Below are positions 1 to 64,000 of a stretch of DNA of 64,000 nt, piece after piece (positions within the stretch are counted from its first letter, which is position 1; every line of letters begins with the position of its first letter). This DNA comes from Methanofervidicoccus sp. A16 (GTDB lineage Archaea; AGJL01; Methanococci; Methanococcales; Methanococcaceae): NCBI RefSeq assembly GCF_003351865.1, contig NZ_CP022242.1, forward strand, positions 1,240,001 to 1,304,000, in the 5' to 3' direction. Position numbers and translations under genes: made by a program. The notes below the pieces were generated by a model. That model saw nothing but the letters and a program-made list of their open reading frames with translations. It did not search any database and was not told where the DNA came from.

Positions 1-352
1 CTGACGCAGGACATACACATCCCTCTCCCCCCTGTTCAACAGTTCCCATCGCCAGAAGGTATATATTACCTACTCTGTAGGAGTATTTATCCACTATATC
101 ATCTACCTTGGGATTTACCTTAAATACACTTCCATATCCTCCAACCTTTGCACCTGTACGCTCCTCTATAAGATCCTCCATCTTAGAGATAGGAGTAATC
201 TCCTCCTCTATTCCCAGGGCACAGGCGAGATTCATATCTGGATCTGCATCAACTGCAATAACCTTGTAGTTGTTTTTTTCAAAGAGTCTTGCCAGTGTAG
301 AGGCTATAAAGGTTTTACCAACTCCTCCCTTTCCAGTAACGGCGATCTTCAA
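1..352 (-). CDS. CooC-family metallocluster maturation ATPase (3' end outside window)
   Basis: P-loop ATPase of the MinD/ParA (SIMIBI) class. The protein opens with MKIAVTGKGGVGKT, a deviant Walker A carrying the signature lysine, followed by VDADPDMNLA. Near the visible end is GCVC, the Cys-x-Cys typical of CooC proteins that load nickel into carbon monoxide dehydrogenase. I chose the TTG at 352-350 because GGTGAT lies just upstream and the reading starts directly with the P-loop strand. Only the first ~117 residues are present. The neighbouring upstream gene on the same strand is a CbiO-type ABC ATPase ending 12 bases away, so the two are probably co-transcribed and both concern metal handling. 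Assignment to CooC rather than another MinD-like protein rests on the CxC; the exact client enzyme is inference. Confidence 0.75.
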   Translation of the reverse strand, partial: MKIAVTGKGGVGKTFIASTLARLFEKNNYKVIAVDADPDMNLACALGIEEEITPISKMEDLIEERTGAKVGGYGSVFKVNPKVDDIVDKYSYRVGNIYLLAMGTVEQGGEGCVCPAS

Positions 353-363
353 GGTATCACCAG

Positions 364-1224
364 TTAGGTTTTCTGACACTTTCTTTTAAGATACTCCAAT
401 ATATTGGCCCTTACCTCCCCTATAGTGTATCCCATCTCTACAGGTATATTATCCTCCTTATTCAGTATCTCTACTAGATGGGCCACCCTGGGGAGTCTTA
501 AATTCGCCTTCCTTATCAGATCCACTTTACTGAATACTTCCCTTGGAGTACCCTCTGTTATAATCTCCCCTTTGTTCATAACATAAACCCTATCTGCATA
601 TACAGGTACCAGATCTACATCGTGGGTAGATATTATTACAGTCATCCCCTCCCTGTTCAACTTGTAGAGTAACTCCATGATCTTAGACGCCCCTAAGGGA
701 TCTAAACCTGCTGTAGGTTCATCAAGTACCATTATTTCAGGCTTCATAGCCAGTACTCCTGCTATGGCAACCCTCTTCTTTTCCCCACCACTTAAATAAT
801 GGGGAGGTTTATCTTCATATCCCTCCATCCCTACAGCCTTCAGAACTTCTTTAACTATTTTCTTAACTTCCTCCTCACTGTATCCCAGATTTAAAGGACC
901 AAATGCCACATCTTCCATCACTGTTGGAGCGAATAGTTGATCGTCTGCATTCTGAAAAACTATCCCTACAGTTTTCCTAATCTCTAAGAGAGATCTACTG
1001 TCGTACTTTATAGGTTTTCCCTTTATCAGTATCTCTCCCTTATGAGGTTTTAAGATCCCGTTGAAGTGTAAAAATAGAGTAGATTTTCCAGCACCGTTTG
1101 GACCTAAGAGTGCTACCATTTCTCCTCTTTTAACTTTAAAATTTACTCCCTTTAGGGCTAGGGTCCCATCTGGGTATTTGTAGTATATATTTCTTGCCTC
1201 TAGGATAACCTCATTTTTAGACAT
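364..1224 (-). CDS. cbiO: Energy-coupling factor / cobalt-nickel ABC transporter ATP-binding protein CbiO
   Basis: ATPase of an ECF-type importer, most likely for cobalt or nickel. All ABC motifs are present: Walker A GPNGAGKST (41-49), Q-loop Gln91, signature LSGGE (144-148), Walker B MVLDEP (165-170) and the switch histidine at about 201 (ISTHD). Length (286 aa) fits CbiO/EcfA. The ATG follows a GGTGA ribosome site. The expected membrane partners CbiM/CbiN/CbiQ are not downstream in the window, where a CooC-like gene follows, so substrate assignment is inference from family. Nickel or cobalt supply fits a methanogen needing F430, cobamides and Ni enzymes. Confidence 0.85.
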   Translation of the reverse strand: MSKNEVILEARNIYYKYPDGTLALKGVNFKVKRGEMVALLGPNGAGKSTLFLHFNGILKPHKGEILIKGKPIKYDSRSLLEIRKTVGIVFQNADDQLFAPTVMEDVAFGPLNLGYSEEEVKKIVKEVLKAVGMEGYEDKPPHYLSGGEKKRVAIAGVLAMKPEIMVLDEPTAGLDPLGASKIMELLYKLNREGMTVIISTHDVDLVPVYADRVYVMNKGEIITEGTPREVFSKVDLIRKANLRLPRVAHLVEILNKEDNIPVEMGYTIGEVRANILEYLKRKCQKT

Positions 1225-1329
1225 AAATTCACCGTTTTCTCTAGTAAAATTTAAGACTTATAAAATTATTTTTAATGAATATAAAAATTATTCTCTTTAA
1301 ACTATATTAAGCACTAAAACTTATACTTC

Positions 1330-1628
1330 CTATATTTCTTTTTCCTTCTTAGCTTTCCTAAAGACAAAGGTATGCTTATGTTCCACCATATAAAAATCGT
1401 ACTCCCTACCTTGCCACCTCTCCCTCGTAGTCATATATTTAACAGTAATTTAATAACTTCTCTGATCTGGAAAACTCCATTTGTGGTACGTTCTAGTTTG
1501 TAATCTTTCAGAAGTGTTAAAAACTTTATATTCTATTTCTTTTGAAGTTTTATCCCCATATCTTTAACTATTATACTATCCCATTCTGTAATAAAGCCAA
1601 TATAATCTTCTTCTGTTAATTCCTTCAT
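1330..1628 (-). pseudogene. Decayed ORF, possibly the C-terminal part of a DNA methyltransferase
   Basis: The minus strand of this otherwise empty 540-base gap reads as protein-like fragments broken by stops and a frame change. An ATG at 1628 starts a 30-residue acidic piece (MKELTEEDYIGFITEWDSIV...) ending in a stop; after the stop the same frame continues (NIKFLTLLKDYKLERTTNGV...), and a second frame carries MTTRERWQGREYDFYMVEH followed by a basic tail ending at 1330. The aromatic GREYDF...EHKHTFVFRK ending resembles the tails of DNA adenine/cytosine-N4 methylases, but that is only an impression. No intact promoter or start arrangement is obvious. I see it as a dead remnant, not a working gene. 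Confidence 0.4.
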
Positions 1629-1766
1629 TTTTCTTCTTTTTATCCATGATTATTTCCTATTTTTAATATTTTTATAAATTTTAATTCTTATTATGAAAAT
1701 TATAATAATAAAAATAAAAAATAGTAAAAAACTACTTTTAGTTTTCTATCTTTAATTAATCCCGTA

Positions 1767-2393
1767 TTATTGTTTAATGTACTCCTCTATCATTTCCATC
1801 ATCCTCCTCGTAGCCTCAACCACATCCTCAGATCCAACTATTGCAGAGATAACAGCCACACCATCTACACCAACTTCTAGAACCTCCTTAACATTTTCAT
1901 GGTTTATACCACCTATTGCAACAACTGGAATATGAACATTCTCCACTATCTCCCTCAATCCCTCTAAACCTAAAAGTTTAGCATTCTCCTTAGTCCTTGT
2001 AGGGAATACACTGCCAGCACCTATGTAGTCTGCACCCTTTTTTTCCCCCTCCAGTGCTTCCCTTAGATTTGATGCAGAAACACCTACTATCAAATTCGGT
2101 GCTATCTCCTTCACTATATCCACTGGCATATCCTCCTGTCCCACATGTACCCCATCTGCACCTACAGCCAGGGCAACATCCAACCTATCATTTACTATAT
2201 AGAGGGCGTCGTAATCCTCAGTTAGTTTTCTGATCTTCCTACCTACCTCTACCATCTCCCTTGTAGGTACTCCTTTGAGTCTCAACTGTATTGCAGTTGC
2301 CCCTCCCTCTAAAGCCTCCTTTACACTTTCCACCTCATCCCTAAATCTCCTATCAGTTATAACGTAGAGTTTAAGTTTCTTTCTTAGGTTCAA
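1767..2393 (-). CDS. thiE: Thiamine-phosphate synthase
   Basis: Joins hydroxymethylpyrimidine diphosphate and thiazole phosphate to give thiamine phosphate in the cytoplasm. A single TIM barrel of 208 aa, the normal ThiE length. Family marks in order: QLRLK (36-40), NDR (68-70), HVGQEDMP (83-90), GAGSVFPT (126-133), and the phosphate-binding IGGI near 160. The start is TTG at 2393-2391, preceded by GGTGA at the usual distance. Flanked by AT-rich spacers and probably monocistronic. No thiamine riboswitch (THI box) is visible upstream. Confidence 0.93.
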   Translation of the reverse strand: MNLRKKLKLYVITDRRFRDEVESVKEALEGGATAIQLRLKGVPTREMVEVGRKIRKLTEDYDALYIVNDRLDVALAVGADGVHVGQEDMPVDIVKEIAPNLIVGVSASNLREALEGEKKGADYIGAGSVFPTRTKENAKLLGLEGLREIVENVHIPVVAIGGINHENVKEVLEVGVDGVAVISAIVGSEDVVEATRRMMEMIEEYIKQ

Positions 2394-2634
2394 CTTTTCA
2401 CCTACATAAATGCAAATATTTGAATAAATAATAATTATTATAAAAATTATAATAATAAAATTCGAAATTAATTGTATCGAATTAAAATTTTTACTTACTA
2501 GTATATATCTTAAAGGGTTTAAATTATCTCTCTGATTTTATACATATGGAGGCAAAAAAGGGGTTTTATATACAATTTATTAAACATTAGAAAAGAGTTA
2601 ATATAGATGTAAGATCCCTAAAGTACTCTTTATT

Positions 2635-2907
2635 TTAATCTTGTTCTACTCCTCTATATACTATATATAACACAACTGCAATAGATACAACTACTGCACC
2701 TATAGGCGCAGGGGCTCTTACCGTTGGATTATTATTTAACTGTGTTGCATCTGTTCCTGTATCTGCATTATTATTTTCTTCGTTATCATTTGGGTCCCCT
2801 AGATTTGAATCTGGAGGAGGCTGTGGTGCCATAGGCGCCGCAACACTCTCCAAATGCATTAAGAGTATCGTCGTTAATAACAATAGATTTAGTATTTTAC
2901 TTTTCAT
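2635..2907 (-). CDS. Small secreted or membrane-anchored protein of unknown function
   Basis: Not recognised. A 90-aa protein with a signal-like N-terminus (MKSKILNLLLLTTILLMHLE, ending near VAAP), a Pro- then Asn/Asp-rich low-complexity middle (about residues 27-62), and a C-terminal hydrophobic segment (about 68-86) followed by a short charged end. This suggests an exported protein with a flexible acidic linker held by a C-terminal membrane helix. The ATG follows GGGTGT. It stands alone between spacers. The Asn-rich middle may not be constrained; that the gene is real rests on its signal/anchor organisation and ribosome site. Confidence 0.6.
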   Translation of the reverse strand: MKSKILNLLLLTTILLMHLESVAAPMAPQPPPDSNLGDPNDNEENNNADTGTDATQLNNNPTVRAPAPIGAVVVSIAVVLYIVYRGVEQD

Positions 2908-3044
2908 AGTTACACCCTTTTAAGATACCCTTTTAAGATAAAGATTTTTATTATTTTTATTATATTTTTAAATATTTATTAATTTATTATTAGTGTTGTT
3001 TTATTAGTTTATTTTTTAATCTTACATAGGTAGGGACTAATACA

Positions 3045-3226
3045 ATAATATTTATAATTTTATAATCTAATACTTTTTATAGGACTGTGAAACTGTCTAG
3101 TTTTACCTACCTTAACTACAAGGTTCATAATACTAATCTGTCAGTTAGAGTTTCACCTGTCCCTGAAAAGTGTTCAAGAGGCATCCTAAGGATAAACAAA
3201 CTTAACATCTTTAAAAGAGTGAGATT
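3045..3226 (+). promoter_or_regulatory. Structured leader of the chelatase gene (candidate cis-regulatory RNA)
   Basis: The 318 bases before the chelatase gene hold a TATA-like tttataat near 3050-3060 and then a strong foldable segment. GTGAAACT (3087-3094) pairs with AGTTTCAC (3149-3156), and GGAC (3082-3085) pairs with GTCC (3159-3162), giving a 12-bp stem around a ~54-base interior. The interior has a small CCTT/AAGG hairpin near 3110-3124 and an alternative AACTG/CAGTT pairing. A switchable leader before a cobalt/magnesium chelatase gene would make sense, but it matches no riboswitch class I know. Confidence 0.4.
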
Positions 3227-5265
3227 ATGAACAGGGTATTTCCATTCTCCGCAATAGTTGGACAGGAGAAGATGAAGAAGGCACTTATCCTGAATGCTAT
3301 CAACCCAAAGATCGGTGGGGTTTTAATTAGAGGAGAGAAAGGTACTGCAAAATCCACTGCAGTTAGGGCTTTAGCGGATCTTCTACCTGAGATAGAGGTT
3401 GTGGAGAACTGTCCATTTAACTGTACTGTTGATGGAGATCTATGTGATATCTGTAGGGAGAATATTAAAAAGGGAAATCTAAAAACTGTTAAAAGGAAGA
3501 TGAGGGTTGTAGATCTCCCTATAGGTTGTACAGAGGATAGGGTAATAGGTACATTGGATATAGAGAGGGCTATAAAAGAGGGTGTGAAGGCGTTAGAACC
3601 TGGAATACTTGCAGAAGCTAACGGTAATATACTCTACATAGACGAGGTAAATCTCTTAGACGATCATATAGTGGATATTCTGTTAGATGTTGCGGCGATG
3701 GGTTGGAATATCATAGAGAGGGAGGGAATAAAGATAAAACATCCCTCCAGGTTCATACTTGTAGGTACTATGAATCCTGAAGAGGGGGAACTTAGGCCTC
3801 AGATACTGGACAGGTTCGGTTTAATGGTTGATGTGGAAGGTTTGGAGGATGTTAAAGACAGGGTGGAGGTTGTTAAGAGGGTTGAGGAATTCAACAGGGA
3901 TCCAGAGGGGTTCTATAAGAAATTTGAGGAGGAACAGAATAAACTGAGAAAAAAGATAGAGAATGGAAGGAGGATTCTAAAGGATGTTGTAATTAAAGAC
4001 GATCTACTGGAGTTGATCGCCAGGATCTGTGTTGAGTTGAACATACCAACGAGTAGGGCAGATATAACTGTGGTGAGAACTGCAAAGGCAATAGCAGCCT
4101 TCAATGGAAGAACATACGTAAATATCGACGATATTAAGGAGGCCTGTGAGTTGGCACTACCTCATAGGATGAGGAGAAAACCCTTTGAACCTCCACAGTT
4201 AAATCAGGAGAAGATAAATGAGATAATAGAGGATTTTAAAAATAATAATAATTTAAAGAATGAGAATAATGATCTAAAAAAAAACGTTCTGAAGATGTAG
4301 AAATAGATAGTACTGAGAGTAGAAGACATGAAGGAGATAAAGATGATAGAGAGGGAGAAGGGGACAGAGATAGAGAATACAGGGGTATTCAGGGGGGAGA
4401 GGAGAGAGAGAATGGAGAGGGCTCCTCTGAAAGGGTATTCAACCCTAAGGGTGGAATAGATCCCAGGAATATACTGAAGGTCAAACTTAGGGACAACACC
4501 CTTAGACACTTCCAGGGGAGACATGTAGATAGTCTAAGTAGAAGGGGGAGGTATGTAAGTTATAAGATGCCTAAGGGTAAGGTAAGAGATATAGCACTAG
4601 ATGCCACAATCAAGGCAAGTGCTCCCTATCAGAGGAGTAGGTTAGAAAAATCCTCAGGAGATGTGAAGTTAATAATCAAAGAGGAGGATATAAGGGAGAA
4701 GGTTAGAAAGAGGAAGATACTTACAAATATACTCTTCGTTGTAGATGCAAGTGGTTCCATGGGTGTTATGAGGAGAATGGAGGCTGTTAAGGGGGCTATC
4801 CTCTCCATCCTCATGGACGCCTATCAGAAGAGGAACAGGGTAGGTATGATAACATTCAGAGGGAAGGATGCTGAAGTAGTACTGCCCTTTACCTCCTCGG
4901 TGGAGTTGGCAGAGAGGTGTTTAAGGGATATTCCAACTGGAGGTAGAACTCCTCTTTCAAAGGCATTCTTAAAATCCTACGAGGTTGTTAAAGGTGCTAT
5001 CAGGAGGGATCCAGATATAGTACCTATGGTTATATTTATAAGTGATTTTAAACCTAACGTATCTGTTGCTAAGGACTATCTAGAGGAGATATATCAGGTA
5101 TGTGAGAGGTTTGTAGAAGAGGGTATAAACGTTATACTTATAGATACAGAGGTTGATTCCTTTGTAAAGATAGGTATTGGAAAAAGAATAGCAGAAAAAT
5201 TCGGTTTTCCGTACTACCATATAGATAAACTTACCTCCGAGAGTATATTGGAATTACTCCAGTAG
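3227..5265 (+). CDS. Magnesium/cobalt chelatase ATPase-VWA protein (ChlI-ChlD), joined by an apparent -1 frameshift at 4279-4285
   Basis: AAA+ motor and VWA adaptor of a tetrapyrrole metal chelatase, in a cobamide-making methanogen probably serving CobN-type cobalt insertion. Frame 1 (3227-4300, 357 aa) has Walker [10 protein letters not shown] (36-44), a four-Cys insert (C62, C66, C73, C76) and Walker B ILYIDE (135-140), then an Asn/Lys-rich tail. Codons from 4285 to 5265 in the -1 frame encode an acidic Arg/Glu linker, then the conserved ChlD-type region and a VWA domain with MIDAS DASGS (4744-4758). Between the upstream stop of that frame (4270) and the ATG at 4567 there is no ATG, GTG or TTG, and 4567 lies inside conserved sequence. 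The frames overlap at A_AAA_AAC (4279-4285), part of a nine-A run. Slippage would give a ~679-aa full-length protein; without it, a 357-aa ChlI-like subunit. A one-base polymorphism is the alternative. The 3' end overlaps convergent bioD by 12 bases. Confidence 0.8.
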
Positions 5266-5901
5266 TTTTTTAAACTGGATGTTGTAATCCTCTTTACTCT
5301 TTACCACCCCTATTATCTCTACATTCCCGTATTTCTCAATAGTTTCAAAGGTTTTTTCATAGTATAAAACATCCTCTAATCTAGTTATACAGTTGATAAT
5401 AACCCCCTTGATCTCAATCCCTTTATTCCTCAGATGTTCAACTGTTAGGAGTGTATGGTTTATAGTGCCTAAGTTAGGTCTAGAGACAACAACTGCAGGG
5501 AGATCTAAGAACTTTATTAGATCTGACATTAGGAAGTTATCCCTTATAGGTACTGCAACTCCTCCTGCCCCTTCAACTATGAGGTATTGGTATTTTTTAC
5601 TTAGTATATCGAAGGATCTCTTTATTCTATCTTTTATTTCGTTTAAGGTTATATCGTATCCTTCAACCTCGAAGGCGATGTTTGGAGATAGGGGATTTTT
5701 CAGGTTTATGGGATTTAAAATACTTAGATCTTCCTCTAAGTTTAAGGTGTTCTTAAGTGTTAAAGTATCTTCTACACCACCAGTTTCTACAGGTTTTAAG
5801 TAGCCTACCTTTATATTTTCTTTGTATTTTAGGTGACTTCCTATTATAGAGGAGACGTAGGTTTTTCCAACTCCTGTATCTGTTCCTGTGATGAATATCA
5901 T
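5254..5901 (-). CDS. bioD: ATP-dependent dethiobiotin synthetase
   Basis: Closes the ureido ring of dethiobiotin from diaminopelargonate, CO2 and ATP. The P-loop GTDTGVGKT is at residues 6-14, the KPVETG loop near 36-41 and EGAGG in the middle, all typical of BioD. Length 215 aa is normal. The ATG follows GGTGA. Convergent with the chelatase gene, whose last 12 bases it overlaps. No other bio genes are adjacent. Confidence 0.93.
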   Translation of the reverse strand: MIFITGTDTGVGKTYVSSIIGSHLKYKENIKVGYLKPVETGGVEDTLTLKNTLNLEEDLSILNPINLKNPLSPNIAFEVEGYDITLNEIKDRIKRSFDILSKKYQYLIVEGAGGVAVPIRDNFLMSDLIKFLDLPAVVVSRPNLGTINHTLLTVEHLRNKGIEIKGVIINCITRLEDVLYYEKTFETIEKYGNVEIIGVVKSKEDYNIQFKKLLE

Positions 5902-6337
5902 AGGATTTCACCTTATTTTGATTTTTATAATTATAAAAAATTAAAAAATTGATAAAAGTATAAAAATAAATAAAATTAGAAAAATCTCTAAGATTACTAA
6001 AAGGTTGAGAAAGGTAAAATCCCGCTATTATTCCCCCGAATAATCCGAACACTGAGATACTTCTTCTTTTCTCTCCCACTGAGGAGGGTGTCAAGTCTAT
6101 TTAGACTTTAAACTATAATTTATGATGGAGGACATTACCTTTTCTCCAGTACTCGAGCATCCTTTATATCTATTTACCCCTTTTAGATGTAATACTCTTC
6201 AAGATTTTCTATTTCTGATTTTATTTTTATTTATTTTTTATAATTATAACTATTTGTTGTTTAATATAAATCTAACTACACTTTGATGGAAATGAGATTT
6301 TAATAATTAGAATTCTTAATATCAAAAAGGTGATACA
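5902..6337. other. 436-base spacer with three small hairpins between divergent genes
   Basis: No gene seen. Between divergent bioD and the FAD oxidoreductase lies a moderately GC-rich patch at about 6020-6115 with three simple stems: ATTATTC/GAATAAT, CTCC/GGAG and AAGTCTA/TAGACTT. These could be part of a transcript leader for bioD or a small RNA. Near 6276 is a decayed copy of the dispersed terminal motif (ctttgatggaaatgag). Confidence 0.4.
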
Positions 6338-7750
6338 ATGAAAATAGGAATCGTTGGAGGAGGGACATCTGGATTACTCTCTGCCTTAGCCTTAGAAAAA
6401 AAGGGGCATGATATTACAGTTATAGAGAAAAACAGGATAGGAGGTCTCTGTAGAAGTGAATATATCGATGGCTACACAGTAGATATAGGAGTTCATGCAA
6501 TCACCATGTTGAACGACGGACCCCTTATAAGACTACTAAAAAAATATGCGAAATATATCCCAAACTTTAAACCTTACGGAGACTACTACGTCAGATTGGA
6601 TAAACTTTACAGCATCCCTGTCTCTATGCAGGAGTGGACATCTACCCCTATAATTCCCAACAAAGATAAGGTTCTTATTATAAGTAAGATGATAGATCTC
6701 ATGACTTCAGGATTTTCAAAAGATACTTCTGTTTATGACGTTATAAAAGATATGAACCTAAGTAAAGTCTCAATAGATTTCTTCAACACCATCTGCTACT
6801 TCCTAAGTGGAGAGAATATGGAAAAAACCCCTCTCTGGAGGTTATTTACAGGGGCAGGATACATTCCAGAGGACGATATTCTCCCCTTCATATATTACGA
6901 GGATCTGAAAATAAATCCATTGAAGACTGTACTCTTTAGGAAGATAAACGGAGAGAGGATAAAAAAGATTCTAAAGGAGGGTTTTCTATCTTCAATAAAG
7001 AATGGATCTAGAAAGTATTTAAGTAAATTTATTAATAGATCGAGGTATTGGACCCAGGGATATCCCTTTGGAGGTGTCCAGTCTATATGTAATTCTATAC
7101 TTTACTCCTTAGATAGAACAGAGATCATAGAAGGAGAGGAGGTTGTAGAGATAGCCCAATATAGAGAAGATGGGGAAAATCCAGGTTATATCCTTTATAC
7201 ACAGGATAACAGTTATTACTGTGATGTAGTTATATATTCAGCCCCTTCCAGGCTTCTCCCAGACATTACCGATATCCCAGAGATCCAGGAGAAAAAGGAT
7301 AAGTTAAAAAGTATAAAATTTACAAAATCCCTTACAGTATGGATAGGATACGACGAGAACCCCCTTCCTTACCTTGGTTCAGAGATATGGATCGATTATC
7401 CCTGCTGGGCAACCTGTGTAACCAACTACGACAAAAGTTTGGCACCTCCTGGAAAGCATCTCTTAGGATTCTCCTTTGTAAATACCAAGAGAGAGGAGGC
7501 TCTAAGTGTCATAGAGAACAAGTTGAACATAGATGTAGATAAAGCCCATATGGTACATTTCCAGGAGTGTATTCCAGAACAGGCGTCATGTGTTGTAGGA
7601 CAGTACTTCGTATATCCCAAGATAAGGGACGACTTCTACGTTGTAGGTACAGATGCAGATCCAAGGAGTATGGGTATTACAAGGGCTGCGTACTCTGTGG
7701 AGGTGATGTTGTCTGAGTTTGAGAGGTCGTTGAAAAATAATAAATTATAA
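6338..7750 (+). CDS. FAD-dependent oxidoreductase of the phytoene desaturase / amine oxidase class
   Basis: 470 aa with an N-terminal Rossmann FAD site, GGGTSG at residues 7-12 followed by a basic residue and VIEK at strand 2, then GGLCRSEYIDGYTVDIGVHA, the flavin-contacting stretch shared by phytoene desaturases, protoporphyrinogen oxidases and UDP-galactopyranose mutase relatives. The C-terminal VVGTDADPRSMG is the second FAD-binding patch. The substrate is not evident; a role in isoprenoid/lipid or tetrapyrrole redox is only inference. ATG preceded by GGTGAT. Stands alone; a long AT-rich spacer follows. Confidence 0.7.
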   Translation: MKIGIVGGGTSGLLSALALEKKGHDITVIEKNRIGGLCRSEYIDGYTVDIGVHAITMLNDGPLIRLLKKYAKYIPNFKPYGDYYVRLDKLYSIPVSMQEWTSTPIIPNKDKVLIISKMIDLMTSGFSKDTSVYDVIKDMNLSKVSIDFFNTICYFLSGENMEKTPLWRLFTGAGYIPEDDILPFIYYEDLKINPLKTVLFRKINGERIKKILKEGFLSSIKNGSRKYLSKFINRSRYWTQGYPFGGVQSICNSILYSLDRTEIIEGEEVVEIAQYREDGENPGYILYTQDNSYYCDVVIYSAPSRLLPDITDIPEIQEKKDKLKSIKFTKSLTVWIGYDENPLPYLGSEIWIDYPCWATCVTNYDKSLAPPGKHLLGFSFVNTKREEALSVIENKLNIDVDKAHMVHFQECIPEQASCVVGQYFVYPKIRDDFYVVGTDADPRSMGITRAAYSVEVMLSEFERSLKNNKL

Positions 7751-8222
7751 AAATTATTATAGTCTTCATCAATAATAGTTAAAAAATTTATAATTTACGT
7801 GAAGTAAAAAATATTTAATAAAAATTTAATAATACATTTTTATTAATTGCCTTTAAGATTTTTATTATTATAATTATTATCCCTTATAATTACTACTTTG
7901 ATGGGAACTATATACCTCTAATTCCTTTTATAAAAGATTATTATTTAAACTAATTAAAAAATAATTAGAGCAATAGTAAAAAGTCGGTAAATAAAAAAGA
8001 GAGGTAAAAGAGTTTTAAAGAAGGAAGATTAATAAATATTTTGCCTGTTTCCTTCAATATTTAGTATCCAGAGAACTTAAAGATATATAGTAGTAATTTC
8101 TTATTTTTGTTATTTTAATCAGAATTTGATGAAGACTATATGTATATAAATTATAAAAAATTATAAAATTATATTGATAATTATAATAATTATAAATAAA
8201 AATTAAAAATTAAGGTGATACT
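7751..8222. other. 472-base AT-rich spacer with degraded dispersed repeats
   Basis: No gene seen. It contains a decayed inverted-repeat terminus (ctactttgatgggaactat, around 7886-7905) and a reverse-oriented copy of a second dispersed family (about 8000-8080; agaaggaagatt...tatttagtatcc). The GGTGAT before the ferredoxin start is at its right edge. Confidence 0.45.
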
Positions 8223-8411
8223 ATGGTTGTAATAATTGATTACAATAAGTGTAAAGGATTGGACTGTGCAGAGTGTGTAAATATATGCCCTATGGAGGTA
8301 TTTAAAATAGAGAATGATAAAGTTGTAGTATCAAATGATGATGTTTGTACCTTCTGTATGGTCTGTGAAGACGTGTGCTTAGAGAATGCTATAGAGGTTA
8401 GAGAGGAATAA
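8223..8411 (+). CDS. Small 2x[4Fe-4S] ferredoxin
   Basis: 62-aa electron carrier. Two cluster motifs are visible: C10-x4-C15-x2-C18-x3-C22-P and C42-x2-C45-x2-C48-x3-C52. The first has two extra residues between the first two cysteines compared with clostridial ferredoxins (CKGLDC), and the proline after the second motif is missing. ATG follows GGTGAT. It is monocistronic, so its partner enzyme cannot be read from context. Confidence 0.88.
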   Translation: MVVIIDYNKCKGLDCAECVNICPMEVFKIENDKVVVSNDDVCTFCMVCEDVCLENAIEVREE

Positions 8412-8671
8412 TGCCCATCTTTTATAATTTTTAAATAATAAATAAAGGAAGCAAACACATTAAAACAGAAATCTTTTGTTTCTATACTTTCCCAGATATA
8501 TTTTTTCCAGTAGGGAAAATGGATGTAAAATTTTTATTGAAGTGTTCAAGTTATTTTCATTTCTTTTTATTTATCGTTTTTATAATTTTTATTGTTGTAT
8601 AGTTCTAAAAATTTAAGATTATATTCATTTTAAGGGCAAATAGAAACTGTGTACTTGAAAATGGTGATCCT

Positions 8672-9520
8672 ATGCTTTCCTTATACGCCAAAAAGGTTCT
8701 AAATGAGTCTCTTATAAATGATGTGGGTTATGGAGACATCACTACAGAGTTGATCATCCCAGAGGACCATAAATCCAGGGGAGAGATAGTTATTAAGGAG
8801 GATGCTGTAATCTGTGGTATAAACTTTATTTTAGATTTTTTAAGGGATTATAACTTAAAGTGCGATCTACTTGTAAGAGAAGGGAAATTTGTAGAAAAAG
8901 ATAGTAAAGTTATGGAGATAGAAGGCAACACAAGAAAAATATTATCCCTTGAAAGGACAATCTTAAACTTTTTGATGCACCTCTCAGGTATAGCAACTAA
9001 AACCTACAGGGTTGTGAAGAAGGTAAGGGAGGTAAATAAAAAAGTTAGAATAGCCTGTACTAGGAAAACACTACCTCTCCTTTCACCCCTTGAGAAGTAC
9101 GCCGTGGTTGTAGGAGGAGGAGATAGCCATAGGTTTAGGTTGGATGATATGGTGATGATAAAGGACAACCATATAGAGGCCCTTGGAGTGGAAGAGTGTT
9201 TTAAGAGAGTAAAGAAGGTTAGTTTCACAAAGAAGGTGGAGGTAGAGGTGGATAGTATATACTTATTAGAGAAGGTGCTTCCCTATAAACCTGATATAGT
9301 ACTTTTAGACAACTTCAAACCTAAGGAGATAGGGGAGGCTTTAGAAATAATAGGCTCCTTCAGGGATAAAGTAGGATATAAGCCCTTAGTTGAGGTTAGT
9401 GGAGGTATAAGGGAGGATAACGTCTTGGAGTATGCGAAGTATGACGTGGATATAATATCTATGGGATGTCTTATACACTCTGCTCCAGCGGTAGATATGA
9501 GTTTAAATATTTTGAAATAA
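8672..9520 (+). CDS. nadC: Nicotinate-nucleotide pyrophosphorylase (quinolinate phosphoribosyltransferase)
   Basis: Converts quinolinate and PRPP to nicotinate mononucleotide in de novo NAD synthesis. 282 aa, normal length. Typical segments are GDITTE near residue 20, the catalytic RKTLP...KYAVVVGGG.HRFRLDD stretch, and IKDNHI. The C-terminal barrel ends in DIISMGCLIHSAPAVDMSL. ATG follows GGTGAT. NAD synthetase (nadE) is present elsewhere in the window but not adjacent. Confidence 0.94.
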   Translation: MLSLYAKKVLNESLINDVGYGDITTELIIPEDHKSRGEIVIKEDAVICGINFILDFLRDYNLKCDLLVREGKFVEKDSKVMEIEGNTRKILSLERTILNFLMHLSGIATKTYRVVKKVREVNKKVRIACTRKTLPLLSPLEKYAVVVGGGDSHRFRLDDMVMIKDNHIEALGVEECFKRVKKVSFTKKVEVEVDSIYLLEKVLPYKPDIVLLDNFKPKEIGEALEIIGSFRDKVGYKPLVEVSGGIREDNVLEYAKYDVDIISMGCLIHSAPAVDMSLNILK

Positions 9521-9639
9521 TTGTACTAAATAACACCTGGAGGATCTTTATAAAATATTATATTATAAAAAATAATTATGATAATAATAATTAAAATCAA
9601 AATAATAAAAAAATATCTTAAAACTGTTAATACTCTAAG

Positions 9640-9755
9640 AAAGAATAAAATACAGATAAAAAGTAAAATAGATTTTTATCCTTACACTACCTATTGGAGA
9701 ATACAGAAGGAGTTTCTGTTAATTTTCTTTTTTTAAGAATCTTTATCTCTTTTTA
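9640..9755 (+). repeat. Dispersed repeat family C, one copy
   Basis: About 115 bases running from a cagataaaaagtaaaatag stretch through ctacctattggagaatacag, tttctgttaatt and ttttaagaat to tttatctc. The same series recurs at about 16700-16790, 30655-30772 and 63395-63482, and inverted at about 8000-8080, 26235-26320 and 41010-41105. Boundaries are approximate. It can form a weak stem around ttcttcttttaagaa. Function unknown. Confidence 0.55.
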
Positions 9756-9756
9756 T

Positions 9757-10351
9757 ACTCTAGTTTCTATCAAAAGGATAGTTTAAAGAATAATAAAAAT
9801 TAAAAAATAAAGAAAATATTTTAAAAAAACAGAAAAAATTCTATCATCCCAGATACAAAAATTTTAAAAATAAGATTGGAGGGGAATGAACCTCTGAATA
9901 TCTTTTAATACAGGGATTCAGAAATAAGATCTCCTATCTTACCTAAGTGTTCAGAAGATCCTAAGGGTATTTAATGATTTTTTATATTGAACTCTAATTC
10001 TCATTAAAAATCCTAAATAAAAATTATAATTATAAAAATAAAAGTATAAAAAGAAGGTATTAAAATCAAAATGAGGGATAGATGATCTCTCCTAGAATGT
10101 TCTAAGATACTATAGAGGTGGAGTAGATTCTTCCTAACAGATTGTTATTATTAATATTAAAAGTATTATTTTTAATATTATTTTAATACTTTCTTAGTCC
10201 TTTTTTATTATTCTTATTTTTATTATTCAAATCATTACTTTGATGGGAATTAAGGTTTTTATTTTTTATATTGATTATTTTCATTATGATTTTTAATTAT
10301 AATAATTATCTTTTTATTTATTCTTTAATCACTACTTGGTGGGAACTAAGG
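9757..10351. mobile_element. Non-autonomous inverted-repeat element (type B) interrupted by a type A element
   Basis: The outer element starts near 9757 (ctctagtttctatcaaaagg) and ends near 10351 (cttggtgggaactaagg), its ends being inverted copies of one another. Inside it, bases 9991-10260 are a second element with the same kind of ends (ctaattctcattaa and tttgatgggaattaag). The 14-mer attttttatattga occurs on both sides of the inner element (9977-9990 and 10261-10274), as expected for a target-site duplication. Other type B copies read straight through this point (41570-41580). No open reading frame of a transposase is present. Confidence 0.75.
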
Positions 10352-10424
10352 TATTGTTATTATATTTTAAAAGATTATAATATTAATTATAAACAAAATT
10401 CTAGTATTCCAGATAATTAATGGG

Positions 10425-10690
10425 GTTCAGCAAATGTCCCCATTGATGAGCGAATATCCCCCTTGGTGCACATCAACCTCAGTCCCCTCTGGGTTCATGG
10501 GGGACATATCATCGGTCTCGTACCCCTTCAGGGTAACCCCACTCCCTCTCAGGATTGAGAGGATTATATCCTCCAAACCCTCATTGAAGGAGGAAACCCC
10601 CACATCCCTGGTTTTGCATTTAACCTGTCCCTTTCGGTGCTTTATTTTCCCACCACATCTGGACAAACTTCTGTTTCTATGATCGTTCTA
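10425..10690 (-). pseudogene. Remnant of the 3' end of a TnpB-like (IS200/IS605) transposon gene, GC-rich
   Basis: A sharply GC-rich island in an AT-rich spacer. The minus strand is open for ~80 codons and reads NRSLSRCGGKIKHRKGQV then KCKTRDV..., like the damaged C-terminal zinc ribbon of TnpB, and ends with an ILRGSGVTLKG...DDMSPMNPEG tail like those of archaeal TnpB proteins. Two of the four zinc cysteines are gone and the rest of the gene is absent. In this transposon class the 3' end of tnpB overlaps the guide (omega/re) RNA and right end, which would explain the high GC and the hairpins (CTCTC/GAGAG near 10554-10569; GAGGAT/ATCCTC near 10557-10572; CCTCC/GGAGG near 10570-10592). Alternative: an unrelated structured RNA. 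Identification is tentative. Confidence 0.45.
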
Positions 10691-10860
10691 CAAATATTTA
10701 ACAATTTCGCAAGGCGGAGAACTCACAGGATGATTTATACTTTTACACCCTGCATCACTTCCTACCATACACTCATATTTAATCATAAAAACTTTTAAAG
10801 ATTTCCCTTAAAAAGAACAGTTGACAAAGGCAAAACCCACATCTTCATATCTTTGTTGCT

Positions 10861-11580
10861 ATGAAGAGAAAAGAGAACATCAAAGGGGATATAAGGAAGT
10901 TTTACGACAGTTGGACTCCTGAGACATTTCCAGGTTATATTAAAACACTTATGGATTTAGAGGAGAAGTTGGTAGTGAGTATTATAGAAAGTTTAGAGGA
11001 GTATGGAGATATTAAAAGGAAGAAAGGTATAGTATTGGACTGTGGTTGTGGATTTGGATCCTACTACTCCCTCACTAAGGATCTAAATACCCTCTATCTC
11101 GATCTATCTTACAACCAACTTAAAAGGTTTGGAAAGATATATGGACTGCGTAGTAATAGGATCTGTGGTGATATACTGAATCTTCCCTTTAAAGATAACA
11201 CTTTTGATCTCATCCTCTGTATAAACATCTTGGAGCATGTGGTGGATATCGACAGGGCGTTAAAGGAACTTCATAGGGTGTTAAAAGATGAAGGTGTTCT
11301 TTTAGTGGTAGCAGTCAACAGAGAGAGTATAATAAGGGAGGAAATATTTAACGATTTTAAGATATACCATAGAGGGCTGTCTCTAAGGGATTTCGAAGTT
11401 GATGGGTTCGAAATGGTAAAATATACTACCTTTTATTTTTTACCACCTATCTTTAAGATACTTCCAATATTCGCCCTAAATTACTTCATAGATAGAATAT
11501 ACTTAAAGTTGGAGTACAGATTAAGAGATCTTTTTAAAGATAGGGGCCAATTCCTATGTGTGGTTTTAAGGAAAAGTTAG
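10861..11580 (+). CDS. Class I SAM-dependent methyltransferase, substrate unknown
   Basis: 239 aa. The SAM site DCGCGFG is at residues 60-66, an acidic residue ending strand 2 (LDLSYNQ) follows, and motif IV-like FDLILCINILEHV and the post-motif RVLKDEGVLLV complete the Methyltransf_11-type fold. A hydrophobic stretch near 190-205 (FLPPIFKILPIFALNYF) may be a membrane-touching or substrate-binding helix. No GGTGA-type site precedes the ATG, unusual for this window, so the start is less sure or the mRNA is leaderless. Stands alone between mobile-element-rich spacers. Confidence 0.75.
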   Translation: MKRKENIKGDIRKFYDSWTPETFPGYIKTLMDLEEKLVVSIIESLEEYGDIKRKKGIVLDCGCGFGSYYSLTKDLNTLYLDLSYNQLKRFGKIYGLRSNRICGDILNLPFKDNTFDLILCINILEHVVDIDRALKELHRVLKDEGVLLVVAVNRESIIREEIFNDFKIYHRGLSLRDFEVDGFEMVKYTTFYFLPPIFKILPIFALNYFIDRIYLKLEYRLRDLFKDRGQFLCVVLRKS

Positions 11581-11610
11581 TTTAATAAATCTAAATAAAA
11601 ATAATAATAT

Positions 11611-12258
11611 AACCCTAATTCCCATCAAAAAAATTCTAATAAGAATAATAATTATAAACCCTAGTTCCTATCAAAAGGATAGTTTAAAGAATAATAAAAA
11701 TAATTATAAAATAAAATAAAGAAAGGTTTTAAAATAAAAACTTCTATCATTATCAAATATAAAATTTAAAAAGGAGATTGGAGGGATAGTCCTTTGAATA
11801 CCTTCTAATATAGTGATATCAGATAGGATTTCTTATCTTTATCTAAGTGATTAGAAAGATCCTTATAGTTTAATGGTCTTATCTGATATTTTAATCGTGA
11901 TTTTTATTATAATAATTATCATTTTTACTGTTCTTTTAATCACTACTGATGAGAACTAAGGTATTATAATAATAAAAGTAATAAAAAGAAAGTATTAAAA
12001 TCAGATAAAGGATAATCTCTACTGAAATACTCTAAGATACTAAATGGGAGTAGAACAGATCCCCCTAACAGTCTGCTATTATTAATACCCTACTTCCCAT
12101 CAAAGTGATAATATAAATAGAAAGGGTTATTTTATTTTTGCCTCTATTGGAATTTTATTACAATTTTATTATTGTTCCTCATTAAGATTTTTATTATTTT
12201 TATATGATTATTATTTTTATTATTCTTCTAATTACAATCTTGATGGGAACTAGGGTTA
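11611..12258. mobile_element. Nested inverted-repeat elements (type A broken by type B)
   Basis: Begins with aaccctaattcccatcaaaa (11611) and ends with cttgatgggaactagggtt (12258). A second left end (ccctagttcctatcaaaagg) at about 11647 and an inverted right end (actgatgagaactaagg) at about 11955 delimit an inserted type B unit. After it the type A core resumes (agtattaaaatcag ... taacagtctgctattattaat, about 11985-12090), followed by a third left end at 12092. The whole 840-base space between the methyltransferase and ilvB is made mostly of these units; the ilvB promoter must lie in the last ~160 bases. Confidence 0.7.
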
Positions 12259-12420
12259 ATATAATATTAATTAAAAATCTATTAACACCTATCTATTAGT
12301 AGATATTACTATCCCTTTAATCCTTTTCCAGATAGTGGAATTAATTAAAGTGAGGTAAGTTATTTATAAGTTATTCAACAACTCTATTTTTCAATCTTTT
12401 AACTACCTAACGGTGATGTC

Positions 12421-14271
<1,851 letters not shown>

Positions 14272-14283
14272 AAAGGTGATTCT

Positions 14284-14817
14284 ATGGGAAGGCATCCAAA
14301 AAAAGAGGAACTCTCCACTCATATTATATCTGCACTTGTATTGAACAATCCAGGAGTACTTCAGAGGATAGCGGGACTCTTCAGTAGAAGGGGGTATAAT
14401 ATATCCTCCATAACAGTAGGTACTACAGAGATCCCTAATATGGCTAGGATGACCATAGTGGTTAAGGGGGACGATAAGATACTTGAGCAGGTGGTGAAGC
14501 AACTTAACAAACTTATAGAGGTTATCAAGGTAAGTGATTTAGATGTGAATAAGTGTGTAAAGAGGGAACTCTGTCTTATAAAGATCCATACACCAGATGA
14601 GAGTAGTAAATCCCAGGTAATACAATACACCAACGTATTCAGGGGTAAGATAGTGGATCTAAGCCAGGAGTCCTTAACTGTGGAGATAACTGGAAGGAGT
14701 GATAAGATAAATGCATTTATCGACTTGGTCAGAACCTTTGGGATTAAGGAGGTAGCACGTACTGGATTAACTGCACTTATGAGGGGGCCTAAGGTGTTAA
14801 AGTCTAAGAAATCCTAA
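14284..14817 (+). CDS. ilvN: Acetolactate synthase, regulatory (small) subunit
   Basis: 177 aa, starting with an ACT domain ([20 protein letters not shown], about residues 12-31, then the [10 protein letters not shown] strand) followed by the ALS small-subunit C-terminal domain (to the GLTALMRG segment). It activates IlvB and confers branched-chain amino acid feedback. The ATG is preceded by GGTGATTCT, 12 bases after the ilvB stop. Confidence 0.94.
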
Positions 14818-14965
14818 TCTTTTAAAATAATTATTTTAATAATAAAAATAATAATAATTAAAAAATAAAAATGATTAATAAAATCACTTAAAAAAGGAAT
14901 GTTTATTTTTTCTTATATACCTAGATACTAGGAGAGTATTGTAGTTTTAGAGTCGATACAACTTA

Positions 14966-15024
14966 CTTTTTATATCTTTTCGTTCTTAAATACTAGAGAT
15001 AAGAATCCAACCGTTTTTATATAA
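14966..15024 (+). promoter_or_regulatory. Candidate serS promoter (two TATA boxes)
   Basis: cTTTTTATATc at 14966-14976 would place initiation about 25 bases on, near 15000. A second box TTTTTATATAA at 15014-15024 lies too close to the GTG start (15043) to allow the GGGTGA ribosome site in the transcript, so the first is preferred. Confidence 0.45.
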
Positions 15025-15042
15025 CTTATACTGGGTGAGAGA

Positions 15043-16581
15043 GTGAGATTCGATCTAAGGGGGAAGATTATATTTAGTAAGGAGTTAAACAGTGAGATGA
15101 TAAAGGATATAGAGGAGGTTCTCAAAAGTAGTAGGGAGATATTCCTAAAGGGAGTTCCTAAGGGAAAGGAGGATGAGGCATCTAAGATAGTGGATTATTC
15201 ATTTCAAGGTAACGAACTTATTCTTCATATAGTATCAGGTAGATACACCAGGGCACATGACGCCCTTATAAGGTTGAGGAAACCTATAATTGAGAAGATC
15301 GGGAAAAAACATAAGGTAGGTATTAGGGGCATTTCAATTGAGGACTACGAGATCTCCATACCTGTAGAGGGCAATACAGTGAAAGATATAAAGGTACCTG
15401 AATGTGAAGAGGCGATCTATGAAGATGGTACATTAAAACTTATATTCAGAAACATAGGTGAAAAAGAACTTAAGAGAAATATCATCGACAGGGCTATAAA
15501 GTTTGTAAAGAATTACTTAGAATCCCAGGAGGATCTAACTCGCCGTGTATGTGCCATAGAACCAGGTACAATAGTAAGGGAGTATAAGGCAAAGAGAAGT
15601 ATAACCTTTAGGGAGGACCCTACAGATGTTGCAGAGAGATTGGGATGGATAAAGAGGTTTCCAGGTAAGGGGCAGTGGTTCTACACTCCTCCAATGGCAA
15701 GATTGTTTAGGGTATTTGAAGAACTTATAATGGAGGAGTGTGTTTATAAACTTGGGTTTCAGGAGTGTCTCTTTCCCAAGTTGATACCTTTGGAGATTAT
15801 GTACAAGATGAGGTACTTAGAGGGACTCCCAGAGGGGATGTACTACGTCTCTCCTCCAAAGAGGGACCCTGAGATGTTTAAGGAGTTTGTCAGTGAGATG
15901 ATGGTAAAGAGGGAGATACCTATCAAGAAGTTGAGGGATCTACTTAGGGATCCTAGTTATGTACTGGCCCCTGCCCAGTGTGAGCCCTTCTACCAGTTCT
16001 TCGAGCATATGTTGGTAGATGTAGATAAACCTGTGAAGTTCGTAGATAGAAGTGGTTGGACCTACAGATGGGAAGGAGGTGGAGCTAGGGGACTTGACAG
16101 GGTTAATGAATTCTTAAGGGTTGAGTGTGTAATGTTAGGTAGTCCAGAGTTCGTTGAAAAGGTTAGGGACGATACATTGAGATACGCCGAGAAACTGGCT
16201 GAGAAACTTGACTTAGAGTACTGGACTGAGGTTGGAGACGATCCCTTCTATTTAGAAGGTAGGAAAAAGGAGGACAGGGATATAGAGTTCCCAGAGGTAC
16301 CTAAGTACGAGATGAGGTTATGGGTACCTTATGAAAAGGAGGAGAGAAAGGGGGTTGCAGTAACCTCTGCAAATGTCCATGGAACCCACTTTGTAGAGGG
16401 CTTTAACATAAGGGATTACAAGGGGAGAAAGGTATGGACTGGATGTACAGGTTACGGTATAACAAGGTGGGTTGTGGGGTTCTTAGCACAGTACGGTTTC
16501 AACTACGAGGACTGGCCAGAGATCATTCAGAAAAAGTATGGAAAGATGCCTGAGATTCCAAAGGTGATCAACTGGCCATAA
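15043..16581 (+). CDS. serS: Seryl-tRNA synthetase, methanogen type 2
   Basis: Charges tRNA-Ser (and tRNA-Sec as the first step of selenocysteine formation). 512 aa; the N-terminal ~165 residues form the unusual alpha/beta tRNA-binding domain of the type-2 enzyme rather than the coiled coil of bacterial SerRS. The zinc ligands expected of this form are visible as C313 (PAQCEPF), E361 (RVECVML) and C468 (WTGCTGYG). Start is GTG at 15043, preceded by GGGTGA. This rare form is restricted mainly to methanogens, supporting the taxonomic call. Confidence 0.95.
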
Positions 16582-17616
16582 TGATAAAAATAAAAGAATA
16601 ATAATTATAAAAAATTAAAAAAAGAAGATAAAAATTAATAAAGTAAAAAATATTTAAAAATTGGTTTAAATAAAAAAATTATTTAACAGGTGGGGGGCAA
16701 AATATATAGTTTTATATACCCCAATAGCGGAGAAGTAAGGGGGATCTCTGTTAACTCTTCTTCTTAGAAGTTTTCTATCTCCTTTTTTGTTATTTTTTTT
16801 ATTCTATTATTTATTTTTTTATTATAATAATTATTTTCATGATCATGAGTTTAAAAGATCATGTCCCTAATCATAAAGAATATAAATCCTAAAATAATAA
16901 TTATGAAATAAAGAATAGGTTTAAATAAAAAACTCTTATCCATTCCAATATAAATTGTTAGATTATAAACACCTTCCCATTACCACTGAAACTCTGTAAG
17001 AAGATACTCCTCTGAATATCTTCCTAATGTTAGATCTTATTCACTATTTTTACAGGATTTTAATTTTATCATTTTTTATTGTAATAATTATTATTTTACC
17101 CTAATTCCTATCAAAAAAGAAGGATTAAGATCATAATGAGAGATAAATAATATTTCCCCTGGGACGCTTTAAGATACTATGGAATTGGAGTAGATCCTTC
17201 CTAACAGTCTGCTATTATTAATTTTTATTTTGATAGGAATTAAGGTTTTTAATTATTATTCCTCTTAAGATGTTTATCATTTTTATTTATGATTACCCTA
17301 GTCCCATCAGAAGGATAGTTTAAAAAATAATAAGAATAATTATAAAAATAAAATAAAAAAATAAAAAAATATTTAAAAAATAGAAAACTTCTATTATCCC
17401 ATTTTCATTATTCTTTTAATCACTACTGATGGGAACTAAGTTTTTACTTTTTTATCTCTATTCCTTCAGAATTATTTTATTGTTATTACTCTTAAGATTT
17501 TTATTATTTTAATTTTATTAATAATCTTATTATAATAATCATTATTTTTATTATTCTTCTAATTACTACTTTAATAAGACCTATATTTATAATAACATTC
17601 TACAAAGGTGGATCTC
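16582..17616. repeat. 1-kb gene-free spacer filled by dispersed repeats
   Basis: No gene seen. 16690-16790 is a plus-strand copy of repeat family C (gcggagaagtaaggggga, tctctgttaa, ttcttcttagaag), preceded by a GGGG...CCCC hairpin. 16890-17090 is a much-decayed type B element. 17098-17246 is a shortened type A element (150 bases, both ends present). 17294-17440 is a shortened type B element. 17441-17585 is a type D element ending in aattactactttaataag. The tsr3 ribosome site AAGGTGG is at 17606-17611. Confidence 0.6.
16690..16790 (+). repeat. Dispersed repeat family C, copy after serS
   Basis: Contains aatagcggagaagtaagggg, gatctctgttaactcttctt and cttagaagttttctatctcc. It is the inverse of the copy downstream of leuS (about 41010-41105) and like the one at 63395-63482. 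Several copies begin within 100 bases after a gene end, so a role at transcript ends is possible. Confidence 0.55.
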
Positions 17617-18132
17617 TTGAAAATATACATATACCATAAAAACCAGTGTGATCCTAAAAGATGTACTGCCCTCAAGATGGGAAAGTTAAATATGGCAAAG
17701 ATTATAAAGGACTATCGCAAGATACCTAGGAGGGCCCTACTACTAGATCCCTACTCCAAAACTCCAGTCTCTATTGAAGATAGGGACATCATAGAGAAGT
17801 ACGGCATATTGGCCCTTGACTGCTCCTGGCAACATGCCGAGGAAGTATTTAAAAGGATAAGGTTTAAAAACCCTAGGCGCCTTCCCTTCCTAATAGCTGC
17901 CAACCCTGTAAACTATGGAAAACCCTGCAAACTTTCAACATTGGAGGCATGTATTGCAACCCTATATATCGCAAACTATAAAAATGAGGCATTATCTCTA
18001 TTAAATGGTTTCAAATGGGCAAAGACATTTATAGATTTAAACAGGGATCTACTTGAAAGTTATGCAGGTAGAGGGTATGAAGAGATTAATGAGATAGAGA
18101 AAGATTTTTTAAGTAGAATAGCAAAAAGGTAA
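17617..18132 (+). CDS. tsr3: Tsr3-like rRNA 3-amino-3-carboxypropyl (acp) transferase
   Basis: Transfers the acp group of SAM to a small-subunit rRNA uridine/pseudouridine near the decoding centre (family formerly DUF367/RLI-associated). Family marks: IYHKNQCDPKRCTALKMGK at the N-terminus, ALDCSWQHAEEVF, RRLPFLIAANPVNYGKP and LSTLEACIATLYI. I place the start at TTG 17617, three codons inside the longest reading frame, because AAGGTGGAT then sits at ribosome-site distance; the GTG at 17608 is part of that site. rpl40e follows 39 bases later, a gene pair common in archaea, consistent with ribosome assembly. Confidence 0.9.
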   Translation: MKIYIYHKNQCDPKRCTALKMGKLNMAKIIKDYRKIPRRALLLDPYSKTPVSIEDRDIIEKYGILALDCSWQHAEEVFKRIRFKNPRRLPFLIAANPVNYGKPCKLSTLEACIATLYIANYKNEALSLLNGFKWAKTFIDLNRDLLESYAGRGYEEINEIEKDFLSRIAKR

Positions 18133-18171
18133 TAAACTTAGTTATCATTACAAAAATATCTTGGTGATAGT

Positions 18172-18315
18172 ATGGCATTTGAAGAGGCTATGAACAGGTT
18201 ATTTAAAAAGAAGATCTGTCTAAGATGTAATGCAAGAAATCCTTGGAGAGCTAAGAGATGTAGAAAGTGTGGATACTCAAAGTTAAGACCTAAGGCAAAG
18301 GAACCGAGAGGATAA
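18172..18315 (+). CDS. rpl40e: Ribosomal protein L40e
   Basis: 47-aa zinc-ribbon protein of the large subunit. Zinc ligands are C16, C19, C30 and C33 within KICLRC and KRCRKC, embedded in a strongly basic chain ending KAKEPRG. ATG follows GGTGATAGT at the standard distance. It is too short for usual length cut-offs but unmistakable, and follows tsr3 by 39 bases. Confidence 0.95.
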
Positions 18316-18451
18316 ATTATTACTATTTTTTCTCTATTCCACAATTATTTTTTATAAACAATATTTATAGATTTAAATATTTTGTATAATATAAAAATAT
18401 TTAAACCAAATATCAATAATTAATATTTGACTCCATATCGAAGGTGGGTAG

Positions 18452-19303
18452 ATGAAGATAAAGAAGGGAATAATACCTGCAGCAGGATTTGGTACAAGGC
18501 TACTTCCAATGACTAAGGCCCAGCCGAAGGAGATGTTGTGTGTAGTTGGTAAACCAATAATCCAGTACGTAATTGAGGATCTGGCGGAGGTAGGTGTAAA
18601 CAATATACTTATTATTACAGGTAAGGGAAAGAGTGCCATAGAAAACCACTTCGACAGGAATTTTGAGTTGGAGTGGAAGTTAAAGGAGAGTGGAAAGCAT
18701 CATCTACTCGAGGAGATCTGTAAGATCGACAGGATTGCAAAGATCTTTTATACGAGACAGAAAGAGCCTAAAGGATTGGGGGACGCTGTATACTGTGGAA
18801 AAGAATTCGTGGGAGATGAATATTTTATAACTATGGTTGGAGATACTATATATACTGAGAACGTGGTAAAAAAGATGTTGGAGGTGTACAACAAGTACCG
18901 CTGTTCAGTTATAGCCTTGGAGAGAATACCTAGGGAGATGGTGTATAAGTACGGGGTAATATCTGGTAGGAAAGTTGAAGATAGTATCTTCGAGATAGAG
19001 GATCTTGTAGAAAAGCCCTCTGTGGAAGAGGCTCCATCTAATTTAATTATTACAGGGGGATATCTCCTATCTCCAAAGATATTTGAACATTTAGAAAATA
19101 CAAAACCTGGAAAAGGGGGAGAGATACAGTTAACTGACGCCATGAGATCTCTCTTGGAGGAGGAGAAAATAGTAGGTGTAGAGATAAAATGCAAGAGGTA
19201 CGATATAGGGGATATCGAAGGGTGGTTGAAGGCAAATGTTGAAATTGCCATGGAGAAGATACCTGAATTTAAAGAGTATCTAAAAAAGTTAATAGAAAAT
19301 TAA
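18452..19303 (+). CDS. galU: UTP-glucose-1-phosphate uridylyltransferase
   Basis: Makes UDP-glucose for surface polysaccharides and glycans. 283 aa. Nucleotide-binding PAAGFGTRLLPMTKAQPKE (9-27), the metal site VGDTIY, the sugar-binding LVEKP and a C-terminal RYDIGDIEGWL are all in place. ATG follows GGTGGG. The next gene starts 9 bases downstream, beginning an operon-like run galU-hypothetical-ribH-hisE. Confidence 0.93.
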   Translation: MKIKKGIIPAAGFGTRLLPMTKAQPKEMLCVVGKPIIQYVIEDLAEVGVNNILIITGKGKSAIENHFDRNFELEWKLKESGKHHLLEEICKIDRIAKIFYTRQKEPKGLGDAVYCGKEFVGDEYFITMVGDTIYTENVVKKMLEVYNKYRCSVIALERIPREMVYKYGVISGRKVEDSIFEIEDLVEKPSVEEAPSNLIITGGYLLSPKIFEHLENTKPGKGGEIQLTDAMRSLLEEEKIVGVEIKCKRYDIGDIEGWLKANVEIAMEKIPEFKEYLKKLIEN

Positions 19304-19312
19304 GGGATAAGT

Positions 19313-19597
19313 ATGAAAAGGCCAGTATTAAAGATAAAGATCTATTTCCCTGGGAGTGTATTGGAGGGGGAGTTTGATTTCGACGCTGTAGTAAAACTTA
19401 AGGATAAGTATTTAAGATATTTGGAAACTGGTAAAGGCCATGGAACGATAATATTCAATGAAAATGAAAAGAAATTTGCAATAATTAATTTTGACAATAT
19501 ATGTGCTATAGAGGTGGAGAAAACCTTAATATTTATGGATGAGTATGAGAGAAGATGGGACCGTATGTTAGATGTTGAAATAAGTAATCTAAAATAA
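19313..19597 (+). CDS. Conserved-looking protein of unknown function
   Basis: Not recognised. 94 aa, soluble, no membrane segment. The sequence alternates short beta-like stretches (VLKIKIYFPGSVL, GTIIFNENEKKFAIINF, ICAIEVEKTLIFM) with charged turns, suggesting a small beta-rich fold, ending with a helix. Lies 9 bases after galU and 14 bases before ribH with normal codon use, so it is translated within that operon. Confidence 0.7.
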   Translation: MKRPVLKIKIYFPGSVLEGEFDFDAVVKLKDKYLRYLETGKGHGTIIFNENEKKFAIINFDNICAIEVEKTLIFMDEYERRWDRMLDVEISNLK

Positions 19598-19611
19598 AAT
19601 TAGGTGAAAAT

Positions 19612-20037
19612 ATGGATAAGGTAAGGTTAGGATTTGTAGTGGCAGAATTTAACAGGGAGATAACTTACATGATGGAAAAGTTGGCAGAGGAGCATGCAGA
19701 GTTCTTAGGTGCTGAAGTTACCCATAAGATTATAGTACCAGGAACTTTTGACATGCCTCTGGCGGTAAAGAGGTTGTTGGAGAAGGAGGATGTAGACGCC
19801 GTAGTAACTATAGGTTGTGTAATAGAGGGGGAAACAGAACATGACGAGATAGTACTTCACAACGCTGCAAGGAAGATGGCAGATCTCTCCCTACAGTACA
19901 ATAAACCTGTAGCATTAGGGGTCTCTGGGCCTGGGATGACAAGATTACAGGCTGAGGAGAGAGTAGATTATGGTAAGAGGGCTGTAGAGTCTGCTGTAAA
20001 GATGGTAAGGAGATTGAAGGAGTTGGAGAGGAAATAA
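19612..20037 (+). CDS. ribH: 6,7-dimethyl-8-ribityllumazine synthase
   Basis: Penultimate step of riboflavin synthesis, feeding FMN/FAD and, in methanogens, F420. 141 aa. The substrate loop [23 protein letters not shown] and the [13 protein letters not shown] segment with the catalytic His are typical. ATG follows GGTGA. hisE follows after 14 bases. Confidence 0.94.
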
Positions 20038-20051
20038 TACTTTGGGATACT

Positions 20052-20345
20052 ATGGATGTACTTCGGGAGGAGTTCGAGATAATAAAGGATAGGATAAAAA
20101 ATAAACCTGAAGGTTCCTACACTGCCTACTTAACTACAGATGATAATAAGAAGGCCATTAACAAGATATGTGAGAAGATAGGGGAGGAAACTACAGAGGT
20201 TATACTGGCGGCAAAGGATGGAATAAAGGAAGATATTATATACGAGTGTGCAGATCTGATTTATCACCTCTTTGTACTGTTGGTATATTCAGGAGTGGAG
20301 TACGAGGAGTTACTTGAGGAGTTTGAGAGGAGAAGGAAAAAATAA
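20052..20345 (+). CDS. hisE: Phosphoribosyl-ATP pyrophosphohydrolase
   Basis: Second step of histidine synthesis (PR-ATP to PR-AMP). 97 aa all-alpha MazG-like fold; [17 protein letters not shown] and [14 protein letters not shown] carry the metal-binding acidic residues. Free-standing, not fused to HisI, as in most archaea. Starts 14 bases after ribH. Confidence 0.94.
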
Positions 20346-20427
20346 ACTCTATTTTTTAATAATTTATTAATTATTATTATAAAAATAAATAAAAATAGGG
20401 ACTGAAATTGTTGTATTTGGGACTAGT

Positions 20428-20847
20428 ATGGAAATAAATGTTTCCAAGTATATTGTAAATTACATTCAGAATAAGAAAGGCTATATTAAAAACAGTAATG
20501 TAGTAGAAATTGGAGTAGGATATTACTTTAAGGTAGCAAAAGCCCTTCAAGATTATGGAATAAAGGTGACAGTAATAGACATAAAAAGGGATGTTATAGA
20601 AAGAGCGAAAAGGGAGGGCTTAAATGCACAACTAGAGGACATATTCAATCCTAAGTTGGATATATATGGGTACGTCGATCTAATGTACTCCATAAGGCCT
20701 CCTAGGGATCTTCAATATCAACTCTTGAAACTCTCTAAGGAATACAGAGTCCCACTACTTGTAAGACCTCTCGCTGGTGAGTTTGTTATAGATGGTTTAA
20801 AGTTAGTGAACTATAGGGGGGAAGTGCTCTACCTCTATGAACAGTAA
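20428..20847 (+). CDS. UPF0146 family protein, Rossmann/methyltransferase-like
   Basis: 139 aa. The VVEIGVGYYFKVAKAL glycine loop followed by VTVIDIK at strand 2 is a shortened SAM-dependent methyltransferase-like core, and YSIRPPRDLQ is the family's distinctive motif. No enzymatic activity is known to me for this archaeal family. Alone after a short spacer; start ATG preceded only by gggacta, a weak ribosome site. Confidence 0.8.
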   Translation: MEINVSKYIVNYIQNKKGYIKNSNVVEIGVGYYFKVAKALQDYGIKVTVIDIKRDVIERAKREGLNAQLEDIFNPKLDIYGYVDLMYSIRPPRDLQYQLLKLSKEYRVPLLVRPLAGEFVIDGLKLVNYRGEVLYLYEQ

Positions 20848-20904
20848 AGATTATATACTCTGTTCTCTAAATTACTATTATGTTTAATTTTTTTTAGCGT
20901 AATC

Positions 20905-20914
20905 TTTATATAAT
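20905..20914 (+). promoter_or_regulatory. TATA box of the rpl1-rpl10-rpl12 operon
   Basis: TTTATATAAT with an upstream A/T tract lies ~120 bases before the L1 start, a strong archaeal TATA element; transcription would begin near 20935-20940, leaving a ~95-base leader. Confidence 0.6.
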
Positions 20915-21034
20915 AGTTGTTAAATAGTAGGTTTGCTTTAATTTTACTCTTAAAGTATTTTTTGAAACACTTTAATTTTTTTAAAAACACTACTTACTGT
21001 TTTATAAAGTAGTTATTTACAGGAGGCTATAAAT

Positions 21035-21676
21035 ATGGACAGAGAAAAGATACTAAAGGCGGTTAAGGAGGCCCGTGCCCGTGCCAAGCCTCGTAACTTC
21101 ACACAGTCTGTAGAGTTGATAGTAAATTTAAAGGAGTTGGATCTTACAAAACCTGAGAACAGGTTGAAGGAACAGGTAGTACTACCTCATGGAAGGGGTA
21201 AGGAGGCAAAGATAGCAGTTATTGCAAAGGGTGATCTGGCGGCACAGGCTGAAGAGTTGGGGCTCACTGTAATAAGACAGGAGGATTTGGAAGAGTTGGG
21301 GAGAAACAAAAAACTTGCTAAAAAGATAGCAAACGAACATGACTTCTTTATAGCCCAGGCAGATATGATGCCTCTTGTTGGTAGGTTGTTAGGTCCAATA
21401 CTGGGACCTAGAGGAAAGATGCCTCAACCTGTGCCACCAAGTGCTAATTTAAAGCCATTGGTAGAGAGGCTTAAAAAGACCGTGGTTATAAACACTAGAG
21501 ATAAGCCCTTCTTTAAAACGTTGGTGGGTAACGAGAAGATGAGTGATGAGGAATTGGCTGAAAATATAGAGGCAGTTTTAAACGTACTACCTAAGAAGTA
21601 CGAGAAGGGGCTCTATCATGTCAAAAGTGCCTATGTTAAATTAACTATGGGACCGGCGGTCCCGATAGAAAAGTAG
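21035..21676 (+). CDS. rpl1: Ribosomal protein L1 (uL1)
   Basis: Large-subunit stalk protein and known autoregulator. 213 aa, normal. The rRNA-binding N-terminus ([14 protein letters not shown]) and [19 protein letters not shown], which opens the second domain, are conserved. ATG follows AGGAGG. First gene of an L1-L10-L12 operon; the L10 ATG starts 10 bases after its stop. Confidence 0.97.
21068..21092 (+). promoter_or_regulatory. Probable L1 autoregulatory binding site inside the L1 coding sequence
   Basis: GAGGC (21068-21072) pairs with GCCTC (21088-21092), closing a G/C-rich repeated CCGTGCCCGTGCCAA interior, starting 33 bases after the L1 ATG. In Methanococcus the L1 protein is known to repress its operon by binding an rRNA-like stem about 30 bases inside its own message; position and content match. 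The binding here is inferred. Confidence 0.6.
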
Positions 21677-21686
21677 GGGGATAAAA

Positions 21687-22706
21687 ATGTCAGCAGTGGG
21701 AGCTAAACATGTTGCCCCTTGGAAGATAGAGGAGGTAAACAGGTTAAAGAAGTTGCTTAAAGAGGGTAAGGTTGTAGCCCTGGCAGATCTTATGGATGTA
21801 CCAGCCAGGCAACTTCAGGAGATTAGGGATAAGATTAGAGGGAAGATGATACTGAGGATGTCCAGGAACTCCCTGATAGAGAGGGCGATTAAGGAGGTTG
21901 CTGAGGAGACCAACAACCCGGAATTTGCCAAACTTGCCAACTATATAGCAAGGGGGGCTGCCATCATAGTTACTGATATGAATCCCTTTAAACTCTACAA
22001 GACACTAGAGGAGAGTAAGACTCCTGCACCTATAAGGGGAGGTGCTATTGCCCCTTGTGATATAGTTGTAGAGAAGGGGTCCACTGGGATGCCTCCAGGA
22101 CCGTTCTTGGGGGAGTTGAAGAGTGTTGGTATACCTGCAGTTATTGAAAAGGGTAAGATAGCGATAAAAGAGGATACTGTTGTAGTTAAAGAGGGGGAGG
22201 TAGTACCTCATAAAGTTGCAGTAGTTCTAGCCAACTTAGGTATAAAACCAGTTAAAGTTGGTATAGACCTCCTAGCAGCCTATGAAGATGGTGTTATCTA
22301 TACACCAGATATACTAAAGATAGATGAAGAAAAGATTATCCAGGATATTCAGAGGGCATTTACCAACGCATTTAACCTCTCTGTTGAGGCAGTCATTCCA
22401 ACTGCACAGACTATAGAAACTATCCTTCAGAAGGCCTTTAACAACGCTAGAACCCTGTCCATTGAAAGTGCATACCCAACAAAGGAGACTGTTGGAGACA
22501 TACTTGCCAAAGGATACTCCCAGATGCTTGCCCTTGCATCAGAACTTAGTGAAGATGCTCTCGATGAGGAGTTAAAGGAATTAATCTCCTCCACTGCCAC
22601 ATCAACCACTGAAGATGTAGAGAAAGAGGAGAAGAAGGAGGAGAAGAAAGAAGAGGAAAAGAAAGAGGAAGCCCCAGCTGCAGTAGGTTTAGGCCTACTC
22701 TTCTAA
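21687..22706 (+). CDS. rpl10: Ribosomal protein L10 / P0 (uL10)
   Basis: Base of the ribosomal stalk; anchors L12 dimers. 339 aa, with the N-terminal rRNA-binding domain, an inserted P0-type domain, helical spine segments that bind L12, and a Glu/Lys-rich hinge ([17 protein letters not shown]) ending in AAVGLGLLF, the acidic P-protein tail that recruits elongation factors. ATG follows GGGGG. L12 starts 61 bases downstream. Confidence 0.96.
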
Positions 22707-22767
22707 TAGAAAATGTTATATATAAAAAAATTAATGTAAATAAAGAACAAATTTGGAGGTGTATAAG

Positions 22768-23085
22768 ATGGAATATGTATATGCTGCATTGATACTACAC
22801 TCAGCAGGTAAGGAGATAACAGAAGAGGGTATAAAATCAATACTCTCTGCAGCAGGAGTAGAAGTAGATGAGGCAAGAGTTAAGGCTCTAGTAACAGCAT
22901 TGGAAGGAATAAACATTGACGAAGTTCTAGAAAAGGCTACCATAGCTCCTGTTGCAGCAGCTGCTCCAGCACCTGCACCTGAGGAAGAGCAGAAGGAAAA
23001 GAAAGAGGAGAAGAAGAAGGAAGAGGAGAAGAAAGAAGACTCTGCAATGGCAGCAGCTGCAGGTCTTGGAGCTCTCTTCATGTAA
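22768..23085 (+). CDS. rpl12: Ribosomal protein L12 (archaeal P1)
   Basis: Stalk protein that binds translation GTPases. 105 aa: N-terminal dimer domain ([20 protein letters not shown]), an Ala/Pro hinge ([15 protein letters not shown]), a Lys/Glu run and the GLGALFM tail. I start at ATG 22768, five codons inside the longest frame, because GGAGGTG lies at the right distance; the earlier TTG is part of that ribosome site. Confidence 0.96.
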
Positions 23086-23110
23086 ATTATCTATTTTTTT
23101 ATTATAATCT
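23086..23110 (+). terminator. Oligo-T terminator after rpl12
   Basis: A run of seven T within ctatttttttattataat directly follows the rpl12 stop. Archaeal transcription ends at such U-tracts without needing a hairpin. Confidence 0.4.
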
Positions 23111-23208
23111 ATATCCAAATATTTAAATACATTATAAAAAATAATCCTATAAATATTTATATCAATTATTTTTTATATATAATAAAAATCCAACATTAAG
23201 GTGGAACT

Positions 23209-23754
23209 GTGGAACCTAAAATAAATATTGTGAATGTTGTAGTATCTACCAAGATAGGAGATGACATCGATCTTGAACGTGTTGCAGACGTGTTGGATAA
23301 TGCAGAGTATGAACCTGAGCAGTTTCCAGGGTTGGTCTGTAGATTGAACGACCCTAGGGTGGCACTGTTAATATTCAGAAGTGGGAAGTTAAACTGTACA
23401 GGGGCTAAGAGTAAGGAAGAGGCTGAAATCGCAATAAAAAAGGTTATAAAACAGTTGAAAGATGCAGGTTTTGACATCGAGGAAAATCCAGAGATTAAGG
23501 TACAAAATATGGTTGCCACTGCCGAGTTAGGTATTGAACCAAACTTAGATAGGATATCTACTTTAGAGGGAACCGAATACGAACCTGAACAGTTTCCAGG
23601 GTTGGTTTATAGAATGAAGGATCCCAAGGTTGTAATACTTATATTCGGTAGTGGGAAGATCGTTATTACAGGTTTAAAAAGGGAGGAGGACGCTTATAGA
23701 GCTTTAGAAAATGTTCTAAATATGTTGAAAGAGTTAGAAGAAATAAAGGGATAG
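23209..23754 (+). CDS. tbp: TATA-box-binding protein
   Basis: General transcription factor that recruits TFB and RNA polymerase at TATA boxes. 181 aa made of two imperfect repeats (residues ~3-92 and ~93-181), each containing YEPEQFPGLV(C/Y)R and PxVxxLIFxSGKxxxTG. GTG start at 23209, preceded by AGGTGG. hisH follows 2 bases after the stop, so the two are co-transcribed. Confidence 0.97.
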   Translation: MEPKINIVNVVVSTKIGDDIDLERVADVLDNAEYEPEQFPGLVCRLNDPRVALLIFRSGKLNCTGAKSKEEAEIAIKKVIKQLKDAGFDIEENPEIKVQNMVATAELGIEPNLDRISTLEGTEYEPEQFPGLVYRMKDPKVVILIFGSGKIVITGLKREEDAYRALENVLNMLKELEEIKG

Positions 23755-23756
23755 AA

Positions 23757-24377
23757 GTGATAGTGATAGTAGATTACAACGCAGGGAACTTAAGGAGTAT
23801 TACAAAGGCTGTTGAGATATATACGGGAAGGGAAAACGTTAAAGTATCTAAGGATCCAGAGGAGGTATTAAGTGGAGATAAGATAGTATTTCCAGGTGTA
23901 GGAAACTTCAAAAGTGCAGTGTTGAATCTATCTAAGAAAGAAGGGAGGATGTCGCTAAGGGACGCTCTACTTGAGAGTATAAAAAATAAAGTGCCCTTTT
24001 TAGGCATCTGTTTAGGTATGCACCTGTTAATGGAGAGTAGTGAGGAGGGAGGAAATTCAAAAGGTTTAGGTGTAATAGAGGGTAGCGTTATAAGATTCAG
24101 AGAAGTGGATAAAGTACCTCATATGGGTTGGAACAGTGTAGAGTTACTGAAAGACATCCCACTATTTGAAGGTATAGGGAGCAACCAGTACTTCTACTTT
24201 GTGCACTCCTACCATGTAAATCCCTTAGATAACGATGTTGTAGTCGGTGTATCTGAATACGGTTATAGGTTCCCCTGTGTTATTCAAAAGGGTAATGTAT
24301 ATGGGACGCAGTTTCATCCAGAGAAGAGTAGTAAGATAGGTTTGAAGGTAATAGAGAATTTCTTAGAGTTGATTTAA
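23757..24377 (+). CDS. hisH: Imidazole glycerol phosphate synthase, glutaminase subunit
   Basis: Supplies ammonia to HisF in histidine synthesis. 206 aa class I glutamine amidotransferase: nucleophile Cys in FLGICLGMHLL (~residue 84), His in GTQFHPEKSS near the C-terminus. Start taken as GTG 23757 (MIVIVDYNAGN, the normal HisH beginning); GTG 23763 is possible but would trim the first strand. Follows tbp by 2 bases. Confidence 0.94.
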   Translation: MIVIVDYNAGNLRSITKAVEIYTGRENVKVSKDPEEVLSGDKIVFPGVGNFKSAVLNLSKKEGRMSLRDALLESIKNKVPFLGICLGMHLLMESSEEGGNSKGLGVIEGSVIRFREVDKVPHMGWNSVELLKDIPLFEGIGSNQYFYFVHSYHVNPLDNDVVVGVSEYGYRFPCVIQKGNVYGTQFHPEKSSKIGLKVIENFLELI

Positions 24378-24633
24378 TTTTTTATTTATAATAATTAAAT
24401 TAAAAATCTTATTAGTTCTTCTCTTTAAAATTATTATAATATTTTTATTTTTAGAATCCTTGTTAACTTTTAATATTAATTTTATTTAAGATTAACATTA
24501 ATAAAGTACGTTTAAAATGTTAGTATATCCACCTATAAACACCTTCTCTTTAGATAAACAAAAAATATTTAAATAATAAATCTATAGTTATTTGACACAT
24601 CATCAAAAAATTAAAACACATATAGGTGATAGA

Positions 24634-24825
24634 TTGGGGAGAGTTAGACAGGCGTTTATAAAAAGGGCTGGTAACGAACTTATCGAGAAGTTTGGAGATA
24701 GGTTTACAACAGACTTCGATACAAATAAAAAGATCGTAGAGGAAGTGGCCCTTATATCTACAAAGAGGTTAAGAAATAGGATTGCAGGATATATTGCCTC
24801 AAAGATAAAAAAGTTAAAAAAATAA
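24634..24825 (+). CDS. rps17e: Ribosomal protein S17e
   Basis: Small-subunit protein of archaea and eukaryotes. With TTG at 24634 as start the protein is 63 aa, the family's usual length, beginning GRVRQAFIKRAGNELI and ending with RLRNRIAGYIASKIKK. GGTGATAG sits right before this TTG. The longer frame beginning at 24592 would add 14 residues (MTHHQKIKTHIGDR) that are simply the leader and ribosome site read through. dapA follows 22 bases after the stop. Confidence 0.93.
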   Translation: MGRVRQAFIKRAGNELIEKFGDRFTTDFDTNKKIVEEVALISTKRLRNRIAGYIASKIKKLKK

Positions 24826-24847
24826 TTAACTTTGGAGATGATTTTTT

Positions 24848-25720
24848 ATGGAGGGGGTATTTCCTGCAATAGTGACCCCATTTAAAAACAACTCTGTAGA
24901 TTACGAGGGGCTAAAAAGAAACATAGATTTTTTAATAGAAAACGGCGTTAGTGGTATTGTAGCAGTAGGTACTACAGGTGAATCTCCAACCCTGTCCTAC
25001 GAGGAGCATAATAAGATCATCGAAAAGACCGTTGAATTTGTAGATGGGAGAGTGGAGGTTATCGCAGGTACAGGTTCAAACTCCACAAGGGAGGCTATAG
25101 AACTCTCTAAATTTGCCAAGGATGTGGGAGCAGATGCACTACTACTGGTAGCACCTTACTACAACAGACCTACTCAGGAGGGCCTAAAGAGACACTTTGT
25201 AAAGATTGCAGAGACTGTAGATCTCCCTATAGTTCTCTACAACATACCCTCAAGGACAGGAGTAGACATTTCACCTGAGACTGTAAAGTTTCTCCACGAG
25301 GAGTGTAGCAATATAGTAGCCATAAAGGAGGCAAACCCCAACCTCTCCCGTGTATCGGAAATTATAAGTAGTTGCGACATCGATGTACTATCTGGAAACG
25401 ACGAATTAACCCTCCCAATAATAGCGTTGGGAGGAAAGGGAGTAATAAGTGTCCTCTCAAATATCCTACCGAGGGAGTTTGTGGATATGGTTAATTACGC
25501 CCTAGAGGGCAACTTCTCTAAAGCTAGGGAGATACACTACAAACTTTACAACCTTATGAAACTTATGACTGTAGAGACTAACCCGATACCTATAAAAACC
25601 GCCATGAATATGTTAGGTATGCCTGCAGGTGAGTTGCGACTTCCACTGTGTGAGATGTCCCAGGAAAATAGACTGAAGTTAAAAAAGGCCCTTGAGGATA
25701 TAGGGCTCTTAAAAGATTAG
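24848..25720 (+). CDS. dapA: 4-hydroxy-tetrahydrodipicolinate synthase
   Basis: Condenses pyruvate and aspartate semialdehyde in lysine synthesis. 290 aa TIM barrel: VGTTGESPTLS, APYYNRPTQEGL, YNIPSRTG and the Schiff-base lysine in VAIKEANPN (~161). ATG preceded by GGAGATGA. In an rps17e-dapA-gatC-rpl41e run. Confidence 0.95.
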   Translation: MEGVFPAIVTPFKNNSVDYEGLKRNIDFLIENGVSGIVAVGTTGESPTLSYEEHNKIIEKTVEFVDGRVEVIAGTGSNSTREAIELSKFAKDVGADALLLVAPYYNRPTQEGLKRHFVKIAETVDLPIVLYNIPSRTGVDISPETVKFLHEECSNIVAIKEANPNLSRVSEIISSCDIDVLSGNDELTLPIIALGGKGVISVLSNILPREFVDMVNYALEGNFSKAREIHYKLYNLMKLMTVETNPIPIKTAMNMLGMPAGELRLPLCEMSQENRLKLKKALEDIGLLKD

Positions 25721-25732
25721 ATAAGTGATAAG

Positions 25733-25969
25733 ATGGTTGATAGAGAAAAGGTAGAGAGGGAGGCAGAGGAGATCGTGAAGAGGTTTTCTGAGGTCCTTGA
25801 GAGGTACAGTTTTGAGGATGTGGAGGAGTACTATATACTTGAGAGTAAGAACGTCCTAAGGGAAGACTCTGAACCTTCAGTAGATCCATCCTTCAGAGAG
25901 GAAGTTCTCAAGATAGCCCCAAAAACAAGGGATGGTTACATCGTCGTTGAGAAGAGTAAGTGGGAGTAA
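25733..25969 (+). CDS. gatC: Probable Asp/Glu-tRNA amidotransferase subunit C
   Basis: 78 aa, mostly helical N-terminus (DREKVEREAEEIVKRFSEVL) and a C-terminal extended tail (RDGYIVVEKSKW) that in GatC wraps around GatA. The archaeal version resembles bacterial GatC only loosely; I assign it on the helix-then-tail plan, length and closing YIVVEKxxW motif. ATG follows AGTGATA, 12 bases after dapA. Confidence 0.65.
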   Translation: MVDREKVEREAEEIVKRFSEVLERYSFEDVEEYYILESKNVLREDSEPSVDPSFREEVLKIAPKTRDGYIVVEKSKWE

Positions 25970-26052
25970 GACAGAAACATTTTTATCTCAACAGTAATAT
26001 ACTCGAAAGGACACTTCGAAAGGATATTAAAAAAATAGAGGAGCGTGATAAC

Positions 26053-26154
26053 ATAAAGAGGAGTTCAAGAAGATGGAAAAAGAAAGGTAGAATGAGATGG
26101 AGGCACTACAAGAAGAGACTGAGAAGAAGAAAAAGAGAGAGAAGAAACAAGTAA
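26053..26154 (+). CDS. rpl41e: Ribosomal protein L41e, apparent AUA start
   Basis: Very short, arginine/lysine-rich protein: IKRSSRRWKKKGRMRWRH... matches archaeal L41e. No ATG, GTG or TTG stands in frame at a suitable place. The codon ATA at 26053 lies three bases after GGAGCGTGAT, exactly the register of other genes here (GGTGAT-3 nt-start). Alternatively a GTG at 26045 once gave M-I-x-I-KRSS and has lost one base (GTGATA-ac-ATAAAG is one base short of in-frame). The longer frame from 25960 overlaps gatC and encodes unrelated sequence before residue 32. Confidence 0.8.
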   Translation: MKRSSRRWKKKGRMRWRHYKKRLRRRKRERRNK

Positions 26155-27405
26155 GTTTAGTCAAAAATATAACTTTTATAATAATATTATAATAATTAGA
26201 ATAAAAAATTAAAGTTAATAATAAAAATAACAGAAAAAGAGGTAAAAGGTACTTAAGAAGAAGATTAAGAAAATTCTATATCCTGTCTCACCAGTACTTA
26301 GTGTATTACATAGAATAAAGGTTATATTTTACTTTTTTACCTATATATTATTCTTTTTATAATTATTACTCTTATTGGAGATCCTCGATAGTTTTACTAG
26401 TTTGATTAATTTTTGTTCATATAATTATAACTCCAGTTCCCATCAAGACTGTAATTAGAAGAATAATAATAAAAGATCCTAGTTCCCATCAAGAGGATAG
26501 TTTTAAAAAATAATAAAAATAATAATTATTCATAATAAAAAATAATAAAATCTTAAAAATAATAACATAAAATGTAATAAAATTCTGAAAGAATAGAGAT
26601 AAAAAAATAAACCTTACTTCCCATCAGTAATGATTAAAAGAACAGTGAAAAATATTCTGAATTCCTGTATTAAAAGATATTTCGAGGATTATTCTCCTTC
26701 AATCGTCTTTTAAAATTTTTTGTATCTGGGATGATAGAAGTTTTTTCTTATTTTTATATTATTTTTATAACTATCCTTATTATTTTTTAACCTATCTTTT
26801 TGATAGGAACTAAGGTAATAAAAAATATCATAACAAAAAATCTTAAGAGTAATAATAAAAAAATTCTGAAGGGATAGGGGATGGAAAGTAAATAACCTTA
26901 GTTCCCATCAAGTAGTAATTAAAGAGTAATAAAAAGATAATTATTATAATTGAAAATCATAAAATGAAAATAATCAATGTAAAAACCTTAATTCCCATTA
27001 AAGTAACGATTTAAATAATAAAAATAAGAATAATAAAAAAAGACTGGAAAAATATTAAAATACAATCCTTATAATAAAAATTAATAATAGCGATCTGTTA
27101 TAAAGGATCTACTCCAATTCCATTTGGTATCTTAGAGCGTCCCAGGAAAGGTTATTTATCTCTTATTTTGATTTTAATACCTTCTTTTTATTATTTTTAT
27201 TATTATAATTATTATTCTTATTAGAATTGTTTGATGGGAGTAAGGTTCAATATAAAAATATTAGATACCCTTAGGATCTTTCCGAACCCTTAGGTAAGAT
27301 AGGAGATCTTATTCTGATATCCCCTATATTAGAAAATATACAGAGGTTCATTTCCCTTCAATCTCCTTTTTAAAATTTTGTATTGGAATAATAGAAGTTT
27401 TTATT
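26155..27405. mobile_element. 1.25-kb spacer of nested inverted-repeat elements
   Basis: No gene seen. 26235-26320 is an inverted family C copy. From 26429 on, elements follow one another: type D (ctccagttcccatcaaga, 26429; core near 26530-26610), type B in reverse (26612-26815), type D remnant (26820-26895), then a reverse type B element (26893 to 27475, running into the selU reading frame) split by a reverse type A element (26986-27246). The type A insert is bordered by tcaatgtaaaaa and tcaatataaaaa, near-identical flanks at the same point of type B as the insertion at 9977-10274. Confidence 0.65.
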
Positions 27406-28137
27406 TTAAAATTCTTTATTATTTTTATAATTATTTTTATTATTCTTTAAATTATCATTTTGATAGGAACTAGAGTAATTAGAATCTAAATTATAACCTT
27501 TAAATCCTCCGATAAGCCTCTTCACCCTATAACCAGCCAACTTAAGTATTGTAGCCATTATCTGACTCCTCAACCCACCTCTTGCACAGAAGATCACAAC
27601 TGTTTTACTCCTATCTAACTTTTTTATCTCCCCTAATATCCTCTTTAGATTCTTCTCTACGATGTCAAGTGCCAAATCTATAGCCTTCTCTTTTCCCTCT
27701 TTTTTGTATGTTTTCCCTATGATCTCATACTCTTCATCTAAGAAGAGAGGTATATTTATAGCGTTAGGTATAGTACTCCTTTTATACTCCCTTGGACTCC
27801 TAACATCTACAACTATCACATCCTCCTTATCCATCCTCATAAACTCATCTAAGGTGATCACATCCTCCACCAATTCACCACCAATAGCCTTCAAGAACCT
27901 CTTTACATCTATCCTCTCGAAGTAAATATCGTACTCTCCATATCTCTTTACACCGAAATCTTTACCCTCGAGGAACTCCTTAGAGGATCTCAGTATAAAG
28001 GATGCCAAATCTCCACTTAACTTTCCGGCCAGTATCTTACTACCGTCTGTTATCATCTTTCTTCCAGTATTCAACACTATGGCTAAAACTACATCCCTTC
28101 TGAAGGTTATTAGTCTTGCTAAGATCTCTTCCTCCAT
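27406..28137 (-). CDS. tRNA 2-selenouridine synthase, rhodanese (N-terminal) half
   Basis: Half of the two-gene archaeal SelU that uses selenophosphate to convert 2-thiouridine to 2-selenouridine in tRNA anticodons. Residues ~93-215 are a rhodanese domain with [20 protein letters not shown] and the active Cys in [14 protein letters not shown]; the first ~90 residues are an archaeal extension. The partner P-loop gene lies directly upstream and the two overlap by 19 bases. The last ~23 residues ([16 protein letters not shown]...) are encoded by the inverted terminus of a mobile element, so the original C-terminus has been replaced. Start ATG overlaps the partner's end; site GGGATAAC. Confidence 0.88.
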
Positions 28138-28793
28138 GTTATCCCATGATATTTTAACTTCTCCTCTATAAACTCTTCTATCTTTTTTACAGATTCCTCT
28201 ATATCCCTGTTATAAACCACTAGATCTGGTTCTATCTTCTTAATATTTCTCATATAGTGGGATCTATACAACTCCTTCTCAATTAACTCTGCAGCCTCGT
28301 AGTATTTATCCTCCCTGATCTTCTCTATTATCTCATCTATCTTCCTTATAATGTCAGGATTTTTAAAACTCTCCCTCAATAAAAGGATCCTTTCAAGGAG
28401 AAGTTTTTTCTCTTTTTCATTCTTAGGTTTATACCAAGATACTAAGTTTTCTATCTGGTAGTTATATGGACAGTCTATAAGTATTTTATATGTATAATTT
28501 TTAACATCTGCCAATAACTCAGGTATCTTCAACTTCTTTACACCCCCTATCTTCCTACCCTCGTACTCTACAATAAGGTATCCTACCTCCTGAGCCTCCC
28601 TTATCTTTTCATTGATCTCTCTGTCAAACTCTTCCTGACTCGCCATATTTAGATGGTAAAGATCTCCCAAGATACTACCCCTCGTCCTCGCTATGCCCTC
28701 TATATCTATTACTGGATGGTTTCTCTTTAACCTCTGGAGTATTTCAGTTTTTCCACAGCCAGTTTTTCCAAACAACCCAAAGATAACCACCAT
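28119..28793 (-). CDS. tRNA 2-selenouridine synthase, P-loop (C-terminal) half
   Basis: Partner of the rhodanese gene. 224 aa starting with [20 protein letters not shown], an N-terminal Walker A, followed by [13 protein letters not shown], a characteristic stretch of the C-terminal half of bacterial SelU (YbbB). In Methanococcales this enzyme is known to be bipartite. The gene is translated first; its last 19 bases overlap the rhodanese gene. With the Sec-encoding hesB gene it shows that the organism makes selenophosphate. Confidence 0.88.
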
Positions 28794-29182
28794 AAAAGAT
28801 CACTTAAAATTTTTATTGGATAATCATTATAAATAAGATAATAATAGTAAAATAAAGAGTAATAGGACAAAGATAAATAAAATTATACCTGTCTCTTACT
28901 CTAGTATTTGATAAAAGGACGAAATTCCCTTAGTTAGCAGGATTTTATCCCATAACATTATTAAAAGTTAATATACCTTTAAAGGGAGAAAAGTTTATAA
29001 GATTTCATCCTATTTTTTCAGTACTCAGGACATTCTAGATAAACAATAAGATTTATTTTTATGTTTTTAGTTTTTATTATTTTAAGTGATTTTTTAATTT
29101 TATGATTATTATTTTCTATTTTTTTATTCTATTAAGATTTATAATAAATTTGTTTTATTTTTTATCTTTTAATAATTATTTT
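28794..29182. other. AT-rich spacer with family C-like segments
   Basis: No gene seen. Two decayed stretches resemble family C (about 28870-28925, tctcttactctagtatttgat; and about 29005-29040). The selU promoter should lie at its left side, but no clear TATA box stands out from the general AT background. Confidence 0.35.
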
Positions 29183-29416
29183 TAACTTCAGTTCCCGTCA
29201 AGATTGTGATTAGAAGAATAATAATTAAAATAATAATTATTATAATAAAATTAATAAAATTCTGATTAAGGGTAAAAAATAAAATAATCCTTTCTTCCCA
29301 TATTGGATACTGGATAAACAAATAGAATTACTTTTTAATTTTTTTAGTTATTATTTCTTATTTCTTATTTTTTTATTATTATTTTTTATATTATCACTTT
29401 GATAGGAAGTAGGGTT
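29183..29416. mobile_element. Inverted-repeat element (type D) providing the 3' end of rsmA
   Basis: Left end cttcagttcccgtcaagatt at 29186 and inverted right end cactttgataggaagtaggg ending at 29416. The right end is read as the last ~21 codons of rsmA on the minus strand. The interior (aattctgattaagggtaaaa) matches type D copies at 26530, 49300 and 17450. Confidence 0.6.
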
Positions 29417-30211
29417 ATTTTTAATCCTCCTATAGAGTAAATTACTTAACTTAACAATATCCTCAACCCCTAATTTAAATACCCTCTCCTTTAAGTTAAA
29501 ATCTAAATCTTCCAATAACTCCCTTAACTCCCTCTCCTCTAAACCGATCTCATGCACCGAATCAAGTAGTGCCCTCTTTACAGTTTTGTTCTTATGTTGA
29601 AAGAGAGCCCTAAGTAGATCCTCGAAGAACTGGGGATCCTCCAAAGGGAGCATATTCTCAGGTTTCTTCTTTGTGATCTTCACAACTGCAGAGTACACCT
29701 TAGGTCTTGGAAAGAAAGCCTGGGGAGGCACCTTACATACAAACTCCACATCTGCGTAGTACTGGATTGCTACACTTAACCTACCATAATCTTCAGTACC
29801 CTTCTTAGCCACCATCCTCTTAGCAAACTCATACTGATACATAAGGACAGCCAGATCAAAGTCATGCCTTAGAAGTTTAAAGGTTATAGGGGAGGATATC
29901 TGATAGGGCAAATTTGCCACAACCTTGTTAAAATCTAAGGAGTTAAAATCCACCTTCAGGGCGTCTCCCCATATAATCTTAACGTTGTCATACTTAGAGG
30001 TTATCTCCCTTGCAAAGGGCTCCAATCTCCTATCTATCTCGATAACATACACCTTTTTAGATCTCTCAGCCAGTTCCCTTGTAAGTATTCCCTTTCCCAG
30101 CCCTATTTCTAGTACTTTATCATCACTATTTATCTGGGCAGCATCTACAGTTTTTTTTACTATATTTCTATCCTTTAAAAAACACTGTCCCAACTTCTTA
30201 CTGTATCTCAT
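29351..30211 (-). CDS. rsmA: 16S rRNA adenine N6,N6-dimethyltransferase (KsgA/RsmA)
   Basis: Dimethylates two adenosines in the 3' loop of 16S rRNA and checks small-subunit assembly. SAM site [15 protein letters not shown], then VIEIDRR and the catalytic NLPYQIS motif. I start at ATG 30211, preceded by TGTGATAC, seven codons inside the longest frame (which adds MKCTCDT). The tail after LLYRRIK ([17 protein letters not shown]...) is encoded by a mobile-element terminus; the family normally ends about there. Monocistronic. Confidence 0.93.
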
Positions 30212-30815
30212 AGTATCACAGGTGCATTTCAAGTATATAAATAGGATATTAAATATAAATATTGAAATAGTTCAATATTAACGATAGAATAAGAAAAAGA
30301 GGCTAATAGAACAATTAGAACTCCTTTAGTGCCTAGTGGAGGTTAGGGAATAAAAATGAGGTTTTATTTTTTCAGTTAATTTCTTTAAATATTAATTTTT
30401 GAGATTTAAAATTTTTTATTTTTTACTATATTATAGTTATCTTTTATTAATTTATCGAGATTTCTTAATAGTTGTTATTTTCAATTTTTTGTTTAATAAG
30501 ATTTTAATTGTTAATTTTATTAACTGATAAAAACTAGGTTTTTATACTACAAATTTTTATTACATCAACCTTTATAAAAATAAAAAATAATAATAATTAT
30601 AATAATAAATCTAAATAAAAGTAAAAAATATTAAAAGTGAAAAATATCAAACAGAATAAATTACAGATAAAAAGTAAATATAGATTCTTATCCCTGCCCT
30701 ACACTGCGTATTGGAAAAAACAGAAGAGATTTCTGTAATTCTTCTTTTTAAGAGTTTCTGTCTCTTTTCTGTCATATTTACTATACCTTACTATATGGAA
30801 AAATTAGGTGATACT
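30212..30815. other. Divergent intergenic region between rsmA and argC with a family C repeat
   Basis: No gene seen. 30655-30772 is the clearest copy of family C (cagataaaaagtaaatatag ... gtattggaaaaaacagaag ... ttctttttaagagtttctgtctc). It is read as an apparent N-terminal extension of argC but ends before the argC ribosome site. Another weak copy lies near 30320-30360. Confidence 0.45.
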
Positions 30816-31841
30816 TTGATAAAGGTATCTATTATAGGAGGATCTGGATACACAGGAGGGGAACTTTTGAGGATCCTCTCTAACCATCCAAAGGTAGAGA
30901 TAGAATATATTACCTCCAGGAAGTTGGATGGAGTGCCTGTAACTAAAGTACATAAAAACCTAAAGGGTATTGAACCTTTGGAGGACCTAACATTTAAAAA
31001 TATCTCTCCTGAGGATATAGATTCAGATGTTGTCTTCTGTGCCACCCCCCATGGAGTATCTATGGAGATAGTACCTGTCCTCTACGAGAAGGATGTAAGG
31101 ATTATAGATCTCAGTGGAGATTATAGGTTTGAGGATATAGAGGTCTATGAGAGATGGTACGGTATAAAACACAGGGGAAAACTTGATGCAGTCTATGGTT
31201 TACCTGAACTTCATAGGGAGTCTATAAAGAGAGGAAAACTAGTTGCAAATCCTGGATGTTTCCCAACAGGGGCCATTTTACTCTTGGCACCTTTAATTAA
31301 GGAGGATGTTGTTGAGGAGAGGATAGTTATAGACTCCAAAACTGGTGTAAGTGGAGCAGGGATAACTCCTACAGATACTACCCACTTCCCCAATGTAAAT
31401 GAGAATGTTATGCCCTACAAGGTTACCTCCCATAGACACACACCAGAGATAGAGAAAGAGTTGAAGAAGTTATCAGAAAGAGATATAAGGGTATTTTTTA
31501 CACCCCATTTAGTACCTATTACAAGGGGCATACTTACAACGGCCCATGTATTCCTACGTGAGGAGATGGATAAGGAGGTATTGATGGAGATATATAGAAA
31601 GTTCTACAGGGGAGAACCATTTATAAGGATACTTGAGGAGGGCATGCCCTCTTTAACTGGGGTTAGAGGTAGTAACTTCTGTGATATTGCCCTCGAGGTG
31701 GATAGGGATAGGAGGGTAGTTTTAATCTCTGCAATAGACAACCTTGTTAAGGGAGCCAGTGGTCAAGGAGTCCAGAACATGAATATAATAATGGGATTCG
31801 ATGAGAGGGAGGGATTATGGTTTGGGGGCTTAGCACCTTAA
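30816..31841 (+). CDS. argC: N-acetyl-gamma-glutamyl-phosphate reductase
   Basis: NADPH-dependent step of arginine synthesis. Rossmann start [20 protein letters not shown], catalytic Cys in [12 protein letters not shown], and conserved HRHTPEIE. I place the start at TTG 30816, preceded by AGGTGATACT at standard spacing; the reading frame stays open 35 codons upstream (from 30711) but that stretch is a dispersed family C repeat and not ArgC-like. 341 aa, normal for ArgC. Confidence 0.94.
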
Positions 31842-32079
31842 TTTTTGTTTTTTATTATTAATAATTATAAATAAAAAACAATAGGGTTATAAAAATAGTT
31901 GGGATTATCTTAAGGGAGGAAATAAAAAATAGTAACACTGTCAACCGTTTCTTTAAATTCTACTTTTTATTTTTATTAATTATAATATTAATCAATTATA
32001 ACTAATGAAATTTAAAATTCTGATAAATTTAATGGAAAACCTGAGACTTAAGATCCTACTATAAAAGGAAGGGGAAACA

Positions 32080-33180
32080 ATGATACTACATCCTAGGCCT
32101 TCACCGATAGCTGCATCTATGTATCAACTAAGAGATGTAGGAGCAGATGCTATAATACTTCATGGCCCAAGTGGATGTTCCTTTAGAACTGCTAGGTTGT
32201 TGGAGTTAGATGGTGTTAGAGTATTTACAACTGGAATGGATGAGAATGACTTCATATTTGGAGGGAGTGAAAAGTTAGAGAGTACTGTAAGATACGTTAT
32301 AGATTATCTGAAAAAACATAAGAAGAAGGAGAGGCATATCATAGGTATAGTGGGCACCTGTCCCAGTATGATAATTGGAGAGGATCTCCATCTACCCTGT
32401 AAGAGGTACTCTGACGACAGTGTTATCATTGTTCCAGTAGAGGTACATAGTGGTATGGGAGACAATACAATAGGGGCTATAAAAACTATGGAAGCCTGCT
32501 TAAATGCAGGTTTAATAGATGAGAAGGAGTTCAAAAGACAGAAGTACATACTTCAAAAGGCTACAGAGGTGGAGAAAAAAAGGGGAATGGCTAAGAATAG
32601 ATACTTAAAACCTACCTACGAGGACGACCTGGAGGAGGTTATAAAGACTGTTAAAAATTTAGAGAAAGGTGCAAAGGTAGTCTGTGTACTAAATGCCAAG
32701 AAAGAGACTGGATATCTCTTTGCCCATCCCTTAATAGAGATCAACAGATATATGGAGAGGAGAGGAATAGAGGTAATAAACATAGCCAACTTAGATCCAA
32801 ATGTAGGTCTTAAAAAGATAAGGGAGGATGCCAACAACATACTTAGGGAGTACAGGAAAAGAAACATAGATATAGATTACATTACGGGGGGATTAGACGA
32901 GTACCCTATAAGTGGGGAGAGGGTTGTAGATATACTGAAGGAGATTGGAGGAGATTTAGTGGTGGTCTCTGGAGTGCCCCATGCAGTACCTATTGAAGAG
33001 ATAAAGGATAATGGAATAACTGTAGGTATAAGTGACGGTCCTAGACTCTACTATCCAATAAAGGAGATTTATCACTACAGTGTAATTGAGTTAGATGCCC
33101 ATGCAAAGGTGTTAGGTAGGAGAACCTTAGTAAAGTCTAGATTTGGTGAAGTGTTAAGGTGTATTTCAGATATAAACTAA
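32080..33180 (+). CDS. cfbD: Ni-sirohydrochlorin a,c-diamide reductive cyclase, NifD-like subunit
   Basis: Nitrogenase-like component acting with CfbC in coenzyme F430 synthesis, the nickel cofactor of methyl-coenzyme M reductase. 366 aa. Cluster-ligand region LHGPSGCSFRTARLLEL, then IVGTCPSMIIGEDL and VPVEVHSG..GDNT, the NifD/BchN-like pattern. Marker of methanogens. Start ATG after AAGGGGAAAC. Monocistronic here; CfbC is not in the window. Confidence 0.93.
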   Translation: MILHPRPSPIAASMYQLRDVGADAIILHGPSGCSFRTARLLELDGVRVFTTGMDENDFIFGGSEKLESTVRYVIDYLKKHKKKERHIIGIVGTCPSMIIGEDLHLPCKRYSDDSVIIVPVEVHSGMGDNTIGAIKTMEACLNAGLIDEKEFKRQKYILQKATEVEKKRGMAKNRYLKPTYEDDLEEVIKTVKNLEKGAKVVCVLNAKKETGYLFAHPLIEINRYMERRGIEVINIANLDPNVGLKKIREDANNILREYRKRNIDIDYITGGLDEYPISGERVVDILKEIGGDLVVVSGVPHAVPIEEIKDNGITVGISDGPRLYYPIKEIYHYSVIELDAHAKVLGRRTLVKSRFGEVLRCISDIN

Positions 33181-33276
33181 GAATTTTTATTTTTTTATTC
33201 ATCGCTAATGTGAATATTTTTGAATATTACGATAATCTATTTAAATGAGGATGAAGATAAAGTGTTGATAAAAACT

Positions 33277-33319
33277 AGTTCTTTAAGAAAAGATATAGCA
33301 GTGTATCTTAGAAAGAACT
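33277..33319 (+). other. Long stem-loop downstream of cfbD
   Basis: AGTTCTTT (33277-33284) pairs with AAAGAACT (33312-33319), and inside AAGATA pairs with TATCTT across an 8-base loop, giving a nearly continuous 14-bp hairpin about 100 bases after the cfbD stop. Could be a processing signal, the start of a small RNA or part of the structured region that follows. Confidence 0.45.
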
Positions 33320-33429
33320 CTATCTGGCTCTTTAGAGTAGACTGTTTCGTAAATTGATAATGAGTAAAACTTTTAAATGTCTTTATATCAACTTGCAAAC
33401 TGGCTAACAAATTGCTAAGTTAGGTGAAA

Positions 33430-33768
33430 AATACGGGGGGTTTACTGTGAGAATTAGTTAAACTCAGGGATTGAATTAGGGTTTTATTGATCCTGCTCAT
33501 ATATCCCCCTGTCTCGATATATGAGGGAAAACTAAACAAATATGCACAGAGTTTGGGAGTATCAACTGCGAAACTGCGATCTTGAAGGGGGTAGAGATAT
33601 AGTTGGAAATAGAAATATCCCTGTTAGAGTCCTGAAGATGTGGGGAGTTCCGTTCCCCCCGAAAGCCCTCCGATGAAACTGAGAGGAGGGAAGGTTATCC
33701 GCTACGATTGGTTTACAAGTTCCAAAAGTAGCGGATAACCAGAACGGAGGAAGGAGTATCCCATTAGG
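33430..33768 (+). ncRNA. GC-rich structured region upstream of hesB: candidate ncRNA or long mRNA leader
   Basis: Unlike other spacers here this stretch is G/C-rich and full of helices. GGTTATCCGCTAC (about 33693-33705) pairs perfectly with GTAGCGGATAACC (about 33728-33740) around a TTGG/CCAA inner stem. CCCTCC/GGAGGG (about 33666-33688) closes GATGA-aa-CTGA, which looks like a kink-turn/K-loop bound by L7Ae in archaeal H/ACA and RNase P RNAs. TCCGTT (near 33650) can pair with AACGGA (near 33743), enclosing both hairpins, and GGGGA/TCCCC forms another. It ends ~8 bases before the hesB ribosome site. No tRNA, SRP or convincing RNase P signature was found. Strand is taken from hesB and is not proven. 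Confidence 0.5.
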
Positions 33769-33775
33769 TGACAAA

Positions 33776-34072
33776 ATGATACCTGTTAAAATATCTGAGG
33801 ATGCTTTAAAGTTTATAAAAGAAAAAGTTGAAGAGACTGGAATCGATACCTTAGTAATATCCTTTGAAGGTTTTGGATGAGGGGGTCCTAAGTTCAATAT
33901 AAGTTTGAAAACTCCCGGTAAAGGGGACGAACTAATATACGATGGAGAGTTTAAAATCTATCTTGACAAGATAGGAAGACAATTCCTCAATGAGATAGAT
34001 CTAACTCTGAAAAAGTCCCTATTCTACGGTAAATACCTTGCCCTTAAAAATGCCGGGAGAAGATTATGCTAG
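33776..34072 (+). CDS. HesB/IscA-like selenoprotein, in-frame UGA = selenocysteine
   Basis: 98-aa HesB-like protein related to A-type iron-sulfur carriers. ATG at 33776 follows AGGTGA. The frame MIPVKISEDALKFIKEKVEE continues to GFG-TGA-GGPKF, TGA at 33878-33880 being codon 35, and carries on with ISLKTPGKGDELIYDGEFKI to a TAG at 34070-34072. The TGA sits where a Cys is expected in the GFGCGGP motif of this family. An archaeal SECIS begins one base after the stop. A HesB-like selenoprotein is known from Methanocaldococcus-type methanogens, so read-through as Sec35 is expected. Conventional gene finders split or miss it. The last residue is a Cys. Confidence 0.93.
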
Positions 34073-34110
34073 GCCAAACCTAAGAACCCTTTAAAGGGAT
34101 TAGGTTTGGC
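34073..34110 (+). promoter_or_regulatory. Archaeal SECIS element in the 3' UTR of the HesB-like selenoprotein
   Basis: GCCAAACCTAA (34073-34083) pairs over 11 bp with TTAGGTTTGGC (34100-34110). An asymmetric internal loop follows, GAA (34084-34086) opposite a single A (34099), then a three-pair CCC/GGG stem (34087-34089 / 34096-34098) and a six-base loop TTTAAA. This is exactly the archaeal SECIS consensus, and it starts directly after the stop codon. Confidence 0.95.
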
Positions 34111-34237
34111 ACCTTCTAAAAGAGATCTGTTTTTTGCTTTTTTAATTAATATAATAATTTAAATATAGAAAATAAAAATATTATTTTTTATAAGTTTTAT
34201 AAAATAATTTAAAATCTCTAAAAGGAGTGATATTTTT

Positions 34238-34594
34238 ATGGAATCTTGGACCCTAAGGAATAAAAGTAAGTGTTATAACTGTGGCCAAATGGTAGATCAA
34301 ATAATAGAAGTATATCCAACTCAGGTCTTTGTTAAGTGTTCTAACTGTGGAGCTACAAGATGTTATGTTATTAAAAGTGTGTATATCGACAGTAACAACG
34401 TCATAGAGGTTGAAAAGAATAAAAAATTCCGATATGATAACTGGCTGCTGGAAAAAGAGGTAAAATGTCACAACTGTAAAAGATACGCTATTCAAGACAT
34501 TTTAATTACAATGGCTGGTGTGTATATAAGATGTAGGATGTGTAAATTTACACGATACTATAGGTTTAATATGGCATACATAGGGCAGGAATAG
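34238..34594 (+). CDS. Protein with two zinc ribbons, function unknown
   Basis: Not recognised. 118 aa made of two similar halves. Each has CxxC ... CxxC: C12/C15 with C34/C37 in the first, and KCHNC with RCRMC in the second, with matching hydrophobic spacing between the pairs (QIIEVYPTQVFVKC versus IQDILITMAGVYIRC). It looks like an internal duplication of a zinc-ribbon unit. ATG preceded by AGGAGTGAT. It lies 127 bases after the SECIS of the HesB-like gene; the spacer is AT-rich and co-transcription is possible but not shown. Confidence 0.75.
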   Translation: MESWTLRNKSKCYNCGQMVDQIIEVYPTQVFVKCSNCGATRCYVIKSVYIDSNNVIEVEKNKKFRYDNWLLEKEVKCHNCKRYAIQDILITMAGVYIRCRMCKFTRYYRFNMAYIGQE

Positions 34595-34635
34595 GGTATC
34601 AATGCAGTTGTGAATTTTAATGCACATAAACGAAA

Positions 34636-34673
34636 GTTTTATATAGAATTTCAAAGGCATAATTTATATAAAA
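34636..34673 (+). promoter_or_regulatory. Two candidate TATA boxes for cdc48
   Basis: gTTTTATATAg (34636-34646) and aaTTTATATAAAA (34661-34673) stand 90-125 bases before the cdc48 ATG; either would give a leader of 60-100 bases. Confidence 0.4.
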
Positions 34674-34751
34674 ATGAAATTGTCTAAAAAGATAGAATAG
34701 TATAAAAATTAATAATAACATATTATAAAGTAATAAAATTAGACCATTTAG

Positions 34752-36959
<2,208 letters not shown>

Positions 36960-37268
36960 TGGATAAAAGGGTTTTTACTCTTTTCTTTTTTATTTTTTTA
37001 TTTAATTCTAATTTTTTTTAAATCCTATTTTTAATTTTTTAATAATCAATAAAATAATTATAAAAATAAATAACAAAAAAAAAGAATTAAAAACGGTTAT
37101 ATTATTGAGACTATTACAACCTAAGAGGAGAAAAGAGTTACAAAGAATATATCTTAATCCCTGAATATTATGGAGTCTATATAAATAATAACCTAAAATC
37201 ATTTTTTGTATTTTTTATAATGTTTTACAACTAAATATTGATATATGAAAATACAATTATCTTTTTAT
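36960..37268. other. 309-base convergent spacer with T-rich terminator
   Basis: cdc48 and purQ point towards each other here. 36970-37025 is T-rich (tttttactc, ttcttttttatttttttatt) and suits termination of cdc48. The remainder contains a weakly structured aacctaagaggagaaaagag patch near 37118. No gene is convincing; a 64-codon minus-strand frame is hydrophobic only because of the T runs. Confidence 0.4.
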
Positions 37269-37949
37269 TCACTTCTCCAACATACATTTAAACATTAGAA
37301 GTCCATCTGTGGAGCCAAGTATTTCCTCTGAGGCTCTCTCAGGGTGAGGCATCAGTAGGACACAGTTACCCTTCTCGTTGCATACTCCTGCTATGTTGTC
37401 TATGGAACCGTTAGGGTTGGCGTCTTCAGTGACCTCTCCATCTTCGTTACAGTATTTAAATACGATCATCTTCTTTTTATACATCTCCTGGAGACCATCT
37501 TCATCTATGTAAAATCTGCCCTCTGCATGGGCTATAGGCATCCTTATAACCTCTCCTTTTTTATATCCCTTTGTAAAAGGAGTTTTATTATTCTCTACCC
37601 TTAGATAAACCCACTTACATACAAACCTCCAGTTGATGTTGTTAGTAAGTGCACCCTTTGAAAATCCTGCCTCCAATCCTATCTGGGCACCATTACAGAT
37701 ACCTAAAACTGGTTTTCCCATCTCTATCATATCCCTCAATCCCTCTATTACAGGTGTCCTAGCACCTATGGCACCTGCCCTTAGGTAGTCTCCATAGGAG
37801 AAACCTCCAGGAATAACTGCGCCATCAAATCTACTTAGATCCCTCTCTGTGAACCATACAATCTCTGGATATCCTCCTGCTAATTTTATACTACGATAGA
37901 CGTCTTCTTCACAGTTTGTACCTAGGAACTTTATCACTGCGATATTCAT
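37269..37949 (-). CDS. purQ: Phosphoribosylformylglycinamidine synthase, glutaminase subunit
   Basis: Provides ammonia to PurL in purine synthesis. 226 aa class I amidotransferase: GGFSYGDYLRAGAIG, nucleophile Cys in VLGICNGAQIGLEAG (~86), and MPHPERASEE near the C-terminus. ATG preceded by AGTGATAAA. Divergent from leuS, about 100 bases apart. Confidence 0.95.
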   Translation of the reverse strand: MNIAVIKFLGTNCEEDVYRSIKLAGGYPEIVWFTERDLSRFDGAVIPGGFSYGDYLRAGAIGARTPVIEGLRDMIEMGKPVLGICNGAQIGLEAGFSKGALTNNINWRFVCKWVYLRVENNKTPFTKGYKKGEVIRMPIAHAEGRFYIDEDGLQEMYKKKMIVFKYCNEDGEVTEDANPNGSIDNIAGVCNEKGNCVLLMPHPERASEEILGSTDGLLMFKCMLEK

Positions 37950-38052
37950 TTTATCACTTAAAAAACCTGTATAGGGTATTATTATATATGTCCCTATATA
38001 TTTTTAAATACTTTTATAATAATTATAAAAATAAAAAAATAAAGGGATAACT

Positions 38053-40923
38053 ATGGCAGTAGATTTCGTCAAAATCGGTGAGAAATGGCAGAATAGATGG
38101 GAAAGGGATAGAATATTCGAAGTAGATGCAGGAGACCCAGAGGATAAAAACAAGTTCTTTATAACTGCAGCCTTCCCATATCTTAACGGAGTTCTCCACG
38201 CTGGACATCTGAGGACATTTACCATACCGGAGGTTGTGGCAAGGTATCAGAGGATGAAGGGGAAGAGGGTACTCTGGACTATGGGATATCATGTAAGTGG
38301 AACACCTATCATAGGTTTAGCAGAACTTATAAAGAAGAGGGATAAAAAAACACTGATAGCATACAACAAATTACATAATATACCTATGGAGACACTTTTA
38401 AAGTTAGAGAGTCCTGAGGCTATAGTAGAATACTTCTCCAAGAGGGCAACCAACGCCTTTAAAAAGATGGGATTCTCCCTAGACTGGAGGAGGAACTTCA
38501 CAACAGACGACGAGACATTTAAGAAGTTTATAGAGTGGCAGTTTCTAAAGTTGAAGGAGAAAGGGTACATAAAAAAAGGTTCTCATCCAGTTAGATACTG
38601 TCCATGTTGTGATAACCCAGTTGAGGATCACGATCTCCTAGAGGGAGAGGATGCAACACTTGTAGAGTATATTCTCATTAAGTTTAAGGGTAAGATAGAG
38701 ATAAATGGTAAGGAGGAGGAGTGTATAATACCTATGGCTACCCTCAGGCCAGAGACTGTCTTTGGAGTGGTAAACGCCTGGATAAATCCAGATGGAAAGT
38801 ACCTTGTAGTTAAGGTGTACAGTGAAGTTGATGAGGAAGGTAAGTTAGAGTATAGAGGTATCTGGATAGTTAGTGAGGAATCTGCTGAGAAGTTAAGGAA
38901 CCAGGGTAGAGTTGTAGAGGTTATTAGGGAGATAAAGGGAGAAGAACTTGTAGGGAAAACTGTAATAAACCCTGTAAATAACAGGGAGGTACCTATATAT
39001 CCTGCTAAGTTCGTAGATACTTCTGTTGGTACTGGATGTGTTATGAGTGTCCCTGCCCATGCACCTTACGACTATGTGGCCCTTAGGGACTACTATAGAA
39101 GTGTAGGTAAAGAGTTGAGGGATGAGGATCTTATACCACTTATAAAGTTGGAAAACTATGGGAAGTATCCTGCAAAGGAGATAGTGGAGAAGATGGGTAT
39201 AAAGAATCAGGAGGAGAGGGAGAAGTTAGAGGAGGCTACAAGTAAGATCTACAAGGAGGAGTATCACAAGGGAATACTTAACGAGAACTGTGGTGAATAC
39301 AGTGGAATGCCTGTTAGGGAGGTTAAGGATGTTATTACAAGAGATCTTTTAGAAAAAGGAATTGGAGAAGTTCTCTACGAGTTTTCAGAGCCTAATGTTG
39401 TCTGTAGATGTGGATCTAGATGTGTTGTGAAGTTAGTTAAGGGACAGTGGTTTATCACCTACTCCGATAAGGAGTGGAAGAAGTTAGCCCATAAATGCGT
39501 AGATAGGATGGAGTTTATCCCAGAATCCTTAAGAAAGGAGTTCCACAACAAGATAGACTGGATGAAGGATAAGGCATGTGCAAGGAGGAGGGGTCTTGGT
39601 ACGAGACTACCTTTCGATAAAGACTGGGTGATAGAGAGTCTCTCAGACAGTACTATCTATATGGCCTACTACACCATAGGGAAGACTATAAACATGCACA
39701 ATATAAAGGAGGAGCAACTTACTCCTCAACTCTTCGATTACATATTCTACGGTAAGGGAGATATAGAGGAGATCTCAGAGACGACAAAGATCCCTAAGGA
39801 GTTAATAGAGGAGATGAGGAGGGAGTTCCTCTACTTCTATCCATTAGATTGGAGGTGCTCCGCCAAGGATCTAATATCCAACCACTTAACATTTATGATA
39901 TTTAACCACGTTGCACTCTTTCCAGAGGAGTTCTGGCCTAGAGGTATCGTGGTAAATGGGTACGTCACCATAGAGGGTAAGAAACTCTCGAAGTCTAAGG
40001 GACCTCTCCTTCCAGTGGAGGAGGTTGCAGAGAGGTACGGACCAGATGTTGGAAGGTTCTACATTACCACCTGTGCAGAACTTCCACATGATGCAGATGT
40101 AAAGTTTAAGGAGATAGAGAAGGTTAAGGATAACTTAGAGAAATTTTATCAGTTTGCCCAGGAGGTAGCAGATGTCTCTCCAGAGAATCTGAACTATGAT
40201 GAGTTAAGTATTATAGATAAGTACCTCCTCCATAGACTTCATAAATCTATAAAAATTGCAGATGAATCATATAGGACCTTCCAACTTAGAAAGGTAGGTG
40301 TCCTATTCTACCAGTTGATCAACGACTTAAGATGGTACAGGAGAAGAGGAGGAGATAATAAAAAACTACTTAGATTAGTTGCAGAGACATGGACAAAGAT
40401 CCTTGCACCGATAACGCCTCATCTCTGTGAGGAGATATGGGAACTCTTTGGAAAGAAAACATACATCTCCTTGGAAACCTTCCCAGTGGCAGAGGAGAAA
40501 TATATAGATGATACCTTAGAGTTAGGAGAGGAGTTTTTAGTTTCAACTATAGAGGATATAAGGAGGATAGTTGAGATAGCAAAGATAGAACCTAAGAGAA
40601 TATACCTCTATACCGCAGAGAGTTGGAAGTACGAGGTACTTAAGATAATGAACGAAAACAGGGATAAGGGTATTAAGGAGTTGATACCTATAATAATGAA
40701 GAATCCAGAATTTAGAAGGTATGGGAAAGAGATACCAAAACTGGTAAGGGATCTTATGGAAGTAGGTGTAAAACCTGTAATTAATGAGGAGGAGATACTC
40801 AAAGATGGAAAATCCCTAATTGAGAGGGAGTTTGGATGTGAAGTTATAATAAACGGTGAAGACAAAAATAACAAAAAGAGACAGGCGATACCTTACAGGG
40901 TGGCTATATATTTAGAGAACTAG
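38053..40923 (+). CDS. leuS: Leucyl-tRNA synthetase (archaeal type)
   Basis: 956 aa class I synthetase. HIGH-type motif HAGH at 49-52 (FPYLNGVLHAGHLRT), KMSKS-type KLSKS at 644-648, a CP1 editing domain with TLRPETVFGV and VGTGCVMSVPAHAPYDYVA, a small zinc-like CPCC element near 177, and an archaeal C-terminal tRNA-binding extension. ATG after AAGGGATAAC. Monocistronic. Confidence 0.97.
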   Translation: MAVDFVKIGEKWQNRWERDRIFEVDAGDPEDKNKFFITAAFPYLNGVLHAGHLRTFTIPEVVARYQRMKGKRVLWTMGYHVSGTPIIGLAELIKKRDKKTLIAYNKLHNIPMETLLKLESPEAIVEYFSKRATNAFKKMGFSLDWRRNFTTDDETFKKFIEWQFLKLKEKGYIKKGSHPVRYCPCCDNPVEDHDLLEGEDATLVEYILIKFKGKIEINGKEEECIIPMATLRPETVFGVVNAWINPDGKYLVVKVYSEVDEEGKLEYRGIWIVSEESAEKLRNQGRVVEVIREIKGEELVGKTVINPVNNREVPIYPAKFVDTSVGTGCVMSVPAHAPYDYVALRDYYRSVGKELRDEDLIPLIKLENYGKYPAKEIVEKMGIKNQEEREKLEEATSKIYKEEYHKGILNENCGEYSGMPVREVKDVITRDLLEKGIGEVLYEFSEPNVVCRCGSRCVVKLVKGQWFITYSDKEWKKLAHKCVDRMEFIPESLRKEFHNKIDWMKDKACARRRGLGTRLPFDKDWVIESLSDSTIYMAYYTIGKTINMHNIKEEQLTPQLFDYIFYGKGDIEEISETTKIPKELIEEMRREFLYFYPLDWRCSAKDLISNHLTFMIFNHVALFPEEFWPRGIVVNGYVTIEGKKLSKSKGPLLPVEEVAERYGPDVGRFYITTCAELPHDADVKFKEIEKVKDNLEKFYQFAQEVADVSPENLNYDELSIIDKYLLHRLHKSIKIADESYRTFQLRKVGVLFYQLINDLRWYRRRGGDNKKLLRLVAETWTKILAPITPHLCEEIWELFGKKTYISLETFPVAEEKYIDDTLELGEEFLVSTIEDIRRIVEIAKIEPKRIYLYTAESWKYEVLKIMNENRDKGIKELIPIIMKNPEFRRYGKEIPKLVRDLMEVGVKPVINEEEILKDGKSLIEREFGCEVIINGEDKNNKKRQAIPYRVAIYLEN

Positions 40924-41656
40924 TTTCTATTAAAAATTTTTTTAATTAACAAAAGCCTCAAGGATCGTGAATAAAATAATAATAAAAATAATTAGAATAA
41001 TTAGGATAAAAAATTAGTAAATAAAAAAGAAAAAATTCTTAAAAGAAGAATTAACAGAGATCCTACCTTACTTCTCTAATACACAGTTTAAACTATTATT
41101 TTTTTATTGGATATCCTGGATATTATATAAAATATTAATACCTTAGTTCCCATCAAAGTAATGATTTAAATAATAAAAATTAATAAAAAAGACTAAGAAA
41201 ATATTAAAATATAATACCTTATAATAAAATTAATAATAGTAACCTGTTAGGGAGGATCCGCTCCACTTCCATTATATCTTAGAGCGTCCCAGGAGATTAT
41301 CTCTTATTTTGATTTTATTTTAATATCCTCTTTTTATACTTTTATTATAATTATTATTCTTATCAGAATTTTTTATTGGGAATTAGGGTAATAAAAAATA
41401 AAGAAAAGATTTAAAACAGAAACTTCTATCATCCCAAAATATAACATTATAAAAAAGAAGATTGGAGAATGGCCCTCTAAATATCTTTTAATAAAGGAAT
41501 TCAGAATAAGATCTCCTATATTATCTTTAAGGGTTCGGAAAGATCCTAAGGGTATTTAATATTTTTATATTGATCATTTTCATTATGATTTTTATTATAA
41601 TAATTATCTTTTTATTATTTTTAAATTACTACTTTGATAATAGTTAAGGTATATAA
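40924..41656. mobile_element. Spacer with family C copy and joined type A/type B elements
   Basis: No gene seen. 41010-41105 is an inverted family C copy (cttaaaagaagaattaacag, atcctaccttacttctctaa). 41141-41390 is a reverse type A element (core ggaggatccgctccacttcc, tcttagagcgtcccaggag). 41391-41649 is a forward type B element whose left end is missing, so A and B now share one pair of ends. The right end (actttgataatagttaagg) stops 8 bases from the mptD stop codon. Confidence 0.65.
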
Positions 41657-42031
41657 TCATTCCTCCTCTATCTTTTCAACGTACATTAAAGGATAGTTTA
41701 ACTCCTCAATATATCTCAATCTCAAGTATGCAACTGTATTCTCTACTCTCACCTTTAACTTTACATCTAACATTTTCCCATCTAAAGATACATATTCATC
41801 CTTTTCCAAATCTCCCACTATCTTAACAGATATATCTTCGACACAGGGCTGATTCTTCATAGATTCCTCTATAGATCTCTCCAGTATCTCCTTATTTTTT
41901 AAACTCACAGGAGTACCTATGAACTGGTGGAATAGGGCTCCCAAGGTGATGCCTCCCTCAAATACCGCCCTCTCCCTTGGAGTAAGATTTTTAAAATAAC
42001 TTTTGAATAAATCTTTTTCTTCTATTCTCAT
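41657..42031 (-). CDS. mptD: Dihydroneopterin aldolase, archaeal MptD type
   Basis: Cleaves 7,8-dihydroneopterin to 6-hydroxymethyl-dihydropterin in tetrahydromethanopterin synthesis, the C1 carrier of methanogenesis. 124 aa, family formerly DUF381: RAVFEGGITLGALFHQFIGTPVS and EDISVKIVGDLEK are typical. Start is ATG 42031; the GTG nine bases upstream belongs to the ribosome site CAGGTGACTCC. A type B repeat ends 8 bases after its stop. Confidence 0.85.
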   Translation of the reverse strand: MRIEEKDLFKSYFKNLTPRERAVFEGGITLGALFHQFIGTPVSLKNKEILERSIEESMKNQPCVEDISVKIVGDLEKDEYVSLDGKMLDVKLKVRVENTVAYLRLRYIEELNYPLMYVEKIEEE

Positions 42032-42244
42032 TGGAGTCACCTGTTAGGGAATTATTAAAAATAAAAATAATAAAAAAATAAGAGTAAAAATATAAAAAAT
42101 TTAAAAAGATAGAAAGTATTTAAAAGGCGATAGTATAGGATCAGAACCTTTTACTCCATTTGTATCTAATTTTTAGACTTATTTTTTAATTTTATCTTTA
42201 TTATAAAAATAATTTTTTATAATTTTTTTAATTATCTAACTTCT

Positions 42245-44194
42245 CTATTTAATCTTACTCCCTACAGGAATATCCCTATCAGGTACTAAAAGCGCTACGG
42301 TCTCCTCCCCTCCTGCCAATATCATCCCCTGAGATTCCACACCACATAACTTAGCAGGTTTTAGATTACAGAGGACTACCACTTTCTTACCTACAAGTTC
42401 CTCTGGAGTATAGTGGCCCTTTATACCGGCGACTATCTGCCTCTTCTCATCTCCAATATCCACTATCAACTTTAAAAGTTTCTTTGATTTAGGAATCTCC
42501 TCTGCCTCAAGTATTTTACCGATCCTGAGATCGAGTTTTGCAAAGTCGTCGATTGTGATCATATTATCCTCCTCTTTATCCTTTATATTCAGTATCTCCT
42601 TTTTGGCAAGTTCTACCTCTTTATCCTCTATCTTTTTAAACACCACCTTTACCTTCTTCAACTCGTTACCTCTTATATTAAGATCTAACTCCTCGTTCAT
42701 TATATCCAAGATCTCCATACACTTGTTAGGCATAAATGGATAGAGGAGATACACTATATACTTCACAGTTACTCCACAGGTGTAGAGGATCTCCTTAAGT
42801 CTCTCCTCCTCCTTTACATTCCAGGGCTCCATCCTCTGGAAGTAGTTATTACCCTCCTGTGCAAGGTGGATAATATCCATAAGTGCCTCCTTGAAGTTGA
42901 ACTCCATCATATGTTTATGGTATCTCTCTCTTATCTCCTTACATCTCTCCAATAATTTCAGATCCTCCTCTTTTAATTGATCTTCATCTACCTTTACCAT
43001 CCTCTTGAACTTCCTGTATGTAAATACAAGTGTTCTGTGGATGAAGTTTCCTATAATTGCAATTAATTCGGTGTTTATCCTCTTCTGAAACTCTTCAAAG
43101 GAGAAATCACAGTCCTTATTGAGAGGTGCGTTGATCATTAAGAAGTATCTTAGGTAATCTGGATGGAAGTATCTTATAAAGTCCTTCACCCAAACAACCC
43201 ATCTCTTACTTGTACTCATCTTCTTCTTCTCCAATGTTAGATAACCTCCACTTATCACCGAGGTTGGGAGGTTGTACTCACCATGGGCTATTAACATACC
43301 TGGCCAAAACACTGAATGGTGAATGGCGATATCCTTCCCTATGAAGTGCCATATATTTACGTCCTTGCCTCTCTCCTTTAACCAGTAGTCCTTCCAGACA
43401 TCTCCCAACATCTTTGTAAAGGATATATACCCAATTGGTGCCTCCAACCATACGTACATAACCTGACTATCATCATCTGGTAGAGGGACACCCCAATCTA
43501 TATCCCTGGAGATATCCCAGTCGTGGAGTTCCTCTATCCATCTATATGCCATATTCTTGACGTAATCTGGTATCTTGGAGTTCTTAATATATTCCCTTAA
43601 TTCTTCACTTAGGGCACTTAACTTAAAGAACCTATGTTTAGTCCTCCTTATCTCTGGAGTACCTTTACAGATTACACAGTAGGGATCTATCAACTTCGTA
43701 GGCTCTAAGTGTCTCCCACATACCTCACAGTGATCCCCCCTAGCCTCACCTCCACAGTAGGGACAGGTACCTTCAACGTACCTATCTGCTAAGAACTTCT
43801 TACAGTGAGGACAGTAGAACTGCTCGATCTCCTTCTCGTAGATGTAGCCATTTTCTTTTAGTTTTAGATAGAACTCCTGGGCAGTTTTTATATGGATTTC
43901 ACTGTGGGTCTTCCCATAACTGTCGAATTCTATACTTAAACTATCTAGATCCCTCTTTATCTCCTTGTGGTACTTATTTACGATCTCCTCGGGACTGACG
44001 CCTTCTTTTTCTGCAGTTATAGTAATAGGAACTCCATGGTTGTCAGTACCCCCAACATGTATAACGTCCTTACCTATAATCTTCAAATATCTTCTCATAA
44101 CATCTGCAGGTATGTAGGTACTCCTGACATGTCCTAGATGTAGTGGCCCGTTGGTATATGCCAAGGCTGTTGTAATTAAGTACTTCTCACCCAT
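42245..44194 (-). CDS. metG: Methionyl-tRNA synthetase
   Basis: 649 aa. HIGH-type HLGH ([14 protein letters not shown]), two zinc knuckles (CPHC...CPYC and CEVC...CVIC), KMSTS (KKKMSTSKR), and a C-terminal EMAP/Trbp111-like tRNA-binding domain from ~545 ([18 protein letters not shown]) separated by a charged linker. The ATG overlaps the end of the pantoate kinase gene by 8 bases, with its ribosome site GAGGG inside that gene. Confidence 0.97.
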
Positions 44195-45014
44195 GTTTTC
44201 CCTCGTATATTCTACAGGTTATAGGGTTTTTAAGTACAGATAGCACATCCTCTATCTCCTCATCTGTACATAAAACGAATAGGGTATTTCCGAGCATAGC
44301 CTGGGAGGCTCCCCTACTAAAACTGAGATCTTCACATAGGGAGAGTACCTCCTCAGATGCTAAACTGGTCTCCTTTGCAAATACGTAGGAGAGTCTCATA
44401 AAGTTCTCCAGAGTAGGATCCTTCAGTATCTCCTTCAACAGTCTATCTCCCACCCTATTTATCCTCTCTATCCAGTTAGGATCCTCTATAACATCCTTAG
44501 TCTCCTTCCTCCCAAGTACCTCGATGACTATATAGTATCTATTTTTATCCCTTATATTAATTTTTTTTACATCTAGAGGAAAACCTGGTTTTCTCCTTAT
44601 GGTAAATCCTCCGAAGTACTGTCCTATCACATCTCCAAGGCCAGTTCCACATCTTACTTCACTTATATGGGCTATCTTTAGGAGTTCTAATTTATCCATC
44701 TGTGGGTTTATAATCTTTCCCAACTCGTAGGCACATCCTAAGGCACAACCTCCAGAGATACCTAAACCACAACCTAAGGGAAGTTGGGATCTGTGTATGA
44801 TGTCGTACCCTTTTATACCTATATTGTTCAAAACCTCCCTAATAGGACATAGATCCATCTCCCTACCGTTGAAGTATATCTTCCCCTTCCCTGATCTCAC
44901 CTCTGTAATTACTCCCTTATCTACAGTTATCCCTACTCCAGTCGAGCCTGTCCTTAGAGGATCCCTCTCCCGATGTATGGTAAAGAACCCGGTGATATGT
45001 CCAGGGATAAACAT
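44187..45014 (-). CDS. Pantoate kinase (archaeal coenzyme A pathway)
   Basis: GHMP-family kinase phosphorylating pantoate before condensation with beta-alanine, the archaeal CoA route. 275 aa: PGHITGFF at the start, the GHMP nucleotide loop [21 protein letters not shown], and C-terminal [16 protein letters not shown]. Middle gene of thyA-pantoate kinase-metG; overlaps metG by 8 bases and follows thyA by 4. Confidence 0.88.
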
Positions 45015-45018
45015 AATA

Positions 45019-45687
45019 TTACCTTAGATACTTTAAACACTCTGGAAAGTATTTAGAGATGTAGTCGTAATCCCTCTCTATGTAGATGTGCATACTCACC
45101 CCATGATGAGTATAGGTTCCATACTCCACCCCTAAACTCTCAGCCACCATCTCCCCCAAGGCAATCAATCCAAGAGCGTTGGCATGGTATGCCAGTAGTA
45201 GATCGTTACTCCTAAAGAGTACAGTCTGATGAAGTTTTCCATCCCTTATAAGGAATTGGATATACTGAAGGCAGGGAACACTACCTCTCCTCCTCTTACT
45301 TACTTCTATATCTATAACAGGTTGCCAGGTTATCGCCACAGCCCTTCTGGAGTTTTTCTCCTCTTTTAATTTTTCTATAATATATTTTATCTGATCTACA
45401 CAGATGCCATTTACAGGATACTTGAAGAGCCTACTGTGATAGTCGTAGGAGAACTTATTATCAGAGCCGTAAAGTAGATTTTTAGTGTACTGTTCCACTG
45501 CATTTTTTCCAAAGGGATACTTTGGACTGATACTCTTTAACTTTGGATTGGTTATCTCCACAACAACATTTCTGATCTCCCTACAGAGTTCCCCATCTTC
45601 AGTTATCATATCTTCTCCTTTTTCCAGAACCTCTTTAACTAGATATTCATAACTGGCCCTTACTGAGGGTTTTCTGATAGAGAGCAT
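45019..45687 (-). CDS. thyA: Thymidylate synthase, archaeal ThyA-like
   Basis: 222 aa, shorter than bacterial ThyA. The catalytic cysteine sits in RRGSVPCLQYIQFLIRDGKL, followed by RSNDLLLAYHANALGLIALG, the dUMP-binding part, and HHGVSMHIYIERD near the C-terminus. In methanogens the methyl donor is thought to be tetrahydromethanopterin rather than folate. First gene of a three-gene operon with pantoate kinase and metG. Confidence 0.88.
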   Translation of the reverse strand: MLSIRKPSVRASYEYLVKEVLEKGEDMITEDGELCREIRNVVVEITNPKLKSISPKYPFGKNAVEQYTKNLLYGSDNKFSYDYHSRLFKYPVNGICVDQIKYIIEKLKEEKNSRRAVAITWQPVIDIEVSKRRRGSVPCLQYIQFLIRDGKLHQTVLFRSNDLLLAYHANALGLIALGEMVAESLGVEYGTYTHHGVSMHIYIERDYDYISKYFPECLKYLR

Positions 45688-45793
45688 GGTAGTCCTCTAG
45701 TTTTTTGTTTAAAATTAATAAGAATAATAATTACTATTTAAAAAATATTAAAAAATCTTAGAGAAGTTGTATCATATTATTTTTATAATTTAT

Positions 45794-46034
45794 AACTCTA
45801 GTTTCTATCAAGATGATGATTAGAAAAATATTCAGAATAGATAAAGGCGATCTAAAATAAACACAGGTAAAAATAAAATACTATTTCCTATACTATACTG
45901 AACATTGAAGAAACAAAGTAGATTTCTTTTTAATTTATAAAAAGTATTACTTTTTTATTATACCTTTTTAGGCTTTTTATTCTTCTATTTTTATAATTTT
46001 TATTATTATAATTATTTTTAATTACCACTTTGAG
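45794..46034. mobile_element. Inverted-repeat element abutting the Dus-like gene stop codon
   Basis: Left end ctctagtttctatcaagatg (45796) and inverted right end actttgagagaactagag (46034). The interior (45840-45940) resembles family C (cctatactatactgaacattg, gtagatttctttt). Its right end lies within 5 bases of the stop codon of the gene at 46039, and this element fills most of the 350-base spacer to thyA. Confidence 0.55.
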
Positions 46035-46038
46035 AGAA

Positions 46039-46836
46039 CTAGAGTTTATTACCTTTACTACCTATCTTCCTGTTAAACTCATATATCCACCTAATATTCC
46101 CCCTTAAAACACATCTTGCAACAGATATTAAGTCTGAATATCTCAACATCCTCTCTGCATCTTTAATAGAGTTTATAGAGTTGTTTCCTATGATTATCTT
46201 CTCTTTAAAACAGTCCCTTACTTTTTGGATATAATTAATATCTGGATAATCCTTACCTGGATTGAAGCAGTCTAGATGGATCCCATGGAAGTATCTCCTA
46301 ACCTTATTTAAGTTATCTATCAACTCCTCTACAGGTACAACGTTTGCCCTCACCTTTAAAAAGATAGGTTTTTCCATCTCCAACTCCCAAATACTCTTTA
46401 AAAAATCCCTAAGAATCTCAAGGTTCTCCCTCTTCAACAACTCCTGCCCTATACCTAACCTGACAATCTCCTCCTGGCGACAGTGACAGTTTAACTCTAT
46501 TATATCACAGTGTTCTCCCAAGATTTCTATCCTACCTTTAGATTCCTCGAAATCTTTAAACCTTATATTTACAGAAATGAGAGCGTTACTCTCTCTAGCC
46601 CTATTTACCTCTCTCTTTACAATGTCCTCAAATTCATCTAAATTATATAAAAACTCTTTCCTACCTCTTTTCACCATCTCTTTACTGGCAGATAGTGTGG
46701 CACCGTCTAAATTGAGACCTCCCAAGGTGACTATTCCAAATAGATCCCTGTATTTCCCACAGAAGGATCCATCTGTGATCCCTGCCATCGGAGCAAGGAC
46801 TACCTTTTTATCTCCACATCTCTGAAGAACATCCAT
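46039..46836 (-). CDS. FMN-binding TIM-barrel protein related to tRNA-dihydrouridine synthases
   Basis: 265 aa. VVLAPMAGITDGSF is the Dus/DHOD phosphate-FMN start, and IELNCHCRQEEIVRLGIGQELL, KVRANV and IIGNNSINS follow the barrel order, but the usual Dus catalytic cysteine context is altered (NCHCRQEE). I expect an archaeal family of unknown substrate. Start is ATG 46836: AGGTGGAG lies directly after the TAG of the upstream gch3, and the earlier in-frame ATG (46860) falls inside gch3. Likely co-transcribed with gch3. Confidence 0.75.
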   Translation of the reverse strand: MDVLQRCGDKKVVLAPMAGITDGSFCGKYRDLFGIVTLGGLNLDGATLSASKEMVKRGRKEFLYNLDEFEDIVKREVNRARESNALISVNIRFKDFEESKGRIEILGEHCDIIELNCHCRQEEIVRLGIGQELLKRENLEILRDFLKSIWELEMEKPIFLKVRANVVPVEELIDNLNKVRRYFHGIHLDCFNPGKDYPDINYIQKVRDCFKEKIIIGNNSINSIKDAERMLRYSDLISVARCVLRGNIRWIYEFNRKIGSKGNKL

Positions 46837-46847
46837 ACCTGCTCCAC

Positions 46848-47651
46848 CTATATAGGACATAACGTGTTAAACTTCCTCCTTATATTGTAATTTTTATAGT
46901 TTAATGTACATACCTGACCCTCTACCTTCCCCTCCCTTATAAGTTCCAATCCAATATCTGCCATGTTGGATGCATCCTCTGCAGTTTTCCCTATTCCTAT
47001 TCCTGCCTTCAACTGAATACCTGTTTTCTCCCTTATATCCTCAAAAATAGTGATAAAATCACTCTCAGTCATGCCATTACAGGGACACATGAAGTTATCG
47101 CCACCGATAAAAAATACCATAGCACCGTACTTTTTCAACTCTTTAATAAGTCTTAGGTGGATCTCGTTAATGCGTAGATAGGTATCATAGGCACTTTCCA
47201 TATCTGTTAGAGTCTCCGTGACGTTGTTTACATCCACATGTGCCAGTTGGACGTATCCCTCTTCCTCCAGGATAAAGTCATTTGCAACGTCTAATACTTC
47301 TTTTCTGTACTTATCTTGAGCACTTCCATGTTCTTGGATCTTCTCTGTGGCTAATTTCTGGGCCTCGTAGGGAGTCTCTGCCGAGGCAATTCCCATACTC
47401 ACTGTAAAGGGATATCTGTTCTTTATACTCTCCTGGATCCTCTTATGGGTGTTGAGGTCTATACCGTTAGTTATGGCAATTAAGTTGTCAAACCTAGTAT
47501 AAAACACAAGGCCCTTGTGGGCACCAAATTGAAGGTTTAGATCTCCGTACAGTCTTGACTGAAGTGCCTGTAGGTCGCTCTCCCTTCTAGGATTTGGAGT
47601 TACAGTCCAAGGTCCGTAGTTGTCGATCTGAATAACAGTAATCTGTATCAT
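46848..47651 (-). CDS. gch3: GTP cyclohydrolase III
   Basis: Archaeal enzyme opening GTP to 2-amino-5-formylamino-6-ribosylaminopyrimidinone phosphate, the entry to riboflavin and F420 synthesis. 267 aa, built from two GGDEF-like halves: [19 protein letters not shown] and [17 protein letters not shown] begin the halves, and [11 protein letters not shown] is the metal/GTP-binding turn. ATG preceded by GATGATAGT. Divergent from fbp. Confidence 0.95.
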
Positions 47652-47783
47652 ACTATCATCGTGATGTGTTATAATATATCTCTTTTTACACCATGGATAT
47701 AAAAATGTATTTATTCTAATAGAAAGATATAAAAATAAAAATTATTAATAAAAATTACTATAATAATAAAAAGAGGGGTAATA

Positions 47784-48893
47784 ATGGAGGAAAAGATTAC
47801 AATAAGTGTTATCAAAGCAGATGTTGGAGGGCTCTGTGGTCATACTGAGGCTCCAGAAGAGTTATTGGATGTATGTGATTGCATCCTTGAGGAGGCAGTT
47901 GATGAGATACTTATAGATTATTACGTTACAAGATGTGGAGACGATATAAACCTCATTATGACCCATAAGTTAGGTGTAGATAACGAGAAGGTTCATGGAT
48001 TGGCATGGAGGGCATTCGAAGAGGCTACTAAGGTTGCTAAAGAGTTGAAACTCTATGGAGCAGGTCAGGATCTACTTGCAGAGGCCTTCAGTGGTAATGT
48101 GAGAGGAATGGGACCAGGATGTGCAGAGATGGAGTTTGTTGAGAGACCAAGTGAGCCTGTAATAGTGTTCTGCTGTGATAAGACAGATCCCTCTGCATTC
48201 AACTTACCACTGTATAAAATATTTGCAGATCCCTTCAACACTGCAGGGCTAGTTTATGACAAATCCATGATCGGCGGTTTTAAATTCGACGTTTTGGATA
48301 TAATTGATAATAAACAGGTAACGTTAAAGGCACCTGAGGAGTCCTATCAGTTGTTGGCCCTCATAGGAAACTTGGAGAAGTACTGTATAAAGAGAGTATA
48401 TAGGGCTAAAGATAACGAGATTGCAGCAGTTGTAAGTTCCGAGAAGTTGAACCTTATTGCAGGGAAGTATATAGGTAAGGACGATCCAGTTGCAATTGTC
48501 AGGGCTCAAAGTGGAATGCCCGCAGTAGGAGAGATTTTAGAACCCTTTGCAAACCCACACCTTGTACCTGGATGGATGAGAGGATCCCACTGGGGCCCGC
48601 TGATGCCAGTTAGTGAAGATGATGCAAGGCCTACAAGGTTCGACGGACCTCCAAGGATTATGGCTTTAGGATTCCAGCTTTCAAATGGAAGATTAATAGG
48701 GCCAAATGATCTATTCGATGATGTGGCCTTCAAGAGGGCAAGGGAGAAGGCTTTAAAGATGGCAGATATGATAAGAAGCATGGGACCCTTCCAGCCTCAC
48801 AGACTACCTGAAACTATGTTGGAGTACACCACAGTACCTGAGATTATGAAGGAGTTGAAGGGGAGATTTGTAGAGGTTGAGAAGAAGAAATAA
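47784..48893 (+). CDS. fbp: Fructose-1,6-bisphosphate aldolase/phosphatase (bifunctional)
   Basis: Ancestral gluconeogenic enzyme that condenses triose phosphates and then dephosphorylates the product; typical of archaea. 369 aa: metal-binding TISVIKADVGGLCGHTEAPE at the start, GQDLLAEAFSGNVRGMGPG, and the Schiff-base lysine/tyrosine region FDGPPRIMALGFQLSNG. ATG after GGGGTAATA. Monocistronic. Confidence 0.96.
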   Translation: MEEKITISVIKADVGGLCGHTEAPEELLDVCDCILEEAVDEILIDYYVTRCGDDINLIMTHKLGVDNEKVHGLAWRAFEEATKVAKELKLYGAGQDLLAEAFSGNVRGMGPGCAEMEFVERPSEPVIVFCCDKTDPSAFNLPLYKIFADPFNTAGLVYDKSMIGGFKFDVLDIIDNKQVTLKAPEESYQLLALIGNLEKYCIKRVYRAKDNEIAAVVSSEKLNLIAGKYIGKDDPVAIVRAQSGMPAVGEILEPFANPHLVPGWMRGSHWGPLMPVSEDDARPTRFDGPPRIMALGFQLSNGRLIGPNDLFDDVAFKRAREKALKMADMIRSMGPFQPHRLPETMLEYTTVPEIMKELKGRFVEVEKKK

Positions 48894-50230
48894 ACTATTA
48901 ATTCTATCAAAGTAATATAATGTTTTTATTTTAATTATTCTTTTTCTTTTTATAAGATAGAAATAATGATTATAATAAAAATAAAAAGTAAAAAAATAAT
49001 AAAGTTAAGAGACCAAAAAAGTGATAAAAAAACCTCTAAGAAGATATGTTTTAAGATTTTTTATTTTTTTATCTAATTATTTTAATTTTTTTATTGTTAT
49101 TTTATTTACGGTCCTTGAGATTTGTTATTTGTTAAAAAGGATTAGTAAAGTCTCATCCTACTTCTCTCTCAGTGCTAATGTAGTCCAAGGATAGATGCAC
49201 CTACCTTTTTTAATAGTCATAAATATAACCACCCTAGTTCCCATTAAGATTGTTAATTAGAAGAATAATAAAAAAAATGATTATCATAAAAAAATAATTA
49301 AAATCAGGAAAAAAATAATAACAATAAAATAATTCTGAAGGGATAGAAATAAAAAAGAAGTGAATAACCTTAATTCCCACCAAAGTAACGATTTAAATAA
49401 TAAAAATAATAAAAAAGACTAGAAAAAACCTTAGTTTCTACCAAATAGTGATTAAAAGGATTATAAAAATAATCAATTATAAAAATCATTAAATATCCTT
49501 AGAATCTTTCTGATCACTTAGATAAGATAGAAAATCCTATTCTGGTATCCACTATATATTAGAAGGTATAGAGGATCATTCTCTTTCAATCTTCTTTTTA
49601 AAATGCTATATCTGAGATGATAGAAGTTTTTATTTTAAACATTATTCTTTATTTTTTATTTTTATTAATTTTTATAATTATCTTTATTATTCTTTAAACT
49701 ATTCTTTTGATGGGAAAGTAAGGTTAGAAAAAAATATTGAAATATGATATACCTTATACTAAAAATTAATAATAACAACTTTGTTAGGAAGGATCTGCTC
49801 CACTTCCATAGTATGTTAGAGCATCCCAGGAGAGACTATTTATCTCTTATTTTGATTTTAATACCTTCCCTTTTATACTTTTATTTTTATAGTTGTTATT
49901 GTTTTATTTTTATATACTATTGTTATTCTTATTAAGAATTTTCTGACGGGAATTAGTTTTTTTTATTAATAATATATATCAAAATTTCCTAATGAAGATT
50001 TGATTATGGATAACACCCATATATATAAACCTAGTAATAAAAAAGATATTCTGAACATGTAAATTAGTTAGTGTTAATATTCTTCAATAAAAAAATTCTT
50101 CGAGGTAATTAAATCCATCGAAAGAATAATAAAAACTTAACCTTTTTGTAAAAGATCCCAATTTTCATTTAATAAATATTTAAAAAATAATAACATGAAA
50201 ATTTGTTATGATTTTTAATCTGGTGATATC
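48894..50230. mobile_element. 1.3-kb spacer with nested inverted-repeat elements
   Basis: No gene seen. 49140-49200 has a reverse family C fragment. 49231-49375 is a type D element (accctagttcccattaagat; core aattctgaagggatagaaat). 49368-49956 is a reverse type A element broken by a reverse type B element at 49429-49724 (296 bases). The 9-mer tagaaaaaa borders the insert on both sides (49420-49428 and 49725-49733). A 63-codon frame at 49744-49935 lies wholly inside type A and is not a gene. Confidence 0.7.
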
Positions 50231-50827
50231 ATGAGTTATAACATATTTCACTTTTCCCCCGATGAGATCAGAGATCTAACCATTTCTACAGTTGCAATAG
50301 CACTGATATTTGCATGGCCTGGAAGGGGATTTCTTATATTTGACGATCCCACATTTTTTTATAGACTTATAGTAGCAATAATTATCGTAGGTAGTAGTTT
50401 TATTTTCCACGAGTTAGCCCATAGAACGGTAGCAAGATATTTCGGAGCCTACAGCGAATTTAGAGCATGGTTTGAAGGATTAGTTTTAGCACTAATTCTC
50501 AAGATACTAGTAGGATTTACATTCATAGCTCCAGGGGCTGTATATATCTTTAAAGATTATCTAACTCCAAGGGAAAATGGTATAATTGCCCTCTCAGGTC
50601 CCTTATCCAATGTACTTTTGGCGATCCTTTTCTATATACTCTCCATTTTCGTGCCTCCATTTACACTTATTTCCTCGATACTACACTTTGGAGTGTATAT
50701 AAATCTCTACTTGGCAGCCTTTAACTTACTACCTATCCCTCCCTTTGATGGGTCTAAGGTTCTATCCTGGAATCCTATAGTGTGGGCAGTTGTGTCATTA
50801 CCCTTATTTTACTGGATATTCTTCTAA
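50231..50827 (+). CDS. Site-2-type intramembrane zinc metalloprotease (M50 family)
   Basis: 198-aa integral membrane protein with about five hydrophobic segments. The zinc motif HELAH lies in FIFHELAHRTVARYF (~59-63), and LLPIPPFDGSKVL (~171-183) is the third-ligand motif of M50 proteases. No PDZ or CBS domain. ATG after TGGTGATATC. scpA starts 18 bases downstream, so they share a transcript, though a functional link is unknown. Confidence 0.88.
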   Translation: MSYNIFHFSPDEIRDLTISTVAIALIFAWPGRGFLIFDDPTFFYRLIVAIIIVGSSFIFHELAHRTVARYFGAYSEFRAWFEGLVLALILKILVGFTFIAPGAVYIFKDYLTPRENGIIALSGPLSNVLLAILFYILSIFVPPFTLISSILHFGVYINLYLAAFNLLPIPPFDGSKVLSWNPIVWAVVSLPLFYWIFF

Positions 50828-50845
50828 AGTTATTACTGTGGTATT

Positions 50846-51529
50846 ATGGAGTTTGAACTTTGGGTAAGAATAGTTAAGGAGAGTATCCAAAAGGGAAATA
50901 TTAATCCCTGGGATATTAACGTTGCCAAGGTAGCAGATGAGTATATAAAAACACTTAAAGAACTTGAAAGATTCGATATAAGGCTCTCTGCAGATGTTAT
51001 ATTAGTTGGAGGAATACTGCTTAGGATGAAATCTCAAGTCCTTTACGAGAAATGTGAATCTACCCTTGAAGATGATGATGTTGAAGATAATCCTCCCGAG
51101 GATATTTGGAATTATAGTAATGTTGTTCAGAAAAACCCTCAAGAAAAGAAAGGTGTCCCAAGTAAGAAGCATTTAAAGGATAAAAAGCAGATTACAGTCG
51201 AAGAACTAATAGATACCTTGAAGTCAGAACTTAAAAAAGTAAAAAGAAGCAGAGAAAAAAAGAAAAATAAAAAGGAAGATGTAATTTATGATATTATAGA
51301 AGAAATGGAGAAATACGATATCTCTGAACTTATGGAGAGTTTAATTTTAGAATTAAGGAAGGAAGGCATTATAGTATTTCAGAAGAGGTTTTCAGATAGA
51401 AAGGATATTATTAAAAACTTTTTACCCTGTCTATATCTTGCAAATGAAGGGAAAGTAGAGATCTTTCAGAAGGAGATATTTAAAGATATGATAGTTAAGT
51501 ATAGGGAAAATAATTCTTATGAAAAATAA
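50846..51529 (+). CDS. scpA: Segregation and condensation protein A
   Basis: Kleisin subunit of the SMC complex. 227 aa. N-terminal INPWDINVAKVADEYIKTL and RLSADVILVGGILLRMKSQVL are the SMC-neck-binding part; a charged Lys/Glu linker (residues ~95-150) leads to a C-terminal winged-helix (ELMESLILELRKEGIIVFQK ... FLPCLYLANEGKVEIFQ) that binds the SMC head. Downstream of the M50 protease gene. Confidence 0.85.
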   Translation: MEFELWVRIVKESIQKGNINPWDINVAKVADEYIKTLKELERFDIRLSADVILVGGILLRMKSQVLYEKCESTLEDDDVEDNPPEDIWNYSNVVQKNPQEKKGVPSKKHLKDKKQITVEELIDTLKSELKKVKRSREKKKNKKEDVIYDIIEEMEKYDISELMESLILELRKEGIIVFQKRFSDRKDIIKNFLPCLYLANEGKVEIFQKEIFKDMIVKYRENNSYEK

Positions 51530-51763
51530 TTACAAATAGAGAAAATATCAATAAAAATAGAAAAAGAAACAGGAGATTTTTCAATAAAAAAGAGTTATTT
51601 TATTTTTTATTTTTATACTTTAACATTTTAAAATATTTATTTTTTAATCCAATTATTTTTTTATTATTTTTATATATTTTAATATTTCGAAATTCTCGAT
51701 AGTTGTTATCTTATTTATAATAATGTGTTATTTTAATTCGACAAATGTAGAAAAATAAAAAGA

Positions 51764-51772
51764 TTTATATAT
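51764..51772 (+). promoter_or_regulatory. TATA box of the por operon
   Basis: TTTATATAT preceded by the purine-rich BRE-like aaaaataaaaaga; initiation about 25 bases on would give a ~35-base leader before the porC ATG with its GGTGGAGGT site. Confidence 0.6.
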
Positions 51773-51830
51773 CACTATTCCAACTTTTGTAATGATTAAT
51801 AATGACCAATTATTTCTCCGAGGTGGAGGT

Positions 51831-52361
51831 ATGATAGAGATTAGATTTCATGGTAGAGGTGGTCAGGGAGCAGTCACCGCTGCCAAAATTTTAGCAAAGG
51901 CTGCCTTTTACGACGGTAAATACTCCCAAGGATTTCCTTTTTTTGGTGTTGAGAGAAGAGGGGCCCCAGTTATGGCATTTACGAGAATAGACGATAAGAA
52001 AATTATCGTTAGATCCCAGATATATAATCCAGATTATGTAGTAGTTCAGGATCCTACACTTTTAGATGCTGTCAATGTAGTAGAGGGGTTGAAAGGAGAT
52101 GGGATAGTAGTTGTAAATACAACTAAGGAAGATTTAGATCTAGGTTTTAAGACGTACACCATAGACGCCACAGGAATAGCGTTAGATGTTCTTGGTGTCC
52201 CTATCGTTAACACTACTATGTTAGGAGCATTTGTAGGTGCTACTAAGTTGATATCCCTTGAATCTCTTAAAAGGGCGATACTGGATACCTTCAAGGGAAA
52301 ACTTGGAGAGAAAAATGCCAAGGCTGCAGAGGTAGCCTACAGTATTATCTCAGAAAACTAA
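51831..52361 (+). CDS. porC: Pyruvate:ferredoxin oxidoreductase, gamma subunit
   Basis: First gene of porCDABEF, which makes pyruvate from acetyl-CoA and CO2 with reduced ferredoxin in autotrophic methanogens. 176 aa; [20 protein letters not shown] is the gamma-domain signature. I start at ATG 51831 with GGTGGAGGT just before it, thirteen codons inside the longest frame. porD starts 13 bases downstream. Confidence 0.96.
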
Positions 52362-52374
52362 AGGGGTGTAATAT

Positions 52375-52635
52375 ATGGTAACTATAGGGGCAATAATCTA
52401 CGAACCTGGAAGTACAGTTAGAAATAAAACTGGGAACTGGAGGACCTTCAGGCCCATCTTAAATACTGAGAAATGTATAAAGTGTGAGTTATGTTATATA
52501 TTCTGTCCAGAGGGGGCAATATACGAGGATGAGGAGGAGAACTTTAGGATAAACTACGACTACTGTAAGGGCTGTTTAATATGCTCCAAGGAGTGCCCTA
52601 CAAATGCTATAACCAAGGTAAGGGAAGAATGGTAA
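52375..52635 (+). CDS. porD: Pyruvate:ferredoxin oxidoreductase, delta (ferredoxin) subunit
   Basis: 86-aa 2x[4Fe-4S] subunit passing electrons between the ThDP centre and ferredoxin. Clusters CIKCELCYIFCP and CKGCLICSKECP. The N-terminal GAIIYEPGSTVRNKTGNWRT is the usual PorD lead. ATG after GGGGTGTAAT. Confidence 0.96.
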   Translation: MVTIGAIIYEPGSTVRNKTGNWRTFRPILNTEKCIKCELCYIFCPEGAIYEDEEENFRINYDYCKGCLICSKECPTNAITKVREEW

Positions 52636-52645
52636 GGTGCATACT

Positions 52646-53809
52646 ATGGAAAAGGTAGATGTTATTACTGGAACTACCGCTGCTGCGATAGGCGCAAAGT
52701 TATCCAACGTAGAGGTTATTGCAGCCTACCCTATAACTCCTCAGAGTGAGTGTGTAGAGGTACTGGCAAAGTTTATTGCAGATGGAGAGTTGGATGCAGA
52801 GTATATCAAGGCAGAGAGTGAGCATTCGGCAATGGCTGCCTGTATAGGAGCCTCTGCAACTGGTGTGAGGACATTTACAGCAACTGCATCCCAGGGTTTG
52901 GCACTGATGCATGAGATGTTGTACATTGCCTCTGGAATGAGATTACCTATAGTTATGCTCAATACAAACAGGGCACTCTCAGCACCTATAAATATATGGT
53001 GTGATCACCAGGATTCCATAGCTGAGCGGGACTCTGGATGGATACAGATCTATGCAGAGGATAACCAGGAGACACTGGACAGTATAATACAGGCTTTCAA
53101 GATCGCTGAAGATGAGGATATCCTACTACCAGTTATGGTGTGTATAGATGGGTTTATACTAACCCACACTGTAGAGCCTGTTCATATACCAGATGAGAAA
53201 AAGGTTAGAGATTATCTGGGAGTTTATGAACCTAAGCATGCCTATTTAGATCCAGATAGGCCTATAACCCAGGGACCAGTAGGAGTACCTGAGTGCTATA
53301 TGGAAACTAGGAAGCAGATAAGCGATGCTATGGAGAGGGCTAAAGATGTTATAAAGAGGGTAAATGAGGAATACTACGAGATTTTCAACAGAAGGTATGG
53401 AAACGGGTTAGTAGAGGGCTACAACTTAGAGGATGCAGATACTGTACTTGTTGCCATGGGCAGTGTCTGTGGGACTATAAAGTACGTGATAGACAGGCTT
53501 AAAGAGAAAGGGAAGAATGTAGGGCTCCTGAGAGTAAGAACCTACAGACCATTTCCAAAGAAAGATATAAAGGAGATGTTAGAGGGGGCTGAAAACGTTG
53601 GGGTGTTAGATAAGAATATCTCCTTAGGGTTCAACATGGGGGCCTTAGGTATAGAGGTAATGGCAACGTTGAGGAATAAGAAGGTGTGTAACTACATAGT
53701 AGGATTGGGAGGAAGGGACATCACCCTTCAAAACATAGAGGAGATAATTAAACATCTAGAGGAATCTGAAGATGATGGAGAAACTAAGTGGATAGGTCTT
53801 AAAGAATAA
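52646..53809 (+). CDS. porA: Pyruvate:ferredoxin oxidoreductase, alpha subunit
   Basis: 387 aa. [30 protein letters not shown] and [18 protein letters not shown] are the domain-I/II marks; C-terminal domain has the [15 protein letters not shown] segment. Start at ATG 52646 after AAGGTGC; the in-frame GTG nine bases earlier is part of the ribosome site. porB starts 11 bases downstream. Confidence 0.96.
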
Positions 53810-53820
53810 AAGGTGATATT

Positions 53821-54714
53821 ATGGATAAAAGATTTCCAAGGGAGGAGTTATTTGCCCCTGGTCATAGAGGATGTGCAGGTTGTGGGGCATCTATCCTTGT
53901 AAGGATGGCGTTGAAAACTACAGGAAGGGATGTAATAGTGGTAAGCGCCACAGGATGTTTAGAGGTATTTACAACCCCATACCCTGAGACTGCTTGGAGA
54001 GTACCTTGGATACATACAGCCTTTGAGTGTGGAGGGGCTGTGGCAAGTGGTATAGAGAGGGCGATAAAGGCACTAAAGAAGAGAGGTAAGTTCAAGGATA
54101 GGAAGATAGCAGTTATGCCTATAATTGGAGATGGAGGTACTGCAGATATAGGTTTCCAGGCCCTAAGTGGGGCACTGGAGAGAGGACATGACATGGTATA
54201 TATAATGTATGACAACGAGGCTTACATGAACACTGGAGTCCAGAGGAGTAGTGCCACCCCACTCTTTGCCTCTGCAACAACAGCTCCTGCAGGAAAGAGG
54301 AGTAAAGGTGAAGATAGACCTAAGAAGGACATGGCCATGATTGCAGCAGCCCATGGAATTCCATACGTTGCAACTGCATGTATCAGTTATCCCGAGGATC
54401 TAATGAAGAAGATTAAAAAAGCCTACGAGATAGAGGGGCCTGCATTTATCCATGTACTACAACCATGTACTGTAGGATGGGGGTATAACCCAGAGGATAC
54501 CATAAAGATAGGAAGACTGGCAGTTGAAACAGGTTTCTTTCCACTCTATGAGATTGAACATGGAGAATTAAGGATAACCTACAGACCAGCAAAGAGAAAA
54601 CCTCTAAAGGAGTATATAAGGATGCAGAAGAGATACAGACATCTAACAGATGAAGATATTGAAATCCTTCAAAAGTACGTAGATGAAAAATGTAAACTTT
54701 TAGGATTGGAATAA
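53821..54714 (+). CDS. porB: Pyruvate:ferredoxin oxidoreductase, beta (ThDP) subunit
   Basis: 297 aa. Binds ThDP and a [4Fe-4S] cluster: [16 protein letters not shown] carries cluster cysteines, [19 protein letters not shown] and [14 protein letters not shown] the ThDP/Mg site. ATG after AGGTGATATT. Confidence 0.97.
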
Positions 54715-54745
54715 TTTTTTAAAATTTTTATAGGAAGGGGATAGG

Positions 54746-55258
54746 ATGAAGAAACTTATAATGGTTAACGATCAGTGTGATAACTGCGGCGCCTGTATTA
54801 AGGCGTGTGCCTCTCTACATGGTGTAAGTAGAATAGGGATAATGGAGCACAACGGGAGATACCTCCCTATAGTATGCCAACAGTGTGCTGCTGCTCCATG
54901 TAAGGATGTTTGTCCAGTAGAGGCTATTGAAAGTAGAGATGGAGTAATCTACTTAGATGGATCCAAGTGTATAGGTTGTGGATTGTGTGCTTTAGCCTGT
55001 CCTTTCGGTGCTATAACTATGATGGATATAGCCCATAAATGTTCCCTATGTGTTGAAAGAGACGATGAATGCGCCTGTGTTAAAGCATGTTCTAAAAGAT
55101 GTTTAGATATAGTAGATATAAACGATATCATATTTGAGAGGAGAAGTAAAAACCTTGAGATTATGGGCAAATTGAGGAAAAAGGAATTTAAGAAAGATTC
55201 TATAATTTCAAAGATAATTATTCCTGCCAAGGTTGATAGTAAGTTACAATCCCTTTAA
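54746..55258 (+). CDS. porE: PorE, polyferredoxin-like accessory of pyruvate oxidoreductase
   Basis: 170 aa iron-sulfur protein with several [4Fe-4S] motifs (CDNCGACIKACA, CQQCAAAPCKDVCP, CIGCGLCALACPFGA, CSLC...CVKACSKRC), like DMSO-reductase-type electron-transfer subunits, and a basic non-cluster C-terminal tail. In Methanococcus, PorE and PorF encoded at the end of the por operon are known to carry electrons to the enzyme. porF starts 10 bases after its stop. Confidence 0.9.
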   Translation: MKKLIMVNDQCDNCGACIKACASLHGVSRIGIMEHNGRYLPIVCQQCAAAPCKDVCPVEAIESRDGVIYLDGSKCIGCGLCALACPFGAITMMDIAHKCSLCVERDDECACVKACSKRCLDIVDINDIIFERRSKNLEIMGKLRKKEFKKDSIISKIIIPAKVDSKLQSL

Positions 55259-55268
55259 TGGTGGAAGG

Positions 55269-55682
55269 ATGAAATTAATACCTAACGTTAAACTCTGTAT
55301 AGGTTGTAGAAACTGTGAAAGGGCATGTCCAACAAACGGAATAGTGGTAATAGATAATACACCTATAAAGTGTATGCACTGTGAAGACGCCCCCTGTTAT
55401 AATGTATGCCCTGTTGGAGCCATAGAGTGGATAGGAGATAAAGTAGTAGTAAATGAGAAATGTATAGGTTGTGGCTTATGTGTAGATGCATGTCCCTTTG
55501 GGATCATAAGAATAGATCCTAATTCTGGAAAGGCCTTTAAATGTCATGGGTGCTATATGCATGAGGTAGAGATGTGTAAAATGGCATGTCCAACTGGAGC
55601 ACTGCAGTACAGGGAGGAAAGTGTAGTAAGTAAGAGGGAAAAACTGGCCTCAAAACTTAAAAGGATATATAGTTATATCTAA
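55269..55682 (+). CDS. porF: PorF, polyferredoxin-like accessory of pyruvate oxidoreductase
   Basis: 137 aa with cluster motifs CIGCRNCERACP, CMHCEDAPCYNVCP, CIGCGLCVDACPFG and CHGC...CKMACP. A close paralogue in plan of PorE but without the long tail. Start at ATG 55269 preceded by GGTGGAAGG; the longer frame from 55233 overlaps porE. Last gene of the operon; a mobile-element-rich spacer follows. Confidence 0.9.
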   Translation: MKLIPNVKLCIGCRNCERACPTNGIVVIDNTPIKCMHCEDAPCYNVCPVGAIEWIGDKVVVNEKCIGCGLCVDACPFGIIRIDPNSGKAFKCHGCYMHEVEMCKMACPTGALQYREESVVSKREKLASKLKRIYSYI

Positions 55683-56546
55683 GTCTCTTTTTAGTTTAAA
55701 TTTTACCAATAATAATTTAGTTGCTCTATTTCCATTAGATTTTGGATAAAGATAATAATTATAATAACCCTAATTCCCATCAAAAAATCCTGATAAGAAT
55801 ATCAATAATTATAAAAAATAAAAGTATAAAAAGAAGGTATTAAAATCCAGAACAAAAAATAATTTCCTGGAATGCTCTAAGATGCTATGGAAGTGGAGTA
55901 GATCCTCCCTAACAGTCTGCTATTGTTAATGCCCTACTTCCCATCAAAAGGATAATTTAAAGAATAATAAAGACAATTATAAAAATAATAAAATAAAAAT
56001 AATAAAGAAAAGATTTTAAAATAAAAACTTCTATTATCCTAGATACAAAAAATTTTAAAAATAATATTGAAGGAGAATGATCCTCAGTATATCTTCTAAT
56101 ATAGTGGATATCAGAATATGATTCCTTGTCTTACCTATGGTTCAGAAAGATCCTAAGGATATTTAAGAGTTTTTATATAGATTTTATACTGATTATTTTA
56201 ATCATGATTTTTATTATTTTTTATATGATTATTATTTTTATTATTCTTCTAACTACAATCTTGATGGGAACTAGAGTTTATAATAATATAAATTAAAAAA
56301 AGAAATGTTAAAAAATCATAAAGAGGAAATAAATGTTCTTTTAAGACGCTTTTAAATATCATGTAGTGAGATATATTCTCTCTAATAGGTTGTTATTTTT
56401 GTTATTATAAATTATTATAATCTTAAAAAAAGATTTTTTATAAAAAATATTATTAAGGACAGAATTTTACTATTTTCCAATAAACTTAAAAACATATAGA
56501 TTTCAAGGACCCTATCTTTAATATATATTGGCCATAACTAGAACTA
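55683..56546. mobile_element. 864-base spacer: type A element broken by type B
   Basis: No gene seen. The outer type A element runs from ccctaattcccatcaaaaaa (55768) to tcttgatgggaactagag (56276). Its core (aaggtattaaaatccag ... aagtggagtagatcctcc, taacagtctgctattgttaat) ends at ~55929, where a type B left end (gccctacttcccatcaaaag) begins; type B runs to about 56210 and then the type A right half resumes. 56300-56400 contains a weak copy of the A core (cttttaagacgcttttaaat). Confidence 0.65.
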
Positions 56547-57422
<876 letters not shown>

Positions 57423-57513
57423 TTATAGATTTATGTATGTTAGGTTTTATATTTTAATTATTATAAAAAATTTAACATATCAATAAAAATTTTTGTTATA
57501 ATTAGGTGAAAGG

Positions 57514-58281
57514 ATGGATAATGTAGAAAAAACAGTTGAAAAACTAATTAACTTTATAAGGGACGTTGTAAAAAGAGCCAACGCCAACGGTGTTGTTGTT
57601 GGACTAAGTGGAGGTATAGACAGTTCAGTTGTGGCCACGTTATGTACAAAGGCCCTTGGAAAGGATAGGGTATTGGGAGTAATAATGCCTGAAAGGGATT
57701 CAGATCCTAGGGATATAGAACATGCTAAGATGGTCGCAGAGAAACTTGGTATAAAATACATAATATCTGATATTACAGATGTACTAAAGGCCTTTGGAGC
57801 AGGAGGTTATGTCCCTACAAGAGAGTTTGACAGAATAGCAGATGGAAACCTAAAGGCTAGAATAAGAATGTGTATTCTCTACTACTTTGCAAATAAGAGA
57901 AATCTTCTTGTTGCTGGTACCTCCAACAAGTCAGAACTCTATATGGGATATGGAACTAAGTATGGAGACTTAGGTAGCGACTTCCTCGTAATAGGCAACC
58001 TCTTTAAGAGCGAAGTTAGGGAGTTAGCAAGGTATCTAGGAGTACCTCAGGAGATAATAGATAAACCACCATCAGCAGGACTTTGGAAGGGACAGACAGA
58101 TGAAGACGAGTTAGGGATAACCTACGAATTACTAGATAAGATACTTGAAAGAATAGAGAAAGGGGAAGATAAGGAGAAGATATCTAAAAATTTAAATGTT
58201 CCACTGTCTCAGGTGGAGGAAATACTAAATAGAATAGAGGCAAATAAGCACAAGTTAGGTCCCATATTCCCTCCAGAGTGA
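57514..58281 (+). CDS. nadE: NH3-dependent NAD synthetase
   Basis: Final amidation of NAD synthesis. 255 aa: PP-loop GLSGGIDSSVVATL (~30-43), GTSNKSELYMGYGTKYGDLGSD and KPPSAGLWKGQTDEDELG are all typical. No glutaminase domain, so ammonia-dependent. ATG after AGGTGAAAGG. Confidence 0.96.
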   Translation: MDNVEKTVEKLINFIRDVVKRANANGVVVGLSGGIDSSVVATLCTKALGKDRVLGVIMPERDSDPRDIEHAKMVAEKLGIKYIISDITDVLKAFGAGGYVPTREFDRIADGNLKARIRMCILYYFANKRNLLVAGTSNKSELYMGYGTKYGDLGSDFLVIGNLFKSEVRELARYLGVPQEIIDKPPSAGLWKGQTDEDELGITYELLDKILERIEKGEDKEKISKNLNVPLSQVEEILNRIEANKHKLGPIFPPE

Positions 58282-58685
58282 TGTAAGAAAAGTAAAAAAT
58301 AAAAAAACGAATCATTCAAAAACTGTTAAACACTGTAGGAGGATAATATTTAGTACACATTTCTTTTTATATTTGGAGTATCTCCGCCCTATTTTGAATA
58401 TAATTAATTTTTAATAATTTTTAATTATAATTATAAATAATCTAAAAGTCAAATCTAGATATAAAGTTCCTAATAACGATCCCTATTAAGAGAGAACTAT
58501 ATTTCTCTTCCCAACGTTAAAAAAGTATCCATAAGGTATTTATTCGTTTTTTATAATTTCTAACAGTTCGAAAATAATAATTTAAATTTATTATTTTAAT
58601 CTTTTTTATTATTATCAATAATTTTTTATATTTTTTAGATTTTCTCCTTTCTTGATATATTTCATAAAAATAAAAAGGTGGGAAC
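58282..58685. other. 404-base AT-rich spacer without a recognised element
   Basis: No gene, element terminus or strong hairpin seen. A tattaagagagaactatatttctcttc inverted pair near 58485-58510 (AGAGA/TCTCT) is the only structure. The agmatinase ribosome site aaaaaGGTGG is at its right edge. Confidence 0.4.
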
Positions 58686-59534
58686 ATATACTTCGAGGAG
58701 TATCATAGATACCTATGTGCCTACTCAGATTATCAGGAGTGTGAATTTGTAATATTTGGAGTACCCTACGATGGTACAACTACCTATAAACCTGGAGCGA
58801 GATTTGGGCCAGATGAGGTTAGAAGGGCATCCTGGGCATTAGAGACTTACAGTCCATATTTAAAGAGAGACTTAACAGAGGTAAAGGTCTCAGACTTAAA
58901 CAACATTATAATAGAGGGAGACCAAAGGGAAATCCTAAATAGAACCTATAGGGCAACCCGTGAAATTATGGAGGAGGGGAAAAAGGTAGTGATGATAGGA
59001 GGAGATCACTCTACTACGTATCCTCTCGTGAGATCTGCAAAAGATGTCTATAAGGATATAGTACTTATCCAATTTGACGCCCACTGTGATCTAAGGGAGG
59101 AATACTTAGGAAATAGATATTCCCATGCCTCAGTTATAAGGAGATGTTATGAAATCACAAGGGATATTTATCAATTTGGTATTAGAAGTGGAGATAAGGA
59201 TGAGTGGGAATTTGCCTGGAGGAATACAAACATATTCACTAGGTTGCCGAGGAAGGAGGATATTGAGGAGATAAAATCCTTAGATAAGTATATCTATATC
59301 ACCATAGATATAGATGTGTTGGATCCTGCCTATGCTCCTGGAACTGGTACCCCTGAGCCCTGTGGATACTCCACCAAGGAGTTAATAGATGCCCTCTATC
59401 TATTTAGAGATCTGAGGGATAAGATAGTAGGTTTCGACGTTGTAGAGGTATCCCCACCCTGTGATGTAAATAGTATTACCTCCATCGCAGCTGCAAAGAT
59501 AATAAGAGAACTTATACTTACTCTTGGGAGATGA
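58686..59534 (+). CDS. speB: Agmatinase / arginase-family ureohydrolase, apparent AUA start
   Basis: Hydrolyses agmatine to putrescine and urea. Manganese ligands are in GGDHSTTYP, DAHCDLRE and TIDIDVLDP; APGTGTPEPCGYS is the closing motif. The family N-terminus (FGVPYDGTTTYKPGARFGPD, coded from about 58759) lies well upstream of the first in-frame ATG (58968), so that ATG cannot be the start. Upstream to the stop at 58671 there is no in-frame ATG, GTG or TTG. ATA at 58686 is five bases after GGTG (AAAAAGGTGggaac-ATA), the same spacing as GGTGATACT-ATG genes here. With it the protein is 282 aa, normal for the family. Confidence 0.85.
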   Translation: MYFEEYHRYLCAYSDYQECEFVIFGVPYDGTTTYKPGARFGPDEVRRASWALETYSPYLKRDLTEVKVSDLNNIIIEGDQREILNRTYRATREIMEEGKKVVMIGGDHSTTYPLVRSAKDVYKDIVLIQFDAHCDLREEYLGNRYSHASVIRRCYEITRDIYQFGIRSGDKDEWEFAWRNTNIFTRLPRKEDIEEIKSLDKYIYITIDIDVLDPAYAPGTGTPEPCGYSTKELIDALYLFRDLRDKIVGFDVVEVSPPCDVNSITSIAAAKIIRELILTLGR

Positions 59535-60671
59535 GAATCCTATTGTAATTTATTGATATACTACAAAACTTTATAATAATAAAAAAATATAAAAACAAAT
59601 GTTCTCCTGAAATGCTTTTGAAGACTATAAAAGTAGGTAAGCCTCCTTAACAGGGTTGTTATTATTAATTCTATAAAAAAATAATTATAAAAATAATAAT
59701 TAAGATAATAAGGTAAACCTCTTCTCCAATAGGTCTTTTAAAATATCCCTTAACTTTTTTCATACAATATCCTTGAGATCAGTAAAAAGAAAAATTTTTA
59801 CTATCGTATTATTATAATAATATTAAAACCCTAATTCCCATCAAAAAATCCTGATAAGAATAATAATAATCATAATAAAAAAGTTAATTATAATAAAAAT
59901 ATAAAAAGAAGATATTAAAATCAAAATAAGGGATAATCTCCTAAGATTGTCCTAAGATACTATGGAAGTGGAGCAGATCCTTCTTAACAGGTTGCTATTA
60001 TTAATTTTATTAAAGATATTATATTTTAATTATAACCTTAGTTCCCACCAAGTAGTGATTAAAAGAACAATGAAAATAATCAATATAAAAAATATCTTAG
60101 GATTTTTCTAATCACTTAGATAAGATAGGAGATCTTACTCTGATATCCACTACACTAGAAGGTGTACAGAGGACCATTCCCCTCCAATCTTCTTTTAAAA
60201 ATGTTATATTTGAGAGATAGAAAGTTCTTATTTTAAACCTTTTTCTTTATTTTTTATTTTTATTTTTATAATTATTTTTATTATTCTTTAAACTATTCTT
60301 ATGATGGGAACTAGGGTATATTAAAATAATAAAGATTAAAGGTCTTATAAAAGGATAACAGGTTATAAAGGAAGTTAAGTAGTGTAATTAGAGGTGCGTA
60401 GGTATATCTTAACGGTGATAAAATTAATTATAATGGTAATGAAGTAAAAAATGGGAATTGTGAGAGGAAGTATATTATAAGAGCTACTTTCAAAAGAATA
60501 AATATAATTTTTTTTAGAAAATATGTAATTCGTCTGAGTAGATAGGGAGATTCTCTTCTTATTTTACTACTGTTGATATATTATTTTTTATTAAGGTTTT
60601 TATTAATTTACTATTCTTTTAATCACTATTTGGTGGGAATTAGAACCTAATTTAAATTATTACTTTCGAAA
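59535..60671. mobile_element. 1.1-kb spacer: type A and type B elements and a 128-base repeat
   Basis: No gene seen. 59829-60040 is a forward type A element lacking its right end and joined to a reverse type B element (60041-60316), so the pair is bounded by one set of inverted ends. 60321-60448 is the first copy of a direct repeat that recurs beyond larB. 59600-59680 contains a weak A-type core. A terminal motif (cactatttggtgggaattag) ends at about 60642, 30 bases from the larB stop. Confidence 0.65.
60321..60448 (+). repeat. Direct repeat flanking larB, copy 1
   Basis: Begins ttaaaataataaagattaaa and ends taatggtaatgaagtaaa. Matches 61524-61650 over its whole length with near-identity at both ends (first ~65 and last ~35 bases) and more divergence in the middle. 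Contains AACGGTGATAAAATTAATTA and, in both copies, ATGGTAATGAAGTAA. Confidence 0.75.
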
Positions 60672-61472
60672 TTAAGATTTATAAACCCTCCTTGCCAGTA
60701 GTGCAGCGAAAGATGCTGCACCGAAACCGTTGTCTATATTTACCACTACCAAACCTGGAACACAGGATGTTAGCATAGAGTACAGTGCAGCTTTACCATC
60801 CTTTCCAACTCCATACCCTACTGACGCAGGGACGCCGATTACAGGGATGTCTACTAAACTGGCTACTACAGAGGGTAGGGCTCCCTCCATACCTGCAACC
60901 ACTACTATACAACATACATCCTCTTCGATAATTCTCTTTAAGGGCTGGAATAGTCTATGGATGCCTGCTATACCTACGTCGTAGAAGTGTATAACTTCAC
61001 AACCTAAGAACTCTCCTGTAACTCTCACTTCCTCTGCTATGGGAATATCACTTGTACCTGCAGCTAGGAGACCTATTTTTCCATAAATTTTCTGTTTATA
61101 ACCTCTCTTTTTAAGTACTATAGTACAGGCTTTATAATTTATAATAAATTCGTAGTCCTGTATATTTAAATTTTTAATAATATCTTCCCTTTCCCTCTCA
61201 AGTTTTAGAATATGTTCTTTTCTAACCTTTGTTGCAAGTGCTATGCCATTCTTCTCTGCAGATCTCTTTAACGCCAAGATTATATCATTAAAATCTTTAT
61301 TTTTGGCGTATACTACTTCTGGAATACCTGATCTTAACTCCCTGGAGATGTCTAATTTTATTCTATCTTCAATCTCTTCAATATGATAGATCTTCAAAAG
61401 AGTTTCAGCCTCCTCAACTGAGATCCTCTTCTCCGATAGATCTTTTAAAATATCTCTTAACTTTTTTTTCAT
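60672..61472 (-). CDS. larB: LarB: pyridinium-3,5-biscarboxylate synthase (nickel pincer cofactor pathway)
   Basis: PurE-like carboxylase/hydrolase making the pyridinium dicarboxylate precursor of the nickel pincer nucleotide. 266 aa; the N-terminal ~110 residues are the LarB-specific part and the C-terminal part is PurE-like (LLAAGTSDIPIAEEV, VVVAGMEGALPSVVASLVDI, VPASVGYGVGKDGKAAL). No LarC/LarE or lactate racemase is in the window. It is bracketed by a 128-base direct repeat (60321-60448 and 61524-61650). ATG after AAGGGATAAT. Confidence 0.88.
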   Translation of the reverse strand: MKKKLRDILKDLSEKRISVEEAETLLKIYHIEEIEDRIKLDISRELRSGIPEVVYAKNKDFNDIILALKRSAEKNGIALATKVRKEHILKLEREREDIIKNLNIQDYEFIINYKACTIVLKKRGYKQKIYGKIGLLAAGTSDIPIAEEVRVTGEFLGCEVIHFYDVGIAGIHRLFQPLKRIIEEDVCCIVVVAGMEGALPSVVASLVDIPVIGVPASVGYGVGKDGKAALYSMLTSCVPGLVVVNIDNGFGAASFAALLARRVYKS

Positions 61473-61523
61473 ATTATCCCTTGAAATCTAATAAGAAAAA
61501 TTTTTATATTGAAATTATATTAA

Positions 61524-61650
61524 TTAAAATAATAAAGATTAAAGGTCTTATAAAAGGATGGCGGATTATAAAGGAAGTTAAGACTGTACTTTGGGATGTA
61601 TAGATATATACCAACGGTGATAAAATTAATTATAATGGTAATGAAGTAAA
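61524..61650 (+). repeat. Direct repeat flanking larB, copy 2
   Basis: Second copy of the repeat at 60321-60448, same orientation, lying between the larB start and the wHTH gene. The rest of this 317-base spacer is AT-rich with no other gene. Confidence 0.75.
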
Positions 61651-61789
61651 TTTTATATAACAATTCTAACCAAATAAAATAAAATTAGAGACAATATATT
61701 GGAAAATTAGCATGGGAATTGGGATTTTTAGATATTGGAGTTAAGTAATTAAGTAAAAACAATATAATCTAGTTTATAAGGTGTCTTCT

Positions 61790-62134
61790 ATGACAAACTC
61801 TATGACAAAACGAGACATGATTTTTATAAATCCCACCATTATAAGATCATTAAATAAAAGTAAGTTGAGAAAGAAAATATTGTTTTTCTTATATAAGATA
61901 TATCCCCAAGGGGTTTATCTCTCTGAACTGTCAAGATGGGTGAAATCAGATCCAAGTAATGTACTTGGATGTTTAAAGGGAATGGGTACAAGGTACAACG
62001 GTCATTACTCTTTAATCGAATTAGGTTTAGTAAAATGTATTGATGAAAATGGTATGAAGATCTATACCATCACCGACTATGGAAGAAACGTCGTAGAGTA
62101 TTTAAAGGATTATGATCAAATAAGTAAATGGTGA
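61790..62134 (+). CDS. Winged-helix DNA-binding protein, putative transcription regulator
   Basis: 114 aa. A compact winged-helix: SKLRKKILFFLYKIYPQGVY (helices 1-2), LSELSRWVKSDPSNVLGCLKG (turn and recognition helix), and wing SLIELGLVKCIDENGMKIYTITDYGRNVVEYL. Start ATG 61790 after AAGGTGTCTTCT; the in-frame GTG nine bases upstream is part of the ribosome site. It ends just before the next gene's ATG, so the two are translationally coupled. Confidence 0.8.
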   Translation: MTNSMTKRDMIFINPTIIRSLNKSKLRKKILFFLYKIYPQGVYLSELSRWVKSDPSNVLGCLKGMGTRYNGHYSLIELGLVKCIDENGMKIYTITDYGRNVVEYLKDYDQISKW

Positions 62135-62139
62135 GGGTC

Positions 62140-63189
62140 ATGAATATCGATTTCAATCATGATGTTCAGAGGATATTTGGTAAAAGTAATTACGAGTACC
62201 AGTATCAGACAGACGATATAAATAAACTTATCGAATCCATGGACTTTACAATAAGGTATCTAAGTAACGAACTTTTAGTTGCATTCTTTAGACAGGGAAT
62301 GGATTTTGGAATATATGGAGTAATTAGTAAGTACAGGCCAAAAATAGAGGAGGTAAATGCCCTGTTGGGATATCCCAACAGCGATTTCCTTTACAACTAT
62401 ATTAAAACAGCCATTAGTTTGGAGATAGTGTATCAAAATGATGACGGCACCTTAGAGTTAAACATGGACAAAGAGATAACTATAAGACATCCAGAGTACG
62501 ATAAATTTATGGAGGATTACTCTATAAACTACGACTATATGACTAAACTCACAAAGTACGCCCTTATAAGATACAACCATCCTAAGATATGGCTGAACTT
62601 TATAGAGGATGCAGATATGTGGGATATTATATTAAACACCTCCTATATGAGATCATGTAGGAATGTGGTGGCTAACTACTTAAATTTAGGTAGTGGGGAC
62701 CATGTATTGGATGTAGGTTGTGGATCTAGATCTCCTGAGTTTTACGTCTCCAAGATATGTCCAAAGGGGAAGTATACAGGTATAGATATATCAAAGAACC
62801 TGTTAAAAATAGCTGAAATTAGAACTAAAAGATGGAACTTTGGAAATGTTGTACTGAAACCTATGGATTTCCACGATGCAATAATTAAAAATAAATACGA
62901 CTACGTTATCTGTACCTATACCTTAAAGTACGTCTCCTCACCTAAGATATTCCTTAAAAAGATGATGGATGCTCTCTGTCCAGGAGGTAAGTTATTCATT
63001 GCAGAGGAGTTCTTCACAGATTTAGCTAAGGACGTTAATGTAGAACTCTTTGAATTCTACAATAGGTTGAACAAGTTCTTTAAGAGATATCTCTCAAAAC
63101 AGGAGATCTTAGACACCTTGGAGATGATGGGATACGATTTCAAATATGAGGTCTTAGGTAGCGGTATGTTGGTTATTGAGAAGGTATAA
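62140..63189 (+). CDS. SAM-dependent methyltransferase with a winged-helix-like N-terminal part
   Basis: 349 aa. Residues ~190-349 are a class I methyltransferase: HVLDVGCGSRSPEFYVSKIC, YTGIDISKNLLKIAE, YDYVICTYTLKYV, LCPGGKLFIAEEF. The first ~130 residues are helical with a small wing-like end (SLEIVYQNDDGTLELN), the plan of dimerising O-methyltransferases. Substrate unknown. Start ATG 62140 behind GGTGAGG; an upstream ATG at 62128 overlaps the regulator. Coupled to the wHTH gene, suggesting it is its target or partner. Confidence 0.75.
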   Translation: MNIDFNHDVQRIFGKSNYEYQYQTDDINKLIESMDFTIRYLSNELLVAFFRQGMDFGIYGVISKYRPKIEEVNALLGYPNSDFLYNYIKTAISLEIVYQNDDGTLELNMDKEITIRHPEYDKFMEDYSINYDYMTKLTKYALIRYNHPKIWLNFIEDADMWDIILNTSYMRSCRNVVANYLNLGSGDHVLDVGCGSRSPEFYVSKICPKGKYTGIDISKNLLKIAEIRTKRWNFGNVVLKPMDFHDAIIKNKYDYVICTYTLKYVSSPKIFLKKMMDALCPGGKLFIAEEFFTDLAKDVNVELFEFYNRLNKFFKRYLSKQEILDTLEMMGYDFKYEVLGSGMLVIEKV

Positions 63190-63708
63190 TTTTAAAATTT
63201 TTATATGAATTTAGGTTTTTTACCGAGGATCAGGATTCTAACTATTTATATACCGAAGGAAATGTTTCTAAAAAGATTAAATAAGGATTTTATGTTTATA
63301 AGTTAGACTTTTGAACTAATATAACTATAAAAAAATAAAACAAATCTCAAAACATTTAGATAGAGAATAACAATACAGAATTGAAAAAATAAAAATAATT
63401 TTTTATTTTCTAGACTTACCTTAGTACTGAAGAAGTAAGCGGAGTTTTGTTATTTTCTTCTTAGAAGTTTTTACCTTTTTATTTTAATATTTTTTATTTT
63501 TATTTTTTATCCTATAATTTTTAAAATACCTAATATAAAATAAACCTTTAAAAATCTTATAAAAAATTAATAATATTGATAATATAACTAGAATAATAAA
63601 AATTGTAAAAGATTAAGAAATAAAGGAAACTTACATCTTTGATAATATCTTATAATAATAACCTTCTATTAAGGGAGAAATTCTTTTTTTGCCAATTATA
63701 GTTTAAAT
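63190..63708. other. AT-rich spacer with one family C copy
   Basis: No gene seen. 63395-63482 is a forward family C copy (ccttagtactgaagaagtaa, ttcttcttagaagtttttac). The C/D box sRNA follows on its right. Confidence 0.45.
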
Positions 63709-63764
63709 TACCTCAGAGCTCATACGGATCATCATAAATCAGTATAGGATTCTCATCATAGGTA
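63709..63764 (-). ncRNA. C/D box sRNA (2'-O-methylation guide)
   Basis: Read on the minus strand: terminal stem TACCT, box C ATGATGA (63759-63753), guide GAATCCTATA, box D' CTGA (63742-63739), spacer TTT, box C' ATGATGA (63735-63729), guide TCCGTATGAGCT, box D CTGA (63716-63713), closing AGGTA. Both box pairs are perfect, the spacing between D' and C' (3 nt) and the 56-nt size are those of archaeal sRNAs. By the D+5 rule the D guide would direct methylation of the C within target AGCUC (AGCTCATACGGA). Targets not identified. Confidence 0.92.
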
Positions 63765-63798
63765 GATATAAGTACCTAAATATTTTACAACTCTTCTA

Positions 63799-64000
63799 CT
63801 ACTTATATCTATCTACTACAGATTTAAAGGCATCCTCAGGAGTTTTTCTCTCAATACCTAAATACTTAGCCACCAGTAGACCGTACCTTATATATTCCTC
63901 CTCAACTGGAAGATCTCCCATAAAGACTCCCGGACACTTTTCTAAAAACCAACTGTCGTAGGTTAACACCAACTGACCATCTATCTCCTGGATGGAATAG
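63799..64000 (-). CDS. C-terminal part of an unrecognised protein (start outside window)
   Basis: The last ~66 codons of a minus-strand gene, ending at the TAG 63801-63799 and reading DGQLVLTYDSWFLEKCPGVF, then MGDLPVEEEYIRYGLLVAKY and a charged helical end (RKTPEDAFKSVVDRYK). Uninterrupted and with normal codon use, so a real gene. I do not recognise the family. The sRNA lies 34 bases beyond its stop on the same strand. Confidence 0.65.
   Translation of the reverse strand, partial: YSIQEIDGQLVLTYDSWFLEKCPGVFMGDLPVEEEYIRYGLLVAKYLGIERKTPEDAFKSVVDRYK

Follow-up and report, generated by a model that had tools for sequence, protein, structure and literature searches.

The window analysed here, a 64,000-nucleotide stretch of the Methanofervidicoccus sp. 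A16 genome, contains a chelatase gene that is divided between two overlapping reading frames on the forward strand. The first of these (the 0-frame) runs from an ATG at 3227 to 4300 (+) and encodes a 357-aa ChlI/BchI-type AAA+ ATPase, the predicted short product, with matches to AAA_lid_2 (2.2e-21), AAA_5 and Mg_chelatase. Near its 3' end the frame reads CTA AAA AAA AAC GTT CTG AAG ATG TAG (4274-4300). Within this segment lie a run of nine A (4276-4284, +), with C4285 next, and the slippery heptamer A_AAA_AAC (4279-4285, +), which has the canonical X_XXY_YYZ form in the 0-frame register. Both elements, and the fit of the heptamer to -1 slippage, had been put forward in an initial annotation and were verified in the sequence. 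The 0-frame stop, a TAG at 4298-4300 (+), follows four codons past the heptamer and holds the same position as in L010, a split relative. The second frame, displaced by -1, opens past a TGA at 4270-4272; a ribosome that had slipped would resume in it at CGT 4285 and continue to its end at 5265. The stretch from 4285 to 5265 (+) encodes a linker and the VWA domain of a ChlD-type subunit (VWA_2, 4.2e-13), the VWA domain proper, with a MIDAS-like DASGS, being located at 4729-5049 (+; -1 frame residues 149-255). Slippage would add these 326 aa to 353 aa of the 0-frame, giving a predicted product of 679 aa. On recomputation, this size and the 357 aa expected upon termination agree with those given earlier.

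A comparison with TIGR02442 (the NCBIfam model 'putative cobaltochelatase', 641 positions) revealed that the 0-frame corresponds to positions 1-344 and the -1 frame to positions 348-641. By this match, the two halves are one TIGR02442 protein cut at the slip site. As in fs-chlD genes, in which the shift may be -1 or +1, a ChlI-type frame is followed by a VWA frame, here at -1, and a conserved in-register slip site lies inside the frame overlap. Overlapping frames are also seen in coupled operons, and the locus could be read as two ordinary genes, with the VWA protein made separately by coupling or reinitiation. However, the downstream frame lacks any ATG, GTG or TTG until 4567-4569 (+), about 94 codons in. 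The initial annotation had placed 4567 inside conserved ChlD sequence, and the earliest possible start indeed falls within the TIGR02442-matching region, similarity to the model beginning at frame residue 13, ahead of 4567. Comparable starts are not conserved in relatives, where second-frame start codons occur anywhere between 48 and 513 nt past the slip, which argues that separate initiation of the second frame is not a conserved property. In addition, the same linker region is present in fused relatives. Production from two independent genes is thus very unlikely.

A truly fused gene (with ten A) or a broken one could likewise show such a layout, through misreading in sequencing or a frameshift acquired recently. 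A homopolymer run and the fusion of the nearest two relatives are in line with this explanation, but the split arrangement is common to L010 and nearly the whole order, and both halves are intact and conserved. The stop of L010 is homologous to that of the window gene (CAA GTG AAG ATA TAG vs GTT CTG AAG ATG TAG), so that a missed A in the window sequence would require an identical error in L010, and ten A are therefore unlikely. In a coding-potential scan of the whole 64 kb for frame changes followed by a late start, the chelatase gene was the only strong case; two weak cases elsewhere resemble ordinary gene overlaps. With a single strong transition, the window assembly does not appear indel-rich. 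Error or recent mutation is, on this evidence, very unlikely.

Recoding of chlD-type genes, which the initial annotation mentioned as an earlier proposal, has in fact been published. It was reported in 2013 for organisms that include Methanocaldococcus and Methanococcus (Antonov et al., 2013; PMC3711429), was discussed in later reviews (PMC5009743, 2016; PMC8211752) and was extended by Kuznetsov and colleagues (Kuznetsov et al., 2022; PMC9227772). Because chlD frameshifting is already in the literature, the window gene adds one species to known fs-chlD recoding, with which it shares the gene, the -1 direction, the A-run signal and both predicted products. A 2020 study by Antonov in MBE is reportedly the central one on fs-chlD programmed frameshifting.

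Conservation of the arrangement was followed in a Methanococcales sample of 36 genomes; a phylum-level search around the window returned the same 36. The chelatase gene is present in 26 of these genomes, and 25 loci include the VWA half. The halves are split in 23 of the 25 loci and, in all 23, the VWA half is at -1 and an in-phase slip run lies at the overlap. The window arrangement is therefore not due to chance. For alignment, a main family of 23 Methanococcales loci was defined with a divergent pair, L031 and L032, left out. The six-A core of the heptamer is invariant in this family (23/23) while the columns flanking the slip site have a mean identity of only 68% upstream and 64% downstream, which favours recoding. 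The final slip codon is AAC in 21/23 loci, the pooled AAC share of Asn in these genes being 27%, whereas the fs-chlD site in the 2016 review is A_AAA_AAR (PMC5009743). A length of nine A prevails (19 of the 23 loci), against eleven in a single locus and six in three others, and the run terminates at codon position 2 in all but one (22/23). A stop immediately 3' of the heptamer is found in nine split loci (AAC or AAT, then TAA or TAG). The Methanococcus-type loci L028-L030 have six A only, keep the A_AAA_AAC/T register and show the stop straight after.

The divergent chlD genes L031 and L032 (from G018 and G015, respectively; genus code g2, taken as Methanococcus) group with fused archaeal genes. 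They are nevertheless split by -1 at TCT AAA AAA AAA CGG, and this split is possibly of independent origin.

The window gene is very probably a recoded cobaltochelatase-type chlD gene, in which ribosomal -1 slippage yields a ChlI-type short subunit and a ChlD-type long subunit. Ribosomes would translate the AAA+ part and arrive at CTA AAA AAA AAC. The fraction that stays in frame would terminate at TAG 4298 and release the ChlI-type subunit. The slipping fraction would move back one base, with tRNAs on AAA AAC (the nine A may permit several re-pairings), and would then translate the linker and the VWA domain in the -1 frame to complete the ChlD-type subunit. Both subunits, together with a CobN encoded elsewhere in the genome, would then constitute an ATP-driven metal chelatase. 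The presence of one copy of cobN and of a single ChlI match at E 1e-20 in the window genome, i.e. of no separate small-subunit gene at this threshold, is also in keeping with fs-chlD. With register, heptamer and position conserved, no separate chlI and cobN present, the claim of the initial annotation that two subunits arise from one gene is the best-supported reading.

Slippage could also take place during transcription. A runs of nine to eleven, as in most relatives, are long enough for RNA polymerase to slip, and mixed mRNAs with nine or ten A, each faithfully translated, would give the same two products. The initial annotation had allowed for this mechanism; nine A could indeed slip in transcription, but polymerase slippage alone fits worse and is an unlikely explanation. 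L028-L030 retain the exact register and the adjacent stop in spite of having six A, which favours the ribosome as the slipping machine. Furthermore, Herpetosiphon-like loci have seven A, and termination of the run at codon position 2 is a constraint that polymerase slippage does not need. We infer slippage itself, its occurrence at the ribosome and not at RNA polymerase, and the use of both products.

The genomic distribution of the partner subunit is less uniform. By their coordinates, cobN and the chelatase gene are adjoining in several relatives. G015 has no CobN match, and the I part of its chlD (L032) is without its N-terminal portion, a pattern in keeping with joint loss. G016 and G017 (genus code g2, taken as Methanococcus) contain CobN and no ChlI/ChlD-type gene (best match ~2e-9), which makes the chelatase role in methanogens less certain and was counted against the explanation preferred here. 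Extra CobN-like copies in G003, G005, G006 and G034 are stop-interrupted or in pieces.

Several candidate stimulators of slippage were considered. Folding of the RNA 3' of the slip site in the window is no better than that of shuffled sequence (z +1.0 to -0.3, for nested structures). Among relatives, the downstream fold z is near zero on average, with the slip position misassigned in some Methanococcales rows and correct in the Chloroflexia rows; an upstream Shine-Dalgarno-like element gave no consistent match, under the same caveat for some Methanococcales rows. Herpetosiphon-like loci are the sole group with a fold z of about -2, at 75 nt. Neither of the stimulators of canonical -1 frameshifting, a hairpin or an upstream Shine-Dalgarno-like element, was thus found in the window, and no conserved stimulatory RNA structure or Shine-Dalgarno-like enhancer emerged from the fold scores and the upstream scan. 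A role of the slip-site stop as a frame lock was also dropped, as the TAA of NTAAAA falls in the +1 frame and not in the -1 frame. The A run alone may suffice, since a nine-A chlD cassette shifted 40% in E. coli, within a range of 10-63% for chlD cassettes that include those of relatives, according to the 2013 paper (PMC3711429). An Rfam search of the surroundings of the chelatase gene yielded neither a riboswitch nor any other family. A C/D box small RNA, sR3 (RF01133), was matched close to the distal end of the window, at 63711-63763 (-), barely over the gathering score.

The two nearest relatives of the window gene in the tree, L008 (G022) and L009 (G025), form with it a three-species cluster of which the window gene is the split member. 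Both are single fused frames (701 and 652 aa, respectively) and keep NTA AAA AAA AAC in the same phase. A -1 slip would meet a stop after two codons in L008 and after eight in L009, and the predicted slip product is a short protein closely resembling that of the window gene. Fused relatives without a slippery motif had been named by the initial annotation as evidence that would speak against recoding; both fused Methanococcales relatives retain the motif in phase. The inverted arrangement itself, in which slippage leads to the short form, was absent from that annotation. Compared with L010, L008 shows a net gain of one base after the run and L009 a net loss of two. Because these indels differ, the two fusions appear to have arisen independently from an ancestral split state, although a parsimony count equally allows one fusion plus a reversal. 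The L008 and L009 sequences come from draft assemblies, in which base errors are possible.

The inverted polarity is on firmer ground in the Chloroflexota, for which two class-level samples were used: L139-L218, around L096 and taken as Chloroflexia, and L222-L271, around L107, an Anaerolineales MAG (Anaerolineae). A gene was scored as carrying the signal if its linker contained an in-phase A_AAA_AAN followed, at most ten codons on, by a -1 stop, and expectations came from synonymous recoding in which every gene retained its own codon usage. The signal was present in 36/39 fused Chloroflexia genes, against 6.1 expected, and in 24/27 fused Anaerolineae genes, against 1.6 expected, or 60/66 when the two classes are pooled. 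In contrast, 41 fused control genes from other archaea and bacteria were at expectation (8 vs 7.5), and the notion that the inverted signal is a feature of all fused chlD genes was rejected. The -1 stop lies exactly one codon past the slip in 31/36 Chloroflexia genes and is immediate in one, while the frequency of a -1 stop at most one codon away from a random linker codon is 12%. Two of the genes, L151 and L154, have TAG and TAA, respectively, where most have TGA, so that the stop is kept and the 0-frame residue is changed. In split Chloroflexia genes, the 0-frame stop lies three to five codons on from the slip.

Since counts over related genes are non-independent, the number of polarity changes is the more careful measure. 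On trees built without the linker, there were at least three changes on well-supported branches in Chloroflexia (five by parsimony) and at least four in the second class (seven by parsimony); the sample of the latter combines best matches with deliberately picked fused genes, and its ratio of split to fused genes is not representative. In the available part of the 2013 paper, fused genes, with Chloroflexus aggregans as an example, are treated as plain fusions and no mention of a slip signal in the C. aggregans fusion was found (PMC3711429), whereas most fused Chloroflexia genes here keep the slip run and the -1 stop. No description of inverted polarity was found in the surveyed parts of the chlD-frameshift literature (PMC3711429, PMC5009743, PMC8211752, PMC9227772).

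Repeated flipping of polarity suggests selection for two products. As the signal is kept in both polarities, selection would act on the product pair and not on rescue of a broken frame. A related precedent is bacterial dnaX (tau/gamma), whose -1 slippage on an A run provides one complex with a long subunit and a short AAA+ one. In E. coli dnaX the slip product is the short one, a polarity shared by L008, L009 and most sampled fused Chloroflexota genes; the window gene has the opposite polarity (slippage to the long form), with no conserved Shine-Dalgarno-like enhancer or hairpin. We lean towards a slip signal that is polarity-neutral, with the two products selected at roughly comparable amounts, and with small indels adjacent to the slip repeatedly swapping which product needs slippage. 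The I and D subunits of such chelatases form a double hexamer (PMC7689651), and a putative slippage rate of about half of the ribosomes would make the polarities interchangeable with respect to such an assembly and would account for the ease of swapping.

If this is correct, many chlD genes annotated as plain fusions silently make the small subunit too. On comparative grounds, the repeated polarity swaps speak strongly for a need for both proteins, and re-annotation of many fused Chloroflexota chlD genes as two-product genes is suggested, which would alter inferences on genomes 'lacking' the small chelatase subunit. To our knowledge, well-supported cases of programmed frameshifting in archaea are very few. 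In Sulfolobus, a -1 frameshift on A_AAA_AAT has been shown for the alpha-L-fucosidase gene fucA1 (PMC8211752); slippage there restores one full-length enzyme, whereas the window chlD has two predicted products that could each plausibly serve as a subunit, and its signal is conserved order-wide. With this order-wide conservation and a eukaryote-like A_AAA_AAC, the Methanococcales chlD gene may offer a good system for tests of archaeal ribosome slippage.

Follow-up and report, generated by a model that had tools for sequence, protein, structure and literature searches.

The main question raised by this locus is whether the TGA inside a short hesB-like reading frame is decoded as Sec or ends the gene. 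The original prediction, made within a window of 64,000 nucleotides from the single-contig Methanofervidicoccus sp. A16 genome (1,504,113 bases), described a HesB/IscA-like gene of 98 residues with TGA as codon 35 in the context GFG-U-GGPKF. Reading of the locus base by base confirmed this description, and the features on which the following analysis rests are listed below.

33764-33775, + strand: AGGTGA resembling a Shine-Dalgarno site, with the spacer leading to the ATG, from reading of the sequence
33776-34072, + strand: hesB-like gene, interpreted as a selenoprotein gene (98 codons, open reading frame 33776-34069, TAG stop 34070-34072)
33878-33880, + strand: in-frame TGA, codon 35, interpreted as Sec, motif UxGP (GFG-U-GGPKF; TGA in 33 of 33 orthologues)
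34067-34069, + strand: TGC, codon 98, C-terminal Cys, almost invariant in family alignments (exception L024)
34073-34110, + strand: SECIS element with 11-bp basal stem, GAA/A internal loop, CCC/GGG upper stem and 6-nt loop
SECIS parts, + strand: 5' arm 34073-34083; GAA 34084-34086; CCC 34087-34089; loop TTTAAA 34090-34095; GGG 34096-34098; A 34099; 3' arm 34100-34110

The hesB-like gene and its relatives

Results indicate that 33776-34072 is almost certainly an ordinary, intact HesB-like selenoprotein gene. The encoded protein scores 71.4 bits against TIGR01911 (HesB_rel_seleno), above the NCBIfam trusted cut-off of 66.35, and this match together with an IscA/SufA fold supports the predicted family identity. 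The UxGP motif with Sec that marks a HesB-like selenoprotein is present and is conserved across the orthologues, most of which also have GGTGAT-like sites upstream. HesB-like protein has been listed as an archaeal selenoprotein (PMC2933860), the family has been tabulated with the UxGP motif and TIGR01911 (PMC13188914), and for the M. maripaludis member mutagenesis together with 75Se labelling provided confirmation (PMC11097638). That protein (MMJJ_08070) and the A16 protein share the TIGR01911 family, the UxGP motif, the Sec site, a 3'-UTR SECIS element and the order Methanococcales. Because the family is published, the A16 finding is ordinary and already known; the gene represents one more clean orthologue in a family catalogued across Methanococcales. 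The suggestion that automatic annotation would lose the gene is doubtful, since NCBI has the curated selenoprotein model TIGR01911 and RefSeq holds HesB-like Sec entries (PMC13188914).

Homologues were surveyed in 36 Methanococcales genomes, and a search at the level of the phylum gave the same 36; a published selenoprotein survey covered about 30 Methanococcales and Methanopyrus genomes (PMC11227280). The hesB-like gene was found in 33 of the 36, as one copy with exactly one internal TGA in each. The three assemblies with no match (G026, G031 and G032) are fragmented, although G026 has a completeness rating of 99%. Tblastn against plasmids returned weak homologues only. The hesB-like selenoprotein is a known kind of gene, conserved throughout Methanococcales; the prediction that it is known in "some" members of the order was correct as to its being known and understated its distribution, which takes in nearly all of them. 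As the TGA is common to 33 of 33 orthologues from these genomes, a sequencing error at codon 35 is excluded. No Cys version of the gene was detected in the Methanococcales genomes surveyed.

Alignment of 28 orthologues revealed invariant positions that include I6, A10, I14, F30, G32, the Sec site, G37, P38, F40, D51, L71, S81 and G85. Only two chalcogen residues are conserved, namely Sec35 and the C-terminal Cys, which is the last residue of every orthologue except one. In this single exception (L024 of G010) the last codon is TAC (Tyr) instead of TGC (Cys), and near-identical relatives retain the Cys. In the genus of G001-G014 the basal stem of the SECIS element includes the Cys and stop codons. 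The Cys is kept both where the SECIS element follows the stop codon, as in A16, and where the element has been lost (L019 and L026), which argues for constraint on this residue at the protein level. The comparative value of the family lies in a Sec that is never swapped for Cys in 33 genomes and in a near-invariant C-terminal Cys that goes with it.

The SECIS element and decoding of the TGA

The structure predicted behind the stop codon (11-bp stem, GAA/A internal loop, CCC/GGG stem and 6-base loop) is present as described and covaries across the family. Its distance from the stop codon requires correction, as the stem was said to start one base after the TAG and actually abuts it with 0 nt between. 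RNAfold recovered the same structure at -22.1 kcal/mol (z = -3.5), with the upper stem and 6-nt loop folding as 4 bp plus a tetraloop. A GAA/A descriptor with a basal stem of at least 5 bp, which the published eaSECIS definition fits (PMC13188914, PMC11227280), matched a single site on both strands of the window, 34073-34110. In first-order Markov random sequence of matching composition (30 replicates) the descriptor gave 0.3 matches per 64 kb per strand at basal stems of at least 5 bp, falling to 0.03 for stems of at least 7 bp; with stems of at least 9 bp no replicate gave a match. The site has the GAA/A loop, about three C-G pairs above it, the paired stem below it and the 3' UTR position of archaeal eaSECIS elements. 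Compared with the canonical euryarchaeal elements of fruA and sps, it is alike in the GAA/A loop, the three C-G pairs, the variable loop and the 3'-UTR location and differs only by its long basal stem.

Comparison of 24 family SECIS elements demonstrated that 95.1% of the cells are paired, with a covariation score of 0.745 (shuffled alignments, 0.230 +/- 0.025) and with 10 of 12 pairs changed on both sides. Sliding the partner by one base reduced the score to at most 0.30, and all shifted registers were far worse. The covariance search proposed with the original prediction found 34073-34110 at 45.6 bits using a family-built model that included this very sequence. The same model returned no other SECIS site in the A16 genome at E <= 0.05, with 150 of 569 candidates scored in the first pass. 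A match at window positions 5500-5525 (18.1 bits) falls within a different gene encoded on the opposite strand and was judged a chance hit. No Rfam SECIS model matched 34073-34110 at the gathering threshold or at E <= 5. Behind the hesB-like stop codon of G018 (L025), AAA/A stands in place of GAA/A; an AAA/A variant is known from fwuB and functions at reduced efficiency (PMC11881835).

The original prediction had named two findings that would speak against it, a genome without Sec machinery and homologues lacking both Cys and Sec at codon 35. Neither holds. A16 carries most of the Sec-decoding genes, with SpcS (554 bits), PSTK (315 bits), tRNA-Sec (66 bits) and a SelD gene that has its own in-frame TGA and GAA/A SECIS element, and TGA occupies codon 35 in every Methanococcales homologue found. 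The window also contains a selenouridine synthase gene.

27406-28793, - strand: selenouridine synthase SelU, split into a rhodanese half (TIGR04568) and a P-loop half (TIGR04569) whose adjacent genes overlap, each exceeding its NCBIfam cut-off

Were the TGA a true stop codon, the locus would be a decaying pseudogene or two short open reading frames, and the hairpin would be a terminator. The position of the hairpin directly behind the stop codon would agree with such a reading, as would three Methanocaldococcus genomes in which the TGA is kept and the SECIS element is lost. This reading is nevertheless hardly credible, as the TGA and the downstream frame are retained in 33 of 33 orthologues, the hairpin covaries and keeps its GAA/A motif, a terminator scan gave no terminator-like site at the hairpin, and the M. 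maripaludis orthologue was labelled with 75Se (PMC11097638). Decoding of the TGA as a different residue, for instance as tryptophan or by near-cognate readthrough, is also very improbable. An open frame alone does not give the identity of the residue, but a canonical SECIS element, Sec machinery and a Sec-type SelD occur together in the A16 genome, the residue at codon 35 aligns with a conserved Cys of IscA-type chains, and selenium is present in the M. maripaludis orthologue (PMC11097638). We therefore infer Sec insertion at codon 35 in A16; the experimental proof is that of others for the M. maripaludis orthologue.

Fold and possible role of the protein

An AlphaFold model of the hesB-like protein has a pLDDT of 89, with a C-terminal tail below 50. 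Foldseek matched the model to 1r94 (IscA), 1x0g (IscA), 2d2a (SufA) and also DsrR, and the match to 1r94 (E 2e-5, TM 0.69) places it in the IscA fold. The sequence matched TIGR00049 weakly and had a Pfam Fe-S_biosyn score of 23.7, just short of the gathering score of 26.3. A whole-genome PF01521 search of four Methanococcales genomes gave no match, the hesB-like gene itself scoring below the cut-off, and this search is consequently uninformative about other A-type carriers.

The hesB-like protein resembles the A-type Fe-S carriers IscA, SufA and ErpA in its fold and in the alignment of Sec35 with their first conserved Cys. It differs from them in having about 20% identity and, in place of a conserved Cys combined with a C-terminal CxC, Sec35 and a single terminal Cys (Cys98). 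The predicted product is a small protein of IscA/SufA (A-type carrier) fold with Sec where IscA has its first conserved Cys, and its last residue, Cys98, is a second conserved thiol in place of the CxC. Such a protein might bind or carry an Fe-S cluster, a related cluster or iron, or might perform Sec/Cys redox chemistry near that function. The missing CxC weighs against taking IscA-type cluster binding for granted, and disruption of the gene in M. maripaludis leaves nitrogen fixation intact (PMC11097638), so that the mutant phenotype lends the proposed role no support. An Fe-S or iron carrier role is a guess, one whose prospects we put at about even.

A thiol/selenol oxidoreductase forming a Sec35-Cys98 selenenylsulfide, or a protein for handling selenium or metal, is a tentative alternative to the carrier role with a somewhat less than even chance of being correct. 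In its favour, Sec35 and the C-terminal Cys are the sole conserved chalcogen residues, and selenoproteins are mostly thought to be redox proteins (PMC13188914). The fold, however, is that of IscA, SufA and DsrR and is not thioredoxin-like, and with the tail pLDDT below 50 the Sec35-Cys98 distance is unreadable from the model.

Missing SECIS elements in Methanocaldococcus and the hesB-like gene neighbourhood

We take G004 to be M. jannaschii or of that type, and G014, G008 and G007, which fall in the same genus, are on this assumption called Methanocaldococcus. In these three genomes (L019/L046, L026/L048 and L030/L047, respectively) the TGA of the hesB-like gene is kept and no SECIS element is adjacent. 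A covariance search with filters off gave nothing above 13.3 bits over 12 kb around each of the three genes. A relaxed descriptor scan reaching 300 bases upstream of the ATG and 600 bases past the stop codon was likewise negative. In G007 only a shortened hairpin, GCTAACTGGAAAGTTAGC, is left, and the GAA/A motif is destroyed. Readings of sequence clusters indicate that the usual hesB-like neighbours are a proteasome alpha gene upstream and an ADP-forming acetate-CoA ligase gene downstream. In G014 and G008 the acetate-CoA ligase-like gene has moved elsewhere in the genome, with no orphan SECIS element found near it, and a different, convergent gene lies 20-25 nt after the hesB-like stop codon. 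The new neighbour and the short spacer are common to both genomes, and loss of the SECIS element therefore probably predates their split.

Sec decoding is intact in the genomes with SECIS-less hesB-like genes: their VhuD-like and SelD genes carry TGA together with canonical SECIS elements, and SpcS, PSTK and tRNA-Sec are present. The codons after the UGA differ between G014 and G008 by seven synonymous and no non-synonymous changes, for which a simple neutral simulation gave a chance probability of about 0.0002 or less; this comparison covers sixty codons in two genomes and constitutes little data. The pattern suggests that these codons are still under purifying selection. It is conceivable, if rather unlikely, that in the G014/G008 lineage a rearrangement removed the SECIS element and the UGA is still decoded with no canonical SECIS element nearby; decoding would then depend on a signal that is non-canonical, lies at a distance or acts in trans, or on SECIS-independent readthrough. 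An element further away on a longer transcript, or some other constraint on the DNA, could also account for the pattern. A literature search for reports of SECIS-less hesB-like cases found none. As a by-product more interesting than the A16 gene itself, the three UGA genes that lack a SECIS element could serve as naturally occurring tests of how strict the need for a neighbouring SECIS element is in archaeal Sec decoding, and also as test cases for the archaeal SECIS-binding factor.

In place of the common neighbours, the A16 gene has cfbD and a Zn-ribbon gene with a CDC48-like gene beside it, the one notable difference from the known HesB-like selenoproteins of Methanococcales. A gap of 600 bases separates cfbD (TIGR03282) from the hesB-like gene and contains a repeat that is separate from the selenoprotein gene. 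Several copies of this repeat occur in five sibling genomes and one copy was found in the A16 genome. A peptide in the gap that had been read as a TnpB tail received no NCBIfam support. The repeat, and a small RNA elsewhere in the window, are as follows.

About 33630-33749: repeat of ~120 nt, dispersed and intergenic; the arms of its 19-nt inverted repeat lie at 33693-33711 and 33722-33740
63711-63763, - strand: C/D box sRNA sR3 (Rfam RF01133), just above the gathering score
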